Source of the DNA: Candidatus Bathyarchaeia archaeon
Lineage (GTDB): Archaea; Thermoproteota; Bathyarchaeia; Bathyarchaeales; Bathycorpusculaceae
DNA: 64,000 nt
NCBI GenBank assembly: GCA_038873195.1
Contig: JAVZEV010000001.1
Span: forward strand, 648,490 to 712,489
Direction of reading: 5' to 3'
Shown: positions 1 through 64,000 of the stretch, in pieces
Numbering within the stretch: the first letter of the stretch is position 1
Layout of the letters: each line of letters opens with the position of its first letter
The notes under the pieces: generated by a model
The model's input: the letters and a program-made list of their open reading frames with translations, nothing else
The model's database searches: none
Told to the model about the DNA's origin: nothing
Program-made: the position numbers and the translations under genes

Positions 1-1
1 C

Positions 2-934
2 ACGACATGCTCAACATGTGGCGTGCGATGCCCAAAAGAAATAAACCCATACGAATTCTTAATCGACATTCGCAGCATGGCTGTTGAAGAAGGACAAATC
101 GCACCGACAATTCGAGACGCGTTAGAAAGCATATTCAAAAATGGCAACCCTTGGGCAAGAATACGCAATAAGCGTTCAGAATGGAGTCAAGATTTAAATC
201 TCAAGCATGCTTCGCAAGGCGCAGAAATCCTCTATTATGTCGGCTGCACATCAGCCTATGACCCGAGAGTGCAAAACGTAGCCAAAAGCCTTGTAGCATG
301 TTTCCAGAAAGCCGGATTAAACTTTGGCGTGTTGGGCGATGAGGAAACATGTTGTGGAAGCGAAGTTTACGGCATGGGCGAAAAGGGCTTGTTCGATTTT
401 CTCGTTGAAGAAAACATGAAAATTTTCAGCAAATACAACGTAAAGCAAACTGTCACAAACTGTCCCCACGGTTTTCACGCATTCAAAAACAGGTATAATC
501 AAACAAGCATTGAAGTGCAACATCACACGCAACTGCTTGCAAAACTGATAGACGAGAAAAAACTAACTTTCACAAAAGAAGTTAACAAAAAAGTAATCTA
601 TCACGACCCATGCTTTCTCGGAAAACAGAACAACATCTACGAAGAACCACGCAAAGTCATCGAAAGCGTGCCAGGAGTAAAACTGTTAGAATTTGACCGT
701 TCCAAAGCAAGAAGCCTTTGCTGTGAAGGTGGTGGTGGAAGACTTTGGGTTGACATTCCAGGTCCTCGTTTGGCAGAAATCCGCGTTAAGGATGCTGTTG
801 AAGCTGGTGCGGAGATTTTGGCTGTGGCGTGTCCATTCTGCCTATTGACCATAGAAGATGCTGTTAAGACAACTGGTAACGAGGGCAAAATCCAAATAAT
901 GGATATAGCGGAACTGCTTGCTTTGGCAATTTAG
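2..934 (+). CDS. HdrD-like (Fe-S)-binding protein with two CCG domains, 5' end cut by window
   Basis: The open frame runs in from the window edge. Codons before the GTG at 23 encode CSTCGVRCP, the second half of a ferredoxin-type [4Fe-4S] motif, so the true start lies outside. Two cysteine-rich CCG domains follow, with ETCCGSE (about nt 345-363) and LCCEGGGGR (about nt 716-740), each preceded by the usual single-cysteine strand (VGCTS, YHDPC). This is the HdrD/GlcF/LctE architecture: a ferredoxin domain plus two CCG domains that in HdrB/HdrD hold the unusual cluster reducing disulfides. The exact substrate cannot be told. It could be a heterodisulfide reductase-like subunit or a subunit of an FAD-linked 2-hydroxyacid oxidase, whose flavin partner would lie upstream. 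The family is clear; the substrate is unknown. Confidence 0.85.
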   Translation, partial: TTCSTCGVRCPKEINPYEFLIDIRSMAVEEGQIAPTIRDALESIFKNGNPWARIRNKRSEWSQDLNLKHASQGAEILYYVGCTSAYDPRVQNVAKSLVACFQKAGLNFGVLGDEETCCGSEVYGMGEKGLFDFLVEENMKIFSKYNVKQTVTNCPHGFHAFKNRYNQTSIEVQHHTQLLAKLIDEKKLTFTKEVNKKVIYHDPCFLGKQNNIYEEPRKVIESVPGVKLLEFDRSKARSLCCEGGGGRLWVDIPGPRLAEIRVKDAVEAGAEILAVACPFCLLTIEDAVKTTGNEGKIQIMDIAELLALAI

Positions 935-1032
935 CTTTTTTACATTATTTGTTGTTGGATTTTTCGGAATATTCTTATTTTTCAGAAAAGTCTAAATATT
1001 CCGCTTTGCAATTTCTCTCAGGAAGTGAAAAC

Positions 1033-1272
1033 ATGACTAACAACACGGGATGCTGCAAAGTCGATGCAGTAGTCACTGTTGATTCTAAAGGACAAATCGT
1101 TTTACCAAAAGATTTACGAGAAAAAGCCAGACTGAAACCAAACGATAAATTGGCAGTCATAGGGTGCGAACGTAACGGCGAGGTATGCTGCATCATGATG
1201 GTCAAAGCCGAAGCGCTTGGAAACACGGTGAAAAGCATGCTGGGACCAATATTGAAAGATGTTTTCAAGTAA
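1033..1272 (+). CDS. AbrB/SpoVT-type DNA-binding protein (HgcC-like) next to arsM
   Basis: About 79 residues from the ATG at 1033, which follows GGAAG at 1021-1025. A longer open frame begins at 949, but the swapped-hairpin AbrB fold (VTVDSKGQIVLPKDLRE) starts after this ATG. An N-terminal GCCKVDAVV segment and a CC pair mid-protein suggest metal or metalloid sensing; this is inference. It resembles the small cysteine-containing AbrB proteins annotated as HgcAB-associated. The next gene, arsM, follows after 12 nt with its Shine-Dalgarno just behind this stop codon, so the two are probably co-transcribed and this protein may regulate arsM. Confidence 0.8.
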   Translation: MTNNTGCCKVDAVVTVDSKGQIVLPKDLREKARLKPNDKLAVIGCERNGEVCCIMMVKAEALGNTVKSMLGPILKDVFK

Positions 1273-1284
1273 GGAGGTGTTAAT

Positions 1285-2091
1285 TTGGTAAGAGAAGAAG
1301 AGATTAAGAAAATGGTGAGAAAAAGCTATGCTAAGGCAGCTAAAAAAGAATCTTGCTGCTGTGGTCCGGAATGTAAGGCAAATTTTGAGCAGATTGGCTA
1401 CAGCAAACTCGAACTGGAATCGCTTCCCGAAGGCGCCGCTTTCAGTCTGGGATGTGGAAACCCAGTAGCGCTTGCATCACTTAAGGAAGGCGAAACAGTT
1501 CTTGACCTTGGTTCTGGTGGTGGGCTTGACTGTTTTCTTGCAGCGAAAAAAGTTGGAGAAAAAGGACGTGTTATCGGCGTTGATATGACGCCTGAAATGA
1601 TTGACAAGGCAAGAGAAAACTGTAGAAAAGGTGGATACAAAAATGTGGAGTTTCGGCTTGGAGAAATTGAGAACCTTCCAGTTGCAGACAACACGGTTGA
1701 CGTTATTATTTCAAACTGTGTCATCAATCTTTCACCGAGCAAAAAGAGAGTTTTCGAAGAAGCCTTCAGAGTGCTAAAGCCTGGTGGAAGATTAATGATT
1801 TCTGACATTGTCTTATTGAAAGAGTTGCCTAAAGCGATAAAGGAAAAGGAGCAAGCATACGTTGGCTGTATTTCCGGAGCAGTGATGAAAGACCAATATC
1901 TAGAATTAATCAAAAAGGCTGGCTTTCAAGATGTTAAGGTTGTTGAAGAAACACGTTTCCCCATTGACTTCGTTGTTGACGACCCATCTGCAAAGGCTAT
2001 GATGGAAGATTTTGACATTTCATTAGAAGAAGCAAAAGAATACGCTAGCTCAATTGCAAGCATCAAAGTCTACGGCATAAAACCCAAATAG
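1285..2091 (+). CDS. arsM: Arsenite S-adenosylmethionine methyltransferase ArsM
   Basis: 268 residues, TTG start at 1285 behind a strong AAGGAGGTG at 1271-1279. The class I SAM-binding loop is DLGSGGGLD (residues 74-82), and the acidic end of strand 2 is GVDMTPEM (98-105). Candidate arsenic-binding cysteines are an N-terminal CCC...C group (24-26, 30), C57 in GCGNP, C145 in SNCVINLS and C195 in VGCISGA; the last two contexts are typical of ArsM. The family converts As(III) to methylated species using thiol reductant. Thioredoxin reductase follows 60 nt downstream on the same strand, a sensible reductant source. The enzyme family is well supported; other metalloids as substrate cannot be excluded. 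Confidence 0.9.
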   Translation: MVREEEIKKMVRKSYAKAAKKESCCCGPECKANFEQIGYSKLELESLPEGAAFSLGCGNPVALASLKEGETVLDLGSGGGLDCFLAAKKVGEKGRVIGVDMTPEMIDKARENCRKGGYKNVEFRLGEIENLPVADNTVDVIISNCVINLSPSKKRVFEEAFRVLKPGGRLMISDIVLLKELPKAIKEKEQAYVGCISGAVMKDQYLELIKKAGFQDVKVVEETRFPIDFVVDDPSAKAMMEDFDISLEEAKEYASSIASIKVYGIKPK

Positions 2092-2150
2092 CAAACACAC
2101 CATTACGAAGACTTCATAAACCCCAACCTTCCAACTATTCTTCTCGGGAA

Positions 2151-3089
2151 ATGCACATGGAAAACTGGGAACTGATAATCATTGGTGCTGGTCCTGCTGG
2201 ACTTGCTGCTGGAATTTACGGCGCAAGAAGCGGCTTAAAAACACTAGTTTTAGAAGAAAAAATGGCTGGAGGCACAACTGCAGATGCTCCATTAATCGAG
2301 AATTACCCGGGATTTCAAAGCATAAATGGAATGGAACTAGCACAGAAAATGGTAACGCATTGCAGAGGTACAGGCGTGACAATCCGCGAATTTGAAAGCG
2401 TAATTGGGTTAGACCTTAAAGGCGAAAAGAAAATCGTGAAAACCAACAGGGGAGTTTATGAGGCAAACGCGGTTATCATCGCATCTGGTTCACATTATCG
2501 CGAACTTAACGTTCCAGGCGAAAAGGAATTTCGCGGAAGAGGAGTGAGCTATTGCGGAATCTGCGACGGTCCATTGTTCAAGGATAAGCGTGTTCTTGTT
2601 GTTGGTGGTGGAAATTCTGCGGTGATGACGGCTTTATATCTTGCAGGACTTGCATCTGAAGTTAAAATTGTCCATCGCAGAAACGAGTTTCGTGCTGAAG
2701 AAGCTCTTGTTAAAGATTTGGCTACGAAAAAGAACATTGAAATTTTGTGGAATACTGAAGTGCGGGAAATTCAAGGCGAAAAACTAGTTACCAAAGTAGT
2801 ATTGTTTAATAATCAAAGTGGCGAAACCCGAGAGATGGTAATTGATGGCGTTTTCATTCAGGTTGGTGAAGCCCCAAACAGTCAATTGGCAAAGGAGGCG
2901 GGTGTTGAAGTTGACGAACGTGGCTATATTAAAATTGACATTTTCCAGCGCACAAATGTTCCTGGAGTTTACGCTGCAGGCGACGTTACCAATCATCCCG
3001 TCAAGCAAGTTGGAGCCGCAGTTGGTCAAGGCATAACGGCAGCATTGGAAGCTTACGTTTTCATTAGGAGACCATATTACAAAAAATAG
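2151..3089 (+). CDS. trxB: Thioredoxin-disulfide reductase
   Basis: 312 residues. The FAD-binding GAGPAG is at residues 12-17. The redox-active pair is C135-GI-C138 in SYCGICDGP, and the second dinucleotide loop VVGGGNSA is at about 150-157. The C-terminal GVYAAGDVTN FAD motif is present. Length matches low-molecular-weight TrxB. The start could be the ATG at 2151 or the in-frame ATG at 2157. The FAD-side motif reads GGTTADAPLIENYPG rather than the bacterial GGQ form, as in many archaeal homologues, so the nicotinamide cofactor preference is uncertain. It lies just downstream of arsM and may keep a thioredoxin reduced for arsenic methylation or general disulfide control. Confidence 0.92.
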   Translation: MHMENWELIIIGAGPAGLAAGIYGARSGLKTLVLEEKMAGGTTADAPLIENYPGFQSINGMELAQKMVTHCRGTGVTIREFESVIGLDLKGEKKIVKTNRGVYEANAVIIASGSHYRELNVPGEKEFRGRGVSYCGICDGPLFKDKRVLVVGGGNSAVMTALYLAGLASEVKIVHRRNEFRAEEALVKDLATKKNIEILWNTEVREIQGEKLVTKVVLFNNQSGETREMVIDGVFIQVGEAPNSQLAKEAGVEVDERGYIKIDIFQRTNVPGVYAAGDVTNHPVKQVGAAVGQGITAALEAYVFIRRPYYKK

Positions 3090-3196
3090 GAAATGCTGCA
3101 AAACTATTATATCACTCTGAATCTATTTTGAAGATTTCTAGGCACGGTTGACACATTAAGGAACTGAAAGCAGTTAGCATTGGAGAAGTGCCAAGG

Positions 3197-4408
3197 ATGA
3201 ATGAAAAATGCGTTACTGCAGTAACTATCAATCAAGATTACTGTAGCCGCTGTTCAATCTGTTATTCAGTCTGTCCATATGAAGCTATAACGCGGAATGT
3301 TGAGACTGGCAAAGTCGAAATAGATATACAGAAGTGCCAAGTTTGCGGTATATGTTACAGTGCTTGTCCCGTTTTTGCCATTGAAATGGTCTACTACGAT
3401 TACAATACGCTAGTAGATTACGTAGATTACGTGAGGAAAAAAGTGCAGAGCGACACGCTTGTTTTGATGTGCCGCGGAAACTCGCCTTCAACATGTGAAA
3501 TTGAAGAAATTTTGGCTGAGCAAGGCTTAAGCGTTAAGGATTATGTTCCTTTGCGTTTGCCGTGTTCTGGGCGTGTTCCAACGGAATTCATTTTCAAAGT
3601 TTTGAAATCTGGCATCAAGAATGTTGTTTCGGTTCAGTGTGAAGATGCGTTTTGCCGTTTTAAGGAAGGCACGAAGATTAACACGAGACGGCTTCTTTTG
3701 GGTAAAGGTGTGCTTGAACAGTTAGGTTTCAGCAAAGACGTCGTAAAAGTTGTGAAGTATTCTCGGAAAGTTGTTTACGAAACTAAAAAATGTGTTGGTT
3801 GCGACAAATGTGTTTTCATATGTCCATATGCTGCTATTGAAGCGGAGCCTTTTGCAACTCCTAAAATACTTTACGATTACTGCATGGGCTGTGGCGCGTG
3901 CCAACTTGTTTGTCCGCACCATGCCATTCAAGTTAAAGGTTTCGAGTTTGAAAATGTTCTAAAGCGTTATGGAGAAGCCGCTAGAAAACTGAAGGCTGAA
4001 GGAAAAGCACCAGTCATTTTAGTGTTCAGTTGTCAATGGTCAGAGTTTAGGGCTTTGGATGACCTTGAAAGCGAGCTTTTTAAGAAGCGGAATGCTATTG
4101 CTTTGGAGGTTCCATGTTTTAAGGCGCTTGACCCAGTGCATGTCGTTAACGCGTTGCAGAACGGCTTTGATGGTGTGATGGCAGTTGTGTGCTCTGCGGA
4201 AGATTGCAAACTGCAAGAAGGAAGGGACACGGCGGAAAGAAATATGGCAGTGTTAAAAGATGCTTTGAAAAAAATGGGTTTACAAGAGCGTTTCATGCTT
4301 TTTGAAGTGTCTCCAAGATGCGTAGGTGACTTTAACCAAAAGTTGGATATGTTTTGGAAACAAGTTACGGCTTTGCCACCTTTGAAACTGGTGAAAGCGG
4401 AGGCTTAG
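3197..4408 (+). CDS. Doubled ferredoxin-MvhD electron-transfer protein
   Basis: About 403 residues. I prefer the ATG at 3197; a GTG at 3188 is in frame but sits directly on the GGAGA at 3182-3186. The order is two [4Fe-4S] motifs (CSRCSICYSVCP, CQVCGICYSACP), an MvhD-type domain with conserved cysteines (LMCRGN, QCEDAFCRF), two further [4Fe-4S] motifs (CVGCDKCVFICP, CMGCGACQLVCP), then a second MvhD domain (FSCQWSE, VVCSAEDCKLQEG). MvhD passes electrons between hydrogenase and HdrA in methanogens. This tandem form would give four ferredoxin clusters and two [2Fe-2S] domains in one chain. It is followed after 3 nt by nfnA and then nfnB, so it is probably a subunit of an Nfn-like electron-confurcating complex. 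Confidence 0.88.
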   Translation: MNEKCVTAVTINQDYCSRCSICYSVCPYEAITRNVETGKVEIDIQKCQVCGICYSACPVFAIEMVYYDYNTLVDYVDYVRKKVQSDTLVLMCRGNSPSTCEIEEILAEQGLSVKDYVPLRLPCSGRVPTEFIFKVLKSGIKNVVSVQCEDAFCRFKEGTKINTRRLLLGKGVLEQLGFSKDVVKVVKYSRKVVYETKKCVGCDKCVFICPYAAIEAEPFATPKILYDYCMGCGACQLVCPHHAIQVKGFEFENVLKRYGEAARKLKAEGKAPVILVFSCQWSEFRALDDLESELFKKRNAIALEVPCFKALDPVHVVNALQNGFDGVMAVVCSAEDCKLQEGRDTAERNMAVLKDALKKMGLQERFMLFEVSPRCVGDFNQKLDMFWKQVTALPPLKLVKAEA

Positions 4409-4411
4409 TGG

Positions 4412-6647
<2,236 letters not shown>

Positions 6648-6664
6648 GTGCTGTGTGAAAGTTA

Positions 6665-6693
6665 TAGCCCCCCCTTATATATAGGTTGAAGTT
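6665..6693. repeat. Recurring C-run/TTATAWATAGGTTGAAG element, copy 1
   Basis: This 51-nt gap lies between the converging ends of nfnB and tgtA. It holds TAG, a run of seven or eight C, then TTATATATAGGTTGAAGTT. Nearly the same arrangement occurs at 30124-30151 and 55898-55926. The core looks like a TATA box, but its position between two gene ends does not fit an ordinary promoter for either neighbour. Function unknown. Confidence 0.6.
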
Positions 6694-6697
6694 GTGG

Positions 6698-8284
6698 TTA
6701 GGGTTTGGGTTGGTGGTTAGGTCGAAGTTGTTTTGTGTTGATGGTTTTGAGTGTTATGTGTTTTTGTTTGCAGGCTTTTTTGGTTGTGTTTAGTATGGTT
6801 TTGTTCCAGTTTTGTGGGTCGTTTATTAGTGTGATGGTTTTGTAGTTTGTGTGTTGGATGTAGTTTGCGATTTGGTTTGCGACGTATTCTATTGTTTCTT
6901 TGTCGAGTGGCGTGGCGGTTTCGTGTTGTGAGAGGGGGTAAACTTCGTCTAGTTCGATTGGGATTATGCCGAAAGGAGCAGCGTAAAAGCAGATATGAGC
7001 ATCTTTAAGGTCTTCGCCGAATTTCTTTTGGATTTGTTTGAATTCTGGTGATTTGTGGAAGGGTTTTGTTCGTGTCTGTGGCGCGAGCAAGAGAGCTTTT
7101 GCGTTTTTGGGTGGTGTGTATCTTTTTGTTAAGCGTTTTCTATGGCGGACTATTTCTGGTCGCATTAGTCCTACTGAAGAGTAGTAGAAGAGTCCGCTTG
7201 GTTTTGTTATTGGGCTGTGTTTTTCGATGAATTCTTCGTATTTCTTTAATTGTTTTAGAGCTTGAAGTAGTGAGGGGTGGGCGTGGGCGCGCATTTCTAA
7301 GTGTTCCCAGAGGCGTCCGTCTTTTATGGCTTGTTTTATGCGTTTTAATTCGGCAACGCAGACGTATAGGTTGTGTTCTGCGAGGAAGGCTTCTCTTTCG
7401 TTTTTAGGCATCTCTAAAATTTGTTTTGGCGTCGTGTGTGCGCATTTTGGACATGCGCATGGGAAATAGTCTAGTTCGTTTAAGCGGTGTGTGCCCGAGT
7501 CTGTCATGTAGCGGTTTTGTCTGGCGTAGATTGCGTAGGCTGCAGAATCGAAAAAGTCGCAACCGAGAGCTATTGCCAAAGCGAACATGAATGGGTGTCC
7601 GGCGCCGAAAAGATGTAAGGGTCTGTCTGGTGGCAAGTTCATTTTTGCAGTCATTATCATGTCCGCGAGCACATCGAAACGGTAGGTTTCCATGACTTCT
7701 GTTGGGCTTCCTAAAGCGTGGATTTGGAAGGGCAACTTGCTCATTTCACGGGCGGATTCTGCTACTAAATCTAGGTGCTTGCCACCTTGGACTGGACCAA
7801 CCCAGAAGATGTCATCGCGGGTTTTGATTTTGAAAAGTTGTTTGGCGCGTTTTAGTGTTTCTTTTACTGTGGTTTGTGCGTGGGTTTTTGTGACTTTCCA
7901 TCCTGTTGGGATGTCTAGGATTGTGGCGATGTCCGTGTCTATTTGTTCTTGATAGGCGATTATTTCTTTTTGTGTGATGTCTATGTTGCCGTAGACGAGG
8001 ATTTGGTAGGCGCCAGAATCCGTCATTATTGTCCCGTCAAAGTCTAAAAACTTGTGTAAGCCTTGTTGAATTGGCTGGTCTTGGAAACGCTTGCGGATGA
8101 TGTAAGCGTTAGTTATTAAAGCGTTTAAGCCAAACTCGGTCATTATCCTTTTTGGCGGAATAGGCTGAATAGAAGGGTTTACAACAGGAAACAACAAAGG
8201 AGTCTCAACAACACCACTTTTAGTCTTTAACCTACCAATCCTCGCAAGCAAATCCCGCTCCCTAACTTCAAAACTCATCATCAA
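6698..8284 (-). CDS. tgtA: tRNA-guanine(15) transglycosylase (archaeosine pathway), TgtA
   Basis: 528 residues. The TGT catalytic barrel carries the nucleophile region TDSGAYQ (D89), VGPVQGG and HLFGAGHP. A zinc site is at CACPKC with a downstream histidine. The family exchanges guanine 15 of archaeal tRNAs for preQ0, the first committed step to archaeosine. A C-terminal extension (about residues 345-528) is present, as in archaeal TgtA. The last 60 residues are strongly biased to N, K, T, Q and P, which mirrors the extreme G+T bias of the + strand here (51 of 60 bases at 6721-6780). Three ATG codons open the gene; the first is close to a leaderless start given the TATA box at 8311-8320. Confidence 0.93.
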   Translation of the reverse strand: MMMSFEVRERDLLARIGRLKTKSGVVETPLLFPVVNPSIQPIPPKRIMTEFGLNALITNAYIIRKRFQDQPIQQGLHKFLDFDGTIMTDSGAYQILVYGNIDITQKEIIAYQEQIDTDIATILDIPTGWKVTKTHAQTTVKETLKRAKQLFKIKTRDDIFWVGPVQGGKHLDLVAESAREMSKLPFQIHALGSPTEVMETYRFDVLADMIMTAKMNLPPDRPLHLFGAGHPFMFALAIALGCDFFDSAAYAIYARQNRYMTDSGTHRLNELDYFPCACPKCAHTTPKQILEMPKNEREAFLAEHNLYVCVAELKRIKQAIKDGRLWEHLEMRAHAHPSLLQALKQLKKYEEFIEKHSPITKPSGLFYYSSVGLMRPEIVRHRKRLTKRYTPPKNAKALLLAPQTRTKPFHKSPEFKQIQKKFGEDLKDAHICFYAAPFGIIPIELDEVYPLSQHETATPLDKETIEYVANQIANYIQHTNYKTITLINDPQNWNKTILNTTKKACKQKHITLKTINTKQLRPNHQPKP

Positions 8285-8677
8285 ACCTAAACAGAATCAG
8301 AATAAACACGCTTATAAAAATGTGGACAGAGTATGTGACTGAACCATAAAGTGCACCAGAATATGTGCATAGAAAAATTGTTGGAGATCGTTATGTGTTT
8401 TTAACCATGGATATTTAAGACGTTGCTTTAGTTTAGAGAGACAAATGAGGTAAATTAGAAAAATGCGTTTATTTGTTGGGCTACGAGGTTAATTACGGCA
8501 AGGAGGAACGTCTGATTTCAATTCTAAGTTTCCCTCAGAGATGTTCAACAGAGGCATATTGCCGAAATTATCAGCATTTTTCTATCTTTTTTCATCACAT
8601 TCTTTAATCAGCAGTGTTGGAAAAACAAAAATAGCGAAATTGACACACGAAAACTTTGCTTTCAGGAGATTGAAATT
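8285..8677. other. 393-nt divergent intergenic region
   Basis: It separates the leftward tgtA from the rightward secreted-protein gene. No ORF with a plausible start and no RNA fold was recognised. Apart from the tgtA TATA box it holds two similar 10-mers, AGAGTATGTG and AGAATATGTG, about 30 nt apart, a possible TATA-like GATATTTAAG near 8409, and an AGGAGA Shine-Dalgarno just before 8678. The AT-rich end near 8620-8650 may hold the promoter of the secreted protein. Confidence 0.4.
8311..8320 (-). promoter_or_regulatory. TATA box for tgtA
   Basis: On the - strand the sequence reads TTTTTATAAG, ending 27 nt before the tgtA ATG at 8284. That spacing places the expected transcription start at or just before the start codon, giving a leaderless or nearly leaderless mRNA. 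Confidence 0.5.
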
Positions 8678-10069
8678 ATGAGAAAAGAAAAATTAGTAGC
8701 TCTAGCGGCAGTAACTCTCATCTTGTTCGCTGCCCTCCCAGGCTTATCATTTGCCAGACCCCAAAACGACGCAGGCAGCGGTACAGATGCAGGTAACACT
8801 CAGCAGACAGCACTTTTCATCACGCCGAACACATACACTGGCACATTGTACGGTCCAAACGAAGAGGACGTATCGGACTATTACAATTTCACTGCTTACA
8901 ATGGACACTGGATAAACGTAACAATGGCGCCACCACCAAACATGGACTTCCATCTGCAACTGTTTAATTCCACTGGACACTTGAAAGCAGGGTCATATAA
9001 AGGCGTCAACGAAACAGAATCAATTTCATATTTAGCAAACTCAGACGGAACGTGGACAATTCACATCTTTGTAAATTCGACTGCAGATGAAGGCGAATAC
9101 TCCTTCACTATTACACCAACCAACAGTCCACCAGAGAAACCATCAGCTCCTTCGGGTCCCAGTAGTGGATACGTGTATACCTACTACGCGTACACAACAA
9201 GCACAACTGACCCAGACGGCGATACTATCATCTACCAATTTGACTGGAATGACAGCTCAACCACTACAACAATCATTCCATATCCTTCAGGACAACCCAT
9301 AACAATATCCCATCAGTGGAAATATCCCCAAACTTACTACATCAAAGTGCGAGCAAAAGACGCCCATGGCTTATGGAGCGCTTGGTCAGACTTCAAGACA
9401 ATCACACTGAGCCAAAATGACGCAGGTAGCGGCGGAGACGCAGGCAACACTCCCTCAACAGCTTTATCAATCTCGCCAGGTTCGTACAAAGGCACCCTAT
9501 ACTACCCAAATCCAACTGACACGGTAGACTTCTACAATTTCACTATCACAGTTGGAGACTGGATATATGTGACCATGGTTCCTCCATCCACTTCTGATTT
9601 TCAATTAGAAGTCCACAGTCCAGATGGAAACGTGTATGGTTCTTACAATGGTGCTGGGCAGATGGAAAGCATCAACCACAGAGCGGAAATAGGTGGAACA
9701 TGGAGCATACGCGTTTCACGATACACTGGCGAAGGACAATATGCATTCAACCTCAGCATCACTCCCGCACACGCTCAATTGACAGTGTGTGTCCCGCAAG
9801 CTCCTCCGGAAGGAGTCATCATATGGATAGACGGACAAGCTTACGTAGCATACGCCAGTACTCCAGTAGTCGTCACCTTAGCAACGGGCGTACACACACT
9901 CGAAGCGGAAAGAAGCTTTCTCAAAGAAGAATGGACACCAGGAACCTACTATATCTACACCTTCTTGAAATGGTCAGACGGCGTGACAGCAAACCCACGC
10001 AGCATGAACATCACTCAAAACACAACAATAACAGCATACTATTTACGATCAAAATATGGAATAGAATAG
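8678..10069 (+). CDS. Secreted protein with two PPC-like domains
   Basis: 463 residues with a Sec signal peptide (MRKEK, then a hydrophobic core ending LSFA at about residue 27). A module starting NDAGSGTDAGNT (about 31-148) recurs as NDAGSGGDAGNT (about 247-360); both carry the DYYNFT/DFYNFT and WTIHI/WSIRV strands of bacterial pre-peptidase C-terminal (PPC) beta-sandwich domains. Between them lies an Ig/PKD-like domain (DPDGDTIIYQFDW). The last 100 residues end in a KWSDG...ITAYY module common in archaeal surface proteins. Many N-x-S/T sites suggest N-glycosylation. There is no C-terminal anchor, so it is probably released or bound to the cell surface. No catalytic domain is seen. Confidence 0.8.
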   Translation: MRKEKLVALAAVTLILFAALPGLSFARPQNDAGSGTDAGNTQQTALFITPNTYTGTLYGPNEEDVSDYYNFTAYNGHWINVTMAPPPNMDFHLQLFNSTGHLKAGSYKGVNETESISYLANSDGTWTIHIFVNSTADEGEYSFTITPTNSPPEKPSAPSGPSSGYVYTYYAYTTSTTDPDGDTIIYQFDWNDSSTTTTIIPYPSGQPITISHQWKYPQTYYIKVRAKDAHGLWSAWSDFKTITLSQNDAGSGGDAGNTPSTALSISPGSYKGTLYYPNPTDTVDFYNFTITVGDWIYVTMVPPSTSDFQLEVHSPDGNVYGSYNGAGQMESINHRAEIGGTWSIRVSRYTGEGQYAFNLSITPAHAQLTVCVPQAPPEGVIIWIDGQAYVAYASTPVVVTLATGVHTLEAERSFLKEEWTPGTYYIYTFLKWSDGVTANPRSMNITQNTTITAYYLRSKYGIE

Positions 10070-10177
10070 TTCAAGAGGTATGCGCCTTTCAATTCCCTCT
10101 TTTTTCTAATGGTAAATTACGCCAAAACCTTAACTAGACGAAACAATTCTAGCTACTCAAAAGGTTGATGAATAAGA

Positions 10178-12226
10178 ATGAGTTTAAATAAACTTGTCAA
10201 AGACGAAATTTCTGGTGTTGTTGCTAAGGGTTTTGTTGAGCAAATCGCCCGTTTTCATCGCATTCAAGGCTCCACGATGTTTCATGAAGCCGCAGAATAT
10301 GTCAGAAATGAACTGTTAAAAATAGGCTTGAAAGACGCTGTAATCGAGCAGTTCACGGCAGACGGCAAAACCCAATACTGGACACACACTAGTCCGGTCG
10401 GCTGGACAGCTAAAAGCGCAGAACTTCACCTTGTCGAGCCAGAAGAACGTCTAATCGTCCGCTACGAAGACGTACCCACCTGCTTACACACATACAGCAA
10501 AGCCACGCCGCCCGAAGGTATAACAGCCGAAGTAATAGACGTGGGCAAAGGAACAAAACCAAAAGACTACGAAGGCAAAGACGTAAAAGGCAAATTCGTC
10601 CTCGCCACGGGCAGAGCCCACCAAGTCCACGAAGAAGCAGTGTGGAAACGCGGCGCCATAGCAGTAATAACAGACACACTAACCTACGAAATGCCCGGAG
10701 TCCGCGAAAGCCTCGACATACCAGACGCCCACGCTTACCAGGGCATATGGCCAAAAGCCGAAGAAATCGACAAAGTAACATTCGGCTTCAGCCTATCCAA
10801 ACGCCAAGGAAACATGCTCCGCGCTTTGCTGGCGAAAGACAAAACCGTGAAACTTAAGGCAAAAGTGGACGCGCAACTTTTCAGCGGCTACTCAGACGTG
10901 GTAACCGCCACAATAAAGGGCAAGTCTAAACCAGACGAAGAAATCTTCCTAATCGCGCATTTGTGCCACCCAAAACAAAGCGCAAACGACAACGCTTCCG
11001 GCAGCGGATTACTAATTGAAATCGCACGCACAATCACCGCGTTAATAAACAGCGGCAAAATCCAACCGCCAGATAGAACAATACGCTTCTTCTGGGTTCC
11101 CGAAACACTAGGCACAGCCGCATATCTAAGCCAACATGAAGACATGTTCAACCATTTTATAGCAGGCATAAACTTGGACATGGTCGGACAAAACCAGGAA
11201 CTCTGCAAATCCACGCTAAACTTGGACTGCACGCCTGATTCTTGCCCGTCTTACTTGAACGACTACGTTTACAGCCTAATTGAACAATCCACAAAAGAAT
11301 TCGACTCACCAACCGCATTCGGCTCAAGCTCAACCTTCCGCTACGCAGCAACAGCCTTCAGCGGAGGAAGCGACCACGCAGAATTCACAGAAGCAACCGT
11401 ACACGCGCCATGCGTAATGCTGCTACAATGGCCAGACCTCTACTATCACACAAGCATGGACACAATCGACAAAGTAAGCGAAGACAGCCTCAAACGCGTA
11501 GGCTGGATAACCACAGTTGCAGCTTTAACGCTTGCAAATGCCACAGCCGAAACCGCATATTTACTGGCGCAGTTAACCGCTTCAAAAGGCATAACCCGCC
11601 TAGAAAACGCAGCTACAGAAGCAACCCAAGCACTGTTCAAGAAAAAAGAAGACCCAAAACTGAAAGACAAACCAGAAGAACTAGCCAAAGAACTCGCAAA
11701 AACAGCCGCATATTACAAAAGCAAAATAGCGCACATTACATGGCGCGAACAAGAAGCAACCAAATCAGCCCAAAAACTCGCACAAACACCAAAACTAGCC
11801 GCCTTTATAAATAGACTCTGCGAAGAAATCGCAAACCAAGGCAAACAAAAAACCGCAAGAATAGAAGAAACCCTAAACTTCATCGCAGAAACATCCGCCT
11901 TAACCATTCCAACAACCACAGAAGAAACCGAACCAGAAAAAGAACTGAAAAAGCTTGTTCCAAAACGCTTGTTTAAGGGCACACTCAGCTTCGACATATT
12001 AAAGAAAGCCTTAGGTGAAAAAGAATACGAATGGTACGAGGAAATCTGGGAAAAAGACCCACAATTCGGCAAAAAAATAGGCGAACTAATAAACTTCATG
12101 GACGGAAAACGAAACGCGCATCAAATTCTAACCGCAGTCTCAGCAGAATACAACGAAACCAACCTAGAACTTGCACTAAAATTTCTCAGAGACCTAGAAA
12201 AAGCGAAACTACTCACTTTTGAATAG
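10178..12226 (+). CDS. DUF4910/M28-type zinc aminopeptidase-like protein
   Basis: 682 residues. A PA-like insert (about residues 95-215) is followed by an M28 zinc peptidase core with HLCHP (H about 261), DNASG (D about 270), the catalytic-glutamate region VPETLG, GINLDMVGQ and YYHTSMDT (H about 424). No signal peptide is seen, so it should be cytoplasmic. The family cleaves N-terminal residues from peptides. Residues about 470-600 form a charged helical region, and the last 90 residues (FDILKKAL...LEKAKLL) resemble a winged-helix domain. The gene is strongly A+C-rich on the + strand (47 of 60 bases at 11641-11700). Its end overlaps the converging MFS gene by 14 nt. Confidence 0.82.
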   Translation: MSLNKLVKDEISGVVAKGFVEQIARFHRIQGSTMFHEAAEYVRNELLKIGLKDAVIEQFTADGKTQYWTHTSPVGWTAKSAELHLVEPEERLIVRYEDVPTCLHTYSKATPPEGITAEVIDVGKGTKPKDYEGKDVKGKFVLATGRAHQVHEEAVWKRGAIAVITDTLTYEMPGVRESLDIPDAHAYQGIWPKAEEIDKVTFGFSLSKRQGNMLRALLAKDKTVKLKAKVDAQLFSGYSDVVTATIKGKSKPDEEIFLIAHLCHPKQSANDNASGSGLLIEIARTITALINSGKIQPPDRTIRFFWVPETLGTAAYLSQHEDMFNHFIAGINLDMVGQNQELCKSTLNLDCTPDSCPSYLNDYVYSLIEQSTKEFDSPTAFGSSSTFRYAATAFSGGSDHAEFTEATVHAPCVMLLQWPDLYYHTSMDTIDKVSEDSLKRVGWITTVAALTLANATAETAYLLAQLTASKGITRLENAATEATQALFKKKEDPKLKDKPEELAKELAKTAAYYKSKIAHITWREQEATKSAQKLAQTPKLAAFINRLCEEIANQGKQKTARIEETLNFIAETSALTIPTTTEETEPEKELKKLVPKRLFKGTLSFDILKKALGEKEYEWYEEIWEKDPQFGKKIGELINFMDGKRNAHQILTAVSAEYNETNLELALKFLRDLEKAKLLTFE

Positions 12227-13481
12227 CAACGCCATTCTTCTTTTTCGCTCTTGTTTCTTCCAGAAAAAGCGGCAAAACCGCAGACACGCCAATCGTGACG
12301 GCAGAAGCATAAAACGGCGCCAATTGCCCCCACGCATCCCAGAGAACACCACTCAAAGCGTTTCCAATCATTAACCCAACCCAAAATGTCGTCGCCGACA
12401 CGCCGTTAACGAAGCCCCACCGCGATTGAGGCGTAGAGTCCATCATAAGCGTCTGAAAAGCAGGCCAAGACATGTTCAACAAAGCATTTGACAAGAACAT
12501 GAAAAGAACCAGCTCAACAAAACTTCGCGAATAAGCAAACAACAGGAAAAACGGGGAAGAAACCAAAAACGTCCAAAACATAACCTTTCGCCGGTCAAAC
12601 CGGTCACTGCACTTGCCGCCGGGAAGCTGCACCACAATCGAAGCAACACCAAAACCTATAGCATATAATATTCCAATTAAAGTGTAATCCAAGTTAAAAT
12701 TCAGCCTAGCAAAAACTGAAATCACTGGTCCAGTTGCGCCGATGCCGACGCCTTGAATTATGTTAATCAACGAGAACATGACGAGAACAAACAAATATTT
12801 CCTAGCTACGCTACTGCCAGCATCATTTACGCTTTCAGCTTTCGCCAACGGCTTTCTCCGAGTCTCACGCATCAGAAGCGTCAACGGAAAAACACTCAAT
12901 ATCAAAATGAAACATGCAAAGAAAGGAAAACGAATACCCAAAGCGTCCGCGGCTGCACCACCCAAAAAAGGAGCCACTGTTGACCCAATCAACCATGAAA
13001 TGTTCGTCCACCCATAAGCAGAAGCCATTCCACCGTTTGCTGAAGCATCCGCAACTATAGCCCAGCGAATCGGAATATACAAACCCGTCGCGAAACCACT
13101 CAGCATAGCCCAAGGCACCAAATCCACCCAATTGTTGGCTAAGGCATACATTAAAGGCGGAAAAGCAGCCAGCAACGTTCCCAAAGCATGAATTTTTCTT
13201 CTACCATACTTGTCAGATAGGAAGCCGCTGAGAATCTGCACGCCAGCCGCAAAAGCGTTTGAAACGGAAAAGACAAAGCCAAGCTCCGTCATGGAAGCGT
13301 TAAGTTCAGTAATGTAAATTGGCCATATTGGACTAATCAGGTTGAGGGCTAAGGAGCAAACTAAGAAAACGATGGAAAGAAGCAGTATGTCTCGTCCGTA
13401 ACTCATAAAGCGTTGCAATCTCGTTGCCCCTAGCCAAGCTAACCAGCCAACCTTCGAAAATGGCAACCGTCTATTTAACAA
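12213..13481 (-). CDS. Major facilitator superfamily transporter
   Basis: 422 residues, about 12 hydrophobic segments, with the MFS signature between helices 2 and 3 (GFLSDKYGRRKIH) and a related GGKCSDRFDRRK in the second half. The called start is TTG at 13481; the ATG at 13406 (MSYGRDILL), nearer the first helix, is an alternative. The substrate cannot be told. Drug or sugar efflux families both fit. It converges on the M28 peptidase gene and diverges from the PAC2 gene. Confidence 0.85.
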   Translation of the reverse strand: MLNRRLPFSKVGWLAWLGATRLQRFMSYGRDILLLSIVFLVCSLALNLISPIWPIYITELNASMTELGFVFSVSNAFAAGVQILSGFLSDKYGRRKIHALGTLLAAFPPLMYALANNWVDLVPWAMLSGFATGLYIPIRWAIVADASANGGMASAYGWTNISWLIGSTVAPFLGGAAADALGIRFPFFACFILILSVFPLTLLMRETRRKPLAKAESVNDAGSSVARKYLFVLVMFSLINIIQGVGIGATGPVISVFARLNFNLDYTLIGILYAIGFGVASIVVQLPGGKCSDRFDRRKVMFWTFLVSSPFFLLFAYSRSFVELVLFMFLSNALLNMSWPAFQTLMMDSTPQSRWGFVNGVSATTFWVGLMIGNALSGVLWDAWGQLAPFYASAVTIGVSAVLPLFLEETRAKKKNGVAIQK

Positions 13482-13574
13482 TTATGGGTTAGACACAACA
13501 CCATACCGAGCAGAACATGTTTATAATTGTGATTTTGTTTAGATTATCTGTTCACGGCAGACAGAGGCTTAAAC

Positions 13575-14327
13575 ATGGTTTGCACAATTAAAATCTATGA
13601 AAAACCAAAACTGAACACTCCCGTTTTGATAGAGGGCTTGCCAGGTATAGGATTCGTAGCCAACATTGCCGCTTTGCATTTAATCAGCGAGTTAAAAGCC
13701 AAACTTTTCGCTGAAATTCTCTCAGCTTCTTTTCAAGACTTGGCTGTGACAACCGAAACTGGAGGTACACGTTCACCAATAAACGAGCTTTACCATTATA
13801 AGGCGGATGGCAACGGTCGCGACTTAATAATATGGTATGGCAACACACAGGCGCTAACAACTTTTGGGCAATACGAGCTATGCGGACGCGTTTTAGACAT
13901 AGCTGAAGAGTTAGGCTGCCGTTTTCTAATCACTTTAGGCGGGTTCAAACAAGACGAGATAAAGGAAGTTCCACAGGTTTACTGTGCAGCCACAGACGCT
14001 GAAACCGCAAAAGAAGCCTTAGGCTTGGGAACGAAAATGATGGTTGGACAAATTTTCGGCGTGGCTGGGCTTCTAGTAGGGCTTGGCAGACTCAGAGGTT
14101 TTAAGGGTTTCTCGCTTTTAGTTGAAACACAAGGAACTTATCCGGATGCTAATGCTACGCGTTATGCTTTGTCAGCAGTGAACAAGTATTTGAATATGAA
14201 TGTTGACTTGTCGAAGTTGGATGTGGCTGCGGAGAAGACCAAGAAAATATTGGAGTCTTTCGGTTTGATTAGAACCGTTGTTGAACCACAAAAGAAAGAA
14301 GAACAGAAATTCCGCTGGTTCGTTTAA
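13575..14327 (+). CDS. PAC2-family proteasome assembly chaperone-like protein
   Basis: 250 residues of the archaeal PAC2/PbaA-B family: an N-terminal PVLIEGLPGIGFVAN motif, a central LGGFKQDE...GTKMMVGQIFGVAG loop, and a C-terminal segment ending in a KFRWFV tail. Archaeal PbaA and PbaB carry hydrophobic C-terminal tails that interact with the proteasome. Some paralogues serve other complexes, so a proteasome role is not certain. The upstream gap from the divergent MFS gene contains a TTTATAATTG TATA-like box near 13520. Confidence 0.82.
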   Translation: MVCTIKIYEKPKLNTPVLIEGLPGIGFVANIAALHLISELKAKLFAEILSASFQDLAVTTETGGTRSPINELYHYKADGNGRDLIIWYGNTQALTTFGQYELCGRVLDIAEELGCRFLITLGGFKQDEIKEVPQVYCAATDAETAKEALGLGTKMMVGQIFGVAGLLVGLGRLRGFKGFSLLVETQGTYPDANATRYALSAVNKYLNMNVDLSKLDVAAEKTKKILESFGLIRTVVEPQKKEEQKFRWFV

Positions 14328-14344
14328 ACTCGCAAATATACAAT

Positions 14345-16354
14345 TTAGAAAGAAGCGTAGAACTCTTCAATTCTGCCGAGGATGCTCTCTATTTTCATGT
14401 GAGGCTTCATTTCTTCTCTCCATTCCTTAGGAAGTTTTAATCTAAATCGTCCAGCTGCTCGCCCATCCATTATGACAATGACGCCTTTATCTTCTGGACT
14501 GCGTAAAAGTCTTCCAGCAGACTGCGCCAACGCGTTTAAGCATGGAATGTCATTTGCATATTCTAGTGCCCTTTCACCAAATTTTTCTCTGAAAAACGTG
14601 TATAGGGCTTCTTGAAGTTCTGTTCTCTTTGGGTATGGCAAGCCAACGATAACAACCGAGGAAAGCATGCTTCTTCCTTCAGTTGACATGTCAACGCCTT
14701 CGCTGATTTTGCCTCTCGCAACGCCGAACACGACGCATTCTCTGTTGGTTTTTAAGAAACGAAGCACATCCACAATTTTTGTGCCTTTTTCTTCAACAAC
14801 CAAAGGCGAATCAAACTCTGACAGCTTAGCTATTTGGCGCATTATCTCGTATGAAGGAAAGTAAACGGCTACCCGTCCGTTGATTTGCTGAACTATTTGC
14901 GTTAAGTGGTCTGCTATTCGCTTCCATTGCGTTTCATTGCGTTTTTCAAACTGTGTTGTAACTGCTTTATCCACTAGGATAAGCCTGTTTTCTGGCGGAA
15001 ACGGACTAGGAAGTTCCATGCTTCTGCAGCGTTTTTGGTCGATGCCTAAAACGTCAATGTAATAGTTTGCGTGCCAAAGCGTTCCAGACATTAATATGGC
15101 AGAGCGAAGTTCGTTGATGACGCTTGCAGCAACCGACGGGTCGAGACACTTAATTCCAATTCTAACATGTCTTCGCCCTTCTCTGTCAAGCTCAACCTTA
15201 ACGTAACGCACATAAGCCGAACCGGAAAGCTTGACCCAATTCAGCAAGAAACTTGCACAGCGAGAAAGATAGGAAACTGGGCTTTTGCCGACTTCAGCCC
15301 TTTTTTGCCGTATGTATTCACCTTTTTCTAGAAGCTCAGACGCGAATTCTTTCAGTTTGCCACTTTCTACTCGAAGGTTTTTGGATAAGGCGTTGACTAT
15401 TTTGTCTGTGGCAATAAGGTGTTCAACGTCTAACCCATAGTTTTTGTAAACCGTTTTTCCAAGCTCTAAAAGGACATGATGTAGCGCTTCTAAAAAGCCA
15501 TAATCATCTAAGCCGAAATCTTTGACTTCCCTCAAAGCCCGCTTGATACTTGTTGAGGACAATTCGTCTGAAAAGATGCCGGCTGCATAATAGGGTAGAC
15601 TGTGTGCTTCGTCGAAAACACAGTTTATGTCTTTCGTTCGCAATCCAGCTTTGCCGAGAATTGAGCCTCTAATGGCGTCTACCAGAATGTAATTGTAATT
15701 GCCAATCACTATGTTGGCGTGTCTCGTTAGGATTTTTGTCACTTCGTAAGGGCATAGTTCTTGGCTTTGGCTGATTTCGTAGACTTCCTCAGGCATCAAT
15801 GGACCGGCTTCTTTGATTTTGTTAACAACGTTGAAAGCGTGCCAGCTTGGTTTCCAATCAGTATAGGTTCTATCATAGTATTTGCATGTTTTTTCGAAAG
15901 CACCTTCCTTCAATCCCTTGCAATAGTAAAGAAAATCGCGGTAGCTTAGAGTTCGAAGTTTTGGGTCTTCCATAATTTGGGGACACAGTTCTTTTTTGCT
16001 TTTGAAAACTGAAGCGACAAAGCTTGCGCCACATTGTTTTTTAATGCTTTGGAGTTCTCTGCAGTAGATTTCAAGCTGGTTTCTAGTGCGAGTTAACGCG
16101 AGAAGTTTGCCAACTGAAGAATCAGCCTTTTTAGCCATTAAGAAAGCAGTTAATACTGAAATGGATTTTCCAGTGCCACATGGAGAAGAAAGCAAGCCTA
16201 CATTTCCATTTTTAATAACGTCAAAAGCAAATTTTATTGCTTTGAGTTGAAAGGGACGAAAATCAGGGTAAGGAAAGAACTCTCTAACTAACCTATGAAA
16301 ATCCTTTTCACTTTCAGTTTCTGTTTGCGTCAGCTCATCAGCCATAATAATCAT
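14345..16354 (-). CDS. XPD/Rad3-family [4Fe-4S] DNA helicase
   Basis: 669 residues. Walker A is SPCGTGKS (residues 57-64) and Walker B is DEAH (248-251). Four cysteines at 124, 145, 157 and 201 match the XPD iron-sulfur domain inserted between motifs Ia and II. Motif VI is QSAGRLLRSPEDKG near the C-terminus. XPD is a 5'-3' helicase in nucleotide excision repair. The first ATG gives MIIMADE; the ATG three codons later is an equally possible start. Both ends face unrelated genes, so it is probably transcribed alone. Confidence 0.92.
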   Translation of the reverse strand: MIIMADELTQTETESEKDFHRLVREFFPYPDFRPFQLKAIKFAFDVIKNGNVGLLSSPCGTGKSISVLTAFLMAKKADSSVGKLLALTRTRNQLEIYCRELQSIKKQCGASFVASVFKSKKELCPQIMEDPKLRTLSYRDFLYYCKGLKEGAFEKTCKYYDRTYTDWKPSWHAFNVVNKIKEAGPLMPEEVYEISQSQELCPYEVTKILTRHANIVIGNYNYILVDAIRGSILGKAGLRTKDINCVFDEAHSLPYYAAGIFSDELSSTSIKRALREVKDFGLDDYGFLEALHHVLLELGKTVYKNYGLDVEHLIATDKIVNALSKNLRVESGKLKEFASELLEKGEYIRQKRAEVGKSPVSYLSRCASFLLNWVKLSGSAYVRYVKVELDREGRRHVRIGIKCLDPSVAASVINELRSAILMSGTLWHANYYIDVLGIDQKRCRSMELPSPFPPENRLILVDKAVTTQFEKRNETQWKRIADHLTQIVQQINGRVAVYFPSYEIMRQIAKLSEFDSPLVVEEKGTKIVDVLRFLKTNRECVVFGVARGKISEGVDMSTEGRSMLSSVVIVGLPYPKRTELQEALYTFFREKFGERALEYANDIPCLNALAQSAGRLLRSPEDKGVIVIMDGRAAGRFRLKLPKEWREEMKPHMKIESILGRIEEFYASF

Positions 16355-16416
16355 TCTTCATTTATCGCTCAGAGAAACATAAGAAAGGAAGGAATTAAGA
16401 GTCATTTTTGCAAGCG

Positions 16417-16839
16417 TTATCCTTTAATGTCGCTGATGAACTGCTCGTAAACTTTCTGCACACGTTCAGCTGCTGGACCAGAACCTTCAACGACGCCCTT
16501 CTCTGTAACTTTGACCTTGTCCATGACCCAAATGAACCCTTTATCCTCGTAAAGTCTCACCATGGTTGGGAATACCTTTTCCAAACGGTCAGCGAGTGCT
16601 TTCATGTCGAAGGGTTTTTCCACGCTTATTATTTGGGCTACTGTAACTCCGTTTAGGAAAACTCTGTGCAGTGATTTTCCTGTTTCGTCCTTTGCTTCGC
16701 CTAGACATAGGCTCAAATTGTCGGGGTTAATGCCGATTAATGTTCCAGTATAGGTTTTTCCAGTCGTGGTCGCGACAACAACGCTTTTGTCAACTAACGC
16801 TGTGACCTCAGTGAAGAATTTTCTCTGCGCTACTGACAA
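16417..16839 (-). CDS. Lsm-family RNA-binding protein with C-terminal extension (SmAP3-like)
   Basis: 140 residues. The Sm1 motif (about 13-46) contains TGKTYTGTLIGINPDNLSL and the Sm2-like part GVTVAQIISVEKP is at about 64-76. A further ~60-residue C-terminal domain (FDMKALADRLEKVFP...) is what separates SmAP3-type proteins from short SmAP1. The TTG start at 16839 follows GGAGGTTT with 6 nt spacing. The family forms rings that bind RNA. It is adjacent to the leftward XPD gene, but a 62-nt gap leaves co-transcription open. Confidence 0.85.
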   Translation of the reverse strand: MSVAQRKFFTEVTALVDKSVVVATTTGKTYTGTLIGINPDNLSLCLGEAKDETGKSLHRVFLNGVTVAQIISVEKPFDMKALADRLEKVFPTMVRLYEDKGFIWVMDKVKVTEKGVVEGSGPAAERVQKVYEQFISDIKG

Positions 16840-16971
16840 TCTTTCAAACCTCCATTACCACCCTTAACACTTATGAAAACCCATATTTAGGATTTTAACA
16901 AAACACAAAAGGGACTCCCCAACACACCTACCAAATGAAAGTAAGATTAACCTTTTCTGGAGAGAATCGCA

Positions 16972-17967
16972 ATGAATGAAATTGAGCAGGTCGAAGAAGC
17001 CGCGCGAAATATTCTATTAGAAAACCCTGACGCGGTGGTTCGTTTTCGTCTCTTACGTAATGTTCTGAAGCTGTCACCTTCCAATAGTAAGCTTATCAGC
17101 GCCAAACAAGAAATGCTGCAGAGCCGATGGGTTCTGGAACTTAAAAAAGAACAAAAAGAAGATGGAAGTTGGGGAAGATTTCACTCCGCAACGAAAACCA
17201 AAGGAAAAATCTTAACCACCGAAGCCGCAGTTGAAAGAGGCTTAGCATTAGGGTTAGAAGCATCAGACCCCATTTTTCAAGCGACAATAAACTATCTTTC
17301 ACATTTACTTGACGGCTCACTTGATTTTCCAGACCCGCCAGAACGAAACAACCGCTGGGCTACTGGTAAGCAACTTTTTGTCGCCGCAACCTTAGCCAGA
17401 ATACGCCCGACTCACCCGGCTATTGACAGAACATGGGATTTGTGGGTTACAATCGCAAAGCACACGTTTGCTTCGGGCAAATATGATTCAGACGCGGAGA
17501 CCCGAGCGCACAAGACGCTGACTGGCGCTTCTGTTAAAAACAGCTATCTAGTGCTCAACAACCGATACCAATTGGCTCTTCTCGGCTCAAGAGCCACAAA
17601 ACTTCCAGCAACACTTGAATACGCCTTGGTTGATTGGGTTTGGCACAATGAGGAAGGTGTTGGTTATTTAGGGATTCCCTTATCAAACATTCCACATCAT
17701 TTTACGAAGGGAATGCTGGATAGGTTTTTCACGTCGCTTGAGCTACTTTCTCTTTTTCCAAGCTGGCGCAAATTCGCAAAAGACATAATTGACTGGCTGT
17801 GGACGCAAAGAAATAATGAAGGCTTATGGAATTTCGGACCACGAGCAAGCACGTCGGTTTATTTTCCTCTTTCGGAAACATGGCTGACCCCAAGGCATCG
17901 TCAGCATGACTGGTCAACACGTGTCCTTGCATTGCTCAGAAACTACTATGAAACCCCAACCAATTAA
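16972..17967 (+). CDS. Alpha/alpha-toroid (prenyltransferase/squalene cyclase-like) protein
   Basis: 331 residues, no signal peptide. Repeated helix-rich units include QKEDGSWGRFHS (about 61-72) and RNNEGLWNFGP, resembling QW motifs of terpenoid cyclases and prenyltransferase beta subunits. The DxDD catalytic motif of squalene cyclases is absent, so cyclase activity is unlikely. Proteins of this kind are widespread in archaea without assigned function. Start ATG at 16972, preceded by GGAGAG. It converges with the Lrp-like regulator 21 nt away. Confidence 0.7.
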   Translation: MNEIEQVEEAARNILLENPDAVVRFRLLRNVLKLSPSNSKLISAKQEMLQSRWVLELKKEQKEDGSWGRFHSATKTKGKILTTEAAVERGLALGLEASDPIFQATINYLSHLLDGSLDFPDPPERNNRWATGKQLFVAATLARIRPTHPAIDRTWDLWVTIAKHTFASGKYDSDAETRAHKTLTGASVKNSYLVLNNRYQLALLGSRATKLPATLEYALVDWVWHNEEGVGYLGIPLSNIPHHFTKGMLDRFFTSLELLSLFPSWRKFAKDIIDWLWTQRNNEGLWNFGPRASTSVYFPLSETWLTPRHRQHDWSTRVLALLRNYYETPTN

Positions 17968-17988
17968 AAATGGAAAAGGAACGTTTAG

Positions 17989-18492
17989 CTATTCTAAATT
18001 GTCTATGTCGTCTGCAAGATATGTCAAGTCGAAAGGTTTCAAGATTATTCCCGTTTTCAAACTCACAAGAAAAGATTGGACATCGCTTGCAAAATCAGCA
18101 AAGCTCAATATGAAATCCCGCATGAAATCAGCATATTTGGAATAATTCTTGTGAACCGAAACTATTATGCCATCTTTTCCCAGTCCTTCTCCATCAGAAG
18201 CAAAAATCACATTAGGATGCTTCTTATACCACTCCTTCACTAACCGAATTCTCTCTTCAACCGTGGCTTTCTCGTACGTCCTAGCTTTCACGAACGTGAA
18301 CGCTAAAAGTTCGTAGCCAATCCTGCCAAATTCCGGAACAATCGTGTAACTTCTAACATATTTATCCGCGAGTTTCCTAAGTCTAGTCACAGTTGGCTGC
18401 GATAAATTAACAGCTTTAGCTAGTTCTCTATCACTTCTTTTTGAGTTGCGAATTAACTCTTTCAACAGCTTAGCGATGTTTTCTTGTTTCAT
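17989..18492 (-). CDS. Lrp/AsnC-like winged-helix transcriptional regulator
   Basis: 167 residues. The N-terminal helix-turn-helix (about 10-45: RSDRELAKAVNLSQPTVTRL) is followed by a ligand-binding-like domain beginning YTIVPEFGRIGYELLAF, typical of Lrp-type proteins. The C-terminal half is somewhat divergent from the RAM domain. Its targets are unknown. The upstream 190 nt up to the next gene end holds no other ORF. Confidence 0.8.
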   Translation of the reverse strand: MKQENIAKLLKELIRNSKRSDRELAKAVNLSQPTVTRLRKLADKYVRSYTIVPEFGRIGYELLAFTFVKARTYEKATVEERIRLVKEWYKKHPNVIFASDGEGLGKDGIIVSVHKNYSKYADFMRDFILSFADFASDVQSFLVSLKTGIILKPFDLTYLADDIDNLE

Positions 18493-18679
18493 GGCATTTC
18501 GCTGTGTTTTCAGAGTTATTAATGTTTTCGGAAACAGAAATCAAGATTCACATAAAACACATTTCAAACCGCATTTTGCAGAGAATTACTTCTTTCTCTT
18601 CCACAAGGCTTGATATTTAAGTTATTCCAAGTCACCCTACAGAAAAAGACGTTTGAATTTGGACTTGTCTAAAAATGGG

Positions 18680-19054
18680 TTATGAGGTTGCGTTTTTCTT
18701 TTTGCGTGCAGTTTTCGGCGATTTCTCTTGCAGCATGGTTTCTTCCATAGAGTTTGCTTTGCGCAGTTCTTCCATATACCAGCCTCTATCACGAGAGTAG
18801 TTTAGGCCAACAATTATCCCAAAGACTATGAGAGAGCATCCGCTAATAATCAGAGATAGACCTAAAACTGCCCCCACAAACGGTTCGGTGACGTATGGAA
18901 AAATAAGGAACCAATTAGGCTGTGACGTTAGGCTTAAGGTTTCGAGGATGCCGCCTACAAGGAAAATGGCGCCTGCTAAAAACATTAGGTAAGAGAGTGT
19001 TTCGTTGTGTCTTGATTCTTCTGCTTTCTCGTGAAGGTAATCTCTGAAGGACAT
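18680..19054 (-). CDS. Small membrane protein, function unknown
   Basis: 124 residues. Two clear transmembrane stretches are at about 22-42 (LMFLAGAIFLVGG) and 62-86 (VLGLSLIISGCSLIVFGIIVGL), with a possible third hydrophobic patch between them. A basic tail (KTARKKKN) suggests a cytoplasmic C-terminus. No known family recognised. Coding is likely because the frame is intact and the membrane topology is coherent. Confidence 0.6.
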   Translation of the reverse strand: MSFRDYLHEKAEESRHNETLSYLMFLAGAIFLVGGILETLSLTSQPNWFLIFPYVTEPFVGAVLGLSLIISGCSLIVFGIIVGLNYSRDRGWYMEELRKANSMEETMLQEKSPKTARKKKNATS

Positions 19055-19164
19055 GGAGGTTCAATATGTCAGATAATTGAACGTGTACGTAAATCTTATT
19101 ATATTCAAATAAACATTCCAAAAACGAATCAATAATAACTAAAAAGGCAAAAGAGGAACAATGC

Positions 19165-19902
19165 TTGGCGCTTACAAAAGCAATAATCTTCGACTTCATC
19201 GGCACCTTAACAGACGTTAAAAACTATAGCCTAGAAAATTCAAAAGTCAAATTGTATAAGGCAATTGCCGAAGCAGGATTCAACGTCAGTCTTGAAAATT
19301 TTCTGGAAGCCTACACTCAAGCGCACGAGAAATACCGCGTCATACGCTATCAAAAACTGGTCGAAGTGACAAATGCGGTGTGGATTTCAGAAGCCCTAAA
19401 CACTCTAGGATTCGCAACATCTCCGGAAGACACGCGCATAAAAGCGGCTGTAAACGTTTTCTTTGAAGATTACGTGAACTCCTTCGAACTTAGAAAATGC
19501 GCAAAAAAGACGCTCAGCAAAGTCTGCGGAGACTACAAACTTGGTTTAATCTCAAACTTCACGTATGCACCAGTAATCTATGCAGGTTTGAGAAAACTGG
19601 GCATAAACAGGTTTTTTAACGTTGTTTTGGTTTCGGAAGCTGTTGGTTGGCGCAAGCCTCACGCGAAGATTTTTGAAGAAGCAATCAGAAGGCTTGGAGT
19701 GAAAGCGGAAGAAACTGTTTATGTGGGAGACAGCCCGTTAGAGGATATGAAAGGCGCGAAGACTGTTGGAATGAGAACAGTTTTTGTTCCTTCACAGTTT
19801 TATTCACTTGAAAACCTTATGGAAAGCCAACAGAAACCAGACTTGATTGTAAAGGATATTTGTATGCTTTGCAAAGAAATTAGAAATTTTTTAAAATCTT
19901 GA
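19165..19902 (+). CDS. HAD-superfamily hydrolase-like protein with altered motif I
   Basis: 245 residues. Motif I reads FDFIGTLTD: the nucleophile aspartate is kept, but the usual second aspartate (DxD) is isoleucine. Motif II is SNFTYAP, the motif III lysine is in WRKPHAK, and motif IV is GDSPLEDMKGA. Loss of the acid/base aspartate occurs in non-phosphatase HADs such as dehalogenases and some phosphonatase-like proteins, so ordinary phosphatase activity is doubtful. Start TTG at 19165 behind AAGAGGA. An ATG at 19161 is out of frame and hits a stop after about 20 codons. Confidence 0.82.
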   Translation: MALTKAIIFDFIGTLTDVKNYSLENSKVKLYKAIAEAGFNVSLENFLEAYTQAHEKYRVIRYQKLVEVTNAVWISEALNTLGFATSPEDTRIKAAVNVFFEDYVNSFELRKCAKKTLSKVCGDYKLGLISNFTYAPVIYAGLRKLGINRFFNVVLVSEAVGWRKPHAKIFEEAIRRLGVKAEETVYVGDSPLEDMKGAKTVGMRTVFVPSQFYSLENLMESQQKPDLIVKDICMLCKEIRNFLKS

Positions 19903-20031
19903 TATTAAAAAATGATGCTTTAAACACTTTGAAGAAACAGAAATGTATTATTAGAAACGTTTCTGCTTAAATTGTGGAAGAAATCCTTTTTAACCTCACT
20001 AATGGATGCTACTGTTTCTCAACATAACATA

Positions 20032-20208
20032 ATGGGAGGTGGAGAGGCTACGACAAAAAAGTTGTTAATTGAAGTTTTGCTTGTCGAAGAAAGTGCAGAG
20101 AAAACAGACAGAGAACTCGAAGCGGAGATTCGTGATGAGCTCTCAGAAAACACGCATGTAATTCCATGGGCGGCGAAAATAGAAAAAATGCAAATCATCA
20201 ACGAATAA
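20032..20208 (+). CDS. Small IPWA-motif protein, paralogue 1
   Basis: 58 residues from the ATG at 20032; in-frame ATG 20002 and TTG 19972 upstream are alternatives. The pattern is K-K-hydrophobic strand (LLIEVLLVEES), an acidic helix (ELEAEIRDELSE), then VIPWAAKIEKMQI. The same plan recurs at 25683-25844 and 34717-34872, with IPWA followed by K/R-rich hydrophobic strand in all three. The predicted order is strand-helix-strand. No known family recognised. The recurrence at three separate loci argues it is a real gene family. Confidence 0.7.
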   Translation: MGGGEATTKKLLIEVLLVEESAEKTDRELEAEIRDELSENTHVIPWAAKIEKMQIINE

Positions 20209-20395
20209 ATACGCGGCTAAATCGAATTCAAAATAGACAGAGTAGATTCCCATAAATTTTAGATGTTAACACTCATTTTTTCAGAACATAAAATGCGCAT
20301 CAAACCGACTATCATTTGCGCAGACAAGACTAAAAGAACAATAAATTCAGGGTTATTCAGCAGACATAAACCCGAAATCATATTTTATCGTGGTA

Positions 20396-20473
20396 TGGTG
20401 CGGTTGCCGGGATTTGAACCCGGGTCGTCAGCGTGGCAGGCTGATGTCCTAGACCAGGCTAGACTACAACCGC
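20396..20473 (-). tRNA. tRNA-Gly (GCC)
   Basis: Acceptor stem GCGGTTG pairs with CAACCGC. The anticodon stem TCAGC/GCTGA encloses the loop CTGCCAC, giving anticodon GCC. The T arm reads CCGGGTTCAAATCCCGG. A discriminator A and an encoded CCA (20396-20398) close the 3' end. No intron. Confidence 0.93.
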
Positions 20474-20547
20474 GTACTGGCAATGAAATTTTGCTTTGGT
20501 GCTTATTTTCTTTTTCTGAACATTTGCCATTAAACATTAGCGTTCTG

Positions 20548-20958
20548 TTAAGAGTTTTGGTCTAGAAGATTGTCAAGGTCTTCTATGTCTTTTAGGATTA
20601 TGTCGGAGTGAACGGTTATCCATGGACTGGGATTTTCAATTTTGCATATGCATATGGTCTTTTTGTCTTTGAGTTTGGCGTAGAAGAGTTCCATGCATGT
20701 TCCAGCTGAAAGAGTAGGGAGATACGCAATTAAAATATCGCATTTTTCTATGTCTTCCAAATCTCTTTTTATGAAATCAGCCGCCGGAACCTTATCCCAC
20801 CAGCCATGTTCCTCGCCTCTATAAATGACCTTTTCACGTTCCCAAGGGTCAACAACTTCAAAACCGTGCCGAACACAAATTTCACGAATAACATCTCTAT
20901 AAGACTGTTCTGTTTCCATGCCTTGAATTGGACCAGAAACGAAAACCTTACTCTTCAT
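20548..20958 (-). CDS. Nucleoside 2-deoxyribosyltransferase-like protein
   Basis: About 136 residues from the ATG at 20958; GTG at 20970 is an alternative. VFVSGPIQGME at the N-terminus, a central DLEDIEKCDILIAYLP and LSAGTCMELFYAKL match the nucleoside 2-deoxyribosyltransferase/RCL fold, where the E in GTxxEL is the usual nucleophile. The substrate is unknown; in archaea this fold is used in nucleotide salvage or toxic nucleotide hydrolysis. It lies between tRNA-Gly and a divergent DUF401 gene. Confidence 0.78.
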   Translation of the reverse strand: MKSKVFVSGPIQGMETEQSYRDVIREICVRHGFEVVDPWEREKVIYRGEEHGWWDKVPAADFIKRDLEDIEKCDILIAYLPTLSAGTCMELFYAKLKDKKTICICKIENPSPWITVHSDIILKDIEDLDNLLDQNS

Positions 20959-21031
20959 GGCAATCAACACGCAAAACGCACATGTGACTTTTAAAAGATT
21001 TCCTCATTAACAAAGGAAAAGAATTAAGAGT

Positions 21032-22321
21032 ATGCCATCACATCCTAATTTTCTCAAAGCCGAAAAGGGAGCAGAAAATTTGGGACTAGTGGACCCGACA
21101 ATCGCAATAATCGCCTCATTAGCTTTTCTGATAGCCTTATTGTATAAGCGTGTGAACTTGGGAATAACCCTAAACGTGACAGCTCTGCTTTTGGCGTTGC
21201 TCGCACTCGACTGGACAGCAATCCCGCTGATAATCTGGCAAACAACCACTGACCCACTGGCAATTTCAGTTGTACTCGCAACCTTCGACATTATGCTACT
21301 AAGCCAACTCTACAAAGAAACGGGAATAATAAACAAGCTAAGCGAAAGTGTAGGCAACCTCATCAAAAACCCAAAAATCGTGCTAAGCGTATTACCCGCA
21401 ATCATAGGGCTTCTACCAGTCGCCGGCGGCGCATTAATGTCAGCGCCACTCGTTGATACAGAAGCTGAAAAACTTAAGCTAAAGCCAAACAGAAAAGCCT
21501 ACGTGAACATTTGGTTCCGACACACGATTTTTCCCGTTTACCCCTTAAGTCCGCCAATAATCACAACCGCCGCGCTCACGGGAGTAGCAATACCCTTGAT
21601 AATTATGCGGCAGATTCCCGTAGTTCTCGTCATGATAATAATCGGATTCATAATCGGCTTCTGGAAAGTCCCGAAATACAAAAATGAAGAAACAAACGGC
21701 AACAAACAAACAAAAAACTCAAACCTCAAAACTTTTTTCGTCACTTTTAGTCCTATTCTGGCAACGATAATTGTCGCAATATCCATGGATTCGATTGGTC
21801 TATCCCTAGAAGGTTTCCACACCGTAATAGCAATTTTAGTAGGATTGCTAATTTTAATCGCCATTTCCAAACTGAATTTTGCAGTCTTCAAGAGACCATT
21901 CAAAAGCTGGGGAATCTATGGAATAACAGCAGCAGCCTACGGTGCATTCTTACTAAGAAAAATCATGACGACACCAGAAATTTCAAACGTGTTCTCAACA
22001 TTCGTAACAAACAGCGGAGGCACAACCAGCATCCTACTATTAATAACAATCCCAGCAATCTTAGGCGTCTTAACAGGCTCACCAGTCAGCGGCGTCGCCG
22101 TAAGCATTCCAATTCTTTGCGGAACATCACTCGCCACGCCCAGCGTAGCCGCGTTAATTTACATTAGCGCTTATCTCGGATACACCATCGCGCCAACACA
22201 CTTGTGCTTCACGTTTACAGCGGACTATTTCAAATGCACATTAGGCAAAGTCTACAAGTACGTAATCCCATCGTTTCTAGTAACATTTCCAATGGCGCTA
22301 CTCATTTACTTCCTAATCTAA
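21032..22321 (+). CDS. DUF401-family membrane transporter-like protein
   Basis: 429 residues with about ten hydrophobic segments. The conserved blocks LLPVAGGALMSAPLVD, WFRHTIFPVYPLSPPIITTAALTG and the C-terminal GYTIAPTHLCFTFTADYF are those of DUF401 proteins, distantly related to ion-transporter superfamilies. The substrate is not known. The ATG at 21032 is preceded by GGAAAAG; the N-terminal 18 residues before the first helix are hydrophilic. Confidence 0.82.
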   Translation: MPSHPNFLKAEKGAENLGLVDPTIAIIASLAFLIALLYKRVNLGITLNVTALLLALLALDWTAIPLIIWQTTTDPLAISVVLATFDIMLLSQLYKETGIINKLSESVGNLIKNPKIVLSVLPAIIGLLPVAGGALMSAPLVDTEAEKLKLKPNRKAYVNIWFRHTIFPVYPLSPPIITTAALTGVAIPLIIMRQIPVVLVMIIIGFIIGFWKVPKYKNEETNGNKQTKNSNLKTFFVTFSPILATIIVAISMDSIGLSLEGFHTVIAILVGLLILIAISKLNFAVFKRPFKSWGIYGITAAAYGAFLLRKIMTTPEISNVFSTFVTNSGGTTSILLLITIPAILGVLTGSPVSGVAVSIPILCGTSLATPSVAALIYISAYLGYTIAPTHLCFTFTADYFKCTLGKVYKYVIPSFLVTFPMALLIYFLI

Positions 22322-22348
22322 TAATCCTAACGCGTTTTGAAGACGTTT

Positions 22349-23620
22349 TTATTGAGTCCCTTGCACACTCTTCTTTTTGATTCCCGAATCCTCAAACCTT
22401 TTCTCAAGAGCCTTAGCAATATCGTTTGGAATTTTCTTCTCAAAAGGCAACTCCTCGGCCTTTAACAAACGCTCCAGAAGTGTTTGACTCAATCTACCTA
22501 CCGGAACAAAAGCCTCTGAATCACACCAACGCAAATCCTCTAGGTCCGTGTGCATTATCTGAGCCGCGCCGCCAGCACGTGACAACATAACAGAAGGAAC
22601 ACCATAAAACGCCAAAGGCATGTGGTCTGAACCGCCCATTCCCAACTCGCTACTAACGCGAAGAGAAATTCCAAGCTCCTTGGCAGTAAAAGACAACAAT
22701 GACTTAACTTCTTCCGGTCCAAGAACAACCGCGCTTAACTCGCCAAGCAATATTCCATGAACGTCAAAGTCGAGACAAAGCTTGAGATTCCGAGTATTCT
22801 CAGAGTTTTCAGCGTGATAGAAAGAGCCTCGCAGTCCAAGTTCTTCAGAGCCAAAAGCGACAACCCTCAATGTGCGATTCAGTTTCTCCTGCGCAAAAAT
22901 TCTTGCCAACTCAAGCACTACGGCGGTTCCAGCGGCATTGTCATGCGCGCCCATAACGCTTCTAACAGTATCGTAATGTCCTCCAATCAGTATATCTTCA
23001 TCTTCAACAACTCCCGGCACTTCGCCAATAACATTTTGGCTCTTAGCGGTTATTTTCTCTACTTCCGTAATTATCCTAAGCCTCCGCGGACCCTTTAACA
23101 CGTTCAGCACATCATCATGCGCCATTGAAACCGCTGGAACATTTTGCTTTTCAACATATTCAGCCCTAACCGAACGATAAATCGCCGGAGCCAAAGGAGT
23201 CCGAGAAGGAAAAATCAAGGCTAAGGGCTTAGCTTTCAAAATTTTTTCAAAATCTTTCTGAAACGGAACTAAGCCCAAAACAGCAATTTTACCTTCAATT
23301 TTCTTCAACGCCTCAGGCGATGTAGACTCTAACATAACTACTTCGCCTTCAACACCTTCCGGCGGAGTCGAAAGCGAATTACCAACAGCAGCACACGCAA
23401 GCCGCGCGCCGTCTGGAAGCAAAGCCTCCTCTCTTAAAATGCGGCTTGTCTGAACCTCAAACTCTTCCATTCTCACATTAGCAAGCCCAAACTCTTCAAA
23501 CCATGCCTTTATCAAATGCGCCGCTTGACGCTCTTTATCGGTTCCTGATTCTCGATTTCCAACTTCTTTGACAAGCCTCTCCATAAAACGATACGCTGAA
23601 ACAGCATCAAAAACTTTCAT
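22349..23620 (-). CDS. M28-family zinc metallopeptidase
   Basis: 423 residues. Zinc and catalytic motifs appear in order: GHYDTV, HDNAAGTA, FGSEELGLRGS (catalytic EE), DFDVHG and MHTDLEDL. A PA-like insert lies at about residues 90-190. No signal peptide is seen, so it is likely cytoplasmic. It is a second M28-type enzyme in the window, unrelated in detail to the DUF4910 protein at 10178. It converges with the DUF401 gene. Confidence 0.88.
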   Translation of the reverse strand: MKVFDAVSAYRFMERLVKEVGNRESGTDKERQAAHLIKAWFEEFGLANVRMEEFEVQTSRILREEALLPDGARLACAAVGNSLSTPPEGVEGEVVMLESTSPEALKKIEGKIAVLGLVPFQKDFEKILKAKPLALIFPSRTPLAPAIYRSVRAEYVEKQNVPAVSMAHDDVLNVLKGPRRLRIITEVEKITAKSQNVIGEVPGVVEDEDILIGGHYDTVRSVMGAHDNAAGTAVVLELARIFAQEKLNRTLRVVAFGSEELGLRGSFYHAENSENTRNLKLCLDFDVHGILLGELSAVVLGPEEVKSLLSFTAKELGISLRVSSELGMGGSDHMPLAFYGVPSVMLSRAGGAAQIMHTDLEDLRWCDSEAFVPVGRLSQTLLERLLKAEELPFEKKIPNDIAKALEKRFEDSGIKKKSVQGTQ

Positions 23621-23706
23621 TTTGCATTTTCACCTTTTCCTAACTAATCTACACACAATGATTAATAAAGACTATTAGACCGTGAAGTGGAGATTATTTT
23701 AAAGTG

Positions 23707-24261
23707 ATGGCTAGGATGGATGCACGCGAACTATTAATGCTCAAAATGTGGCATCTGATTGGAAAACTTCGACTAGACAGAATCTTACGTATGGGAAGCT
23801 CAGCTTACGCGTTTACTGACTACTTTAAAGGCATGGAGAAGGCTGAAGCAGTCAAACGAATATTCGGCGACAAAACAGAAGAAGTGCTCCGCAATTTGAA
23901 GATTAAGTTCACGTGGATAGGCGGCTACATGTGGGTAGACGAGAGAAATGGACACTTAATGATAAATGCTAACTACTTGAAAAACGGAGACAAGATTGAC
24001 ATCTACTTGGACTTAATTCACGAATTAGTGCATGTACGACAACTTTTGCAAAGACGCAAACTATTCGATGAGCAATACAGCTACATTGATAGACCAACGG
24101 AAATTGAAGCCTACCGCTACGCAGTAGAAGAAGCTCGAAGAATGGGACTATCTGACCAAAGAATATGCCAATACCTATGGACAGAATGGATGAGCAAACA
24201 AGACCTACAAAAGCTAGCCGCCACACTAGAAGTGAACTACATTGGGAACAAAAATCAGTAA
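23707..24261 (+). CDS. Uncharacterised protein with HExxH zinc-protease motif
   Basis: About 184 residues from the ATG at 23707; a GTG directly before it is also possible. IHELVHVRQ gives a textbook HExxH site, followed 25-30 residues later by RPTEIEAYRYAVEEA, whose glutamate could be the third zinc ligand as in gluzincin-type small metalloproteases. No transmembrane segment or signal peptide is seen. The family is not recognised beyond this motif, so protease activity is inferred. Confidence 0.7.
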   Translation: MARMDARELLMLKMWHLIGKLRLDRILRMGSSAYAFTDYFKGMEKAEAVKRIFGDKTEEVLRNLKIKFTWIGGYMWVDERNGHLMINANYLKNGDKIDIYLDLIHELVHVRQLLQRRKLFDEQYSYIDRPTEIEAYRYAVEEARRMGLSDQRICQYLWTEWMSKQDLQKLAATLEVNYIGNKNQ

Positions 24262-24313
24262 AAGACATGAACCCACAATCAAAGGCTCGTATTAAAAATA
24301 ATATTAAAATCGC

Positions 24314-24730
24314 CTAAAGTTTCCTAGAGGATTTGTTAGAAGTTAACTTCACAGTCTTTCCGATCAACTCAATCCAAATTCCATCAGGATCTCTAACAAA
24401 TGCTAAAGTGTAACCATCCTCATCCCACGCTTCAACGGCGGAGGTCGCACCACCAGCAAGCACTTTTTCATAACTTCTCCGAACATCCTTACACCAAAAA
24501 GCCAAATGATCTAACTCTGAACCCTCCACATATTCTTCATAGTATTTCGTTCCAGGCGGGTAATAGTCCAGCTCTAAAATTTGCTGCGACCCTTTATTTT
24601 TCAATTGCACAAATATACCGCCCGCCCGCATTTTTCCCCTCCGAATTTCTTTCATGCCCATTGTCTTAGTATAAAACTCAATAGAACGTTTTAGGTTCTT
24701 AACTCGGATACCAGTATAAGTAAACTTCAT
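24314..24730 (-). CDS. VOC (glyoxalase/bleomycin-resistance) family protein
   Basis: About 138 residues from the ATG at 24730 (MKFTYTGIRVKN). The open frame extends to 24853, but VOC domains begin at this point, and a TATA-like TTTAAAATATAAATTT lies about 30-45 nt upstream, inside the longer frame. Typical VOC strands are GIRVKNLKRSIEFYTKTMGMKE, ELDHLAFWCKD and FVRDPDGIWIELIG; the last glutamate and the histidine of DHLAF are usual metal ligands. The substrate is unknown; a lactoylglutathione lyase-like or isomerase role is possible. Confidence 0.8.
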   Translation of the reverse strand: MKFTYTGIRVKNLKRSIEFYTKTMGMKEIRRGKMRAGGIFVQLKNKGSQQILELDYYPPGTKYYEEYVEGSELDHLAFWCKDVRRSYEKVLAGGATSAVEAWDEDGYTLAFVRDPDGIWIELIGKTVKLTSNKSSRKL

Positions 24731-24899
24731 TCCTTTTCCACACTCATATTTTGGCATAAATTTATATTTTAAACTATTTATGCGGTGCCGAAGGCAAGGT
24801 GCAGATTTAGACAAAACAAACTCAAAAGACTTCGTGAGCATGGTTAGAGGCAAATTCTTTATTGTTTATCTTCCAAATCAATATGGGAGGCGTTAAGTT

Positions 24900-25193
24900 A
24901 TGAGTGAAAATCAGAAGTGTCCTAAGTGTGGTGGAGACATGGTTAGAGGAGACAGATTGGCTACGGCTACTCGCGTGTTGTCAAGTGTTTATTTGGCAAA
25001 GAGAGGCGATATTTTAGGTGATGGAATTGTTCCTTATTACTGCGAAAAATGCGGTTACATAGAACTTTACAAAGAAATTAAAGGAGTTAGACGTGAAAAC
25101 GCCTTCCTCAAGAAATGTATTAAGTGCGGCGAAAAAATTCCAATAGCTTCTGAAGAATGCTCCTACTGTGGAGCTAAACAGAGGAAGGAATGA
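24900..25193 (+). CDS. Small double zinc-ribbon protein
   Basis: 97 residues. An N-terminal CPKCGGDM with a distant CEKCGY forms one ribbon, and CIKCGEKI with CSYCGAKQ forms a second at the C-terminus. Start ATG at 24900 behind GGGAGGCG. No catalytic features. Likely an RNA- or protein-binding adaptor; the function is not known. Confidence 0.8.
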   Translation: MSENQKCPKCGGDMVRGDRLATATRVLSSVYLAKRGDILGDGIVPYYCEKCGYIELYKEIKGVRRENAFLKKCIKCGEKIPIASEECSYCGAKQRKE

Positions 25194-25313
25194 GTCATAA
25201 GTAAAGAACCAGGCTTGAACCTAAATTCCACATGGAAGCTTAAAACATACAAAAAACCTCAGAAACAAACTCTCTCTTTCTCAATGAAAGCTCTTTTCAG
25301 AAAGAGGATTCAG

Positions 25314-25387
25314 TGCCGAGGGCAGGGTTTGAACCTGCGACAACCCGGTCTTCAGCCGGGCGCTCTCCCAGGCTGAGCTACCTCGGC
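25314..25387 (-). tRNA. tRNA-Phe (GAA)
   Basis: Acceptor stem GCCGAGG pairs with CCTCGGC. The anticodon stem CCCGG/CCGGG encloses CTGAAGA, giving anticodon GAA. The T arm is GCAGGTTCAAACCCTGC. Discriminator A; no CCA is encoded, unlike tRNA-Gly at 20396. No intron. Confidence 0.93.
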
Positions 25388-25415
25388 AAGGTCAACAATT
25401 CAAAAAGGACTATCG

Positions 25416-25425
25416 TGTTTTTAAG
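25416..25425 (-). promoter_or_regulatory. Probable TATA box for tRNA-Phe
   Basis: CTTAAAAACA on the - strand lies about 29-38 nt before the first base of tRNA-Phe. This is a plausible but slightly long archaeal box A spacing. Confidence 0.4.
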
Positions 25426-25524
25426 TTTTCTGAATTAAAAACCAGAACGGTTGGGTGCAAGTTTTTGTTTCTCACCTAGCCGAGAGGAGAAGGGAGAAAG
25501 GAGAAGTTTATGTAAGCTTCCTAA

Positions 25525-25608
25525 ATTGCACCTATTGTTGAAGTTGAAGGTTTTATTGAAAAGGTTTATGGAACAAAGTTTCAGTCGTTTTTGGATTCAG
25601 AATCATAA
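25525..25608 (+). pseudogene. Possible relict of a protein-coding gene (28 codons)
   Basis: An open stretch bounded by stops reads like real protein (APIVEVEGFIEKVYGTKF...) and ends in TAA at 25606-25608, but it has no standard start codon. A purine-rich run (GAGGAGAAGGGAGAAAGGAG) lies about 20-40 nt upstream. It may be the 3' remnant of a decayed gene or chance. Parent family not recognised. Confidence 0.25.
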
Positions 25609-25682
25609 TTCATGATACATCAAGAAGGGAAATACTGCTTAAAACCCAAAAAAAGTGATGTAGACTGCAGAGGGAATGAAAC

Positions 25683-25844
25683 ATGAAAAAGAAAACAGCG
25701 TTAATCACGGTTGAATTGGTCGATGAAAGTCTTATGGAAAACAATGAAACAATCACACGAGAACTGTTTGAGTGGTTTAATGAAGATGCGGTTTCTATTC
25801 CTTGGGCTAAAAAAGTGAAAAAAATAACGGTGAAGGCTTCTTAA
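25683..25844 (+). CDS. Small IPWA-motif protein, paralogue 2
   Basis: 53 residues, ATG at 25683 behind AGAGGGA. The order is K-K-K, a beta-like stretch TALITVELVDES, an acidic helix ETITRELFEWFNED, then SIPWAKKVKKITV. The same core is found at 20032-20208 and 34717-34872. It has no cysteines and no transmembrane segment. It lies between tRNA-Phe and tRNA-Val and has no partner gene in common with the other copies, so co-function cannot be inferred from context. Confidence 0.75.
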   Translation: MKKKTALITVELVDESLMENNETITRELFEWFNEDAVSIPWAKKVKKITVKAS

Positions 25845-26102
25845 ACAATCAGCAACCGCAAAATATAGATAAAAAGATAACCCGTAAAGGCGGATAGCAA
25901 AAAGCAATAGATTTTCAAGACTCTATCAATTTTTCTTTTTTCCAAATCCACATCATTTCCAAGACTATTCAAACACACTTCACCGCTTCTCTGTTCAAAA
26001 ACTAGAAGCAAAGATTTTATGAAGCCAAAATACGTATTTCAAATCCCACAGTAAACAATATCAGAAAGCCAAAGACAAAACAAATAGCTAGAAACCAAAA
26101 GA

Positions 26103-26176
26103 GGGCCCGTAGTCTAGTTGGTTAGGACGTCGCCCTCACGCGGCGAAGGTCGCCGGTTCAAATCCGGCCGGGCCCA
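26103..26176 (+). tRNA. tRNA-Val (CAC)
   Basis: Acceptor stem GGGCCCG pairs with CGGGCCC. The anticodon stem TCGCC/GGCGA encloses CTCACGC, giving anticodon CAC. The T arm is GCCGGTTCAAATCCGGC. Discriminator A; CCA not encoded. No intron. Confidence 0.93.
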
Positions 26177-26258
26177 TGTGTCTTTTTGTTGTACATGTCT
26201 TCAAAAAGGTTTATTACATATTAATATTCACTATTCATATCTGACAAAGGTGAAGACC

Positions 26259-26630
26259 ATGCGAAGAAGTGTTGATTCATTAAAGTTTGATAATGAAGAT
26301 TATTCATCGCGAGAAGCACGTGATGGTTTCACGTGTGGCACTTGTGGAGAAATCTTTCAGAAGCCGCTTTTGGCAACAGTCACGTCCAACGGAAGTGCGC
26401 GAACTTATCTGGCATGTCCCCGTTGCATGGTAAAAGTTGGCAATATAAAGACAGAAAAAAGCGAAGAAAAAAGAAGCGCAATGAACGTTTCTGAGAAGAA
26501 AGGGATAGCGGAAGACAAAGATTTTCAATGTAAACATTTTTTGGGTTATTTGAAAAAACGTTCAAGGGACATGCCTATTCCTGACGAGTGCCTTACATGT
26601 GGCAAAATGATTGAGTGTATGGTTCGCTGA
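26259..26630 (+). CDS. Zinc-ribbon protein with C-terminal IPDECLTC motif
   Basis: About 123 residues from the ATG at 26259, preceded by AAAGGTGA. The open frame extends back through tRNA-Val, so the earlier starts are false. An N-terminal FTCGTCGEIF pairs with YLACPRCMV to form a zinc ribbon. A charged linker follows, and the C-terminus QCKHFLGYLKKR...IPDECLTCGKMIECM provides a second cysteine cluster. Similar cysteine tails occur in many archaeal proteins of unknown role. Confidence 0.78.
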   Translation: MRRSVDSLKFDNEDYSSREARDGFTCGTCGEIFQKPLLATVTSNGSARTYLACPRCMVKVGNIKTEKSEEKRSAMNVSEKKGIAEDKDFQCKHFLGYLKKRSRDMPIPDECLTCGKMIECMVR

Positions 26631-26774
26631 GAACTGGGTATACCGTAGAAAACTTGGTGTAAAACAACATTTAGAAGCTTAACTATGTTGCTCTAAGAGA
26701 CTCTATTCTGCTTGTAAAAAGGAAAGGAATAATTATTCAACTATAAAACTTATCAGTAACAAGGTTGCCAGCAT

Positions 26775-27515
26775 TTGTTTCCGTTAAGAGATTTGACAAG
26801 GTCTTTGCGAACGCCACATGTAAATCGTTTAATATTAACCGCAAACATTGTTGTTTTCATAGTTTTTTGGCTTGCCAACTTCAACATAATTTTAGATGTT
26901 AAGTTTGCAGAAGACATGAGCCAAAACTTTACCATGTATCCATATCAAATAATTAAGGGACAGCGACTTTACACGATTATAACTTCAATGTTTATGCATG
27001 ACCCGTCAGGATTAATGGAAGGACTTTTCCATTTACTTGGTAACATGCTTTACCTTTACATTTTCGGAGATAATGTGGAAGACACTTTTGGACATGTTGG
27101 TTACCTAATATTTTATCTTGTTTGCGGAATAACCGCAGCATTATCACACATAATGAGCATATTTTTTGCACCCACGATAGGTAATTTAATCGGCATCTCT
27201 TCCAGCTCAGACTTGATGACGGGCGTCGTTGGAGCTTCGGGAGCAATTTCAGGAGTCTTAGGCGCTTATCTTATACTTTATCCAAAATCAAGAATCCTCA
27301 CACTGGTTTTCTTTGGGTGGCCAATAATAGTGCCAGTTCCAGCAGTAATTTTTCTTGGTTTCTGGTTCATAATGCAATGGTTTTATGGATTCTTCGACAT
27401 CTCCGGAGGAGTCGCTTATTGGGCACACATAGGCGGTTTTATTGCTGGAATGGTTTTAGCTCTTATTTTTGGGCGGAGAATGAAAAAGGTTCGAGATGCC
27501 AAGCGTAGTTTCTAG
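26775..27515 (+). CDS. Rhomboid-family intramembrane serine protease
   Basis: 246 residues, TTG start at 26775 with AAGGTTG upstream. Six or seven transmembrane segments. HLLGN (86-90) and GASGAISG (153-160) supply the oxyanion asparagine and catalytic Ser155; WAHIGGFIAG contains the catalytic His218. The N-terminal PLRDLTRSLRTPHVNRLIL is the usual short cytoplasmic lead. Rhomboids cut transmembrane helices of client proteins; the client is unknown here. The C-terminus is basic. Confidence 0.92.
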   Translation: MFPLRDLTRSLRTPHVNRLILTANIVVFIVFWLANFNIILDVKFAEDMSQNFTMYPYQIIKGQRLYTIITSMFMHDPSGLMEGLFHLLGNMLYLYIFGDNVEDTFGHVGYLIFYLVCGITAALSHIMSIFFAPTIGNLIGISSSSDLMTGVVGASGAISGVLGAYLILYPKSRILTLVFFGWPIIVPVPAVIFLGFWFIMQWFYGFFDISGGVAYWAHIGGFIAGMVLALIFGRRMKKVRDAKRSF

Positions 27516-27525
27516 CTAGTAATGG

Positions 27526-27597
27526 TTTTGGGGTCTGCCCGTCATAAGTTCCTCATCTGCATAAATCAGACTGGGACGGCTACATCATCCCCCAAAA
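27526..27597 (-). ncRNA. Probable C/D box guide sRNA
   Basis: On the - strand a terminal stem TTTTGGGG/CCCCAAAA (27590-27597 with 27526-27533) encloses C box GATGATGT (27582-27589), D' box CTGA (27566-27569), C' box CAGATGAGG (about 27551-27559) and a weaker D box CAGA (27534-27537). The 12 nt before D' (27570-27581, AGCCGTCCCAGT) can pair with the 23S P-loop ACUGGGGCGGU over 11 positions including two wobbles; the +5 rule points to the guanosine equivalent to E. coli Gm2251. The D guide can pair with GCCCGUCA of the 16S 1400 region over 8 bp. It lies 40 nt behind rnp2 on the same strand. Confidence 0.65.
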
Positions 27598-27637
27598 AGA
27601 CTAACGAAAAACAGCCAAATAAGCTTTCATAAAGCGA

Positions 27638-27958
27638 CTAATGTTTTGTCTTTTTGAGTAGCGCCCTAATGGTTCCAGAAACAGCCAAAACATGGATTGT
27701 AGCAGGCTTGTTCCCAATACTGGTTATCACAGCTATTGCCGTTCTAACATTTTCGAGACTAACATGCGTAGCGCGGATAACAGCAAACTTTTCTTCTGCG
27801 TCATAATCAATCAAAGCCAAACCTGTCCGGCTTGCGCCATACTCGCCATAAAGCTTGGAAACGGAATTCCAAATCGTATCCATCAATTCTTTTGAAGTAA
27901 ACGTGTCTTCAGCATCTATTCTTAAGGCGAGGTAGCGCCACCTCACATTTCTTCGCAA
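27638..27958 (-). CDS. rnp2: RNase P protein component 2 (Pop5)
   Basis: 106 residues of the Rpp14/Pop5 family: WRYLALRIDAEDTF at the N-terminus, GEYGASRTGLALIDYD in the centre, and a C-terminal ATIHVLAVSGTIRAL strand-helix. Pop5 pairs with Rpp30 to stimulate the RNase P RNA in tRNA 5' maturation. Its start overlaps the end of rnp3 by 16 nt, the usual archaeal arrangement. Last protein gene of the leftward operon. Confidence 0.92.
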   Translation of the reverse strand: MRRNVRWRYLALRIDAEDTFTSKELMDTIWNSVSKLYGEYGASRTGLALIDYDAEEKFAVIRATHVSLENVRTAIAVITSIGNKPATIHVLAVSGTIRALLKKTKH

Positions 27959-28686
27959 TCTCTTCCTCTCCTTATAATACGTATTCCAGGCGCAACAAAC
28001 CGGGAATCCAGCTTTTCTCTATTTCTTCGAACGATTGCCACTGGATTTTCTGAAACCGCCTTTATGGCTGATGCTGTGTCTAAATCGAAAAGAGAAGCTA
28101 GGGAAGCCAATTCCCGCGGCTTGCGTAGTAACAGTTCTTCTGAAGCTCCGCTGGACATAACAATTGGAACATGAAACTCCTGCGCAATCGCTACTTCTCT
28201 TCGCAAATATGAAAGAAGCCTAGTTCTAGCTGGTCCTTCCAGAACAAGTAATGGTTTCAGGTCAATTTCAAGAGAGGCAAAGCTTTGTGAGGCTAATTCT
28301 GCTTCTGCTTTGTCAAAGAATCTTTTGTGGAAATCGACGGATTGGAAATTTAAGAGGTCTACACGGCGGTCTTTTGCTGCTTGTCTTGCCACACTTTTAG
28401 AGTCGCACATCACCGCGACTATTTCAAATCTTCTTCTAAAATTTCTTAAACTGCTCAATAATTCTTTGGGTGTTTTGGGTTTCAAATCAATGCGGGATGC
28501 AAAATCGACGCCGGCTTCGCTGCAAAGATTCTGCAATTGTGTAAGTCTGTCTTCAGGAAAGTTTGATGGTAAAGGCACTGCGATGAGGCGGTAACCTAAC
28601 TGAGAAGCTTTTCTTATTATGCGTGCAGTTTGTTCAAGGTCTCTCAAATTTGGGCATAAATGAAAGTCTGCAAAGATTCTTTTCAT
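27943..28686 (-). CDS. rnp3: RNase P protein component 3 (Rpp30)
   Basis: 247 residues. TIM-barrel-like Rpp30 features include FADFHLCPN at the N-terminus, YRLIAVPLPSNFPE, the conserved VDLLNFQSVDFHKRFFDKAEAELA block, and a C-terminal FVAPGIRIIRR. Partner of Pop5, encoded next. Its start overlaps the preceding RNA-binding gene by 4 nt, indicating translational coupling. Confidence 0.92.
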   Translation of the reverse strand: MKRIFADFHLCPNLRDLEQTARIIRKASQLGYRLIAVPLPSNFPEDRLTQLQNLCSEAGVDFASRIDLKPKTPKELLSSLRNFRRRFEIVAVMCDSKSVARQAAKDRRVDLLNFQSVDFHKRFFDKAEAELASQSFASLEIDLKPLLVLEGPARTRLLSYLRREVAIAQEFHVPIVMSSGASEELLLRKPRELASLASLFDLDTASAIKAVSENPVAIVRRNREKLDSRFVAPGIRIIRRGRDCEEM

Positions 28687-29129
28687 GGAAGCATCCCAAA
28701 TTTTCGGCAGATGTTCACTATTTCTTCTGGGTTAGATTTTTGGAAGTGAATGCAGAAGTGGATTGGGTCCGCGCGGGAGAGCTTAATCTCATTCAAATAA
28801 GCCGACTGCTTATCGAGTCTCAAGTAAAGGTTTCCTTTGTCCAAGTGCTCTTTAATTTCACTGCTCAGTTGCTCTTTGTCTATGATGCTCAGTCCAGAAG
28901 ACAACTTTTCAAAAACTGCTTGGACGGCGCTTTTTTCTTTGATTCTTGTTTCTAAAAGAATTATTGGGTTTCCATGGTGACCAGATAGATTTGTTCGTTT
29001 GATGACAACATTTTCGATTACTTCGGCTGGAAGCGTATTGTATACAGCGTTGAGAACCTTGTTTACGTCTTCTGTTGCATGGGCAAAGACTCGTATGTCA
29101 ATGTAGCCTATAGGAATTTTAGAAGGCAA
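28683..29129 (-). CDS. Exosome-associated RNA-binding protein (COG1325-like)
   Basis: 148 residues: YIDIRVFAHATEDVNKVLNAV at the N-terminus, a central NLSGHHGNPIILLETRI, and a C-terminal LSRADPIHFCIHFQ. This matches the archaeal family usually annotated as an RNA-binding protein linked to the exosome, found in the same gene order with ribosomal and RNase P genes. Direct function is not established. It is 34 nt behind L13e and overlaps rnp3. Confidence 0.82.
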   Translation of the reverse strand: MPSKIPIGYIDIRVFAHATEDVNKVLNAVYNTLPAEVIENVVIKRTNLSGHHGNPIILLETRIKEKSAVQAVFEKLSSGLSIIDKEQLSSEIKEHLDKGNLYLRLDKQSAYLNEIKLSRADPIHFCIHFQKSNPEEIVNICRKFGMLP

Positions 29130-29163
29130 ACACGCATCACACTAATCATGAATAAACAACGGC

Positions 29164-29403
29164 TTAACTTTTAGATTTTCCTCTTTTCTTAGGTTTAGAT
29201 TCAGCTTTTTTGCGTTTCAAGAACTCTTTAACAGTAGCAATATTTCCCTCGTGCACGGTTCTTCTTCGCAAATCCACGGGAACGCCAAGCTTCAAAGCGT
29301 CACTCACGCTTATTCCGGCTTTCTTCAGTTCTTCTCGGCTGAAACCTCTTCCAAGACGCTGTTTTCCATTCTTTTTGAAAACTGTAGGCTTTACTGCAAT
29401 CAT
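29164..29403 (-). CDS. rpl13e: Ribosomal protein L13e
   Basis: 79 residues: LGRGFSREELKKAGI, SVSDALKLGVPVDLRRRT, VHEGN, and a lysine-rich tail. This is the short archaeal version of eukaryotic eL13, mostly limited to TACK archaea, which supports the lineage call. ATG at 29403 is 4 nt behind the L15e stop. Confidence 0.88.
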   Translation of the reverse strand: MIAVKPTVFKKNGKQRLGRGFSREELKKAGISVSDALKLGVPVDLRRRTVHEGNIATVKEFLKRKKAESKPKKRGKSKS

Positions 29404-29407
29404 CAGC

Positions 29408-29983
29408 CTAATCTCCTCTAGCTGCTTTTCTGCTTGGCCTAACCTTTTCGGCTCCGCGTCCCTTGTTTCTTAAGCCTCTAACTTTTTTGCCCGCGCTTGT
29501 TAGGCTTCTGAAGACTCGTTTTTTATGTTGTTTTTGGCATATCCAATTGATGTTTTTGTCATTTTTTATTGAAGGATGGTGTGGGTCAACCATGATTATT
29601 TCGAACCATTTTGAGCGTCCGTCTTCGCCTACCCAGTAAGAGTTGAGAACTTCAAGGTTTGGAAACTTTCTCGCGGCTCTTTCTTCAGCGATTAGTCTTA
29701 GGCTTTTGGCAGGCTTAAACTTCTTTACACCCATTCTTTTTGGTCTTCTTCCAGCTTTTGGTCTCTGTTTTCTTAAGCCGCCGCGTCTGACGCGTACACG
29801 AACCATCACGAAGCCTTGTTTTGCTTTGTAGCCTAGTTTTCTTGCTCTGTCCAAACGTGTTGGTTTTTCTATGCGAGTTATTGCTTGTTGCTTTCGCCAT
29901 TCTATTAATCTTTGGCGCATTAACTCGTCTACGAAGGATTTTTCTGGTTTTGCCCAAGCTTCGGCTATGTACTTGTATGCCAT
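29408..29983 (-). CDS. rpl15e: Ribosomal protein L15e
   Basis: About 191 residues. The ATG at 29983 ([10 protein letters not shown]) is chosen because GAGGTG lies 6 nt upstream; the GTG at 29992 is part of that Shine-Dalgarno. It shows [40 protein letters not shown] and [22 protein letters not shown], all typical of eL15. First gene of the leftward operon L15e-L13e-RNA-binding-rnp3-rnp2. The leader of about 150 nt to the element at 30124 contains two small hairpins (AGCC/GGCT near 30016-30029, GCGGA/TCCGC near 30034-30050). Confidence 0.95.
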
Positions 29984-30123
29984 TTCATTCACCTCACACT
30001 AGTTTATGGTTCAGCCTTTGCAGGCTACATCCCAGCGGACGTTTAATCCGCCAATAGCTTTGATTCATAGCATCATGCAGTAAAATAAACTTTTCCGGAT
30101 AACTTGTAGCTTCTCGGAGTCTC

Positions 30124-30151
30124 TAGCCCCCCTTATAAATAAATTGAACTT
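30124..30151. repeat. Recurring C-run/TTATAWATA element, copy 2
   Basis: TAG, six C, then TTATAAATAAATTGAACTT; this copy differs from the others at a few positions after the TATA-like core. It lies between the dph6 stop and the L15e operon start. Read on the - strand, TTTATAAG could act as a TATA box for the ribosomal operon, with a leader of roughly 120 nt. Confidence 0.55.
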
Positions 30152-30229
30152 TCGAGAGGTTTGCTTGTGGAAAATTGGGATTGAAAATTTCAGAGTATAA
30201 CTGGTTCTAATGTACCACTTCAGAAATAA

Positions 30230-30901
30230 TCATTTGTTCTCGAGCATTGCTTTGGTGACAAGAAAATATCCGCTTTGATTTTTCCACGTCTTCTTTGCTT
30301 CAATAATGCTTATTCTTTTTTTGAAAAAGGGCGCGTCAAGCACGAGTGTCTCGTATTCACCTCCTTCGCCAACAATTGAAATTCCATACTGCCTATTTAA
30401 CTCAATTAAAGCCTTAACTGTGGCTTCATCAATTTTTCTTCCAAGCCATTCTCGGCTAAAGCCATGCGCATAAACTCCAGTGATTATGGTCTCAAATCGC
30501 TGTTGCAGAACTTCTTTTATAAGGCTTAATGGGTTTTCTCCCCAAAGGGGTGTCATGCATTTTAGTTTCAGTTGTTCACAGATTTTTTCAATTCTTATTT
30601 TTTGATAGTTTGAGGCGATTGCGCCGGAGACCACCGCGTCAACATCAAGCGTCCCGATTAAATGCTTAAGGTCTTCAACTTCTTTCTCCTTTATTCCAGA
30701 CGTTTCCGCTTTTGCAAGCGGTATTTCAACGGCTTGCGCAAACAAGTCCATTAGGCGAATGTTTGGGTAATGAAACATCCAGCTATCTTCTCTCAAAGGA
30801 ATCATACTCACCAAGCATTTCACGTCATGACCCGCGTTTAAGACTCTATAAAGCGCTAAGGTAGAATCCTTTCCACCGGTAGCTAAAACCGCAACACGCA
30901 T
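30230..30901 (-). CDS. dph6: Diphthine-ammonia ligase family ATP pyrophosphatase
   Basis: 223 residues. The PP-loop ATGGKDST is at residues 7-14. YPNIRLMDLFAQAV, VVSGAIASNYQKIRIE, CMTPLWGENP and GEGGEYETLVLDAPFF are hallmark blocks of the Dph6/MJ0570 family, which amidates diphthine on elongation factor 2 using ATP and ammonia. No EF-2 gene is nearby. Confidence 0.9.
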   Translation of the reverse strand: MRVAVLATGGKDSTLALYRVLNAGHDVKCLVSMIPLREDSWMFHYPNIRLMDLFAQAVEIPLAKAETSGIKEKEVEDLKHLIGTLDVDAVVSGAIASNYQKIRIEKICEQLKLKCMTPLWGENPLSLIKEVLQQRFETIITGVYAHGFSREWLGRKIDEATVKALIELNRQYGISIVGEGGEYETLVLDAPFFKKRISIIEAKKTWKNQSGYFLVTKAMLENK

Positions 30902-30961
30902 GTAGCATTACACTTCTAACTAATTAACCAATAATCCCAAATTTAAAGAAATTGAATAGTG

Positions 30962-32323
30962 TCACTCCACAAGTTTTGCTCTCGCTTCCCTGAATAAAGC
31001 CTCTGTTTCTCCTTGCCATTTCTCAAAATTTTCCGGAGTTTCTGGATAGTTTTTGTAGTGAACTTTTATCTGCTTCATTAAGTTAGCAGTGATTCTGAGC
31101 TTGTTCAGAAATCGTATTCTTTTTAAGCCTTTGAAAACTCGCTTGGCAGTTTCCGTTATGTTCAAATGGAACTCTTCGCCCAAGCCAGCTTTCAAGACAT
31201 CTTCTTCAGTCAAGAGTCTATATTTCATTCCATAGTTCAAATCTTCGTCGCGGCATGTCAAAAGCAACATGCGAAAAGCATCAAGCCCTGCTTGTTTCGT
31301 CCCGTACATTTCCATATACTTACAGTTGTAAGACCATAATGATTCTCGGCTTGCATCTCCCTTTTCCAAAGCGTCAGCTATAGTTTTTCCAGCAAGATAG
31401 CCGCTGAGCATAGACGGACCAATTCCGCCACCATGTATCGGATTTACTAGGCACGCTGCGTCGCCAAGAATTGCAACTCCGTTTCCAACCATACTATCTA
31501 AGGGTCTACGTGTTGGGTCATACCAAGAGCCGCCAGTAAGAAGCAGTGAACCTTCAAAAAGGGGTTTTGTTAGTATATGCTTGTAAAGTTGGTTTTTTGG
31601 GTTTGGAAAATTGCCATGCATGCAAACTCCTAAGCCAACGTTGACTTTTGCTCCGCCTTTAGGAAAAATCCACGTGTAACCACCAGGCGTTACCTTCTGG
31701 TTCAAGTAAATTTCGCAGTAGTCTGTGTTCTTGGTTTCTTGTTTGAGCTGCCTAATTTCACGATAACAAGCCTCGACATCCTCGTTTGCAATTTCAGTTT
31801 CTATTTTCATATTTTCTGGAAGTTTCCGTCTAATCACTGCTGGAAAACCACTAGCGTCCACAACAACTTTGCTCTTTAATTGAAGATTTCTGCTCGTCTT
31901 TACATCTTTAACCATAACTCCGGTTACAAAATTCTTTTCAATAACTGGCTCCAAACACAGCGTAGAATCCATGAGAATGGCACCTTCATCCAAGGCTTTT
32001 TCCAACAACCACTGCCCAAAAAGGCGCCGATTCAGCAAGTAGCCAACAAAATCCTCGTGGTGAATAGTGAAGATTGTCTCTAAATCAGGCGAATAAATTT
32101 TAATACCCTCAATTCTCTTTTCCAACTCGCCGCCTTGGGGCTTTTCCAAACCAACAGTTTTTAAGTGATGTTCTCCCAGAGCGTCTCCACAAATTTTTTC
32201 ACCAATCTCCTCCCGCTTTTTCCGTTCAACTATGCAAACTTTTAAGCCCGCTTCTGCAGTTGTTTTCGCTGCTAGGCAACCTGCTGTTCCAGCGCCGACC
32301 ACGACAACGTCAAACTTTTCCAA
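30962..32323 (-). CDS. Geranylgeranyl reductase-family flavoprotein
   Basis: About 453 residues. Start chosen as TTG at 32323 because AAGGAGG lies 8 nt before it and the FAD loop (FDVVVVGAGTAGC) then begins at residue 3; the open frame runs further to 32404. It also shows GEKICGDALG, the PGGYTWIFPKGG block, and GDAACLVNPIHGGGIGPSMLSG. The PxxYxWxFP motif and the GD/GGG region are diagnostic of the GGR family, which saturates isoprenoid chains of archaeal lipids. Paralogues can act on quinones or other isoprenoids. A promoter lies directly upstream. Confidence 0.9.
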   Translation of the reverse strand: MEKFDVVVVGAGTAGCLAAKTTAEAGLKVCIVERKKREEIGEKICGDALGEHHLKTVGLEKPQGGELEKRIEGIKIYSPDLETIFTIHHEDFVGYLLNRRLFGQWLLEKALDEGAILMDSTLCLEPVIEKNFVTGVMVKDVKTSRNLQLKSKVVVDASGFPAVIRRKLPENMKIETEIANEDVEACYREIRQLKQETKNTDYCEIYLNQKVTPGGYTWIFPKGGAKVNVGLGVCMHGNFPNPKNQLYKHILTKPLFEGSLLLTGGSWYDPTRRPLDSMVGNGVAILGDAACLVNPIHGGGIGPSMLSGYLAGKTIADALEKGDASRESLWSYNCKYMEMYGTKQAGLDAFRMLLLTCRDEDLNYGMKYRLLTEEDVLKAGLGEEFHLNITETAKRVFKGLKRIRFLNKLRITANLMKQIKVHYKNYPETPENFEKWQGETEALFREARAKLVE

Positions 32324-32362
32324 ATGGTTTTCCTCCTTAAAGGTGAAATTCCATATTTTGTT

Positions 32363-32373
32363 GTATAAATAAA
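32363..32373 (-). promoter_or_regulatory. TATA box for the GGR-family gene
   Basis: TTTATTTATAC on the - strand lies 40-50 nt before the TTG start at 32323, leaving room for a ~20-nt leader that carries the AAGGAGG. A second TATA-like TTTATAAAG is 10 nt further upstream (32376-32384). Confidence 0.5.
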
Positions 32374-32613
32374 CCTTTATAAATTGTGAAGTAAGCCATT
32401 GCACACTTGGTATGAGTCAGCATTACCATTAAGTTATGTATAGTGAGAAACTCCACAGATTCGCAGAGTACGGTCTTTAATTGCTGATTGTAAATGTGCA
32501 AATAGTTTTAGCATATCTGTAGTCTGAATTGAAAATTCATAATTGTTAATTATATTCTTGGCTAACCATGGAAACACAATCAAAAAATCAAGACAAAATG
32601 GTGTGTCAAAAAC

Positions 32614-32862
32614 ATGATGAAAAAAGCCACAATTAATAAAAACATGACATACACAATTGATTTGACAAAAATTGATGGAGACGGCGCATTTCCATGCCCA
32701 AAATGTGGAGTTATGATATCGCCAGAAGACGAAACCGAAGAAGTCTACCAGATTGTTGAAACAAGAGTCCAAAACGATGAACTGGCAGAATTGACATTGA
32801 TATGCAACAAATGCGGAAGCAAAATAAAACTTGTAGGTTTTCTATCACAACCAGAAAACTGA
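32614..32862 (+). CDS. Small zinc-ribbon protein
   Basis: 82 residues from the ATG at 32614; ATG 32617 or 32644 (MTYTIDLTKIDGDG) are alternatives, and the last fits the compact domain best. CPKCGVMI and CNKCGSKI form one zinc ribbon around the acidic EDETEEVYQIVE segment. No Shine-Dalgarno is evident before any start. Function unknown. Confidence 0.72.
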   Translation: MMKKATINKNMTYTIDLTKIDGDGAFPCPKCGVMISPEDETEEVYQIVETRVQNDELAELTLICNKCGSKIKLVGFLSQPEN

Positions 32863-32885
32863 AAAACTCAATGACAATTTTAATG

Positions 32886-33110
32886 TTACTTTTGTTCTTC
32901 TAACCTTTTACTTATAGCAACGAAGATTAGCCATAAGATTGCGCCATAGAAGAGGCCATTAAAAATGGCACTTAAATAACTGGAAAAGTTTTGCACGGCG
33001 TCTCCAAGTAGTGCACAGAAAATATTTCCAGGAAACATTGGTGATTGCATTATTATAGAGGCTGACGTAATCAACAAGAAGAAGACTATTAAGATTACGG
33101 CGCCTTTCAT
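32886..33110 (-). CDS. Small two-helix membrane protein
   Basis: 74 residues. The first hydrophobic segment (residues 4-22, VILIVFFLLITSASIIM) could be a signal anchor and the second (46-66, IFNGLFYGAILWLIFVAI) a transmembrane helix, ending in a charged KRLEEQK tail. The frame is intact, but no homologue is recognised and the Shine-Dalgarno is weak. Confidence 0.5.
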   Translation of the reverse strand: MKGAVILIVFFLLITSASIIMQSPMFPGNIFCALLGDAVQNFSSYLSAIFNGLFYGAILWLIFVAISKRLEEQK

Positions 33111-33238
33111 GGTGTGTCGCCTAACATTTACTATTACATTATTGTTTCGAACAGGGTCTTATTCAACAGAGTCTTGTATAGCAATATTTAATAAATGTTA
33201 TTGTTCACCAGTCCAACACAAATACAAGCTAGAACAAT

Positions 33239-34597
33239 CTAAAGCAAGGGAGCGCTCATTGTATAGTTAGCAAAGATTACCATATCTTGATTAAGAGTCA
33301 CAGTCCTATTCAGACTAGTGCTTCCATCTTCCCACCACAAAAACCTGTAGGCTGTTCCGCCAATTATAACAGTTGAATTAACAAGAATGAAATATGTTCC
33401 TTCAGCCAACGTGCTTTCCCAAGGAGCACTGCTCTGGAAATATTCAGACCCTTCATATTGTATCCAAAAAGTAACTCCTGGCACGTTAGAGTCTATTTTG
33501 ATAGAGTGAACCCGCGGTGGAGGAAGAGTTATCCCACAAAGAATAAAAACTATAAAGAGTATGGGAATCACGCATTTCCGCTTTTTCGAGAGAGAAGACA
33601 CATCATCTAAAGGTCCAGGATGCCGAAAAAGAGACAAAAACAGAACAAAAAAAGCCATGGGATAATATCCATAGATTACAAGAAAAACAATTGCTACAAC
33701 ATTCAATACGCCTCTCAATTTTCCGCCCAAAATAGACGTGGCAACGTGACCCCCATCTAGCATGCCTGCAGGCAACAAATTCAGCATCGTAACAATCATA
33801 CCTATGAAACCCGCAAAAGCAACAGGATGTATAAGAATTATGTTACCGCGTCCATACACACCAAGATTACTCAACGCTGTTCCTATAAGGTCGAAGAGAA
33901 TTGGAAACGACCCAAACGGTCCCTCAGGAAGTCTGTACACTACTGGCGAAAGCGCAAGACCAACAAAAGTGACAATAACAGTAATAACAAATCCTATAAG
34001 CGGCCCACTTACGCCTATGTCAAACAATGCGTCTCTGTTACGTGGTAAAGATTTCTGCATTATAACTGCGCCGAAGGTGCCGATGCCAAAAACTTGCCCA
34101 ACAGGCGGCGGGCCTGGAATGAAATATGGTGGCGACGATTCCACTTTCCTCTTGTTTGCGGTTAATTTGTGTCCCATCTCATGTGCTCCGAGAACCGCCA
34201 TTATAGCTACCGTGAATGTTGCACCGCTTATGAACGGGTTAATCATTGCAGGAGAAATCAAGTATCCAGTCGCAAACGTCGTTCCAATAGTAGCAAAAAA
34301 CAATAACCAATTGATTAGAATGTTGCTTGGTTTTGTAGGCGGTTTCTGAACCACTTTTAAAACAATTTTACCATCACGTTTTCGTAAAATCGCTATTAAA
34401 TTTATCTTTTCTAGATTATCTAACAATCTTAAAAAAGCGTTTTTTGTTTCTTGAGGCTGTTTTAAAAAGTATGTTGGAACGTTATGTTCTATCAATGCCT
34501 CTTCTACTTGAAACTCTGCAGTTACAAGCGCGGTTATTTGCTCAAAATATGCTTGGTCGAATGGTGCTTCCGCGGTTTCGCTTGGTATTTCAGTCAT
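33239..34597 (-). CDS. Site-2 protease-like M50 membrane metalloprotease
   Basis: 452 residues. An N-terminal cytoplasmic domain of about 85 residues precedes the membrane core. The zinc motif HEMGH follows AVLGA, and the third ligand is in LDGGHVATS. Six or so transmembrane segments. After the last helix, a C-terminal extracellular ~100-residue beta domain (IKIDSNVPGVTFWI...WWEDGSTSLNRTVTLNQD) resembles the modules on archaeal surface proteins. S2P-family enzymes cut membrane-embedded segments in regulated proteolysis; the client is unknown. Confidence 0.88.
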   Translation of the reverse strand: MTEIPSETAEAPFDQAYFEQITALVTAEFQVEEALIEHNVPTYFLKQPQETKNAFLRLLDNLEKINLIAILRKRDGKIVLKVVQKPPTKPSNILINWLLFFATIGTTFATGYLISPAMINPFISGATFTVAIMAVLGAHEMGHKLTANKRKVESSPPYFIPGPPPVGQVFGIGTFGAVIMQKSLPRNRDALFDIGVSGPLIGFVITVIVTFVGLALSPVVYRLPEGPFGSFPILFDLIGTALSNLGVYGRGNIILIHPVAFAGFIGMIVTMLNLLPAGMLDGGHVATSILGGKLRGVLNVVAIVFLVIYGYYPMAFFVLFLSLFRHPGPLDDVSSLSKKRKCVIPILFIVFILCGITLPPPRVHSIKIDSNVPGVTFWIQYEGSEYFQSSAPWESTLAEGTYFILVNSTVIIGGTAYRFLWWEDGSTSLNRTVTLNQDMVIFANYTMSAPLL

Positions 34598-34716
34598 GAC
34601 CTTTTTTCCCTAGCGTTTTGGTGTTTTCTATGAGTGAGTGGGAATAGAAAAGGTTATTGGAATTTTAAAATCTTTCAAATTGGTGGCGTATCGCTAAAAA
34701 GTTTACAACCCATATA

Positions 34717-34872
34717 TTATTCGACAATTTTAAGCTTTTCAATTCTTTGAGCCCAAGGAATCAACAAAAAGCCTTCAGAAAATTCTCTTAAAATTTCACT
34801 TCTAATTGTATTAGATGGTTTGTCGATAGCTTCTGGAACTAGCAAAATTTCAATAATCACCTTTTTGACCAT
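34717..34872 (-). CDS. Small IPWA-motif protein, paralogue 3
   Basis: 51 residues, ATG at 34872 behind AAGGTGAAAG. The order is V-K-K, strand IIEILLVPEA, helix TIRSEILREFSE, then LIPWAQRIEKLKIVE and TAA at 34717. It matches paralogue 1 closely (IEVLLVEES versus IEILLVPEA; IPWAAKIEKMQI versus IPWAQRIEKLKI). It lies upstream of, and in the same direction as, the M50 protease gene, 119 nt away. Confidence 0.75.
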   Translation of the reverse strand: MVKKVIIEILLVPEAIDKPSNTIRSEILREFSEGFLLIPWAQRIEKLKIVE

Positions 34873-35012
34873 GTCTTTCACCTTTTTAAGACTAAAAGAA
34901 TAAAATTTGATTATTATGATTTATTATTTATTCTGAATCTGAATTAGAATGGGCTTTTTATGAATGTTCTTTAAGAAATTAATAAAGTTCGGTTTTTGAA
35001 CTGGAACATGAA

Positions 35013-35237
35013 CTATTTTCTGAAAAACGTCAACCTTTTGGAAGTCTTAGCTTCTTTACTAACCATGTAGATTTCATAAAGTTCGTATATCGCTCCGCAA
35101 CCTTTACAATGAACGTAAGGTTTATCGCGTTTCATTCCCAGCCAGAAACCTTCTTTGGAGTTGCATTTGGGACATACTTTGAGATTACCAAATGCGTCCT
35201 CAATTTCTTGAAATCTCAAGTGCTCTCCAATCTCCAT
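35013..35237 (-). CDS. Small zinc-ribbon protein
   Basis: 74 residues with CPKCNSKEGFW and CKGCGAIYELYEIY, one zinc ribbon of the type fused to or accompanying transcription and RNA proteins. The C-terminus is basic. ATG at 35237. No partner gene suggests its role. Confidence 0.72.
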   Translation of the reverse strand: MEIGEHLRFQEIEDAFGNLKVCPKCNSKEGFWLGMKRDKPYVHCKGCGAIYELYEIYMVSKEAKTSKRLTFFRK

Positions 35238-35339
35238 AAAATAATACTCGTTGAGAAATTTAATAATTTTGATATTTCATTACTAGAAACGAAACAGTTT
35301 ATTAACATTAAATTCCTCGTTTCCAAAGGCTGACGACAA

Positions 35340-35975
35340 ATGAATGTGCAAATGTTTACGGTTGGCAGCTTACTTACAAACTGCTACATTGTAAGTTGTG
35401 AAGAAAAAAAGGAAGCAATTCTAATTGACCCAGGTTTCGATGGGCATACTGAAGCAGAAAAAATCTTCAAACACTTAAGCGAAGAAAAACTAATACCAAA
35501 ATTTATTGTAAACACCCACGGTCACCCTGACCACACATGTGGGAATAATGCAGTGAAGGAAAAATTTCACATACCAATCTTAATCCATGAATATGACGCA
35601 CACATGCTCGGCGAAACAGGCAAGAAAATCGCTCAATTTTTTGGATTTCACAATTTCTCGCCGCAAGCAGATATACTGCTACATGAAGAGGACACTGTGA
35701 AGTTTGGAAATACACTCTTAAAAGTCATACACACTCCAGGCCATAGCCGCGGAAGCATTTCACTTCTGGGCAAAAAAGAAGTCTTCACCGGAGACACATT
35801 ATTTGCAGGTTCGATTGGAAGAGTAGATTTCCCAGAAAGCTCTGAACGCGATATGAAAAACTCTCTAAGAAAATTGGCACAGTTACCGGAAAACCTCATT
35901 GTTTATCCGGGACATGGCCCAGCAACAACAATCGGTGAAGAAAAACACGCCAACCCATTTCTTCAATGGCTATAG
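35340..35975 (+). CDS. Metallo-beta-lactamase-fold hydrolase (glyoxalase II-like)
   Basis: 211 residues. NTHGHPDHTCG carries the HxHxDH metal motif, VIHTPGHSRGSIS and FTGDTLFAGSIGR supply the further metal ligands, and YPGHGPATTIGEEK ends the core. The short C-terminus and lack of the glyoxalase II substrate domain make thioesterase or other MBL hydrolase activity more likely than true glyoxalase II. Its end overlaps the convergent cofE by 6 nt. Confidence 0.87.
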   Translation: MNVQMFTVGSLLTNCYIVSCEEKKEAILIDPGFDGHTEAEKIFKHLSEEKLIPKFIVNTHGHPDHTCGNNAVKEKFHIPILIHEYDAHMLGETGKKIAQFFGFHNFSPQADILLHEEDTVKFGNTLLKVIHTPGHSRGSISLLGKKEVFTGDTLFAGSIGRVDFPESSERDMKNSLRKLAQLPENLIVYPGHGPATTIGEEKHANPFLQWL

Positions 35976-36743
35976 CGCATTTTTGAAAAGGTCTTCGTCG
36001 CTTGAGATATGCAATTCACTTGCGCTGCATTTTTCACAAAACTCTACCATACTGTTCAAGCCTTTGAAAATTACAACTGGCGTGGCTTCTTCTGCTTGTC
36101 CCATAAGCAATTCTGCGGCTGCGGCAATTTCATCCACGACCGCGACGTTCTTTACTTTTAAAATTTGCCCAAAAAAATCTTTTTTACCTCTATAGTCTTT
36201 GAAGTTTTTGATGCCAGCAACACCTATAGCGAAGTTCACTTGTCCACGCCTAAAAGGACGACTATAAGTGTCACATATTATCACTGCAACATTTTTACCC
36301 GTTAACTTCTTGATGCCCACACGACACTTTCTTGCTGATTCATCAGGGTTTTCTGGCAACAACGCAAAGTTTCCTCTTCCCTTCACATTTGACTTGTCTA
36401 TTCCAGCGTTTATGCAGACCAAACCGCGCTTATCTTCCACAAGTAACACTTCGCGAGAAGCCTTCAATATCTTATTTGATTCCTTCAAAACCAACTCAAC
36501 GAATTTCGGACTTTTCCCAGTTAATTTCGCAATTTCCACAGCTTCTTTAGAAGGAACAACATCCCTTAACCGCACTACTCTTCCTTCAGCCTTCGAAAAA
36601 ATCTTCTGCGCAACAACCACAACATCTCCATCTTCAATAATCAAGCCATTTTTACTTGCAGTTTCAACAATAATTTCTGCCACATTATCCCCAGAGTTCA
36701 CTAAAGGAAAATTTTCAAGCGCGACCGCAGTGAATCCTTTCAC
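35970..36743 (-). CDS. cofE: Coenzyme F420-0:L-glutamate ligase
   Basis: 257 residues of the CofE family: DGDVVVVAQKIFSKAEGR, VLLVEDKRGLVCINAGIDKSNV, a NFALLPENPD stretch and ICDTYSRPFRRGQVNFAIGVAG, all conserved nucleotide- and metal-binding blocks. The enzyme adds glutamates to F420-0 with GTP, so the organism is expected to make F420. Other cof genes are not in the window. Confidence 0.92.
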   Translation of the reverse strand: MKGFTAVALENFPLVNSGDNVAEIIVETASKNGLIIEDGDVVVVAQKIFSKAEGRVVRLRDVVPSKEAVEIAKLTGKSPKFVELVLKESNKILKASREVLLVEDKRGLVCINAGIDKSNVKGRGNFALLPENPDESARKCRVGIKKLTGKNVAVIICDTYSRPFRRGQVNFAIGVAGIKNFKDYRGKKDFFGQILKVKNVAVVDEIAAAAELLMGQAEEATPVVIFKGLNSMVEFCEKCSASELHISSDEDLFKNAL

Positions 36744-36916
36744 ACTTTTTCCTCCTAACAGAGTCTAGGTTTTTATCTTTCTTTGTTAAATCTCTTGCTT
36801 ATTTGTCTAGTTAAATGAGAATGTTATACAGATTTTGAAGTTTTATTTTGGATTCATAATGCTTAAACTCAAAGTGACCAGAGGGATACTGTAAGCCTAA
36901 CTAACCTAGCGGATGA

Positions 36917-39646
36917 ATGAACATGAAAAAACAATCAACCGTATTAGTTATTCTGTTAGCCATAACTCTTAACATTTTCAGTTTTATTGGTAGCAATTTT
37001 GTTTCTTTTGTCAATGCCACTTATGTAGAGGGAAACATCACACAAGACACTACCTGGACTTTAGTTGACAGCCCATTTATAGTATCAAACAACATCACGG
37101 TTTATTCAAACGCCACATTAACAATAGAACCAGGCGTAGAAGTAAGGTTTGGAGGAGATTTTTGGATAAACGTTTCAGGAAGACTGTATGCAAATGGCAC
37201 TGGCAACATGATAGTTTTCACGTCTAATAAAGAACAACCAACAAACGAAGATTGGAGCTCAATTTTGTTCACAGGAACCGGAAAGTCCGTGTTAGTTAAC
37301 TGCCACATATCTTATGCCAAAAATGCCATAGGCGTAGTGAACAGTGATGCCGAAATTGAAAACTGCGTTTTTAGCAATTGCCAAAACGCAATCACAGCCG
37401 TAAATGGAAAGTTAACGTTCAAGAACAGTGTAATCAGTTTTGGCAGTCAAAATGGAGTTAACATACTAGACTGCGATTCAACAATCATAAACAACCAGAT
37501 AACACAGAACTCCGAAAATGGCATATACCTCACTGGAAATGGCCAAGTAACCATACAAAACAACTCCCTACTAGCAAACGGTAACGGAATACTCTTAACA
37601 GGTAGCGACGCATCAAACGTGCACATAAGCCAGAACATAATCTCGGCAAACACGCAAAGTGGAATAAGAATCGATGCCAGTACACACAGCAACATCACAA
37701 TAATCAATAACAGCATAGCATCAAACCACAGAGGCTTTCACATCTCCACAAGCCAAAGCACGCAAATAACTAATAACTCCATTTCTTACAACGGAATTGG
37801 ATTCTTATATGACTCAGGAAACCATATCGCAAAATGGAACGACATATACGACAACGCCGATTACGGCATGACCATTGAAAACGACGCAACTGTAATTGCA
37901 GAATATAATTATTGGGGTGCCTCAAACGGCCCATACCATGAAACGTTAAACCCGACTGGAAGAGGCAACAAAGTAGGCGGTAACGGCGTTAACTTAGATT
38001 TTATATTCTTCTCAACAAAACCATTTGGCGTAATTAATCAGCGTCCAACAGCAAACCTCGCAGCAGACAAACTTTGGGTTCCCAGAAACGCCGATGTTAT
38101 GTTTTTCGGCACAAACTCTTACGATCCAGACGGGAGAGTTGACAAGTATCTTTTCGATTTTGGAGACGGCAGCAATAGCGGCTGGACCACACTATCGATT
38201 TTCTCGCACAAATATTCAGCTGAGGGAATCTATCTTGCAAACCTCAGAGTAATTGATGACTATGGCGCTTTAAGCAATGTCGCTTTTGTAACAATAACCG
38301 TTATCTCTTCAACAACACCACAATTACACGTTAACCTCGAATTGAGCAACTCTTCTGTAAGCGAAGGAGAACAAATTTCTGTCACAGTCTACGTGACTAA
38401 CGGAACCGCTCCAGTCCAAGGCGCAAGCGTAACAATGCTTTCATTTAAAGAAGGCAACTTCTCCCAATCGAGCGGTTCAACAAACACTACCGGCTATTTT
38501 ATCACAAACTTCACAGCACCAGATGTAACTGAAAGAACCAGCGTCAGAATCGTGGCGAGAGCCACAAAAAATGGAATTCAATACGCTGACGGCTCAGATT
38601 ATGAATATTTGCAAGTTTCACCATTCCTCTCAGTTCAAATAACTGCTAACCCACAAATTATTAAATCAGAAGAAACATCGCAAATCACAATTTACGTTGA
38701 AAGTAACGGAGAACCCGTTGCCAATGCAAGCGTAACATTGTCATCTAACCGAGAAAGCCTTTCTCCACAAACCGGAACAACAAACCTAAACGGAATCCTT
38801 TCAGCCGTCTTCACGGCTCCTCAAACAACAACTCTGCTCAATGTGGACATAACGGCAGTCGCGACAAAAGACAGATACATGAGCGGAATAGGATACACAA
38901 CAATAACTGTAGAACCAAAAGTGCTTGCAGTTGAAATTACAGCCGCGCCTAATGCTACAACAATATCAGAAGCAAAGCTAAACGTCACAGTTCACGTTGA
39001 ATACGACGCGAATCCTGTTTCTGGAGCAAATGTTACCATAACAGCTGACGGCGGATATTTCTCAACAAGCTCAGAATTGACAGACAATTACGGTAATGTA
39101 ACATTCTTTTACACTGCACCGCCGGTGAGCGAACAAACCAACATTATAATTACAGCCTATGCCACAGCGACTGGATACGCGGGAACAGAAAGCCAATTGG
39201 AAATAACGATAAATCCCAGAACGTTTAATATTTTGATAGTTGCTCCGTCAGTCGAGTCTGGAAAAACTGCAATGGTTACTGTCATTGCGGTATGTAATGA
39301 AGATGGCACTTCTGTTGCCGGCGCAACAGTTACAATGTCCTCCACAGATGGAAGCTTTGAGATAATCACACAAACTACTGATTCAACAGGCGCTTGCGTA
39401 TTCACTTTTAACGCCCCAATAACATCTTCAAATCTCAACGTAACCCTAACAGCTAACGTAGTCAAAGAAGGATACATACCCGGAGAAAGCCAAACAACAA
39501 TAACTGTGTTAAAAGCCGCCCCATCAGGTGATGGGGGATGGTTGTGGACATTGCTTCTGATTCTAATTCCAGTAGTGATAGTGATCATAGTGGTTGTTCT
39601 GATTAAGCTGAAGATCATCGTGATTTCCCATGAGGAGGAGACGTGA
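36917..39646 (+). CDS. Membrane-anchored surface protein: beta-helix, PKD and Ig-like repeats
   Basis: 909 residues. A signal peptide (to about residue 36, FVNA) leads into a right-handed parallel beta-helix (about 40-365) with NosD-like turns (INNSI, ENGIYLTGN). A PKD domain (about 380-465, NSYDPDGRVDKYLFDFGDG) is followed by four invasin-like Ig domains of about 100 residues (each with GASVT/NASVT...G...TAPQ-type strands). One C-terminal transmembrane helix (about 875-898) and a short acidic tail anchor it. Many N-glycosylation sites. It is an adhesin-like or S-layer-associated protein placed directly before the pilus operon. ATG at 36917 or 36923. Confidence 0.85.
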   Translation: MNMKKQSTVLVILLAITLNIFSFIGSNFVSFVNATYVEGNITQDTTWTLVDSPFIVSNNITVYSNATLTIEPGVEVRFGGDFWINVSGRLYANGTGNMIVFTSNKEQPTNEDWSSILFTGTGKSVLVNCHISYAKNAIGVVNSDAEIENCVFSNCQNAITAVNGKLTFKNSVISFGSQNGVNILDCDSTIINNQITQNSENGIYLTGNGQVTIQNNSLLANGNGILLTGSDASNVHISQNIISANTQSGIRIDASTHSNITIINNSIASNHRGFHISTSQSTQITNNSISYNGIGFLYDSGNHIAKWNDIYDNADYGMTIENDATVIAEYNYWGASNGPYHETLNPTGRGNKVGGNGVNLDFIFFSTKPFGVINQRPTANLAADKLWVPRNADVMFFGTNSYDPDGRVDKYLFDFGDGSNSGWTTLSIFSHKYSAEGIYLANLRVIDDYGALSNVAFVTITVISSTTPQLHVNLELSNSSVSEGEQISVTVYVTNGTAPVQGASVTMLSFKEGNFSQSSGSTNTTGYFITNFTAPDVTERTSVRIVARATKNGIQYADGSDYEYLQVSPFLSVQITANPQIIKSEETSQITIYVESNGEPVANASVTLSSNRESLSPQTGTTNLNGILSAVFTAPQTTTLLNVDITAVATKDRYMSGIGYTTITVEPKVLAVEITAAPNATTISEAKLNVTVHVEYDANPVSGANVTITADGGYFSTSSELTDNYGNVTFFYTAPPVSEQTNIIITAYATATGYAGTESQLEITINPRTFNILIVAPSVESGKTAMVTVIAVCNEDGTSVAGATVTMSSTDGSFEIITQTTDSTGACVFTFNAPITSSNLNVTLTANVVKEGYIPGESQTTITVLKAAPSGDGGWLWTLLLILIPVVIVIIVVVLIKLKIIVISHEEET

Positions 39647-39672
39647 CGCGTACAGTAATATATCGTGAGACG

Positions 39673-39684
39673 TAATATTTAATA
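39673..39684 (+). promoter_or_regulatory. TATA box for the pilus operon
   Basis: TAATATTTAATA lies about 40-50 nt before the ATPase ATG at 39725. This predicts a short leader that holds GGAGA at 39713-39717. The preceding sequence ACGCGTACAGTAATATATCGTGAGACG may hold a regulatory site but has no clear symmetry. Confidence 0.5.
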
Positions 39685-39724
39685 ATCTGGACATATCAAT
39701 AATAGTAGAATAGGAGAAAAAACA

Positions 39725-41353
39725 ATGGCGAAGTTCCGAGTCAAAGAAACACTAGCCAAACTGAAAAAAGTGAAAATCCGATTCAATGTAGGAAAACGTC
39801 AACAAGTAGCAATTCCACCACCGCCGCCAAAACCTGTTCCCAGAGGGTTCAAGGTTGTTGATAAATATCCACTTTATGAGCCGTTCGCTCATGTCGCTAT
39901 AGTGCAAAACCCAAAAACAGGCGAACACAAATACATACTAGACGAGTTACAGCTAGACCCTCTAGAAAGAAACGTCTACAACCGCATCTTGGAAATATTA
40001 CTCGCAGAAATTGAATCACCAAAAGAGGAAATCTTAGACCCGAGAAAATTTTTCGCAGAAGAAGCCAAGAAAATTGTTGATAAATACCGCATAAGCTTAG
40101 GATGGTTACCAGACGTTTCATGGTACAAAATTCTATATCACGCAGAAAGAGACCTTGTAGGTTTCGGCAGAATCGACCCATTAATGCGAGACCCCAATAT
40201 TGAAGACATTTCATGCGACGGAGTAGGCAAACCAGTCTATATTTGGCATAGAAACTACGAAAGCATTGAAACTAACCTTGAATTTGAAAACGATGAAGAG
40301 CTTGACAACGTAGTTGTAAAACTGGTACACATGGCTGGAAAACATGTAAGTTCAGCCTTTCCAATAGTAGATGCCTCACTGCCGGGTAAACATAGATTGG
40401 CAGTGTGCTATAGGCGTGAAGTTACGCCATTCGGAACAGCATTCACCATCAGAAAATTCAGAGAAGACCCCTACTCAATAATAGACCTAATAAACCTGGG
40501 CACATTCTCCGAAGAAATGGCAGCCTATTTCTGGCTATGCCTTGAAAACAGAGCCTCAATAATGGTTTTAGGTGGCACAGCAGCAGGAAAAACAACGGCA
40601 TTAAACGCTCTCGCCTGCCTCATCAAACCAGGAAGTAAAATAATAACTATAGAAGAAACAGCAGAACTCAATCTGCCCCATGAAAACTGGGTCTCACTCA
40701 TAGCAAGACAGAGCTACGGCTTAGGCGGAACCAGCGTTGGTGAAGTAACACTCTTTGACCTCGTAAAAACTTCGATGAGACACCGTCCTGACATACTAAT
40801 CGTAGGCGAGGTTAGAGGTCAAGAAGCCTACGTGCTTTTCCAAGCTTTAGCCACAGGCCACGGTGGCATGTGCACGATGCACGCTGAAAACTTGGATTCA
40901 GCGGTGAAACGTTTGACGCAAAAACCAATGGACATTTCACCTGCCTACATTCCATTAATGAATATTGTGTTATCGGTTCAAAGAGTTCACTTAGTGAAAG
41001 GCTCCGAGAAGAAAGCGTATAGGCGTGTAATGGATGTGAACGAAATCGCAGATTACGAAGACTACAGATCTGCGTTAAAGTGGAACCCAACCAAAGACGT
41101 GTATGTATCTTCATTTGACAAAAGCTTAATGCTAACGAAAATTTCTGAGCGGATAGGCATTACCAAGAAAGAATTGATAGAGGAATTGAATAGACGCAAA
41201 GACGTTCTTCACTGGATGCGAGAACGTAACATACGCAGCTACAAAGACGTAGCCGCAATCATAGCAGAATACTACGCTAGACCAAAACAGATTTACGAGA
41301 AAGTTCTTGCGGGGGAGGAGGTTAAAGTAGTTGTCGCTGCTAAAAACCCTTGA
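39725..41353 (+). CDS. Type IV pilus/secretion ATPase (TadA/ArlI-like)
   Basis: 542 residues. Walker A is GGTAAGKTT (about 281-289), the Asp/Glu-box region is IITIEETAEL, and Walker B is DILIVGEVRGQE. The His box appears in GHGGMCTMHAE. The N-terminal region (about 40-190) is the usual N2 domain. It powers assembly of pilin subunits from the membrane. It is the first gene of the pilus operon and overlaps the platform gene by 23 nt. Confidence 0.92.
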   Translation: MAKFRVKETLAKLKKVKIRFNVGKRQQVAIPPPPPKPVPRGFKVVDKYPLYEPFAHVAIVQNPKTGEHKYILDELQLDPLERNVYNRILEILLAEIESPKEEILDPRKFFAEEAKKIVDKYRISLGWLPDVSWYKILYHAERDLVGFGRIDPLMRDPNIEDISCDGVGKPVYIWHRNYESIETNLEFENDEELDNVVVKLVHMAGKHVSSAFPIVDASLPGKHRLAVCYRREVTPFGTAFTIRKFREDPYSIIDLINLGTFSEEMAAYFWLCLENRASIMVLGGTAAGKTTALNALACLIKPGSKIITIEETAELNLPHENWVSLIARQSYGLGGTSVGEVTLFDLVKTSMRHRPDILIVGEVRGQEAYVLFQALATGHGGMCTMHAENLDSAVKRLTQKPMDISPAYIPLMNIVLSVQRVHLVKGSEKKAYRRVMDVNEIADYEDYRSALKWNPTKDVYVSSFDKSLMLTKISERIGITKKELIEELNRRKDVLHWMRERNIRSYKDVAAIIAEYYARPKQIYEKVLAGEEVKVVVAAKNP

Positions 41354-43025
41354 AGCTTGGTCTTTTCGCATCTTCGGTAGACTAGCGCCTTCCTTCCTGA
41401 AGAATGTCTTCGAATTTAAGGGCTATTTGGAAAGGGCGAAAATCAAGATTTACCCAGAAACCTACGTTTCAATGATGTTTTTTATTGCTGTGCTTACACT
41501 TCCCGTCAGTATAATATCAATACTGCTCCTTTACTTCTATGGATTTTTACCAATAATATTCTTAGTTCCACTTCCATTCTATGTCATGATAGGTTTTCTG
41601 TTAATACCCATGTCAAAAGCAAGTGATAGGGCAAGCAACCTCGAGAGAGAAATGCCCTTCGCAGCCTCGTACATCAGCGTCATGGCTTCAGGAGGCATCG
41701 CTCCTTACACAAGCTTTAAACGGCTTGCAGAAGTTGAGCTAATGCCTTCAATGAGAAGCGAAGCAAGAGAAATCTTGAAGGATGTGGAGATTTTCGGAAT
41801 AGACCCACTCACTGCTATAGAGAATGCAGCAAAGAAAAACCCGTTAGATGTGTTTAAGGATTTTCTTTCAGGCTATGCATCAACGGTTATTATAGGTGGC
41901 GACATTGGACATTTTCTTGAGAGAAAAGCCGAGGATATTTTCAAAACAAGAGCTATGCGCGTTAAGGCTGCAGCTGAAAGGCTTGGAATGCTCTTAGAGA
42001 CCTTCATAATCGTAATGGTTTTGATGTCTCTATGCTTCTACATACTGTTCAGCGTAGAATCATTCTATAGTGCAGGCATATCAAGTTCTTCTGGCATAAT
42101 TCTATACACTTACTTGTTCACGCCTATGTTGTCAATGGTTTTCATTTACTTAGCGCATAGTATGCAGCCCAAAACGCCAGTTGTAGAAACACGCCCCTAC
42201 AAGGTCTTCGGAATCTGCAGCGCAATAGCAATAGTGCTACTGATGCTACTCACAAATTTCTTGGGATTCATAGAAGTCCCATTCCTAAAACCTATTCAAA
42301 CAATGGTAGACTTGCCCATAGCAATCTCCATAGCCTTATTCATTGCAACCGCGCCAGCAGCAGTCGTACACAGTAGATTATCAAAGAAAAAATCCAGCAT
42401 GGAACAAGGCATAAACAGCTTCCTGAGAGACTTAACAGAAGTCAGAAAAACTGGACTATCACCAGAAAAATGCATCGAAAGCCTTGCTCACAGGGATTAT
42501 GGCGAATTCAGCAAAGAACTACGTAAGATAAGTTCAGAAATCTCTTGGGGAGTCCCAATTAGGAAAGTGATACTTGATTTTGTCAAGCGAGTCAAAAGTT
42601 GGATGACTCAAGTCATCATGTTCTTACTTGTCGAAACGATAGATGTGGGTGGCGGAACGATAGCCATGATTGAATCCATAGCTAGGTTTAACAATCTTAC
42701 TCAAGAAGTTGATAAAGAAAAGCGAATGGCTGTTCGCCCCTACGTATTAATGCCCTATTTTGCTGCAATTCTGCTAGTAGCGACGACGACAATGATGATT
42801 GGTATAATGCCAGCAACTCTGGGAGTTGCAGGAGGTTCGAAAGCAGCAAATCTAGGTCCGACAATAACGATTTTCGTTACTTCAAGCATTTTCCACAGCT
42901 ACCTTATCGGTTTGGTTGCGGGTAAAATCAGTGAAGAATCAATTGCTGCCGGTTTCAAACACGCCTCTGTTCTGGTAATAATTGCTGTGTTGGCGGCAAA
43001 GTTGACCCCAATGTTAATGGGTTAA
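41331..43025 (+). CDS. Type II secretion F-like pilus platform protein (TadB/TadC, ArlJ-like)
   Basis: 564 residues with two T2SSF units in one chain. The first is at about 90-240 (LEREMPFAASYISVMASGGIAPY...LERKAEDIFKTRA) and the second at about 350-500 (INSFLRDLTEVRKTGLSPEKCIE...VDKEKRMAVRPYV). Each is followed by transmembrane helices. Start TTG at 41331 behind GGAGGT at 41317-41322, inside the ATPase gene. It forms the membrane platform on which the ATPase acts. Confidence 0.9.
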   Translation: MSLLKTLEAWSFRIFGRLAPSFLKNVFEFKGYLERAKIKIYPETYVSMMFFIAVLTLPVSIISILLLYFYGFLPIIFLVPLPFYVMIGFLLIPMSKASDRASNLEREMPFAASYISVMASGGIAPYTSFKRLAEVELMPSMRSEAREILKDVEIFGIDPLTAIENAAKKNPLDVFKDFLSGYASTVIIGGDIGHFLERKAEDIFKTRAMRVKAAAERLGMLLETFIIVMVLMSLCFYILFSVESFYSAGISSSSGIILYTYLFTPMLSMVFIYLAHSMQPKTPVVETRPYKVFGICSAIAIVLLMLLTNFLGFIEVPFLKPIQTMVDLPIAISIALFIATAPAAVVHSRLSKKKSSMEQGINSFLRDLTEVRKTGLSPEKCIESLAHRDYGEFSKELRKISSEISWGVPIRKVILDFVKRVKSWMTQVIMFLLVETIDVGGGTIAMIESIARFNNLTQEVDKEKRMAVRPYVLMPYFAAILLVATTTMMIGIMPATLGVAGGSKAANLGPTITIFVTSSIFHSYLIGLVAGKISEESIAAGFKHASVLVIIAVLAAKLTPMLMG

Positions 43026-43038
43026 AAAAGGGAGAAAA

Positions 43039-43896
43039 ATGAAAATAAAAAATATTCACCTTAACAAGATAAGAAAAGATAAAAGAGCGGTTAGCCCAGC
43101 AATTTCTGCAGTTATAATAACAAGCGCTGTTGTGTTGTTGGTTCTTGTAGCGGTTGTTTTTGCAAACAACTACTTGAATGGACGAATAGCGGAGAACGAG
43201 TTTGCCGCGATGAAACAGTTCATGCAAACAGTAGGTTTGGATATAGACGATGTGGCGTGGATGCCAGGACGTACGCAAACAGTTCGTTACGCAAGCAAAT
43301 ATGGACAGATATACTTTGAAACCGCAGTTTTGAATTACACTGTCTATGTAAACAAAGGTGCGGGGTATGTTTACTTAGCAAATTACACTACCGGCGTCAT
43401 CCTATTCAAAATGCCTATAAACAGATATTCAATTGGAGACAATTATCACGAACGTATTTTTCCCTTAGATAACTCTTTTCTTCAGAAGGGAACATCCGCG
43501 CCGGTAAATCACATTTTTGTTGTTGAAAAGTTAGCGATGAATGATGGAAGTTTCATAAGAATAGTTGTCGCCCCATCAATCAGAATGTTGAATTCAACAA
43601 TTTTCACAGGAGGAGAAACGATTAATTATGCAAAATTTTACTTGCCCATACTCAATTCTGGGAACCATTCTTACCTTTCACAAACCGTTACACTCATGGG
43701 AAAGAATGTTGCTGTTAAAACAGAGGGCAGCATTAACTCGGTTAGAATAGAAGTTTCTTTCCTAAAACAAAGTTTAGGATTTAACGAGAGTTTCTTCAAC
43801 TTTCGAAGCACAGTGGAAGAAATTGACGTAATGGATGGTTCTGTTGTTGAGTTTTACACTGGAGAGGTGACTACATCGTTAGGGCTCTACCCATAA
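43039..43896 (+). CDS. Type IV pilin-like protein, KRAVSP class
   Basis: 285 residues. N-terminal KDKRAVSPAISAVIITS followed by a 20-residue hydrophobic helix is the archaeal prepilin pattern; cleavage is expected around A-V in KRAVSP. The C-terminal ectodomain is beta-rich with several N-glycosylation sites and no known fold. ATG at 43039, 13 nt after the platform stop. Confidence 0.82.
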   Translation: MKIKNIHLNKIRKDKRAVSPAISAVIITSAVVLLVLVAVVFANNYLNGRIAENEFAAMKQFMQTVGLDIDDVAWMPGRTQTVRYASKYGQIYFETAVLNYTVYVNKGAGYVYLANYTTGVILFKMPINRYSIGDNYHERIFPLDNSFLQKGTSAPVNHIFVVEKLAMNDGSFIRIVVAPSIRMLNSTIFTGGETINYAKFYLPILNSGNHSYLSQTVTLMGKNVAVKTEGSINSVRIEVSFLKQSLGFNESFFNFRSTVEEIDVMDGSVVEFYTGEVTTSLGLYP

Positions 43897-43918
43897 TGAT
43901 GTCAAGGAGGAAATATGA

Positions 43919-44401
43919 ATGCCTCATATAACTATCGAATACGTCATCTTGGTTCCAGTTTTAATATTACAGATTTTCCTATTTCCAATTACAGCAAGCT
44001 GGCTCATGAGCACATGGGTGGATTCGCGAAGAAGTCTAGCTCTTCAAGAAGCAGCTAGCCATTTAGGTAGTATAATGCAGCAAATGTATTTCTCGTTAAG
44101 CCACGAGACAATATTAGCTGGTTCTGTAACGCAAAAACCAGATGTTCCATTATATATAGAGAATAACCCATATACGGGAAGCGCAACACTGAAAACGGTA
44201 GTAGACGAAACCCAGAATGCGAGCAAAATTTTGGACATAACCTTCAAACTAGAAAACACTGGAATTACAGCAACAACACGCGTTATTCTAGGTCAAAATG
44301 CTTTATGGAAAAATTCCACTTTCGTGAGCAACTCAGCCAACACTTGCATAGTGGCTGAGAAGTTTGAGAATGGAACAATCTCTCTATCTTTTGGAGGATG
44401 A
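43919..44401 (+). CDS. Small pilin-like membrane protein
   Basis: 160 residues. A hydrophobic N-terminus with almost no leader (ITIEYVILVPVLILQIFLF) keeps a glutamate near the position of pilin Glu5, recalling TadE-like pseudopilins. The ectodomain has several N-x-S/T sites. AAGGAGG at 43904-43910 precedes it. An out-of-frame ATG at 43915 is closer to the Shine-Dalgarno but does not open this reading frame. Confidence 0.7.
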   Translation: MPHITIEYVILVPVLILQIFLFPITASWLMSTWVDSRRSLALQEAASHLGSIMQQMYFSLSHETILAGSVTQKPDVPLYIENNPYTGSATLKTVVDETQNASKILDITFKLENTGITATTRVILGQNALWKNSTFVSNSANTCIVAEKFENGTISLSFGG

Positions 44402-44415
44402 GGGAGAAATAAACA

Positions 44416-45642
44416 ATGGCAGGTTCAACAATAGACCACCTCGTTTCCGTCGTTGCCTTTCTAGCGGCGATACTAATTTTCATTAGTCTATTTAACCAAA
44501 TTCTGCAAACAGCAGCACTATATCAACGGCACAGAAGCCTCGCAATGAAATGCAGTGACCTGCTTGACAACATGTTACTGAGCCCAGGCATACCGTCTAA
44601 TTGGGGACAAACTAATGTTACTCCGACTGGCTTTGGACTTCAAGATCCAGAATTTACACAGTACAGACTTAGTGCATTCTCGCTTATGCGATTGATTTCT
44701 TCTGTTGGAACGCCAGTATATTACCCAAAAACTGGTCAATGGTACAGTAACATAACAATGGGTTTCGGAAACTTCTTGCTAACATCATTCAGTGAGGCTA
44801 TTAACTATTCAACCGCATCCAGACTCCTTGGATTAAATGGTACATACGGCTTCCAATTAACTATAACGCCAATCGTAACTCTTTCAATTTCGGAAATCCG
44901 ATCTAAAAATCCATTGAGAATAGCGGTTAATGTCACTGGGAGAGGGTTTCCTCTCGCAAATGCTGCAGTAAGCTACTGCTTTCTCACGGTTGAACTCGCA
45001 GGAGGAGAAGGGTCATTTCCATCCTATAAAACAACGTATGGCACTGTTTATACTGATGAAAAGGGTTCGACATTGTTAGAGTTTTCAGAGATTACAAAAG
45101 AAGACACTTCATATGCTTTAATCGCGTATGCCCAGTTAAGTGGACTTATTGGAGTTGGATATCATCAACGTGTAAGTTCCAGTGGACAATATGTAGTGCC
45201 ATTTGTCGATAACATCGCGGAAGGTAGAGTGATTATTGCTCACAGTTATGATGTGCAGTATTTTGGACCGCCAGTGGCAGAAGTCGCTTACAATGCAACT
45301 TTTGTTTTATTGGCAGAAGATTTCACTCTGCGTGAAGTACCATTAGGTGCGGATAAGATTGGCAAGGTGAATTATGGCGAAGGACAACCATATAAGAATG
45401 TTACTATTCCAACTCATAACCCAGGTATTTTGGTTATCACTTACAGAAAAAGTGCTGTAGAAGGAGGCGTTATCATGATGCCTTGGGGAATAAGTGCCAT
45501 GGCTTTTCCAGTGGTATTTGGAGAAGACCCTTCAGGAAAGGAATGGGTAGCCACAGATATACGTCAAGTAATAGTTAACGACATTGCTTATCAAGCGACC
45601 TTGGCTTTGTGGAGCCTTGAAGGTTATCAGGTGATTAAGTAA
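44416..45642 (+). CDS. Pilus-operon membrane-anchored protein with Ig-like ectodomain
   Basis: 408 residues. An N-terminal anchor (about 10-33, SVVAFLAAILIFISLFNQI) precedes a large outer domain. Residues about 155-230 (PIVTLSISEIRSKNPLRIAVNVTGRGFPLANAAVSYCF) read as an Ig-like fold similar to that in the adhesin at 36917. Start 14 nt after the preceding gene. A minor pilin or tip protein is the likely role; this is inference from operon context. Confidence 0.7.
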   Translation: MAGSTIDHLVSVVAFLAAILIFISLFNQILQTAALYQRHRSLAMKCSDLLDNMLLSPGIPSNWGQTNVTPTGFGLQDPEFTQYRLSAFSLMRLISSVGTPVYYPKTGQWYSNITMGFGNFLLTSFSEAINYSTASRLLGLNGTYGFQLTITPIVTLSISEIRSKNPLRIAVNVTGRGFPLANAAVSYCFLTVELAGGEGSFPSYKTTYGTVYTDEKGSTLLEFSEITKEDTSYALIAYAQLSGLIGVGYHQRVSSSGQYVVPFVDNIAEGRVIIAHSYDVQYFGPPVAEVAYNATFVLLAEDFTLREVPLGADKIGKVNYGEGQPYKNVTIPTHNPGILVITYRKSAVEGGVIMMPWGISAMAFPVVFGEDPSGKEWVATDIRQVIVNDIAYQATLALWSLEGYQVIK

Positions 45643-45643
45643 A

Positions 45644-46948
45644 ATGATGCGAACAATTGAAGTTTTACTCGTAATAATCATAATCACCGCAGCCTTCATA
45701 ATCTCCTCCTTTTTCGCCGTATTGCCACAGCCACGAGAAGTCTCGCCCCTCAATTTAAGAAGACTCGCATTAACAACTCTTCAAACGTTAGATAGAGATT
45801 ACGACTTAAGCGAGATCGTGTTCAAACTAACTGATGACTTGTCTTGGAGCAAACTACAAGTAGCCCTCGCAGCAACGTTACCTCCTAATATTGTTTATAA
45901 CCTGACAGTTTACGAAGTCTCAAGCGATGGCGCTATACTTTATAGCCCTCTTAAATCAATCTCTAATGCTGAAAGCCTTGGAATAGATTCGGAAGCTTCC
46001 TCTTATCTGGTTGCTTCTTCTAATGTGACTTTCAATGTTGTCCCAGAGAAAATTGGAGAGCAAGGCGGCGGAGGAACTCTATATATATTGAATTGCAGTG
46101 ATGCCAATGGATGGTGGATCACTGGATACACAGCCCAAAGCCTCGCAGAAGACTTATACAACCTTCTCTCGCCATATTTCCAAATCACAATAATGATTCA
46201 AAACACGGCACAACTTGCACAGATACTAAATGGCACAGCGCTTCAAAACGAAGTCTTACAAAACGCCGTGGTTATAAACACTTTTGGAGAAGCTGTACCG
46301 ATACCCGCAGGATACTATGCAAGTTCGGACGTTGGATATGACGCAGCACACAGTTCTTACGCCAGATATTGCCATACGTTGGGATTAAGAGTGCGCCAGT
46401 ACAATTGGACATGGGTCAGCATAGTAGGCTACCCACTCTACTATGTCAGTAATACTGCATTATTTCCAGACGAACAAAACACATGGGGCATATATGGAAT
46501 GGAGTATGTTGGACCAGCAGGATTAACAGCGTTCCTTCAAGGCATAGACAATCAAAACTACGTATATAATTCAGGCTGGATCACGGGAAGCCCTGGAGTT
46601 GTCTACCTTTCCAACGAAGCCTTATACTATTGCAATTATTATGGTATTTATCCTTCTCCATATCAAACAGCCACAAGAGCACTTCCCTCATCAATACTGA
46701 ATACTTACCATTTAACGGTAACATCCTACATATTCAATCAAGTAGACAACTGGATTGCAGGCGCTTTTTTCAAGAACAATGTCTCAGGTTCTTTTCTAGC
46801 TTTGGGTTTAACAAGAACCCCGGATATTAGACTTACAGCGCTTGGTCTCTTGTGCGGTTATAAACCTAGACTTTACCGATCTGAGTATACAGCTTATGGG
46901 ACTTCTAGACTTGTGGTTTTGCAGCTTGGGCTTGTTGGAGGTGTGTAA
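45644..46948 (+). CDS. Pilus-operon membrane-anchored protein, function unknown
   Basis: 434 residues, starting 1 nt after the previous stop. A short cytoplasmic MMRT, then a helix (IEVLLVIIIITAAFIISSFFAV) and a large outer domain without a recognised fold. Tyr, Asn and Gly are abundant in the last 250 residues. Expected to be a minor pilin or pilus assembly component. Confidence 0.68.
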   Translation: MMRTIEVLLVIIIITAAFIISSFFAVLPQPREVSPLNLRRLALTTLQTLDRDYDLSEIVFKLTDDLSWSKLQVALAATLPPNIVYNLTVYEVSSDGAILYSPLKSISNAESLGIDSEASSYLVASSNVTFNVVPEKIGEQGGGGTLYILNCSDANGWWITGYTAQSLAEDLYNLLSPYFQITIMIQNTAQLAQILNGTALQNEVLQNAVVINTFGEAVPIPAGYYASSDVGYDAAHSSYARYCHTLGLRVRQYNWTWVSIVGYPLYYVSNTALFPDEQNTWGIYGMEYVGPAGLTAFLQGIDNQNYVYNSGWITGSPGVVYLSNEALYYCNYYGIYPSPYQTATRALPSSILNTYHLTVTSYIFNQVDNWIAGAFFKNNVSGSFLALGLTRTPDIRLTALGLLCGYKPRLYRSEYTAYGTSRLVVLQLGLVGGV

Positions 46949-49900
46949 TTGAATAATAAAGGCCAATTTTCAATAATCGCTGCCTTGCTCGTCGCAATTA
47001 TCCTCATAACAACCGTCGTAATCACTTACTCTACAATACGCAACAGTCCAATTCGAGATCAGCCGCAAGTCCAAAGTGCAATAGACGAAACAAACCTTGC
47101 CTTGAAACAAATTCTAGGCTTCACAATAGGCTATTATGGCTCTGTCCTGCAGGTTACAGGAAACTCTTCTTACGCGAAGACACTTGCCCTAAACTATCTT
47201 CAGAGCGGATTAGAAAACATGGGAAACATGCACCCAGAATGGGGAACATCATTCAACGTAACCAGATCACAGCTCTACGCCTACTGGTTCACAAATACCA
47301 GCTACAGCACAGGAGAACTCGTAATAACATACAATCTTACTGGTCTCGGAATTTACGGGGTATCCTATGAAACATCAAGCAGATTAGATGTGAAAGTCAT
47401 GAACACAACAGCGGACAATGAAGCTTGTTTAGAGATAACCAAAGATGGAAGTGAGCCACTTATAAATCTTGGAAAACAAAACTTCAAGTTTTACCGTTAT
47501 TGGGAAACAAATTCGTCATGGTCACTAGTTGAGCCAAGCGGAGAGCCTATAGCCTTCGCAAATGGCACATATTTGGTAGATATTCCATCAGGGATAGATC
47601 CTCAATCTTATGTTATTCAAGTTAAAGATTCGAGGGGAATAATTGTTGTTGCTTCCACATTCAGCCACTATACGATTACATTATCGTGGAGCTCTGCTCA
47701 ATCCTCATCGCAAAATTACGTGGATAACAACACGTCGGATGTAGACTCCTCAGAAGACAAAGGATCGCATAGTAGCTTTCAAGCTCAACAATCTTTTGAC
47801 GGAGTTTTCGACACTCTAACGGAAGGAAAGACCAGCAAGAATTACCTAGCTAAAAAAGGAACTTTCACAAAAGCTACAACAACTGGAGCACAGACAGTCA
47901 CTGGTGTCGGTTTCACACCAAAAGTGGTTATCTTATGGTGGACAAGGCAAACTTCATTTGGCGAATTATCCTCTATTCGTGTAGGCTACGGATTCGCGAC
48001 TAATTATAGCGGGCTATATCAAAATCGCGGGGTTGCATTTGCCTCAGACGATGGACTAGCAGACTCAAATGCCGGAAGATACAGGTCTGAAACATATTCA
48101 ATAATAATTTTGTCTTCAGGAGAACCAACTGCCTCGGCTTTAGCCAGCATAACGAGTTTTAATGCGGACGGATTTTCCTTAAACTGGCAAATAAACGAGA
48201 ATAGAGCGGATATAATACACTATTTAGCTTTAGGCGGAGAAGACTTAATCTACGCGAAAGCAGGCTCATTTAACTTATCGACAGCATCTGGGACACAAGA
48301 CATAACAGGTGTCGGCTTTCAGCCGAATTTTGCAATGTTCCTTTGGACTTATACAGAAGCAGTGGACACAAGCACCTCACACGCTGAGGTAGGCATAGGA
48401 TTCGCTGCATCCCCAACAAAGAGAGCTGCAGTAGTTGCTGTTTCGGAGGATGGTAGAACAAGAACAGACACATGGCAACAACAAAGAGCAGACTCGTGCA
48501 TACTTCTTCTAGACCCAACATCCGGCAGTCAAGACGCGATTGTTGATTTCAGCCAATTTTTAGCCGACGGTTTCAGAGTTAACAAAATTGACGCGCCAGC
48601 AGCCATAACTCCAATCTTTTATCTTGCATTAAAAGGTGGCAACTACGATGTAGGAAGTTTCAATTCACCAACTTCCACAGGAGCACAAGACATCGCAACT
48701 CTCGGTTTTCAACCAGCAGCGATAATGCTGACAACACAAGGACGCTCATCAACTGCAATAGGTTCAAACGCTGAATTATCTTTAGGCGCAGCAACAACCG
48801 CGACTGACAGAGGCGCAACATGGTTTGAAGACCCAGATAACTTGCAAGATTCAGACAATGAAATGGAAACGTTAAACACAAAAATTATTCAATGGAGAGA
48901 CAGAACAGCATTGAACAGTTTTACTTTACGAGGCTCAGCAGATTTTGTTTCATTCCTGTCAACCGGATTCAGGTTAAGCTGGAGCAATGTGGAAGCTTCT
49001 GGAAGACAGGTAATTTATGTGGCATTTGGAGGAGATAACTATGAACTTGACTTGGAAGTTCAATGGACAAATGTTTACTATAACGGAACAACAGAGGAGC
49101 TTGCCATCTACGTTGACACTATGAACGCTACAGAAAACTTGCGAGTGGATGTTTGGTATGGCGGCTCATGGCAGAATCTTTTCCCAAATCTCGTAAATGG
49201 ATGGAACAACGTTTCAGTTATTCCTTACCTAGACGCTTCAGTGTTTACTATAAGATTTAAGGGCGCTACCGAAAGCTTGGATTCTATTCAAGACAGTTGG
49301 AGGATAGACGCAACAATTCTGAAAGTTTGGCCATCTCCAGATTTGTACGCTTCTTTGCAAAATGCGACGGTTGTTGTTGAGTTGTTGCAAAATGGCACGA
49401 TGAGATGGCTCGGCCAGAATTTGCAGTTGTCAACACAGGCTAAACCTATTCCGCCTATACCTGTGAAGGCTATTCGGGTGAACCAAACTATAGATGGTGT
49501 AGATACAGAGGTTCCGTTCCAAATTGAAGATTGGGCTTCAGAATATCGCATACCGTTAGGATTGACTAATAATGCGAGCGTTTTTAACAACAGGAACATG
49601 TTGGTTTTTCTCGTAACCAGCAAAGTTTCCAAAATCACTGTTTGGTGGGAAGGAGGTGACAATGTTAACCAAACAGCTTATGCATACACAAACAGATACT
49701 TCATTGGAGATAATCCTTCTGCAGAAACGCTGACAAATGGCATATTGACACTTCAATTCGGTGGTGGATTCACCTTAACATCAACTACAGGAAGCGTAAC
49801 TTCCACTACTAGATTCATGCGCATCAACAACGAATGGAGCGTTTACGGAGCAAGCCCAGCGTACGTAATTCACCATGGCATAGTAAGGGACATAGTGCAT

Positions 49901-50494
49901 CAGGAATCTGAGTGGAGCGGTGGAGCTAATAACTGCCCGAATCTGTACGCCCATGTAGTAATAACTTTGCCAGCTAACGCATCCTACTATACTTACCAGT
50001 TGAGACTAATGTTTGTAGATTCGCAACAAGCCAGAACCATCACAGACTTGTGCCCACTCAAATTAACCACTACAATAGGTACACCACAAACTGAAAATGG
50101 AGCCGTAGGTGGATTTCCTGTAGTCTCGGAAGCGACCGGTCTATTCTATAATGCCTCAAGTTCCACTTGGGAACACCATTGGAGCCAATTCATCTCCGGA
50201 AATAGAGGTGCAGGAATAATGTTCACTGAGATGGCGAATGAAATGCTCTACGTTTTTGATGCTATTGCAGGAGACAAAACAGGCGCTCTCAGAGTTTCTA
50301 ATGCCACTGAAAGAGCTATTGAATTAGCTCCAGTAACATCGATGGCTCAAGTTGCATTTACATACGCATTAGATGTCACATGGCATGGTGCCGTTGTTAC
50401 ATTTGACGGAACCACGCCAATTTATAGTGGAGAAAACGGCTTGTGGATAATTGTCGAGTATCCACCAACAGTTACGGTTACAACGGAGGGTTAG
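46949..50494 (+). CDS. Giant pilin-like surface protein with three tandem ~130-residue domains
   Basis: 1181 residues. TTG start at 46949 directly after the previous TAA, with TGGAGGTG upstream. The N-terminus NNKGQFSIIAALLVAIIL is prepilin-like (K-G before a hydrophobic helix). Residues about 303-695 contain three homologous domains, each opening with a G-x-F...TGAQ/TQ-(D/T)-(I/V)-x-GF(Q/T)P strand and closing with (F/H)YLAL-GG-type strands. This is a domain common in phage and archaeal surface proteins. The rest (about 700-1181) is beta-rich with no recognised family and no C-terminal anchor. At this size it may cap or decorate the pilus. Confidence 0.78.
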   Translation: MNNKGQFSIIAALLVAIILITTVVITYSTIRNSPIRDQPQVQSAIDETNLALKQILGFTIGYYGSVLQVTGNSSYAKTLALNYLQSGLENMGNMHPEWGTSFNVTRSQLYAYWFTNTSYSTGELVITYNLTGLGIYGVSYETSSRLDVKVMNTTADNEACLEITKDGSEPLINLGKQNFKFYRYWETNSSWSLVEPSGEPIAFANGTYLVDIPSGIDPQSYVIQVKDSRGIIVVASTFSHYTITLSWSSAQSSSQNYVDNNTSDVDSSEDKGSHSSFQAQQSFDGVFDTLTEGKTSKNYLAKKGTFTKATTTGAQTVTGVGFTPKVVILWWTRQTSFGELSSIRVGYGFATNYSGLYQNRGVAFASDDGLADSNAGRYRSETYSIIILSSGEPTASALASITSFNADGFSLNWQINENRADIIHYLALGGEDLIYAKAGSFNLSTASGTQDITGVGFQPNFAMFLWTYTEAVDTSTSHAEVGIGFAASPTKRAAVVAVSEDGRTRTDTWQQQRADSCILLLDPTSGSQDAIVDFSQFLADGFRVNKIDAPAAITPIFYLALKGGNYDVGSFNSPTSTGAQDIATLGFQPAAIMLTTQGRSSTAIGSNAELSLGAATTATDRGATWFEDPDNLQDSDNEMETLNTKIIQWRDRTALNSFTLRGSADFVSFLSTGFRLSWSNVEASGRQVIYVAFGGDNYELDLEVQWTNVYYNGTTEELAIYVDTMNATENLRVDVWYGGSWQNLFPNLVNGWNNVSVIPYLDASVFTIRFKGATESLDSIQDSWRIDATILKVWPSPDLYASLQNATVVVELLQNGTMRWLGQNLQLSTQAKPIPPIPVKAIRVNQTIDGVDTEVPFQIEDWASEYRIPLGLTNNASVFNNRNMLVFLVTSKVSKITVWWEGGDNVNQTAYAYTNRYFIGDNPSAETLTNGILTLQFGGGFTLTSTTGSVTSTTRFMRINNEWSVYGASPAYVIHHGIVRDIVHQESEWSGGANNCPNLYAHVVITLPANASYYTYQLRLMFVDSQQARTITDLCPLKLTTTIGTPQTENGAVGGFPVVSEATGLFYNASSSTWEHHWSQFISGNRGAGIMFTEMANEMLYVFDAIAGDKTGALRVSNATERAIELAPVTSMAQVAFTYALDVTWHGAVVTFDGTTPIYSGENGLWIIVEYPPTVTVTTEG
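47858..49040 (+). repeat. Three tandem coding repeats inside the giant pilin-like gene
   Basis: Units begin near 47858, 48259 and 48651, about 400 bp apart. The DNA has diverged, but the protein pattern (TGAQ/TQD strand, GFxP, YLALGG closing strand) is plain in each copy. This is internal domain duplication. Confidence 0.7.
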
Positions 50495-50529
50495 GTTTGC
50501 ACTGCTCAATCCTCGAGTTATTTAGAATG

Positions 50530-50566
50530 CAGATTTCAGATTCATACAAGTTAAATAAGAAATCTG
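50530..50566 (+). promoter_or_regulatory. Inverted repeat flanking the TATA box of a pilin gene
   Basis: CAGATTTC (50530-50537) and GAAATCTG (50559-50566) are perfect 8-bp inverted arms around a TATA-like GTTAAATAAG (50550-50559). The pilin ATG is at 50598, with GGGAGA upstream. A dimeric regulator bound here would cover the promoter, so it is a candidate operator. Confidence 0.5.
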
Positions 50567-50597
50567 AGGATTTCCTAAACAGCAAAAGGGAGATGCT

Positions 50598-51059
50598 ATG
50601 TTAACAAAGAATAACGTGTTAAAATCTAAAAAAGCCATATCACCAATATTGGCTACGTTATTGCTGATTGTTATTGCCGTTGCAGCTATAGTTGTTACAT
50701 ATGCATGGATAATGACTTACGTAAGTAGTGCTGGACAACAAGCGGGCGTAACGTTGTACAAAGAGAATATTTACTGGAATTCAACTGAAAAAAAGACTTA
50801 CATAACCATAGGCAATTCTGGAACTGGCAACACTAAGATAGTGAGGCTTTACTTGGGAACAGCGCAGGCTAACCTTGTTAACGTGACGGCATATACGAAC
50901 ATTGGCATGGGAATCATGCTCAACGCAAAGTCAGTAGCCACAATAACATTGTCTTGGCCAAACGACGTAGCAAACGACTGGACATCTGGAAACTACTATT
51001 ACTTCAAAATAGTCACGGAAACAGGACACGAACTACCATTTCCAGAACAAGCACCCTAA
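50598..51059 (+). CDS. Type IV pilin, KKAISP class (probable major pilin)
   Basis: 153 residues. LKSKKAISPILATLLLIVIAV is the archaeal prepilin signature, followed by a helix to about residue 45 and a small beta-rich head. It is the smallest prepilin here and has its own promoter, consistent with a highly expressed major subunit; this is inference. The processing peptidase is encoded 141 nt downstream. Confidence 0.85.
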   Translation: MLTKNNVLKSKKAISPILATLLLIVIAVAAIVVTYAWIMTYVSSAGQQAGVTLYKENIYWNSTEKKTYITIGNSGTGNTKIVRLYLGTAQANLVNVTAYTNIGMGIMLNAKSVATITLSWPNDVANDWTSGNYYYFKIVTETGHELPFPEQAP

Positions 51060-51200
51060 TTCCAAATTTTCAATAATTTCTATCTTAGAATGTCTAAGCT
51101 TTTATTGCAACGAAACCTAATTTTTCATTAAAGCAGCCTAACAGTTATTATAGGCAATCGTTAAAATAGAAAGCTCGTCGTTGTTGAGTGGTGCGCGGAT

Positions 51201-52001
51201 TTGCAGTCAATACTTGCCTTAGCAAGAACTTCGCTTGCTCTCGCATTTCTAGCATATGCTTCTTTTTCTGATTATAAAACTCGCGAAGTAAGCAACAGTG
51301 TGTGGATACTGTTTGCGCCTCCAGCGTTTGCATTAACATTTATGGAGCTGATTCTTTTTGAGCAGTCTCAACTGCCCTTTTATGGCTTAAGTTTCGGTTT
51401 GACATCAGCCTTCGCAATAATCCTTTTCTATTCAGGAGGTTTTGGAGGTGCTGACGCGAAGGCTTTGATGTGCCTAGCGCTTGCGTTGCCCTTTTATCCG
51501 GAAAAGTTGTTCGCTCCATTATCGGGGCAGAATTCGCCAATTTCGCAAATGCTTTTTCCAATAAGTGTTTTCAGTAACGCTGTCTTGTTTGCGGCGGCTG
51601 CGGCAGTTTATATTCTTTTGCGTAATGTGTTTTGGCGCTGGAGAACTGGAAAAGAACTTTTTGGGAAAGGTTATGAGAGTGAATCTTTGGGGAGGAAAAT
51701 TTTGGTTTTGATAACTGGTTACAAGGTGTCTATTGATAAGTTAAAGCAGAAATGGCATTTGTATCCTTTGGAAGATGTGGAGGAAGAAACTTTCAAACAG
51801 AAATTGGTCATCATTCCTAAGGATGAAGAAAGAAACGCCATAGTTGAACGGTTGGCTAAGGCTGTGGACGCTGGGAAAATTGAAAACGGCGTTTGGGCAA
51901 CTCCTGGTCTTCCAATGCTCATTTTCATTACTGCAGGTTTAATTGTTGCCTTGTTTTTTGGCGATATTATTTGGGTTTGCATTCGCTTCCTGCTTGGGTA
52001 A
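51201..52001 (+). CDS. Prepilin (preflagellin) peptidase, A24 family
   Basis: 266 residues, TTG start at 51201. Asp24 (ASFSDYKTREVSN) and Asp85 (GGFGGADAKALM) are the two catalytic aspartates of the FlaK/PibD group. Four to six transmembrane segments. A cytoplasmic stretch (about 140-225) precedes the last helix. It should process the pilins encoded upstream. An out-of-frame GTG at 51191 is not used. Confidence 0.88.
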   Translation: MQSILALARTSLALAFLAYASFSDYKTREVSNSVWILFAPPAFALTFMELILFEQSQLPFYGLSFGLTSAFAIILFYSGGFGGADAKALMCLALALPFYPEKLFAPLSGQNSPISQMLFPISVFSNAVLFAAAAAVYILLRNVFWRWRTGKELFGKGYESESLGRKILVLITGYKVSIDKLKQKWHLYPLEDVEEETFKQKLVIIPKDEERNAIVERLAKAVDAGKIENGVWATPGLPMLIFITAGLIVALFFGDIIWVCIRFLLG

Positions 52002-52015
52002 AGCCATAAGAATTT

Positions 52016-53164
52016 ATGAAAAATGTTATCTGGATTCGCTGGTTACTTTGCTTAAAGGTGAAGCAAGGCGTGTATTCTGGTTTTCTTGAAGAACTGTTAG
52101 ATTTCTTGAAAAACGGAATTCGAGAATTTAACGTGGTTGTTATGCCTGACTTTTTCCTTGACCGTTTTTTGAGTATAAATTTTGATGCAGAGAGTTTCTG
52201 CGACACTCTCATGGATGTGGTTAAACGAAAAGGCGGAAGCATAGATGGTATTGAGCAAGTAGAGTTTAGAGGCGGAAACGCGATTAATACAGCATCAGCT
52301 TTGGCTACTTTAGGTGCGAAGGTTACTCCAATAGTCTGCACGAGTAAATTAGGACTAGAGTTTATCAAATTTTACCTTAAATCCAACAGGGTTAATCTTT
52401 CTCATGTAAAGATTCTTGAAAAGCCATCAATAACAACCGCTTTGGAATTCAAAACCGAAAAAGGAAGAGCCAATGTTATGCTCAGAGATGTTGGTTCGCT
52501 TGCTGATTTTGGACCAGATAATCTAAATAGCGCAGATTTTGAAGCAATTGAGAAGGCTGATTACGCGTGTGTTTTTAACTGGGCTGGGACTAGGCGTTTT
52601 GGAACAGAATTGGCTGAAACCGTTTTTAGACACGTTAAAACAAAGGGGAAAGGCAAGACTTACTGTGACACGGCTGACCCAACTCCTAACAAAGGAAAAG
52701 TTTCTGAATTGACGCGGAAAGTTTTGCAGAGCAGATTTTTGGATATTTTGAGCGTAAATGAGAACGAAGCAGTGTGTTATGCATTTCAAGTGAGTGGTGA
52801 ACTGAGAAAGACTGAAAAACGCTTGAAATTTGACGAATTGGCGAAGGAAGCCGCTAAAATCTTGAGATTGCACTTATCTGTGCGGATTGACTTGCACACG
52901 ACGAGCTTTTCGGCAACATTTACCAAAAAAGGCGGAACAGTTGTTCCTGCTTTCAAGGTTCCAGTTTTGAGAGTGACTGGTGCGGGTGATGCTTGGAATG
53001 CGGGAAACATTGTGGGAGATGCTTGCGGGCTTTCGGATGGTTGTCGTTTGTTGCTGGCTAATGCAGTTGCAGCCTATTACATTTCAAGCCAGAATGGTAC
53101 GCATCCCACGAGAGAAAAGCTGATAAAATTTCTTAGAAAGTTTAAGCGGAAAATGGCTCTATAG
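52016..53164 (+). CDS. PfkB-family carbohydrate kinase
   Basis: 382 residues. EFRGGNAINTASALATLGAKV is the N-terminal substrate side and VTGAGDAWNAGNIVG the catalytic GAGD loop. A hydrophobic start (MKNVIWIRWLLCLK) precedes the domain; a later start would be possible, so the N-terminus is uncertain. The substrate (sugar or nucleoside) cannot be told. It lies between the pilin peptidase and glmM; a link to sugar supply for surface glycans is possible but not shown. Confidence 0.85.
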   Translation: MKNVIWIRWLLCLKVKQGVYSGFLEELLDFLKNGIREFNVVVMPDFFLDRFLSINFDAESFCDTLMDVVKRKGGSIDGIEQVEFRGGNAINTASALATLGAKVTPIVCTSKLGLEFIKFYLKSNRVNLSHVKILEKPSITTALEFKTEKGRANVMLRDVGSLADFGPDNLNSADFEAIEKADYACVFNWAGTRRFGTELAETVFRHVKTKGKGKTYCDTADPTPNKGKVSELTRKVLQSRFLDILSVNENEAVCYAFQVSGELRKTEKRLKFDELAKEAAKILRLHLSVRIDLHTTSFSATFTKKGGTVVPAFKVPVLRVTGAGDAWNAGNIVGDACGLSDGCRLLLANAVAAYYISSQNGTHPTREKLIKFLRKFKRKMAL

Positions 53165-53227
53165 CAAATGCCTAAATTTATTTAAACCATAAAGGTGAAT
53201 TAGCCCATTTAGGGATGCTGGGAAAGA

Positions 53228-54595
53228 TTGAAGTCAAAGCTGTTTGGTAGTTCCGGTGTGCGGGGTTTAGTGAATGTTGATTTAACGCCTATTTTGGCGG
53301 TTAAAGTGGGTTTGGCTGTGGCGACTTTTTGTAAAGCGAAAAAAGTGCTTGTGGCGCGTGATACTAGAGTTTCGGGTTTGATGATTGAGAATGCGTTGGT
53401 TTCGGGTTTGTTGGCTGGAGGAGCGGATGTTAGTTGTTTGGGAGTTGTGCCGACTTCTGTTTTGGCGTTTTTGACGAAGCAATTGAATGCGGATGCAAGT
53501 GTGATGATTACTGCATCGCATAATCCGCCACAGTATAATGGTGTTAAAATTTTTGGTAGCGATAGCGTGGCTTATGGCGAAAAGGAACAGGACGCGATTG
53601 AAGGAATTATTGAGAGTGGACGTTTTAGGTTTGTGGATTGGCGTGATGTTGGTGAAGTCGAGTCTGTTGACAAAAGCGCGTTATACATTGAAATGATAAA
53701 GAAAAGTGTTAAATTGCGCAAAAAATGGCACGTGATAGTTGACCCTGGATGCGGCGCCACATATAGCCTTGCACCTTTAATTTTTGAAAGGTTAGGATGC
53801 AAAGTAACTGCTGTCAATGCACATGCTGATGGGTTCTTCTCTGCCAGAAGTCCTGAACCAAATGCTGAGGTTTTAAGGCCTTTGGCTAGGATTGTTCGAG
53901 AATTTAGTGCTGATGTTGGGATAGCCTATGATGGTGATGGTGATAGGGTGAGTTTTATTGATGAGAAAGGCAGTTTTGTGGATTTTGACCGTATTTTAGC
54001 TGCGTATGCTGCATACGTGGTGGCTAAAGAAAAGGGCGGAGTTGTGGTGACGAATGTTGAGGCGTCTATGTGTGTTGAGAAAATGGTTGAGGCGCATCGT
54101 GGGAAGGTTGTTAGGACAAGGGTTGGTGATGTTTATGTTGCGGAGGCAATTAAGCGGCATAAGGCGGTTTTTGGTGGAGAACCTTGTGGAGCATGGATTC
54201 ATCCTCAAATCCATTATTGTCCAGATGGGATACTTTCTTCTGTGTTGCTGCTTGAGGCGTTGGAAGAAAAGGGTGGAGGGCTTTCGGAATTTGTTGCTGA
54301 GACGCCTAAATTTGTGACGCTTAGAGAAAATGTTCACTGTGAGAATAGTGTGAAACTTAAGGTTATGGAGAAGGTTGAGAAGGGATTGAAGACTGTTTTT
54401 CCAAAGTTTGTGGAATCATCTATGGTTGATGGTGTGCGTTTGGCTTTCGAGGATGGGTGGGTTTTGGTTAGGGCTTCTGGTACTGAACCGCTTATTAGGT
54501 TGACGGTTGAGGGTGAATCATTAAAAGCGGCAAAAGAGATAATGGGTAAGAGTGTGGTGTTTGTTAGGAAACTTGTTGAGGAGATGGGAAAGTGA
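53228..54595 (+). CDS. glmM: Phosphoglucosamine/phosphomannomutase
   Basis: 455 residues, TTG start at 53228. FGSSGVRG at the N-terminus, phosphoserine loop ITASHNPPQYNG (Ser about 97), metal loop DGDGDRVSF (about 236-244), sugar-binding GGEPCG and phosphate-binding RASGTEPLIR at the C-terminus. The next gene encodes a GlmU-like enzyme and overlaps by 4 nt, which favours glucosamine-phosphate over mannose-phosphate as substrate. The gene is G+T-rich (43 of 60 bases at 54241-54300). Confidence 0.9.
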   Translation: MKSKLFGSSGVRGLVNVDLTPILAVKVGLAVATFCKAKKVLVARDTRVSGLMIENALVSGLLAGGADVSCLGVVPTSVLAFLTKQLNADASVMITASHNPPQYNGVKIFGSDSVAYGEKEQDAIEGIIESGRFRFVDWRDVGEVESVDKSALYIEMIKKSVKLRKKWHVIVDPGCGATYSLAPLIFERLGCKVTAVNAHADGFFSARSPEPNAEVLRPLARIVREFSADVGIAYDGDGDRVSFIDEKGSFVDFDRILAAYAAYVVAKEKGGVVVTNVEASMCVEKMVEAHRGKVVRTRVGDVYVAEAIKRHKAVFGGEPCGAWIHPQIHYCPDGILSSVLLLEALEEKGGGLSEFVAETPKFVTLRENVHCENSVKLKVMEKVEKGLKTVFPKFVESSMVDGVRLAFEDGWVLVRASGTEPLIRLTVEGESLKAAKEIMGKSVVFVRKLVEEMGK

Positions 54596-55869
54596 AAGCG
54601 GTGGTTTTGGCTGCTGGAGAAGGAGTTAGGCTTCAACCAATCACGTCGACTAGACCGAAGCATTTGATAAAGGTTGGCGGAAAAACGATATTGGGACATT
54701 GTTTAAGCGCTGTGAAAAGTTGCGGGGTTGACGAGGTTTTAATTGTTGTTCATTATATGGGGAATGCGATTCGCGAATTTTTTGGTGATGGCAAAAGGTT
54801 TGGGTTAAAAATCGATTATGTTGAACAGAAGGGCGTGCTCGGTACAGGTGATGCTGTGAGTGTTGCTGAGCCTTATGTGGAGGAGGATTTTCTGCTGGTT
54901 TATGGTGACTTGCTGTTTTCTGCAGAAGCTGTGAAGAACGTTGCTAATCTGCATAGGGAAGAAAAACCTGCGGCAACGATGGCTGTGGTTCCAGTTGAGA
55001 ATCCGGAGAATTATGGTGTAGTAGAGCTTGAGAACGAGAAAACTGTTAAGCGTATAGTAGAGAAGCCAAACCGCGGTGAAGCGCCAACAAACTTGGTGAA
55101 TGCGGGCATTTATGTGTTTTCAACTGAAATTTTTGAAAAGTTGAAGGCGACATCGAAATCGGTTAGAGGCGAGTTGGAAGTGACGGATGCGGTTTCGCTT
55201 TTGGCTAAGGATAAGACGGTTTTGGCTGTTAAGATTTCGAGGGAGGATTGGATTGATATTGGTAGACCTTGGGATTTGCTTGAGGCGAATCGTTGGGCGT
55301 TGATGCGAAGGGAGCATAAGGTTTGTGGGATTGTGGAAAGCGGCGCGCATTTGGTTGGTCCTGTTAGTGTTGCGGAAACTGCGCGGATACGTTCTGGAGC
55401 TTATGTTGAGGGGCCGGTGTTTATTGATGAGGAGAGTGATGTTGGACCTAACTGTTACATTCGTCCGTATACTAGTATTGGTAAAAAGGTTCGAATTGGG
55501 AATGCTTGTGAGATAAAGAATAGTATCCTTATGGATGGCGTGCATGTTGGGCATTTGTCTTATGTTGGCGATAGCATTTTGGGTGAGAAGTGTAATTTGG
55601 GGGCTGGCACGGTTACGGCGAATTATAGGTTTGATGCTGGAACTGTGAAGATGGTGGTTAAGGATAAGGTTGTGGATAGTGGGAGGACGAAGCTTGGTGC
55701 GGTTTTGGGTGATAATGTGAAGACTGGGATAAATGCGCTTTTCATGCCGGGTGTGAAAGTGGGATGTAACAGTTGGATTGGCCCAAACGTTGTGGTTAGT
55801 CGTGACGTGAAGGCTAATGCGGTTGTGTTGTTAAAGCAGGAAGTTGAAGAAGGGAAATTGAATTCTTGA
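54592..55869 (+). CDS. glmU: Bifunctional sugar-1-phosphate nucleotidylyltransferase/acetyltransferase, GlmU-like
   Basis: 425 residues, GTG start overlapping the glmM stop. The N-terminal nucleotidyltransferase has LAAGEGVRLQPITSTRPKHL (pyrophosphorylase signature) and a metal site in VYGDLLFS. The C-terminal left-handed beta-helix (about 245-410) shows hexapeptide repeats and ends with GVKVGCNSWIGPNVVV. The length is close to archaeal ST0452-type enzymes that make UDP-GlcNAc. With glmM it supplies precursors for surface glycans and N-glycosylation. Confidence 0.9.
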   Translation: MKAVVLAAGEGVRLQPITSTRPKHLIKVGGKTILGHCLSAVKSCGVDEVLIVVHYMGNAIREFFGDGKRFGLKIDYVEQKGVLGTGDAVSVAEPYVEEDFLLVYGDLLFSAEAVKNVANLHREEKPAATMAVVPVENPENYGVVELENEKTVKRIVEKPNRGEAPTNLVNAGIYVFSTEIFEKLKATSKSVRGELEVTDAVSLLAKDKTVLAVKISREDWIDIGRPWDLLEANRWALMRREHKVCGIVESGAHLVGPVSVAETARIRSGAYVEGPVFIDEESDVGPNCYIRPYTSIGKKVRIGNACEIKNSILMDGVHVGHLSYVGDSILGEKCNLGAGTVTANYRFDAGTVKMVVKDKVVDSGRTKLGAVLGDNVKTGINALFMPGVKVGCNSWIGPNVVVSRDVKANAVVLLKQEVEEGKLNS

Positions 55870-55897
55870 TGGGTTATTTTTTAGTCTCTGCGGAGGC

Positions 55898-55926
55898 TAT
55901 CCCCTCCCTTATAAATAGGTTGAAGT
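55898..55926. repeat. Recurring C-run/TTATAWATAGGTTGAAG element, copy 3
   Basis: TAT, CCCCTCCC, then TTATAAATAGGTTGAAGTT, nearly identical to copy 1 over the last 19 bases. Like copy 1 it lies between two converging gene ends (glmU and the MinD/Mrp ATPase). Confidence 0.6.
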
Positions 55927-55954
55927 TTGCCTTCACTTTTAGTGTAGTGTTAGA

Positions 55955-56695
55955 TTATTGGTTGATTTTTAATGTTGAAGAAGTAGCTATTTCTTTCATT
56001 TTTTGGGCGAGTTTGGTGTTTAGGAGTTTGTCTGTGTTGCCTATTGCTTGTTCTACATTTGAATCGTATGGGATTTCGCCGAGAAACTTCACACCTAACG
56101 TTTTGGTTTGTTTTTGAATAGTGTTCGAATTGTCCATTTTCATGTTTTCAATAACGCCTATCACTGGAATTTTCAGCTCTTTAAGTAAACCTACGAGTTT
56201 TCGAACTGTTTCGAAGGCAAGTTGTGAAGGCGTCGTCACAATTAGAAAGTTGATGCGTTTAATCAAGCGTATGAGGTCGAGTGTTGCGTCGCCTATTCCA
56301 GGCGGCATGTCTACTACGAGATAATCCAGCTTTTCCCACTTCGTGATTGAAAGCAGTTCAATCAAAGCGTTTGAAACGTCTGCGCCGCGCAATGGAGCAG
56401 CACGTTCGCCGGAATAGTAGATTATTGACATGTATTTTAAGCCGTGAACAATTGGCGGAACAATTCCTTTCTCTTCTTTCGGCTGCACACCCTCAATGCC
56501 TAAAATCAAATGGGTTGATGGACTGGTGAAGTCCAAGTCGAAAAGTCCAACTTTGTAGCCTTCTTTTGCCAAAGTCAGCGCAAGCGTTGACGCAACGAGG
56601 CTTTTGCCCACTCCGCCCTTGCCGCTTGAAACTGCTATTATATTGTGTATTCCACGCATCCTCTCGTCTATGATGCTGACGCGAGGGTCAACCAT
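55955..56695 (-). CDS. MinD/Mrp-family P-loop ATPase, probable HypB_AT
   Basis: 246 residues. The deviant Walker A is SSGKGGVGKS, the switch region FDLDFTSPSTH and Walker B VVDMPPGIGDAT. The domain matches Mrp/NBP35 ATPases. Its ATG lies inside the end of hypA (8-nt overlap). In Thermococcales an ATPase of this type (HypB_AT) works with HypA in nickel insertion, replacing the GTPase HypB; the coupling here makes that role likely. An Fe-S carrier role as in ordinary Mrp proteins is the alternative; the CxxC pair usual at the Mrp C-terminus is not seen. Confidence 0.82.
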   Translation of the reverse strand: MVDPRVSIIDERMRGIHNIIAVSSGKGGVGKSLVASTLALTLAKEGYKVGLFDLDFTSPSTHLILGIEGVQPKEEKGIVPPIVHGLKYMSIIYYSGERAAPLRGADVSNALIELLSITKWEKLDYLVVDMPPGIGDATLDLIRLIKRINFLIVTTPSQLAFETVRKLVGLLKELKIPVIGVIENMKMDNSNTIQKQTKTLGVKFLGEIPYDSNVEQAIGNTDKLLNTKLAQKMKEIATSSTLKINQ

Positions 56696-57098
56696 CGCCT
56701 TTCTTCACTCCTTTAATGCTTTCAAGCCAGACGCCTCGTCCTCGTAGTATTTCAAAGTCTGGGCTTCCGCATTTTGGACATTTGACATAGGTGTGGGCGA
56801 CTTCTGGAATGAAGTGTATGGCTTCAGAAGCATCATTGTTAAGCTTTTCCTTTTTGAAAAGCCACTTGTGTCCGCAGACTCTGCATTTGAACTCAGCTTC
56901 TGCAATTTCTATTTTGAACTTTGCGTTTTGGAACTTGGCGGGTTTAAGCTGTGACAAGGCGAATTTGAATATGTCAAGTTCTAACTGTTGCAGTTCTCCA
57001 ACTTTTATCGTGACTTCTCTAACGCTGTGTAGTCCTTCTTTTTCAGCAATTTCAGAAGCAGCGGCAATCACTGCTTCAGCCAAAGCCCACTCATGCAT
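56688..57098 (-). CDS. hypA: Hydrogenase nickel chaperone HypA
   Basis: 136 residues from the ATG at 57098. The frame extends to 57140, but MHEWALAEA with the N-terminal His2 nickel ligand is the mature HypA start. Zinc cysteines are at 72, 75, 107 and 110 (CRVCGH, CPKCGS), with a ~30-residue insert between them as in other archaeal HypA. It delivers nickel to [NiFe]-hydrogenase. No hydrogenase gene is in the window, but the MvhD-type protein at 3197 also suggests hydrogenase-linked metabolism. Confidence 0.92.
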   Translation of the reverse strand: MHEWALAEAVIAAASEIAEKEGLHSVREVTIKVGELQQLELDIFKFALSQLKPAKFQNAKFKIEIAEAEFKCRVCGHKWLFKKEKLNNDASEAIHFIPEVAHTYVKCPKCGSPDFEILRGRGVWLESIKGVKKGDG

Positions 57099-57150
57099 AA
57101 AAAAGCCTAACACAACCGGACCTTTTAAAAATAGTGCCAAAAAGGTTAAA

Positions 57151-57160
57151 CATTATAAAT
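57151..57160 (+). promoter_or_regulatory. TATA box for the parvulin gene
   Basis: CATTATAAAT ends 22 nt before the ATG at 57183, predicting a leaderless or nearly leaderless transcript. Confidence 0.5.
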
Positions 57161-57182
57161 TAAAGGAAGATATTATCTGCTC

Positions 57183-57458
57183 ATGCCAGACAAAGTTCAT
57201 TGTGCACACATTCTCGTCAAAACAGAGCAAGAAGCTAAAACAGTGTTAGAACGCCTAAACAAGGGCGAAAAATTCGCCAACATCGCCAAAGAAGTTTCAC
57301 TATGCCCCTCCGGAAAACGCGGCGGAGACCTTGGAACATTCGGCAGAGGAAAAATGGTCAAAGAATTCGAAAACGCAGCGTTTAAACTTAACAAGGGAGA
57401 AATCTCGCCCATCGTGAAAACAAAGTTTGGGTATCACATCATAAAACGATTGGAATAA
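57183..57458 (+). CDS. Parvulin-type peptidyl-prolyl isomerase
   Basis: 91 residues, a single PpiC domain: CAHILVKTEQEAK, SLCPSGKRGGDLGTFGRGKMVKEFE, and FGYHIIKRLE are the conserved strands and helix. No signal peptide, so cytoplasmic. Free-standing parvulins are common in Thaumarchaeota, Bathyarchaeia and some methanogens. It diverges from hypA. Confidence 0.92.
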   Translation: MPDKVHCAHILVKTEQEAKTVLERLNKGEKFANIAKEVSLCPSGKRGGDLGTFGRGKMVKEFENAAFKLNKGEISPIVKTKFGYHIIKRLE

Positions 57459-57473
57459 CAACCAAGCAAACAT

Positions 57474-58253
57474 TTACGCCAAAGCTTGCTTCAACGCCTT
57501 TTCGACTTCTTCCCGTATAATGTAGCCTCCAATGTGAAGAATAGGCTCCTTAACCTCCGGGTCCACATTCATTGTTGCCGTGCACGGATAGCTATGATGA
57601 GCCTTTGCAATCGCATCATAAAGAACTTCTCTTTTCGTTTCCACTCCTATTAATTTTCTCGCAACATACCACGTGGAGCCGCATGGAGCACTTCGCCTAA
57701 CAACAGCCGCCTCAACAACTTCACGCTTACCTCTCTCCGCAGTCAAAATCTCCAAAGAAGGCCTACCAATTCGAAGCTCATTCACAAATCCTGAAATTAC
57801 AGGCTTATCCTTTGCCGGCTCAAGCGAACAGAAAGGCTTCGGAAACGCGCTTTCTAAACCCAACTCTTGACATTTCTCCTCCACCTGCTTTCTCAAGCCA
57901 GAAGGCACTTCGGCAAAATCTTCTATCGGCACAACCAACCCTTTTATCCCAACTTTTTGCAAATGATACGGCAACTCCAACAACAAGTCCTTATGCAATC
58001 CCGACGCAACGCACAAATCAGCCTTCGGCACCGCCTTAGGCATGTACTTTTCAGGATTGTCAACAAAAGCAGGAAGCTCAAGTGGGCTTGGCAACTGCAT
58101 TGCAGCACGAATGTTACGCACATAACTGTAAACATTATATTTGCATGAGTCGCAGTACAAACCGCAAGACTTGCAGAAACTGGGGTCGTTAATTAAATTC
58201 CTTATAACCCGCTCTGCAAATTCTCCACTATAAATGAAAACGACCGTTAACAT
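57474..58253 (-). CDS. DUF166-family protein
   Basis: About 259 residues from the ATG at 58253; a TTG at 58277 would add eight residues. Conserved cysteines occur in SFCKSCGLYCDSCKYN, APCGSTWYVARKLIG and HHSYPCTATM; IYSGEFAERVI opens and DPEVKEPILHIGGYIIR closes the domain. This is the archaeal DUF166 family, sometimes annotated as thymidylate synthase-like, without an experimentally known role that I can cite. Cysteine content suggests metal or Fe-S binding. Confidence 0.82.
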   Translation of the reverse strand: MLTVVFIYSGEFAERVIRNLINDPSFCKSCGLYCDSCKYNVYSYVRNIRAAMQLPSPLELPAFVDNPEKYMPKAVPKADLCVASGLHKDLLLELPYHLQKVGIKGLVVPIEDFAEVPSGLRKQVEEKCQELGLESAFPKPFCSLEPAKDKPVISGFVNELRIGRPSLEILTAERGKREVVEAAVVRRSAPCGSTWYVARKLIGVETKREVLYDAIAKAHHSYPCTATMNVDPEVKEPILHIGGYIIREEVEKALKQALA

Positions 58254-58362
58254 TTGTTCTTTGTGAGCTTTACTCAAACCAGACCACTTTTACCTTTTTA
58301 CTTACCAGCCGCCGCTTTAATTGATTTTGCTGAACAAAGCAAAACTATGCTAGAACAGCGGA

Positions 58363-59754
58363 TTAGACTAGAAAACTCCAGAGAAAAAGAGCCAAGAAAA
58401 TGGTTATCAACGCACTCAAAATGTCAAGAAGCACACCCGCCTTAACCATCTCCTGCATCTTAACCCTCCCAGTACTATAAGCAATCGCATTCGGCGGCGT
58501 ACCCACAGGAAGCATAAAATCGAGACTAGAACATATAGCAACAAGCACCGCAAGCACAACAGGACTCATCCCAGACGCCAAACCCACCGATATCGCAATC
58601 GGTATGAAAACGCTGGAGCTTGCAGTGTTACTGGCAACTATGCTAAAGCCCAGGGCAGAAAATGCCAAAAGAAAAATTGCGCTTATACCGCCACCACCAG
58701 TGGCTTGCGTTATGCCTTGACCAATCCAGCCGGTCAGACCGGAAACTTCCAAAGCTGAACCGAGACTCAAGCCTCCACCAAAAAGAAGCAGAGTATTCCA
58801 ACTAACCTTAGGCAAGTCATTCTCATCCAACAAGCCAGTTAGAAAAAGCGCGACAGCAACAACAGCTGCAACAATGCCCGAAGACAAGCCATGACCACTC
58901 CAACCAGTCAACTCAACTAAGGGTTCAGGAAGCTGCCCAGTAACCCACAAAACAACCGCAAACATAAACAATGCAAAAGTAATTTTTTGCTGTTTAGTCA
59001 ACTTTTTGCTTTGCGTTTCCACCTTCGGAAGCTCTTTAACGTCTGTAGGAAAAATCTTGAACAAGAGCAACCATATCACAATGACTAAAATAGCAGTTAA
59101 AGGCAAACCATAAAGGAACCACTCGAAAAATGAAAGATTATACCCAACAGTCTTTCTCAGCATCGCAGCAGCCAACGCGTTAGAAGGCGTCCCGATCAAC
59201 GTCGCTAACCCCCCGACAGTAGCAGAGTAAGCTATTCCCAAAACCATAATTTTCGAAGCATTCCCCCTCTCGTCTTTAACATCTGCAGTTAAACGCAACG
59301 CAAGCGTCATCATAATCGCCGTGCTCGCAGTGTTACTTATCCACATAGAAAGAAAAGCCGTGGAAACCATAAGCCCCAAAGTAACCATCTTCAAATCCAC
59401 ACTAAAACGCGCTACGATTCTCTGAGCGAAAACCTCATCCAAATCATGTTTTTCTATGGCTAACGCAAGGAGAAAACCGCCCAAAAGAAGAACCACAATC
59501 GGGTCAAAAAAAGGTCTAAGCGCAGCCTCAAACGATTGAATACCAAGCAACGGCTGAGAAACCGCAATCAAAAGCGACGTCGCAGCCAATGGAATAGCAG
59601 TAGTAATCCAAAGCGAAGCAGCCATAACAAAAACAACAAAGGCTAACTGCATACCTGTGCTTAACCCGCTAGCCGCAAAGTAAGCAACAACCACAACAAC
59701 AGACACAACAGCAATCTTCAACAGTCGCTTACTCAACGACGAAAATTTCATCAA
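58363..59754 (-). CDS. DASS/SLC13-family sodium-coupled anion transporter
   Basis: 463 residues with about eleven hydrophobic segments. Two SNT motifs (MWISNTASTAIMM at about 130 and VASNTASSSVFIPIAI at about 365) are the sodium and substrate sites of VcINDY-like transporters. The substrate is probably a dicarboxylate or sulfate. It is followed 6 nt upstream by a small gene in the same direction. Strongly A+C-rich on the + strand. Confidence 0.9.
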   Translation of the reverse strand: MMKFSSLSKRLLKIAVVSVVVVVAYFAASGLSTGMQLAFVVFVMAASLWITTAIPLAATSLLIAVSQPLLGIQSFEAALRPFFDPIVVLLLGGFLLALAIEKHDLDEVFAQRIVARFSVDLKMVTLGLMVSTAFLSMWISNTASTAIMMTLALRLTADVKDERGNASKIMVLGIAYSATVGGLATLIGTPSNALAAAMLRKTVGYNLSFFEWFLYGLPLTAILVIVIWLLLFKIFPTDVKELPKVETQSKKLTKQQKITFALFMFAVVLWVTGQLPEPLVELTGWSGHGLSSGIVAAVVAVALFLTGLLDENDLPKVSWNTLLLFGGGLSLGSALEVSGLTGWIGQGITQATGGGGISAIFLLAFSALGFSIVASNTASSSVFIPIAISVGLASGMSPVVLAVLVAICSSLDFMLPVGTPPNAIAYSTGRVKMQEMVKAGVLLDILSALITIFLALFLWSFLV

Positions 59755-59760
59755 AAACGC

Positions 59761-60057
59761 CTACTCACACAACTCACGAATCGAAGCTACCTCACATTTT
59801 TCCACACACAAAAGCTCTTTAAGCAAAGCCTCAAACTGGAAACGGTCTTCAATGTCCACCACAACATGCAAAACGCCCAGAGAAGGATAACGTTTAACCA
59901 TAGCCTTCTGAAAAGGCGGCACAATAATCGAAGCACTAAAATCAGCTCTAAGCTTAGAATCAGCCAACGCTTGACCAAGCTTCAGCAAAATGTTACGTTC
60001 AATTAAGTCTCCGCGAATTATCACCTCTAAAGTTTTAGTCTTTCCCAAAGACGCCAC
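59761..60057 (-). CDS. Small protein upstream of the DASS transporter
   Basis: 98 residues, no cysteine pair, no transmembrane segment. Alternating strands and helices (TLEVIIRGDLI, GVLHVVVDIEDRF) would suit an ACT- or ferredoxin-like fold, but no family is recognised. Length alone recalls KEOPS Pcc1, whose motifs are absent. Its stop is 6 nt before the transporter start, so it may be co-transcribed with it. Confidence 0.65.
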   Translation of the reverse strand: MASLGKTKTLEVIIRGDLIERNILLKLGQALADSKLRADFSASIIVPPFQKAMVKRYPSLGVLHVVVDIEDRFQFEALLKELLCVEKCEVASIRELCE

Positions 60058-60115
60058 CTTAAGTCAAGCCTATGGTTTCAATTCTATTTATCTTTTCTTA
60101 GCTAAGAAAGAAAGA

Positions 60116-60781
60116 TCAACGTACATATTCAGGCATCTGCCCCGCGGCAAGCAACACTTGTTGTGCGAATAAGTCCTCCGTAATTGGTCCCATAAAATCT
60201 ACTTTCTCATTAATGACAGTCTTCGGAACACCCATAACCGCATATTTTTGAGCTAAATGAGGAAACTCGCCAGAATCAACCACGTCAGCTCTTATCAAGT
60301 CACTTTCAATTGCAAACTTGTGCGCAATGCTTGCAACTATTGGACAGTAAGGACAAGTCAAAGTCACAAAAACCTGAATGTGCACAGGCACTTTAACTTC
60401 CTTAAGCTTGTTTTTTGTTTCTTCCGAAAGGTCCGTTTTTCTTCTCGAAACGTTTATTATGGCTTCCAAAAGCGTGGCCAACTCGTAGCCGAAGGGCAAC
60501 CCGTAAAATCGGATTCCATAATCTTTCTCGCCCATAACGATTAACGCTGGAACCTTGTCAACGCCATACTGTTTCGCCTTTTCCGCGTCAGCCACAAAAT
60601 CGTAAATTTCAACCTTAATTTTATCATTTAAAGCCGCAACCTCAGTGATTAGTTGCCGCGTCTGCGAACAGAACTGGCACTCAACCGTTTGAGTAAACAT
60701 TACGATTCTTACGGGATTCTCCAGTTTTTCATTAAGTTCTTCTTTAAGATGCTCCTTATGCTCGTCGGGTATCAGACTCAT
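60116..60781 (-). CDS. Protein disulfide oxidoreductase (PDO, two thioredoxin-fold domains)
   Basis: 221 residues. The first redox pair is C35-QF-C38 in the N-terminal thioredoxin-like unit and the second is C143-PY-C146 in the C-terminal unit; cis-proline positions VPAL and VPKT follow each. Archaeal PDO forms or reduces disulfides in the cytoplasm and can accept electrons from thioredoxin reductase. First gene of a thiol and oxidative-stress cluster. Confidence 0.92.
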   Translation of the reverse strand: MSLIPDEHKEHLKEELNEKLENPVRIVMFTQTVECQFCSQTRQLITEVAALNDKIKVEIYDFVADAEKAKQYGVDKVPALIVMGEKDYGIRFYGLPFGYELATLLEAIINVSRRKTDLSEETKNKLKEVKVPVHIQVFVTLTCPYCPIVASIAHKFAIESDLIRADVVDSGEFPHLAQKYAVMGVPKTVINEKVDFMGPITEDLFAQQVLLAAGQMPEYVR

Positions 60782-60922
60782 CCCGCCACCCTCAAATTAT
60801 TAACGCGCTATACTACTCCTTTTTTATAGCCTCATTGCTTATTTGTTTTCCCAAATTGAAAAAGAATAAAAGAAAGAACGCAAAGAAAACTCAATCAACC
60901 ATCATTAGGGAGGCAGTAAATA

Positions 60923-61336
60923 TTGACTAAACTTTTCGCAAACGCAAAACTCGTTAAAGACTATAGAATAGATGTTGACGACGGCAGAAACCACGCAATA
61001 TGCCTCGATTTGCCACGAGACACTGGAACTGACATGGGACCATCAGCCTTAGAACTATGCATAATGAGCCACGCAGGTTGCTATGCGACCATTTTTGTCT
61101 TAACAGCCAAAAAAATGAGAATCTCTCTGAAAGATTTGGAGGTTAAAGTGGAAGCCGTCAAATCTGAAGAGGTAGGCACAGTTACCGAAGCAAAATTTGA
61201 CATCACAGCAAAAGGCGTTCCAGAAAACAGAATACAAAGAATACACGAGGTAACTTTGCAAAACTGCCCAGTTGGAAAACTCTTCGAAAAAGCAGGAGTC
61301 AAGCTAAGCTACAAGGTAAAAGCTATAGAAGAATAA
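60923..61336 (+). CDS. OsmC/Ohr-family peroxiredoxin-like protein
   Basis: 137 residues, TTG start at 60923 behind AGGGAGG. The two reactive cysteines of OsmC proteins are C53 (SHAGCYATI) and C115 (LQNCPVGKLF). The family reduces organic hydroperoxides, usually with dithiol reductants. It shares a neighbourhood with PDO, rubredoxin and SOD. Confidence 0.88.
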   Translation: MTKLFANAKLVKDYRIDVDDGRNHAICLDLPRDTGTDMGPSALELCIMSHAGCYATIFVLTAKKMRISLKDLEVKVEAVKSEEVGTVTEAKFDITAKGVPENRIQRIHEVTLQNCPVGKLFEKAGVKLSYKVKAIEE

Positions 61337-61349
61337 AAAAAGTCGATGC

Positions 61350-61514
61350 TTACCTCTCTTTTTTAACAAACTGGTCCTTAGGCGCGCCACAAACTGGACA
61401 AAGCCAATCATCAGGTAATTTTTCAAAGGGCGTTCCAGGTTTTACGCCGTGATCAGGATCTCCTTGCTCTGGGTCGTATATATAGCCGCAAACTGTGCAT
61501 TCCCACTTATCCAA
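61350..61514 (-). CDS. Rubredoxin
   Basis: 54 residues. [16 protein letters not shown] and [13 protein letters not shown] supply the four iron ligands in the usual CxxCGY and CPxCG settings. Start TTG at 61514, 8 nt behind GGAGGC. Rubredoxin passes electrons to oxygen- and superoxide-reducing enzymes. It lies between OsmC and SOD, converging on the former. Too short for many gene finders and started with TTG. Confidence 0.93.
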
Positions 61515-61572
61515 TTATTAAAGCCTCCGAAAATCAAAAATGATAATAACGTTTTGTGAGTAAATAAATAAT

Positions 61573-62202
61573 TTGGATGTGTCTAATATGGAAGCGACCA
61601 AGTTTTATGCACTCCCAAAACTGCCATATGGCTATGGCGATTTGGCACCGCATATGTCTGAAGAACAATTAACAATACACCATAGTAAACATCATCAAGC
61701 ATACGTTAACGCCGCAAACGCAATCCTTCAAAAACTCGACAAAGCACGCAAAGAAAACACAGATATAGACGTTAAATCCACCCTGAAAGAACTCTCATGG
61801 AACATAGGCGGACATCTGCTACACTCACTTTTCTGGGAAAACCTTGCACCACCAAGCAGAGGAGGAGGAAAACCAGGCGGAATGCTAGGCGACGCGTTAG
61901 AGAAAGAATTTGGAAGTTTTGAAAGGTTCAGAAAAGAGTTCACGCAGGCTGCCGTGAGCGTTGAAGGTTCCGGTTGGGCGGCGTTGTCATATTGTAGGCA
62001 GACTCATAGACCCATAATAATGCAAATCGAGAAACACAACACTAATGTTTATCCAATGTTCAGAATTCTGATGGTTTTGGATGTCTTTGAACACGCATAC
62101 TATATTGATTATAAGAATGACAGAGCCAAATTCGTCGAAACCTTCTGGAACATCGTCAACTGGGACGAAGTAAACAACAGAATCAAAGAACTGCTAAAAT
62201 GA
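61573..62202 (+). CDS. sodA: Fe/Mn superoxide dismutase
   Basis: 209 residues from TTG 61573, or 204 from ATG 61588. Metal ligands are H36 ([11 protein letters not shown]), H84 ([10 protein letters not shown]), D170 and H174 ([12 protein letters not shown]). A TATA-like TAAATAAATAAT (61560-61572) would place the transcript start near the ATG 61588, giving a leaderless mRNA, which favours that start. Metal choice cannot be decided from the sequence. Confidence 0.92.
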
Positions 62203-62286
62203 AAAGCGTAATAGCTGAAACGTTCTTTCACCAAACCCTTTTTTAACCTATCAAACAAATACACAACTATTCACGGAAGTGGAAAA

Positions 62287-62571
62287 ATGAACATTGTAAA
62301 AATCGCAGGTAAAAACAATAAGCACAAAGTTCTCGTCTACGCATTAAGCACATGCGCATGGTGCAAAATGACGAAACAATTTCTGAAAGATAACAGCGTC
62401 GAATACGAGTACGTTGATGTTGACTTGTGCAATGAAGAAGATAAAGAAAAAATCAAAAAAGAAATTTTGAACAGAGGCGGATACCTCAGCTACCCAACGA
62501 TAATAATTGATGATAAAATTTTGATAACAGGTTTCCGCAAGGACAAGTTAAAGGAGACTTTGGGAATTTGA
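62287..62571 (+). CDS. Glutaredoxin/NrdH-like redoxin
   Basis: 94 residues with a CAWC redox pair (C23, C26) and the cis-proline region YPTIIIDDKILITGF typical of glutaredoxin-fold proteins. Its end overlaps the FTR-rubredoxin gene by 4 nt, so the two are translationally coupled and it is the likely electron acceptor or donor of that enzyme. Confidence 0.9.
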   Translation: MNIVKIAGKNNKHKVLVYALSTCAWCKMTKQFLKDNSVEYEYVDVDLCNEEDKEKIKKEILNRGGYLSYPTIIIDDKILITGFRKDKLKETLGI

Positions 62572-63113
62572 TAACTCTTGAACAAGTTCGCCAAAGAGCA
62601 GAAGCTGACGCAAAAACGTATGGTTATTACTTGAACCCCAACCAAGATTTCTTGAAAGACCTTCTTGAAGGACTAAAGCGTAATGAAGAACGTTACGGTT
62701 ATCCATCATGCCCATGCCGGCTTGCTTCTGGAAATTTTGACTTTGACAGAGACATCATATGTCCTTGCGATTATCGAGACCCAGATGTTCAAGAATTTGG
62801 AGCGTGTTACTGTGCTTTGTATGTGAGAAAGGATGTTTTTGAAGGAAAAACTCCTCTGCAGCCTGTTCCAGAACGTAGACCGCTGGAAAAACAGGTCAGA
62901 GCGTACGAAACTGTTTCGGTCTCGGCAGAAAAGAAAGCTGAAACAGCTACTGCAACAGCGAGAACGCCTTCAGCGGTTAAACAGAAATTGTGGTATTGCA
63001 AACAGTGCGGTTACGTAGTTTTCCGAGAAGAGCCACCTTACATCTGTCCGATTTGTAAGGCAAAAAGGGAAATGTTTGCTGAAATAACGATAAGCATGAG
63101 CATGCAAGGATAA
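62568..63113 (+). CDS. Ferredoxin:thioredoxin reductase catalytic domain fused to rubredoxin-like domain
   Basis: 181 residues, TTG start at 62568. The FTR beta-type catalytic module has CPCR (C48, C50), ICPCDYRDPD (C65, C67) and ACYC (C80, C82), the six cysteines that hold a [4Fe-4S] cluster and the reactive disulfide. The classical CHC of plant FTR is CYC here. After a ~50-residue linker rich in Ala and Thr, a rubredoxin-like knuckle pair follows (C144, C147; C160, C163). The rubredoxin part may supply electrons directly, avoiding a separate FTR alpha subunit. Methanogen homologues with this fusion exist in my recollection. Confidence 0.88.
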   Translation: MITLEQVRQRAEADAKTYGYYLNPNQDFLKDLLEGLKRNEERYGYPSCPCRLASGNFDFDRDIICPCDYRDPDVQEFGACYCALYVRKDVFEGKTPLQPVPERRPLEKQVRAYETVSVSAEKKAETATATARTPSAVKQKLWYCKQCGYVVFREEPPYICPICKAKREMFAEITISMSMQG

Positions 63114-63121
63114 ACTTCGTT

Positions 63122-63271
63122 TTACCGTGTCACTTTTATTTCGATTGTTTTCCAGTCCTTATTTATCCCTCTTAGAGATGTCACTGCACCGACGACCGTG
63201 CCGCTTAGAATTTTCGTGACAAACTCGTTAAGCGCGATTTCTTCTCCGTCAACCAAAAGCTTAGCTTCCAA
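63122..63271 (-). CDS. Small conserved-looking archaeal protein (49 residues)
   Basis: From TTG 63271, 6 nt behind GAGGTG; an ATG two codons earlier abuts the Shine-Dalgarno. The sequence EAKLLVDGEEIALNEF, VTKILSGTVVGAVTSLRG and DWKTIEIKV reads as strand-helix-strand. Similar short proteins occur widely in archaea by my recollection, with no assigned function. Stop TAA at 63122, 8 nt from the end of the convergent FTR gene. Confidence 0.7.
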   Translation of the reverse strand: MEAKLLVDGEEIALNEFVTKILSGTVVGAVTSLRGINKDWKTIEIKVTR

Positions 63272-63360
63272 ACACATCACCTCAAACTAAAATCGCTTCA
63301 GAAAGGTAAAAGTTTTCTGTCACCTCTAAGCAAAAGTGTAAATGTCAAGAGGCGCACCAT

Positions 63361-64000
63361 TTGGGGAAAAAACTTTCAAATGTAACTCTTAAAGATAAAA
63401 CAAAGGTTGCAAAAATAATTAGGCTGCTTGAGAAGGAACATCCCGACGCAAAAATAGCGCTAAACTATTCTAATCCTCTCGAACTTTTGGTAGCCACAAT
63501 TCTTTCAGCCCAATGCACCGACGAAAGAGTAAACATAGTCACAAAACAACTGTTCAAGAAATACAGAAAAGCAGAAGACTACGCTAATGCAGATTTAAAA
63601 GAGCTTGAACAAGACATAAAGAGCACGGGATTTTACAGAAACAAAGCTCGAAACCTCAAAAAATGCTGCCAGATGCTTGTTGAGAAATACAACTCGCAAG
63701 TTCCAAAAACAATGAAAGAAATGCTGGAACTACCGGGTGTTGCAAGAAAAACTGCTAACATTGTTCTTTCAAACGCTTATGGCATAGTTGAAGGAATAGC
63801 CGTGGACACACATGTTCGCAGACTCGCAAAAAGACTTGGACTGACCGAAAACGAAGACGCAGCCAAAATAGAAGAAGATTTGATGCAGCTAGTTCCGAAA
63901 GAAAAGTGGATGCGATTCACGGACTTGCTAATATTTCACGGCAGAAGAGTGTGCATAGCAAAGAAACCAGAATGCAAAAAATGTGTGTTAAATAAACTCT
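63361..64000 (+). CDS. nth: Endonuclease III (Nth), 3' end cut by window
   Basis: At least 213 codons from TTG 63361. The helix-hairpin-helix ELPGVARKTANIVLSNA contains the catalytic lysine position, VDTHVRRLAKRLGL the catalytic aspartate, and CIAKKPECKKC the start of the [4Fe-4S] loop. It removes oxidised pyrimidines from DNA with AP-lyase activity. Placement next to the SOD and thiol cluster suits an oxidative damage role. The window ends inside the iron-sulfur loop. Confidence 0.92.
   Translation, partial: MGKKLSNVTLKDKTKVAKIIRLLEKEHPDAKIALNYSNPLELLVATILSAQCTDERVNIVTKQLFKKYRKAEDYANADLKELEQDIKSTGFYRNKARNLKKCCQMLVEKYNSQVPKTMKEMLELPGVARKTANIVLSNAYGIVEGIAVDTHVRRLAKRLGLTENEDAAKIEEDLMQLVPKEKWMRFTDLLIFHGRRVCIAKKPECKKCVLNKL

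Follow-up and report, generated by a model that had tools for sequence, protein, structure and literature searches.

The window considered here, the whole stretch of 64,000 nucleotides that was analysed, derives from the 1.63 Mb genome of a Candidatus Bathyarchaeia archaeon (G000) and carries three short genes whose products share an Ile-Pro-Trp (IPW) motif. All three open reading frames named in the original prediction are present and encode proteins of 58, 53 and 51 residues. Together with their immediate surroundings, they are arranged as follows:

19165-19902 (+), HAD-like hydrolase, ending 129 bp before copy 1 and a conserved neighbour of the copy-1 clade
20032-20208 (+), IPW mini-protein copy 1, 58 codons with the start as given
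20396-20473 (-), tRNA-Gly(GCC), located downstream of copy 1 and likewise present at L009 and, further off, at L007
25313-25387 (-), tRNA-Phe(GAA), flanking copy 2 on the left and retained across several genera
25590-25608 (+), upstream motif with one mismatch, TTTGGATTCAGAATCATAA, at about -87 relative to the start codon of copy 2
25638-25644 (+), TATA-like box CTTAAAA of copy 2, read from upstream sequences and kept in many clade members
25683-25844 (+), IPW mini-protein copy 2, 53 aa, in a 22-row clade kept beside tRNA-Phe/tRNA-Val
26103-26176 (+), tRNA-Val(CAC), flanking copy 2 on the right and retained across several genera
33239-34597 (-), peptidase family M50 gene (PF02163, E 4.7e-18), downstream of copy 3
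34717-34872 (-), IPW mini-protein copy 3, 51 aa, followed after 119 bp by the M50 protease gene, also on (-)
34932-34943 (-), upstream motif of copy 3, TTCAGATTCAGA, exact match, about -65 from the start codon

The common plan attributed to the three copies reflects homology beyond chance, with within-genome E-values ranging from 1.9e-9 to 3e-3. Copy 3 as the query recovered copies 1 and 2 with E-values of 1.9e-9 and 5.5e-5, respectively; using copy 1, the corresponding values were 5.4e-9 for copy 3, 1.3e-6 for a fourth copy and 3e-3 for copy 2. This fourth copy is located at C1:343175-343330 of the same genome, 325 kb from the window copies.

Paralog clades and their conserved neighbourhoods

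Judged from their placement in the family tree, the window copies are ancient paralogs and not recent duplicates, since each groups, with good support, with orthologs from other genera in a separate clade. The clade of copy 2 has 22 rows (support 99/99), that of copy 3 six (99/98) and that of copy 1 three (100/98); the fourth copy is paired with the ortholog from the same genus. The tree as a whole is built from a short alignment and has many weak forks and weak deep support. The description of the copies as having different neighbours is accurate within the window, but across genera each copy retains neighbours of its own. For example, copy 2 sits between the divergent tRNA-Phe and tRNA-Val genes, and one or both of these tRNAs flank its orthologs in several genera. 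Downstream of copy 2 are a zinc-ribbon-like ORF and a rhomboid gene, the latter recurring approximately 0.8-2 kb downstream of copy-2 members at 8 loci. Copy 3 is flanked by a metallo-beta-lactamase-fold gene and the M50 protease gene; an M50 gene adjoins copy-3 members in four loci, in three of which it lies downstream on the same strand. A 74-residue zinc-ribbon-like ORF with a weak Lar match (35013-35237 (-)) precedes copy 3 on its strand, and is found again before the copy-3 ortholog in L097.

The annotated start of copy 1 is uncertain, because its first codons (ATG GGA GGT GGA GAG; 20032-20055 (+), GGAGGTGG) resemble a Shine-Dalgarno sequence, TTG stands in place of the window ATG in the same-genus ortholog, and the ATG start of L068 aligns to an ACG in copy 1. 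The true start may therefore be this non-canonical ACG, about 18 bp downstream.

Extent, conservation and predicted fold of the family

Bathyarchaeia are an abundant group that has been little characterised, and gene callers readily overlook short genes. A single-query search returned matches in 21 of 40 relatives. With a profile of 23 rows (A1), members were detected in 67 of the 256 genomes of the class, in 36 of 120 when only good-quality genomes are counted, and at up to 6 copies per genome. A sample of 398 genomes from the phylum added only two matches (G337 and G463), both of which look spurious because they are sited inside long ORFs. All named records that were found belong to Candidatus Bathyarchaeota or Bathyarchaeia, with nothing credible outside the class; the family is thus all but restricted to Bathyarchaeia and the tailed viruses of this class. 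No member scored above noise or cut-off in Pfam, NCBIfam or PHROGs, no match was returned by a PDB sequence search or from phage and plasmid records, and a limited literature search found no description of the family. The proposal of a multi-copy, undescribed family with further homologues in related genomes is supported by these searches, and we regard the family as real and previously unlisted.

Members are proteins of about 52 residues (median 53) with a median pI of 5.1. Across 90 members, the most conserved positions are L11 (100%), W40 (99%), E14 (94%), P39 (92%) and E26 (84%), and the IPW signature is completed by an Ile in 79%. When dN/dS was tested between close orthologs, it was mostly 0.02-0.35: the fourth copy gave 0.02, copy 2 and its same-genus ortholog 0.14, and several others 0.035 to 0.34. 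Less informative pairs gave 0.5 for copy 1, on 12 changes only, and 0.39 and 0.63 for two more distant comparisons. Most pairs are under purifying selection, and the genes are real. Shine-Dalgarno-like sequences precede 52 of 84 starts, as compared with 6 of 84 in a control stretch, the former figure being somewhat inflated because the choice of start partly used the same criterion.

AlphaFold2, given 19 sequences, predicts a beta-alpha-beta arrangement (pLDDT 83 for copy 3 and 87 for copy 2), with elements E4-11, H20-32, E41-50 and E4-12, H21-33, E42-52 in two modelled paralogs. Foldseek against the PDB and viral structures gave no match below E 0.3, and the best VIA-align hit was a baseplate domain with a Z of 3.7; folds as small as this seldom score. 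Because two strands and one helix leave the edges of the sheet open, the models suggest that oligomerisation or binding to a partner is likely.

Two known folds invite comparison. In dodecins (PF07311), a Trp stands at the start of the second strand. IPW proteins share with them the small beta-alpha-beta start, a Trp near the second strand, an 'IELV' in the first strand that resembles the dodecin sequence, and a possible oligomeric state; they differ in being some 20 residues shorter than dodecins (about 65-70 residues) and in lacking the third strand. The RAM domain of AsnC/Lrp regulators (PF01037), including its stand-alone form, is similar as the beta-alpha-beta half of a ferredoxin-like fold and through its link to regulators, whereas the IPW proteins are half its length and show no profile similarity to it. 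Neither relationship was retained: hhalign probabilities were 0.5% for dodecin (over 10 columns) and 0.1% for AsnC/RAM, and PF07311 matched no family member. It is accordingly very unlikely that IPW proteins are small ligand-binding or ring-forming proteins of the dodecin or RAM/ferredoxin-half kind, as their topology and Trp position might suggest; the dodecin Pfam occurs separately, in 3 of 31 genomes.

An upstream motif and a candidate regulon

Many family genes are preceded, at a distance of 53-117 bp, by the motif TTCnGAwTCnGAA. In the copy-2 clade it lies about 40 bp upstream of the TATA-like CTTAAAA. The sequence TTCNGAWTCNGA occurs in only 8 places in the 1.63 Mb genome, the copy 3 site among them. 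In the 200 bp upstream of family genes, the core TCnGAnTCnGA was found 19 times (1.06 per kb), compared with a density of 0.05 per kb over the 814 kb of loci. A leave-one-out matrix placed 35 of 89 members above the 95% background level, where about 4.5 would be expected, most sites being at -57 to -97. These 35 members form 19 groups at 60% identity, and a p-value for the excess should not be read literally, because the motif was defined on the same genes and orthologs are not independent. In relatives, the sites are no more numerous in total than in a reversed control; the motif is therefore rare, and it is from its position that it takes its meaning.

Large ORFs contain 26 of the 78 sites examined. 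Sites that recur 47-150 bp before the same genes in different genomes belong to M50 proteases (9), a secreted-protein family (4), MEDS-like (3), TFB (2), PadR (2) and IPW genes (2), the target names other than M50 and PadR having been read from sequence. At the nine M50 genes (L179, L182, L185, L194, L212, L217, L228, L240 and L242), the motif is 70-94 bp upstream; the TFB-like genes are in L187 and L235 and the PadR genes in L192 and L246. Four further PadR genes that are convergent with IPW genes also carry the motif, and upstream of the PadR partners no common perfect palindrome was found. Taken together, the motif-bearing genes may constitute a small Bathyarchaeia regulon. The possibility that the IPW protein itself reads the motif was dropped, since the proteins are acidic and the motif precedes the M50 gene of G016, a genome that is 96% complete and in which no family member was detected. 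For the latter reason, IPW proteins are better seen as members of the putative regulon than as readers of its motif.

Regulator neighbours, viral copies and possible roles

Approximately 895 neighbouring ORFs were clustered, and genes within 200 bp of a family member were taken as adjacent. PadR-like regulators account for 16 of the 93 adjacent genes versus 8 of the 802 further away, all comparison genes lying within about 5 kb (Fisher p 2e-11); their identity is confirmed by PF03551 matches (E 2e-9 and 5e-13). At ten chromosomal loci the PadR gene is convergent with the IPW gene, the 3' ends overlapping by as much as 23 bp or lying up to 11 bp apart, and the same arrangement is found in the virus L157. 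As these convergent pairs form only three groups at 60% mini-protein identity, the PadR signal is partly due to inheritance of a few ancestral pairs. Other regulators recur as well. An AsnC-type gene is convergent at 14-15 bp in L069, L070 (the fourth copy of the window's own genome) and L077, and a TrmB-like gene, named by the look of its sequence, is divergent in L109, L121, L128 and L137. The earlier suggestion of an adaptor or regulator would be consistent with these PadR, AsnC-type, TrmB-type and MazE/AbrB-like neighbours (the last described below) and with the shared upstream motif. PadR (PF03551) cassettes are a known point of comparison in archaeal viruses and proviruses, and the regulator partner here is a plain PadR family protein; the difference is the convergent mini-protein, for which no description was found in the literature searched. 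Neither PadR nor AbrB occurs in the searched parts of the text of a Bathyarchaeia virus paper (PMC10848311) and an archaeal provirus paper (PMC11705971).

Five contigs of the tailed-virus type in IMG/VR contain a family gene, and terminases are encoded in L156 and L157 and a portal protein in L158. Near the family gene is an ABC-ATPase/GNAT fusion gene in L154 (5188-6645, where both domains were checked), L155 (1540-2976), L156 (156-1688) and L157 (3264-4901), and in L156 and L157 this gene is close to the terminase gene. The chromosomal copies L066, L071, L073, L074, L076 and L125 are probably in proviruses, because they are flanked by the same ABC/GNAT gene, several with a terminase.

On account of these viral copies, the protein could be a virus accessory (moron or host-takeover) peptide that originated in bathyarchaeal tailed viruses, at module borders beside the terminase and ABC-ATPase/GNAT genes, its chromosomal copies being leftover or domesticated and PadR merely the regulator of an accessory cassette. 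The terminase- or portal-encoding contigs, the probable proviruses and the convergent IPW-PadR pair common to L157 and chromosomes speak for this explanation, which we consider possible but doubtful: the 22-member copy-2 clade occupies one chromosomal site in many genera and was not found in viral contigs, and the tree, with its short alignment and weak deep support, gives no direction of transfer. An unlikely alternative is an adaptor or inhibitor of membrane proteases, acting with the M50 (S2P-like) protease in the copy-3 clade and possibly with the downstream rhomboid in the case of copy 2. It would account for the adjoining M50 genes, for the upstream motif that both genes share across genomes and for the recurrent rhomboid gene, but not for most subfamilies and all viral copies, which have no such neighbours. 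Moreover, a tRNA and another gene separate copy 2 from the rhomboid, and many genomes have a motif-bearing M50 gene with no IPW gene between.

Small size and a MazE/AbrB-like ORF immediately upstream of the family gene in two viral contigs (L154 and L155), abutting or overlapping it, bring to mind the toxin of a toxin-antitoxin pair, with the MazE/AbrB-like or PadR protein as antitoxin or repressor. Such a role is highly improbable. The MazE/AbrB Pfam scores of 16.9 and 17.2 bits are below the curated cut-off of 24.7, there is no match to solved or profiled toxins, and across about 80 loci no recurrent antitoxin partner in an operon was found apart from this weak ORF. The toxin-like peptide of the original prediction thus finds no backing in the chromosomal copies, all window copies included, which have no recurrent toxin or antitoxin partner.

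Our best guess, a tentative one, is that IPW proteins are small oligomeric partners of winged-helix regulators, common to hosts and viruses. Through its exposed sheet edges, the protein would assemble as a homodimer or a larger ring or would attach to a partner, and the conserved E14, E26 and P39-W40 would form a docking surface. Having no DNA binding of its own, the protein would dock on winged-helix regulators, most often of the PadR type, and tune their activity; the low median pI would likewise argue against direct DNA binding. In viruses, the same docking could adjust host or viral transcription, and copies 2 and 3 would represent domesticated chromosomal forms within the regulon controlled through TTCnGAwTCnGAA. 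Oligomerisation, docking on regulators and a function in infection are the parts of this scheme that we infer. Against it, many members, copies 1-3 included, have no adjacent regulator gene, no fusion of IPW to a regulator domain was seen, and regulators are common in chromosomes, the enrichment having been measured relative to genes within about 5 kb. A broader formulation, which we consider rather unlikely, is that IPW proteins form a novel class of co-regulators, small and not binding DNA, that plug into unrelated winged-helix regulators (PadR, AsnC-type and TrmB-type), are traded between Bathyarchaeia and their viruses, and have been built into a host regulon that has a promoter element of its own. 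A conserved mini-protein family shared with viruses, enriched next to PadR genes and preceded by a common motif, offers a handle on transcription control and virus-host exchange in Bathyarchaeia; if the co-regulator reading is true, it would also define a novel type of small accessory for winged-helix regulators.

Individual lineages show further variation. G127 has one standard copy and five diverged copies (L131, L133, L136, L140 and L142) whose IPW loop has been reduced to CDW (e.g., QCDWLLKT), a lineage-specific expansion. Stop codons interrupt family members at G196:C1:44921, G028:C5:121247 and G197:C2:87440, consistent with pseudogenes.

What the first reader, a model, noticed from the sequence alone, without database searches (positions are those of the whole stretch)
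27526..27597. C/D box guide RNA at the end of the RNase P/ribosomal operon, predicted to target the 23S P-loop
The box order C, D', C', D and a terminal TTTTGGGG/CCCCAAAA stem fit an archaeal C/D sRNA. The D' guide pairs over 11 positions (two wobbles) with the P-loop ACUGGGGCGGU; counting five from D' gives the guanosine equivalent to E. coli G2251, a position 2'-O-methylated in many organisms by protein enzymes or guide RNAs. It sits 40 nt after rnp2 on the same strand, so an operon of ribosome and RNase P proteins may also yield an rRNA methylation guide.
Basis: partly seen in the sequence, partly recalled or inferred. Interest (0 to 1): 0.7.

Follow-up and report, generated by a model that had tools for sequence, protein, structure and literature searches.

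The report
Archaeal guide RNA for ribosome P-loop
A bathyarchaeal genome encodes a small guide RNA, present in dozens of its relatives, that very probably directs methylation of the spot in the ribosome where the growing protein's tRNA docks; the kind of RNA is well known, but this family and its own promoter had not been described in the papers and RNA library I could search.

Summary
The minus strand of 27526-27597 carries an archaeal box C/D guide RNA: terminal stem, C, a 12-nt guide, D', C', a second 12-nt guide, D. The D' guide pairs over 11 positions with this genome's own 23S P-loop, and the +5 nucleotide is G2251 in E. coli numbering. The RNA is conserved across Bathyarchaeia, and the same D' guide occurs in Thermoproteia, Asgard and DPANN archaea. 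Fibrillarin, Nop5 and L7Ae are present. No SpoU-family methyltransferase (the family of bacterial RlmB) was found here, and none passed the cut-off in 121 genomes searched.

Additions and corrections. (1) The second guide most likely targets U2593 of the peptidyl-transferase centre. (2) A BRE/TATA-like element sits at fixed distance upstream, also where rnp2 is not adjacent, so it is probably transcribed from its own promoter rather than from the operon. (3) Box D is CAGA, not CUGA, in 62 of 66 bathyarchaeal copies. (4) Copies that lost the second guide close the C/D stem by two more pairs.

The target site and RNA class are known in archaea (PMC4644070). This is a new member of a known kind. 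Expression and methylation are untested.

The parts
27526..27597 (-). box C/D guide RNA gene (mature RNA, approximate ends)
   Evidence: sequence; conserved in relatives
27590..27597 (-). 5' half of terminal stem, TTTTGGGG; the GGGG part is near invariant, the TTTT part is not
27582..27588 (-). box C, AUGAUGU (consensus RUGAUGA)
27570..27581 (-). D' guide AGCCGUCCCAGU, pairs with the 23S P-loop; +5 nucleotide = G2251 (E. coli)
27566..27569 (-). box D', CUGA
27550..27556 (-). box C', AUGAGGA
27538..27549 (-). D guide ACUUAUGACGGG, pairs with 23S helix 93; +5 nucleotide = U2593 (E. coli)
27534..27537 (-). box D, CAGA (non-consensus, conserved: 62 of 66 copies)
27526..27533 (-). 3' half of terminal stem, CCCCAAAA
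27617..27628 (-). BRE/TATA-like element GAAAGCTTATTT; predicted start of transcription near 27595
   Evidence: position profile over 53 non-redundant copies, same in rnp2-linked and unlinked copies
27638..27958 (-). rnp2 (Pop5, RNase P subunit), upstream neighbour
   Evidence: PF01900, E = 2.7e-21
27943..28686 (-). rnp3 (RNase P p30)
   Evidence: PF01876, E = 4e-31

Best explanation
It is a bathyarchaeal box C/D sRNA gene. The RNA forms a C/D kink-turn closed by a GGGG/CCCC stem and an internal C'/D' motif, binds L7Ae, Nop5 and fibrillarin, and directs 2'-O-methylation of 23S rRNA at G2251 (P-loop, D' guide) and probably at U2593 (helix 93 of the peptidyl-transferase centre, D guide). It is most likely transcribed from its own promoter in the gap after rnp2. 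Shown by sequence: anatomy, conservation, pairing and register with the organism's own 23S rRNA, machinery genes, absence of SpoU-family enzymes, promoter-like element. Inferred: transcription, RNP assembly, methylation.
For: Anatomy and 12/12-nt guide spacing. Strong conservation in relatives. D' guide pairs with own 23S 2373-2383 and the +5 position aligns to E. coli G2251. The guide base at position 11 follows the target: guide A with target U and guide G with target C in 15 of 19 genome pairs, 2 G-U and 2 mismatches from sister taxa (Fisher p = 0.023, not corrected for kinship). D guide: 31 of 66 copies pair with U2593 over at least 8 positions, 0 of 500 shuffles as good. In copies without a D guide, 32 of 35 gain two pairs beside the kink-turn against 7 of 31 with a guide. 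Fibrillarin, Nop5 and two L7Ae-family proteins are present. No SpoU family in the own genome and none over the cut-off in 121 genomes, against 14 of 14 controls. Promoter profile.
Against: No expression or methylation data exist for this organism here. Box D (CAGA) departs from the CUGA consensus. The match to Rfam archaeal C/D models is below the cut-off (snoPyro_CD 20.1 bits against 45). For this copy the D guide has an equal-scoring second site in 23S (own position 2443), ruled out only by comparison with relatives. About half of bathyarchaeal copies have no recognisable D target.
Confidence: 0.88

Rival explanations
1. The RNA is a real C/D guide for G2251 but is cut out of the operon transcript that runs through rnp3-rnp2.
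For: Same strand, 40 nt after rnp2. Most archaeal C/D sRNAs are reported to lack their own promoter and to be processed from longer transcripts (PMC7994747). The rnp2 neighbourhood recurs in Jordarchaeia, a Hodarchaeon and some Thermoproteia.
Against: A BRE/TATA-like element at positions -41 to -29 from box C in 53 non-redundant copies, alike in 22 rnp2-linked and 33 unlinked copies. At least 30 bathyarchaeal copies are not next to rnp2.
Confidence: 0.2
2. Only the D' guide is functional; the D guide is an orphan whose U2593 match is incidental.
For: 35 of 66 bathyarchaeal copies lack the D match; in this copy a second 23S site pairs equally well.
Against: The same D target in the same register recurs in Thermoproteia (for example L253: 9 Watson-Crick plus 1 wobble, read by eye) and, more weakly, in Jordarchaeia; in Bathyarchaeia variation at the first guide base fits its unpaired place.
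Confidence: 0.2
3. The element is a cis-regulatory kink-turn of the rnp2 mRNA that binds L7Ae (itself an RNase P subunit) and tunes RNase P or L7Ae levels.
For: Good kink-turn geometry in the rnp2 3' region; L7Ae is suggested by RIP-seq to regulate translation in archaea (PMC5539422, title and abstract seen).
Against: Conserved without rnp2 nearby in many genomes; conservation reaches guide letters that a kink-turn does not need; promoter-like element lies between rnp2 and the RNA.
Confidence: 0.04
4. Chance arrangement of box-like words.
For: Boxes are short; rRNA complementarity of this quality occurs for about 6.5% of random 12-mers.
Against: Near-identical RNA in many genera with diverged flanks; reversed-pattern control 0 of 398 genomes against 45.
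Confidence: 0.01

Closest known systems
Archaeal box C/D sRNAs predicted to guide methylation at E. coli G2251 (Dennis et al. 2015, PMC4644070)
   Same: RNA class, box order, +5 rule, same 23S nucleotide (predicted there in three of the archaea studied).
   Different: Different lineage; CAGA box D; paired with a U2593 guide; own promoter. The guide sequences in that paper's supplements could not be compared here.
Rfam RF00095 snoPyro_CD
   Same: C, D', C', D layout; best Rfam match over the full length.
   Different: 20.1 bits against a 45-bit cut-off: works like it, not a member by Rfam's rule.
Eukaryotic C/D snoRNAs for the G2251 equivalent (Arabidopsis 25S Gm2620; yeast Gm2619, human Gm4196; PMC11542601)
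   Same: Same nucleotide methylated, RNA-guided at least in Arabidopsis.
   Different: Common descent of the guide genes not tested.
Bacterial RlmB (SpoU family), E. coli Gm2251
   Same: Same nucleotide product.
   Different: Stand-alone protein enzyme; no SpoU-family gene over cut-off in this genome or 120 relatives.

Membership tests
archaeal box C/D sRNA | box C RUGAUGA and box D CUGA forming a kink-turn | tested here: inconclusive
   Box C AUGAUGU (6/7). Box D CAGA: keeps the two G/A positions of the sheared pairs but puts A in place of U; conserved in 62/66 copies, never CUGA.
archaeal box C/D sRNA | internal C' and D' boxes | tested here: met
   D' CUGA, C' AUGAGGA.
archaeal box C/D sRNA | guides of about 12 nt between C and D', and C' and D | tested here: met
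   12 and 12 nt here; 12 is the commonest C'-D spacing in relatives, 38 of 65.
archaeal box C/D sRNA | terminal stem closing the C/D kink-turn | tested here: met
   8-bp stem; GGGG/CCCC near invariant; extra pairs with compensatory variants in guide-less copies.
archaeal box C/D sRNA | guide complementary to rRNA with target at +5 from box D/D' | tested here: met
   G2251 and U2593 equivalents in own 23S.
archaeal box C/D sRNA | host encodes fibrillarin, Nop5, L7Ae | tested here: met
archaeal box C/D sRNA | expressed 50-70 nt RNA that directs 2'-O-methylation | not testable with these tools
   no transcriptome or modification data
Rfam RF00095 snoPyro_CD | score at or above the gathering threshold | tested here: not met
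   20.1 bits against 45

The most novel reading that the evidence does not exclude
This is one branch of an ancient orthologous dual-guide sRNA gene (G2251 plus U2593) that sat downstream of rnp2 in the common ancestor of Asgard and Thermoproteota archaea, stayed there in several lineages, moved in others, and is the only means of P-loop methylation in Bathyarchaeia, which have no RlmB-like enzyme. C/D sRNAs are usually thought to turn over quickly.
Probability: 0.35. Interest if true: 0.5.

Novelty: new member of a known kind. Interest (0 to 1): 0.36.

Why it matters
Gm2251 contacts the CCA end of P-site tRNA and is made by a protein in bacteria and by guide RNAs in eukaryotes. A deeply conserved archaeal guide, in a class with no SpoU-type enzyme detected, would fill in the RNA-guided route across Archaea and gives a rare case where one C/D sRNA gene can be followed over phylum-level distances. 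It also offers a natural series of one- and two-guide forms and a conserved departure from the box D consensus to test.

Tried and rejected
The first target scan used the wrong strand of the 23S locus and missed the P-loop; it was repeated on the right strand. A 16S target for the D guide (U1406 equivalent by my reading, 8 pairs) was considered and dropped: weaker than the 23S site. Bacterial hits of the collection scan were read as chance matches: no convincing second half, and they alone contain the perfect CCGCCCCAG word. Rfam at gathering threshold finds nothing at this place. tRNA targets were not tested. Supplementary tables of PMC4644070 could not be opened, so guide-by-guide comparison with that study was not possible. 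Literature searches found no paper on bathyarchaeal box sRNAs and no archaeal report of U2593 methylation, within the open-access library only.

Full report
What is there. The minus strand of 27598-27526 reads TTTTTGGGGG ATGATGT AGCCGTCCCAGT CTGA TTTATGCAG ATGAGGA ACTTATGACGGG CAGA CCCCAAAA. Read as RNA this is a terminal stem, box C, a 12-nt guide, box D', box C', a 12-nt guide, box D and the closing half of the stem. The C side gives a three-nucleotide bulge (GAU) followed by GA, and the D side offers GA followed by CCCC, which is kink-turn geometry. A generic C-D'-C' pattern is found once in 64 kb, here, with 0.03 expected. The fold is better than shuffles (z = -2.78).

Organism. Neighbours are rnp2, rnp3, a PF01877 protein, eL13 and eL15 upstream on the same strand, and a convergent rhomboid gene downstream.

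Targets. The genome has one detected 23S and one 16S rRNA. The D' guide pairs with 23S positions 2373-2383 (GCUGGGGCGGC) over 11 positions, nine Watson-Crick and two wobbles; the +5 nucleotide is 2377, aligned to E. coli G2251. On its own this match is not rare (26 of 400 shuffled guides do as well). The D guide pairs with 2719-2728 over ten positions; its +5 nucleotide is 2722, aligned to E. coli U2593. An alternative site at 2443 scores equally for this copy, but the forms of the guide in relatives (ACUCAUGACGGA/G) pair well with U2593 and vary freely at the first, unpaired base.

Conservation. A BLAST search of 121 relatives gives a match at E<=1 in 102, many of them near full length. An exact pattern for box C, the P-loop guide and D' hits 45 of 398 genomes of the phylum; the reversed control hits none. 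The pattern also finds C/D-like RNAs in Micrarchaeota, Altarchaeota, Nanobsidianus, Jord-, Baldr-, Njord-, Heimdall- and Hodarchaeia, Sulfolobales and Desulfurococcaceae, but only 6 of 227 genomes in the phylum of the Jordarchaeum. Across 19 sRNA/23S pairs the guide base at position 11 follows the rRNA base (p = 0.023 without correction for kinship).

Variation inside Bathyarchaeia. Among 66 distinct copies box D is CAGA in 62, CGGA in 2, CCGA in 2 and never CUGA. The A can pair with the box C uridine that normally faces the U of CUGA (inference). About half of the copies keep the U2593 guide. In those that do not, 32 of 35 extend the C/D stem by two pairs (mostly UC with GA, twice CG with UG), against 7 of 31 in copies with the guide. 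The simplest reading is that freed guide letters were recruited to strengthen the kink-turn.

A fixed wobble. The perfect complement of the P-loop would be CCGCCCCAG. All 46 hits in the phylum carry at least one U there, nearly always CCGUCCCAG; the perfect word appears only in bacterial chance hits. Tuned release of the product is one possible cause; this is speculation.

Promoter. Aligned on box C, 53 non-redundant copies show A-rich positions at -41 to -38 and a T/A element at -34 to -29 with G absent from -34 to -31. The profile is alike in 22 copies within 400 nt of rnp2 and 33 copies without it. Here it is GAAAGCTTATTT at 27628-27617, some 20-25 nt before the stem. The RNA therefore probably has its own promoter. 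The rnp2 neighbourhood is nonetheless old: rnp2 ends 81-211 nt upstream in two Jordarchaeia, a Hodarchaeon, a Desulfurococcaceae genome and two other genomes of the phylum.

Machinery and alternatives. Fibrillarin and Nop5 genes are adjacent, and two L7Ae-family genes are present. SpoU-family methyltransferases, which include RlmB, are not detected in this genome and none passes the cut-off in 121 genomes, while all 14 control genomes have them. Other enzyme families were not searched.

Comparison with what is known. Dennis et al. 2015 predicted C/D-guided modification of E. coli G2251 in three archaea (PMC4644070). Gm at the G2251 equivalent is seen by cryo-EM in Methanosarcina acetivorans (PMC12605026). 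Arabidopsis uses a C/D snoRNP for it (PMC11542601). So target and mechanism are known; the bathyarchaeal family, its box D variant, the two-guide pairing and the promoter are additions. It is not a member of any Rfam family at threshold.

Verdict. A real and well-conserved C/D guide RNA, a new member of a known kind.

Noticed in passing
window 30003-30051 (-): Euryarchaeota-type eL15 leader (RF03144, 45.6 bits) before the eL15 gene at the head of the same gene array, in a bathyarchaeon.
   Followed up: no
L124, L068: L124, a contig filed under Candidatus Kaiserbacteria (Bacteria), carries a Micrarchaeota-type C/D sRNA with the P-loop guide; probably a misbinned archaeal contig. L068, also Kaiserbacteria, looks like a chance match.
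   Followed up: no
D' guide 27570-27581 and homologues: The guide keeps a G-U wobble against the P-loop in all 46 hits of the phylum; the perfect complement is never used in the archaeal copies seen.
   Followed up: partly
L248, L249, L250, L252 (Thermoproteota): In these copies the P-loop guide is followed by CTGA with no clear C' after it, but TGATGA lies upstream, so the guide seems to sit in the D rather than D' position.
   Followed up: no
121 bathyarchaeal genomes: No SpoU-family (PF00588) methyltransferase over cut-off in any, although all 14 control genomes have one.
   Followed up: partly
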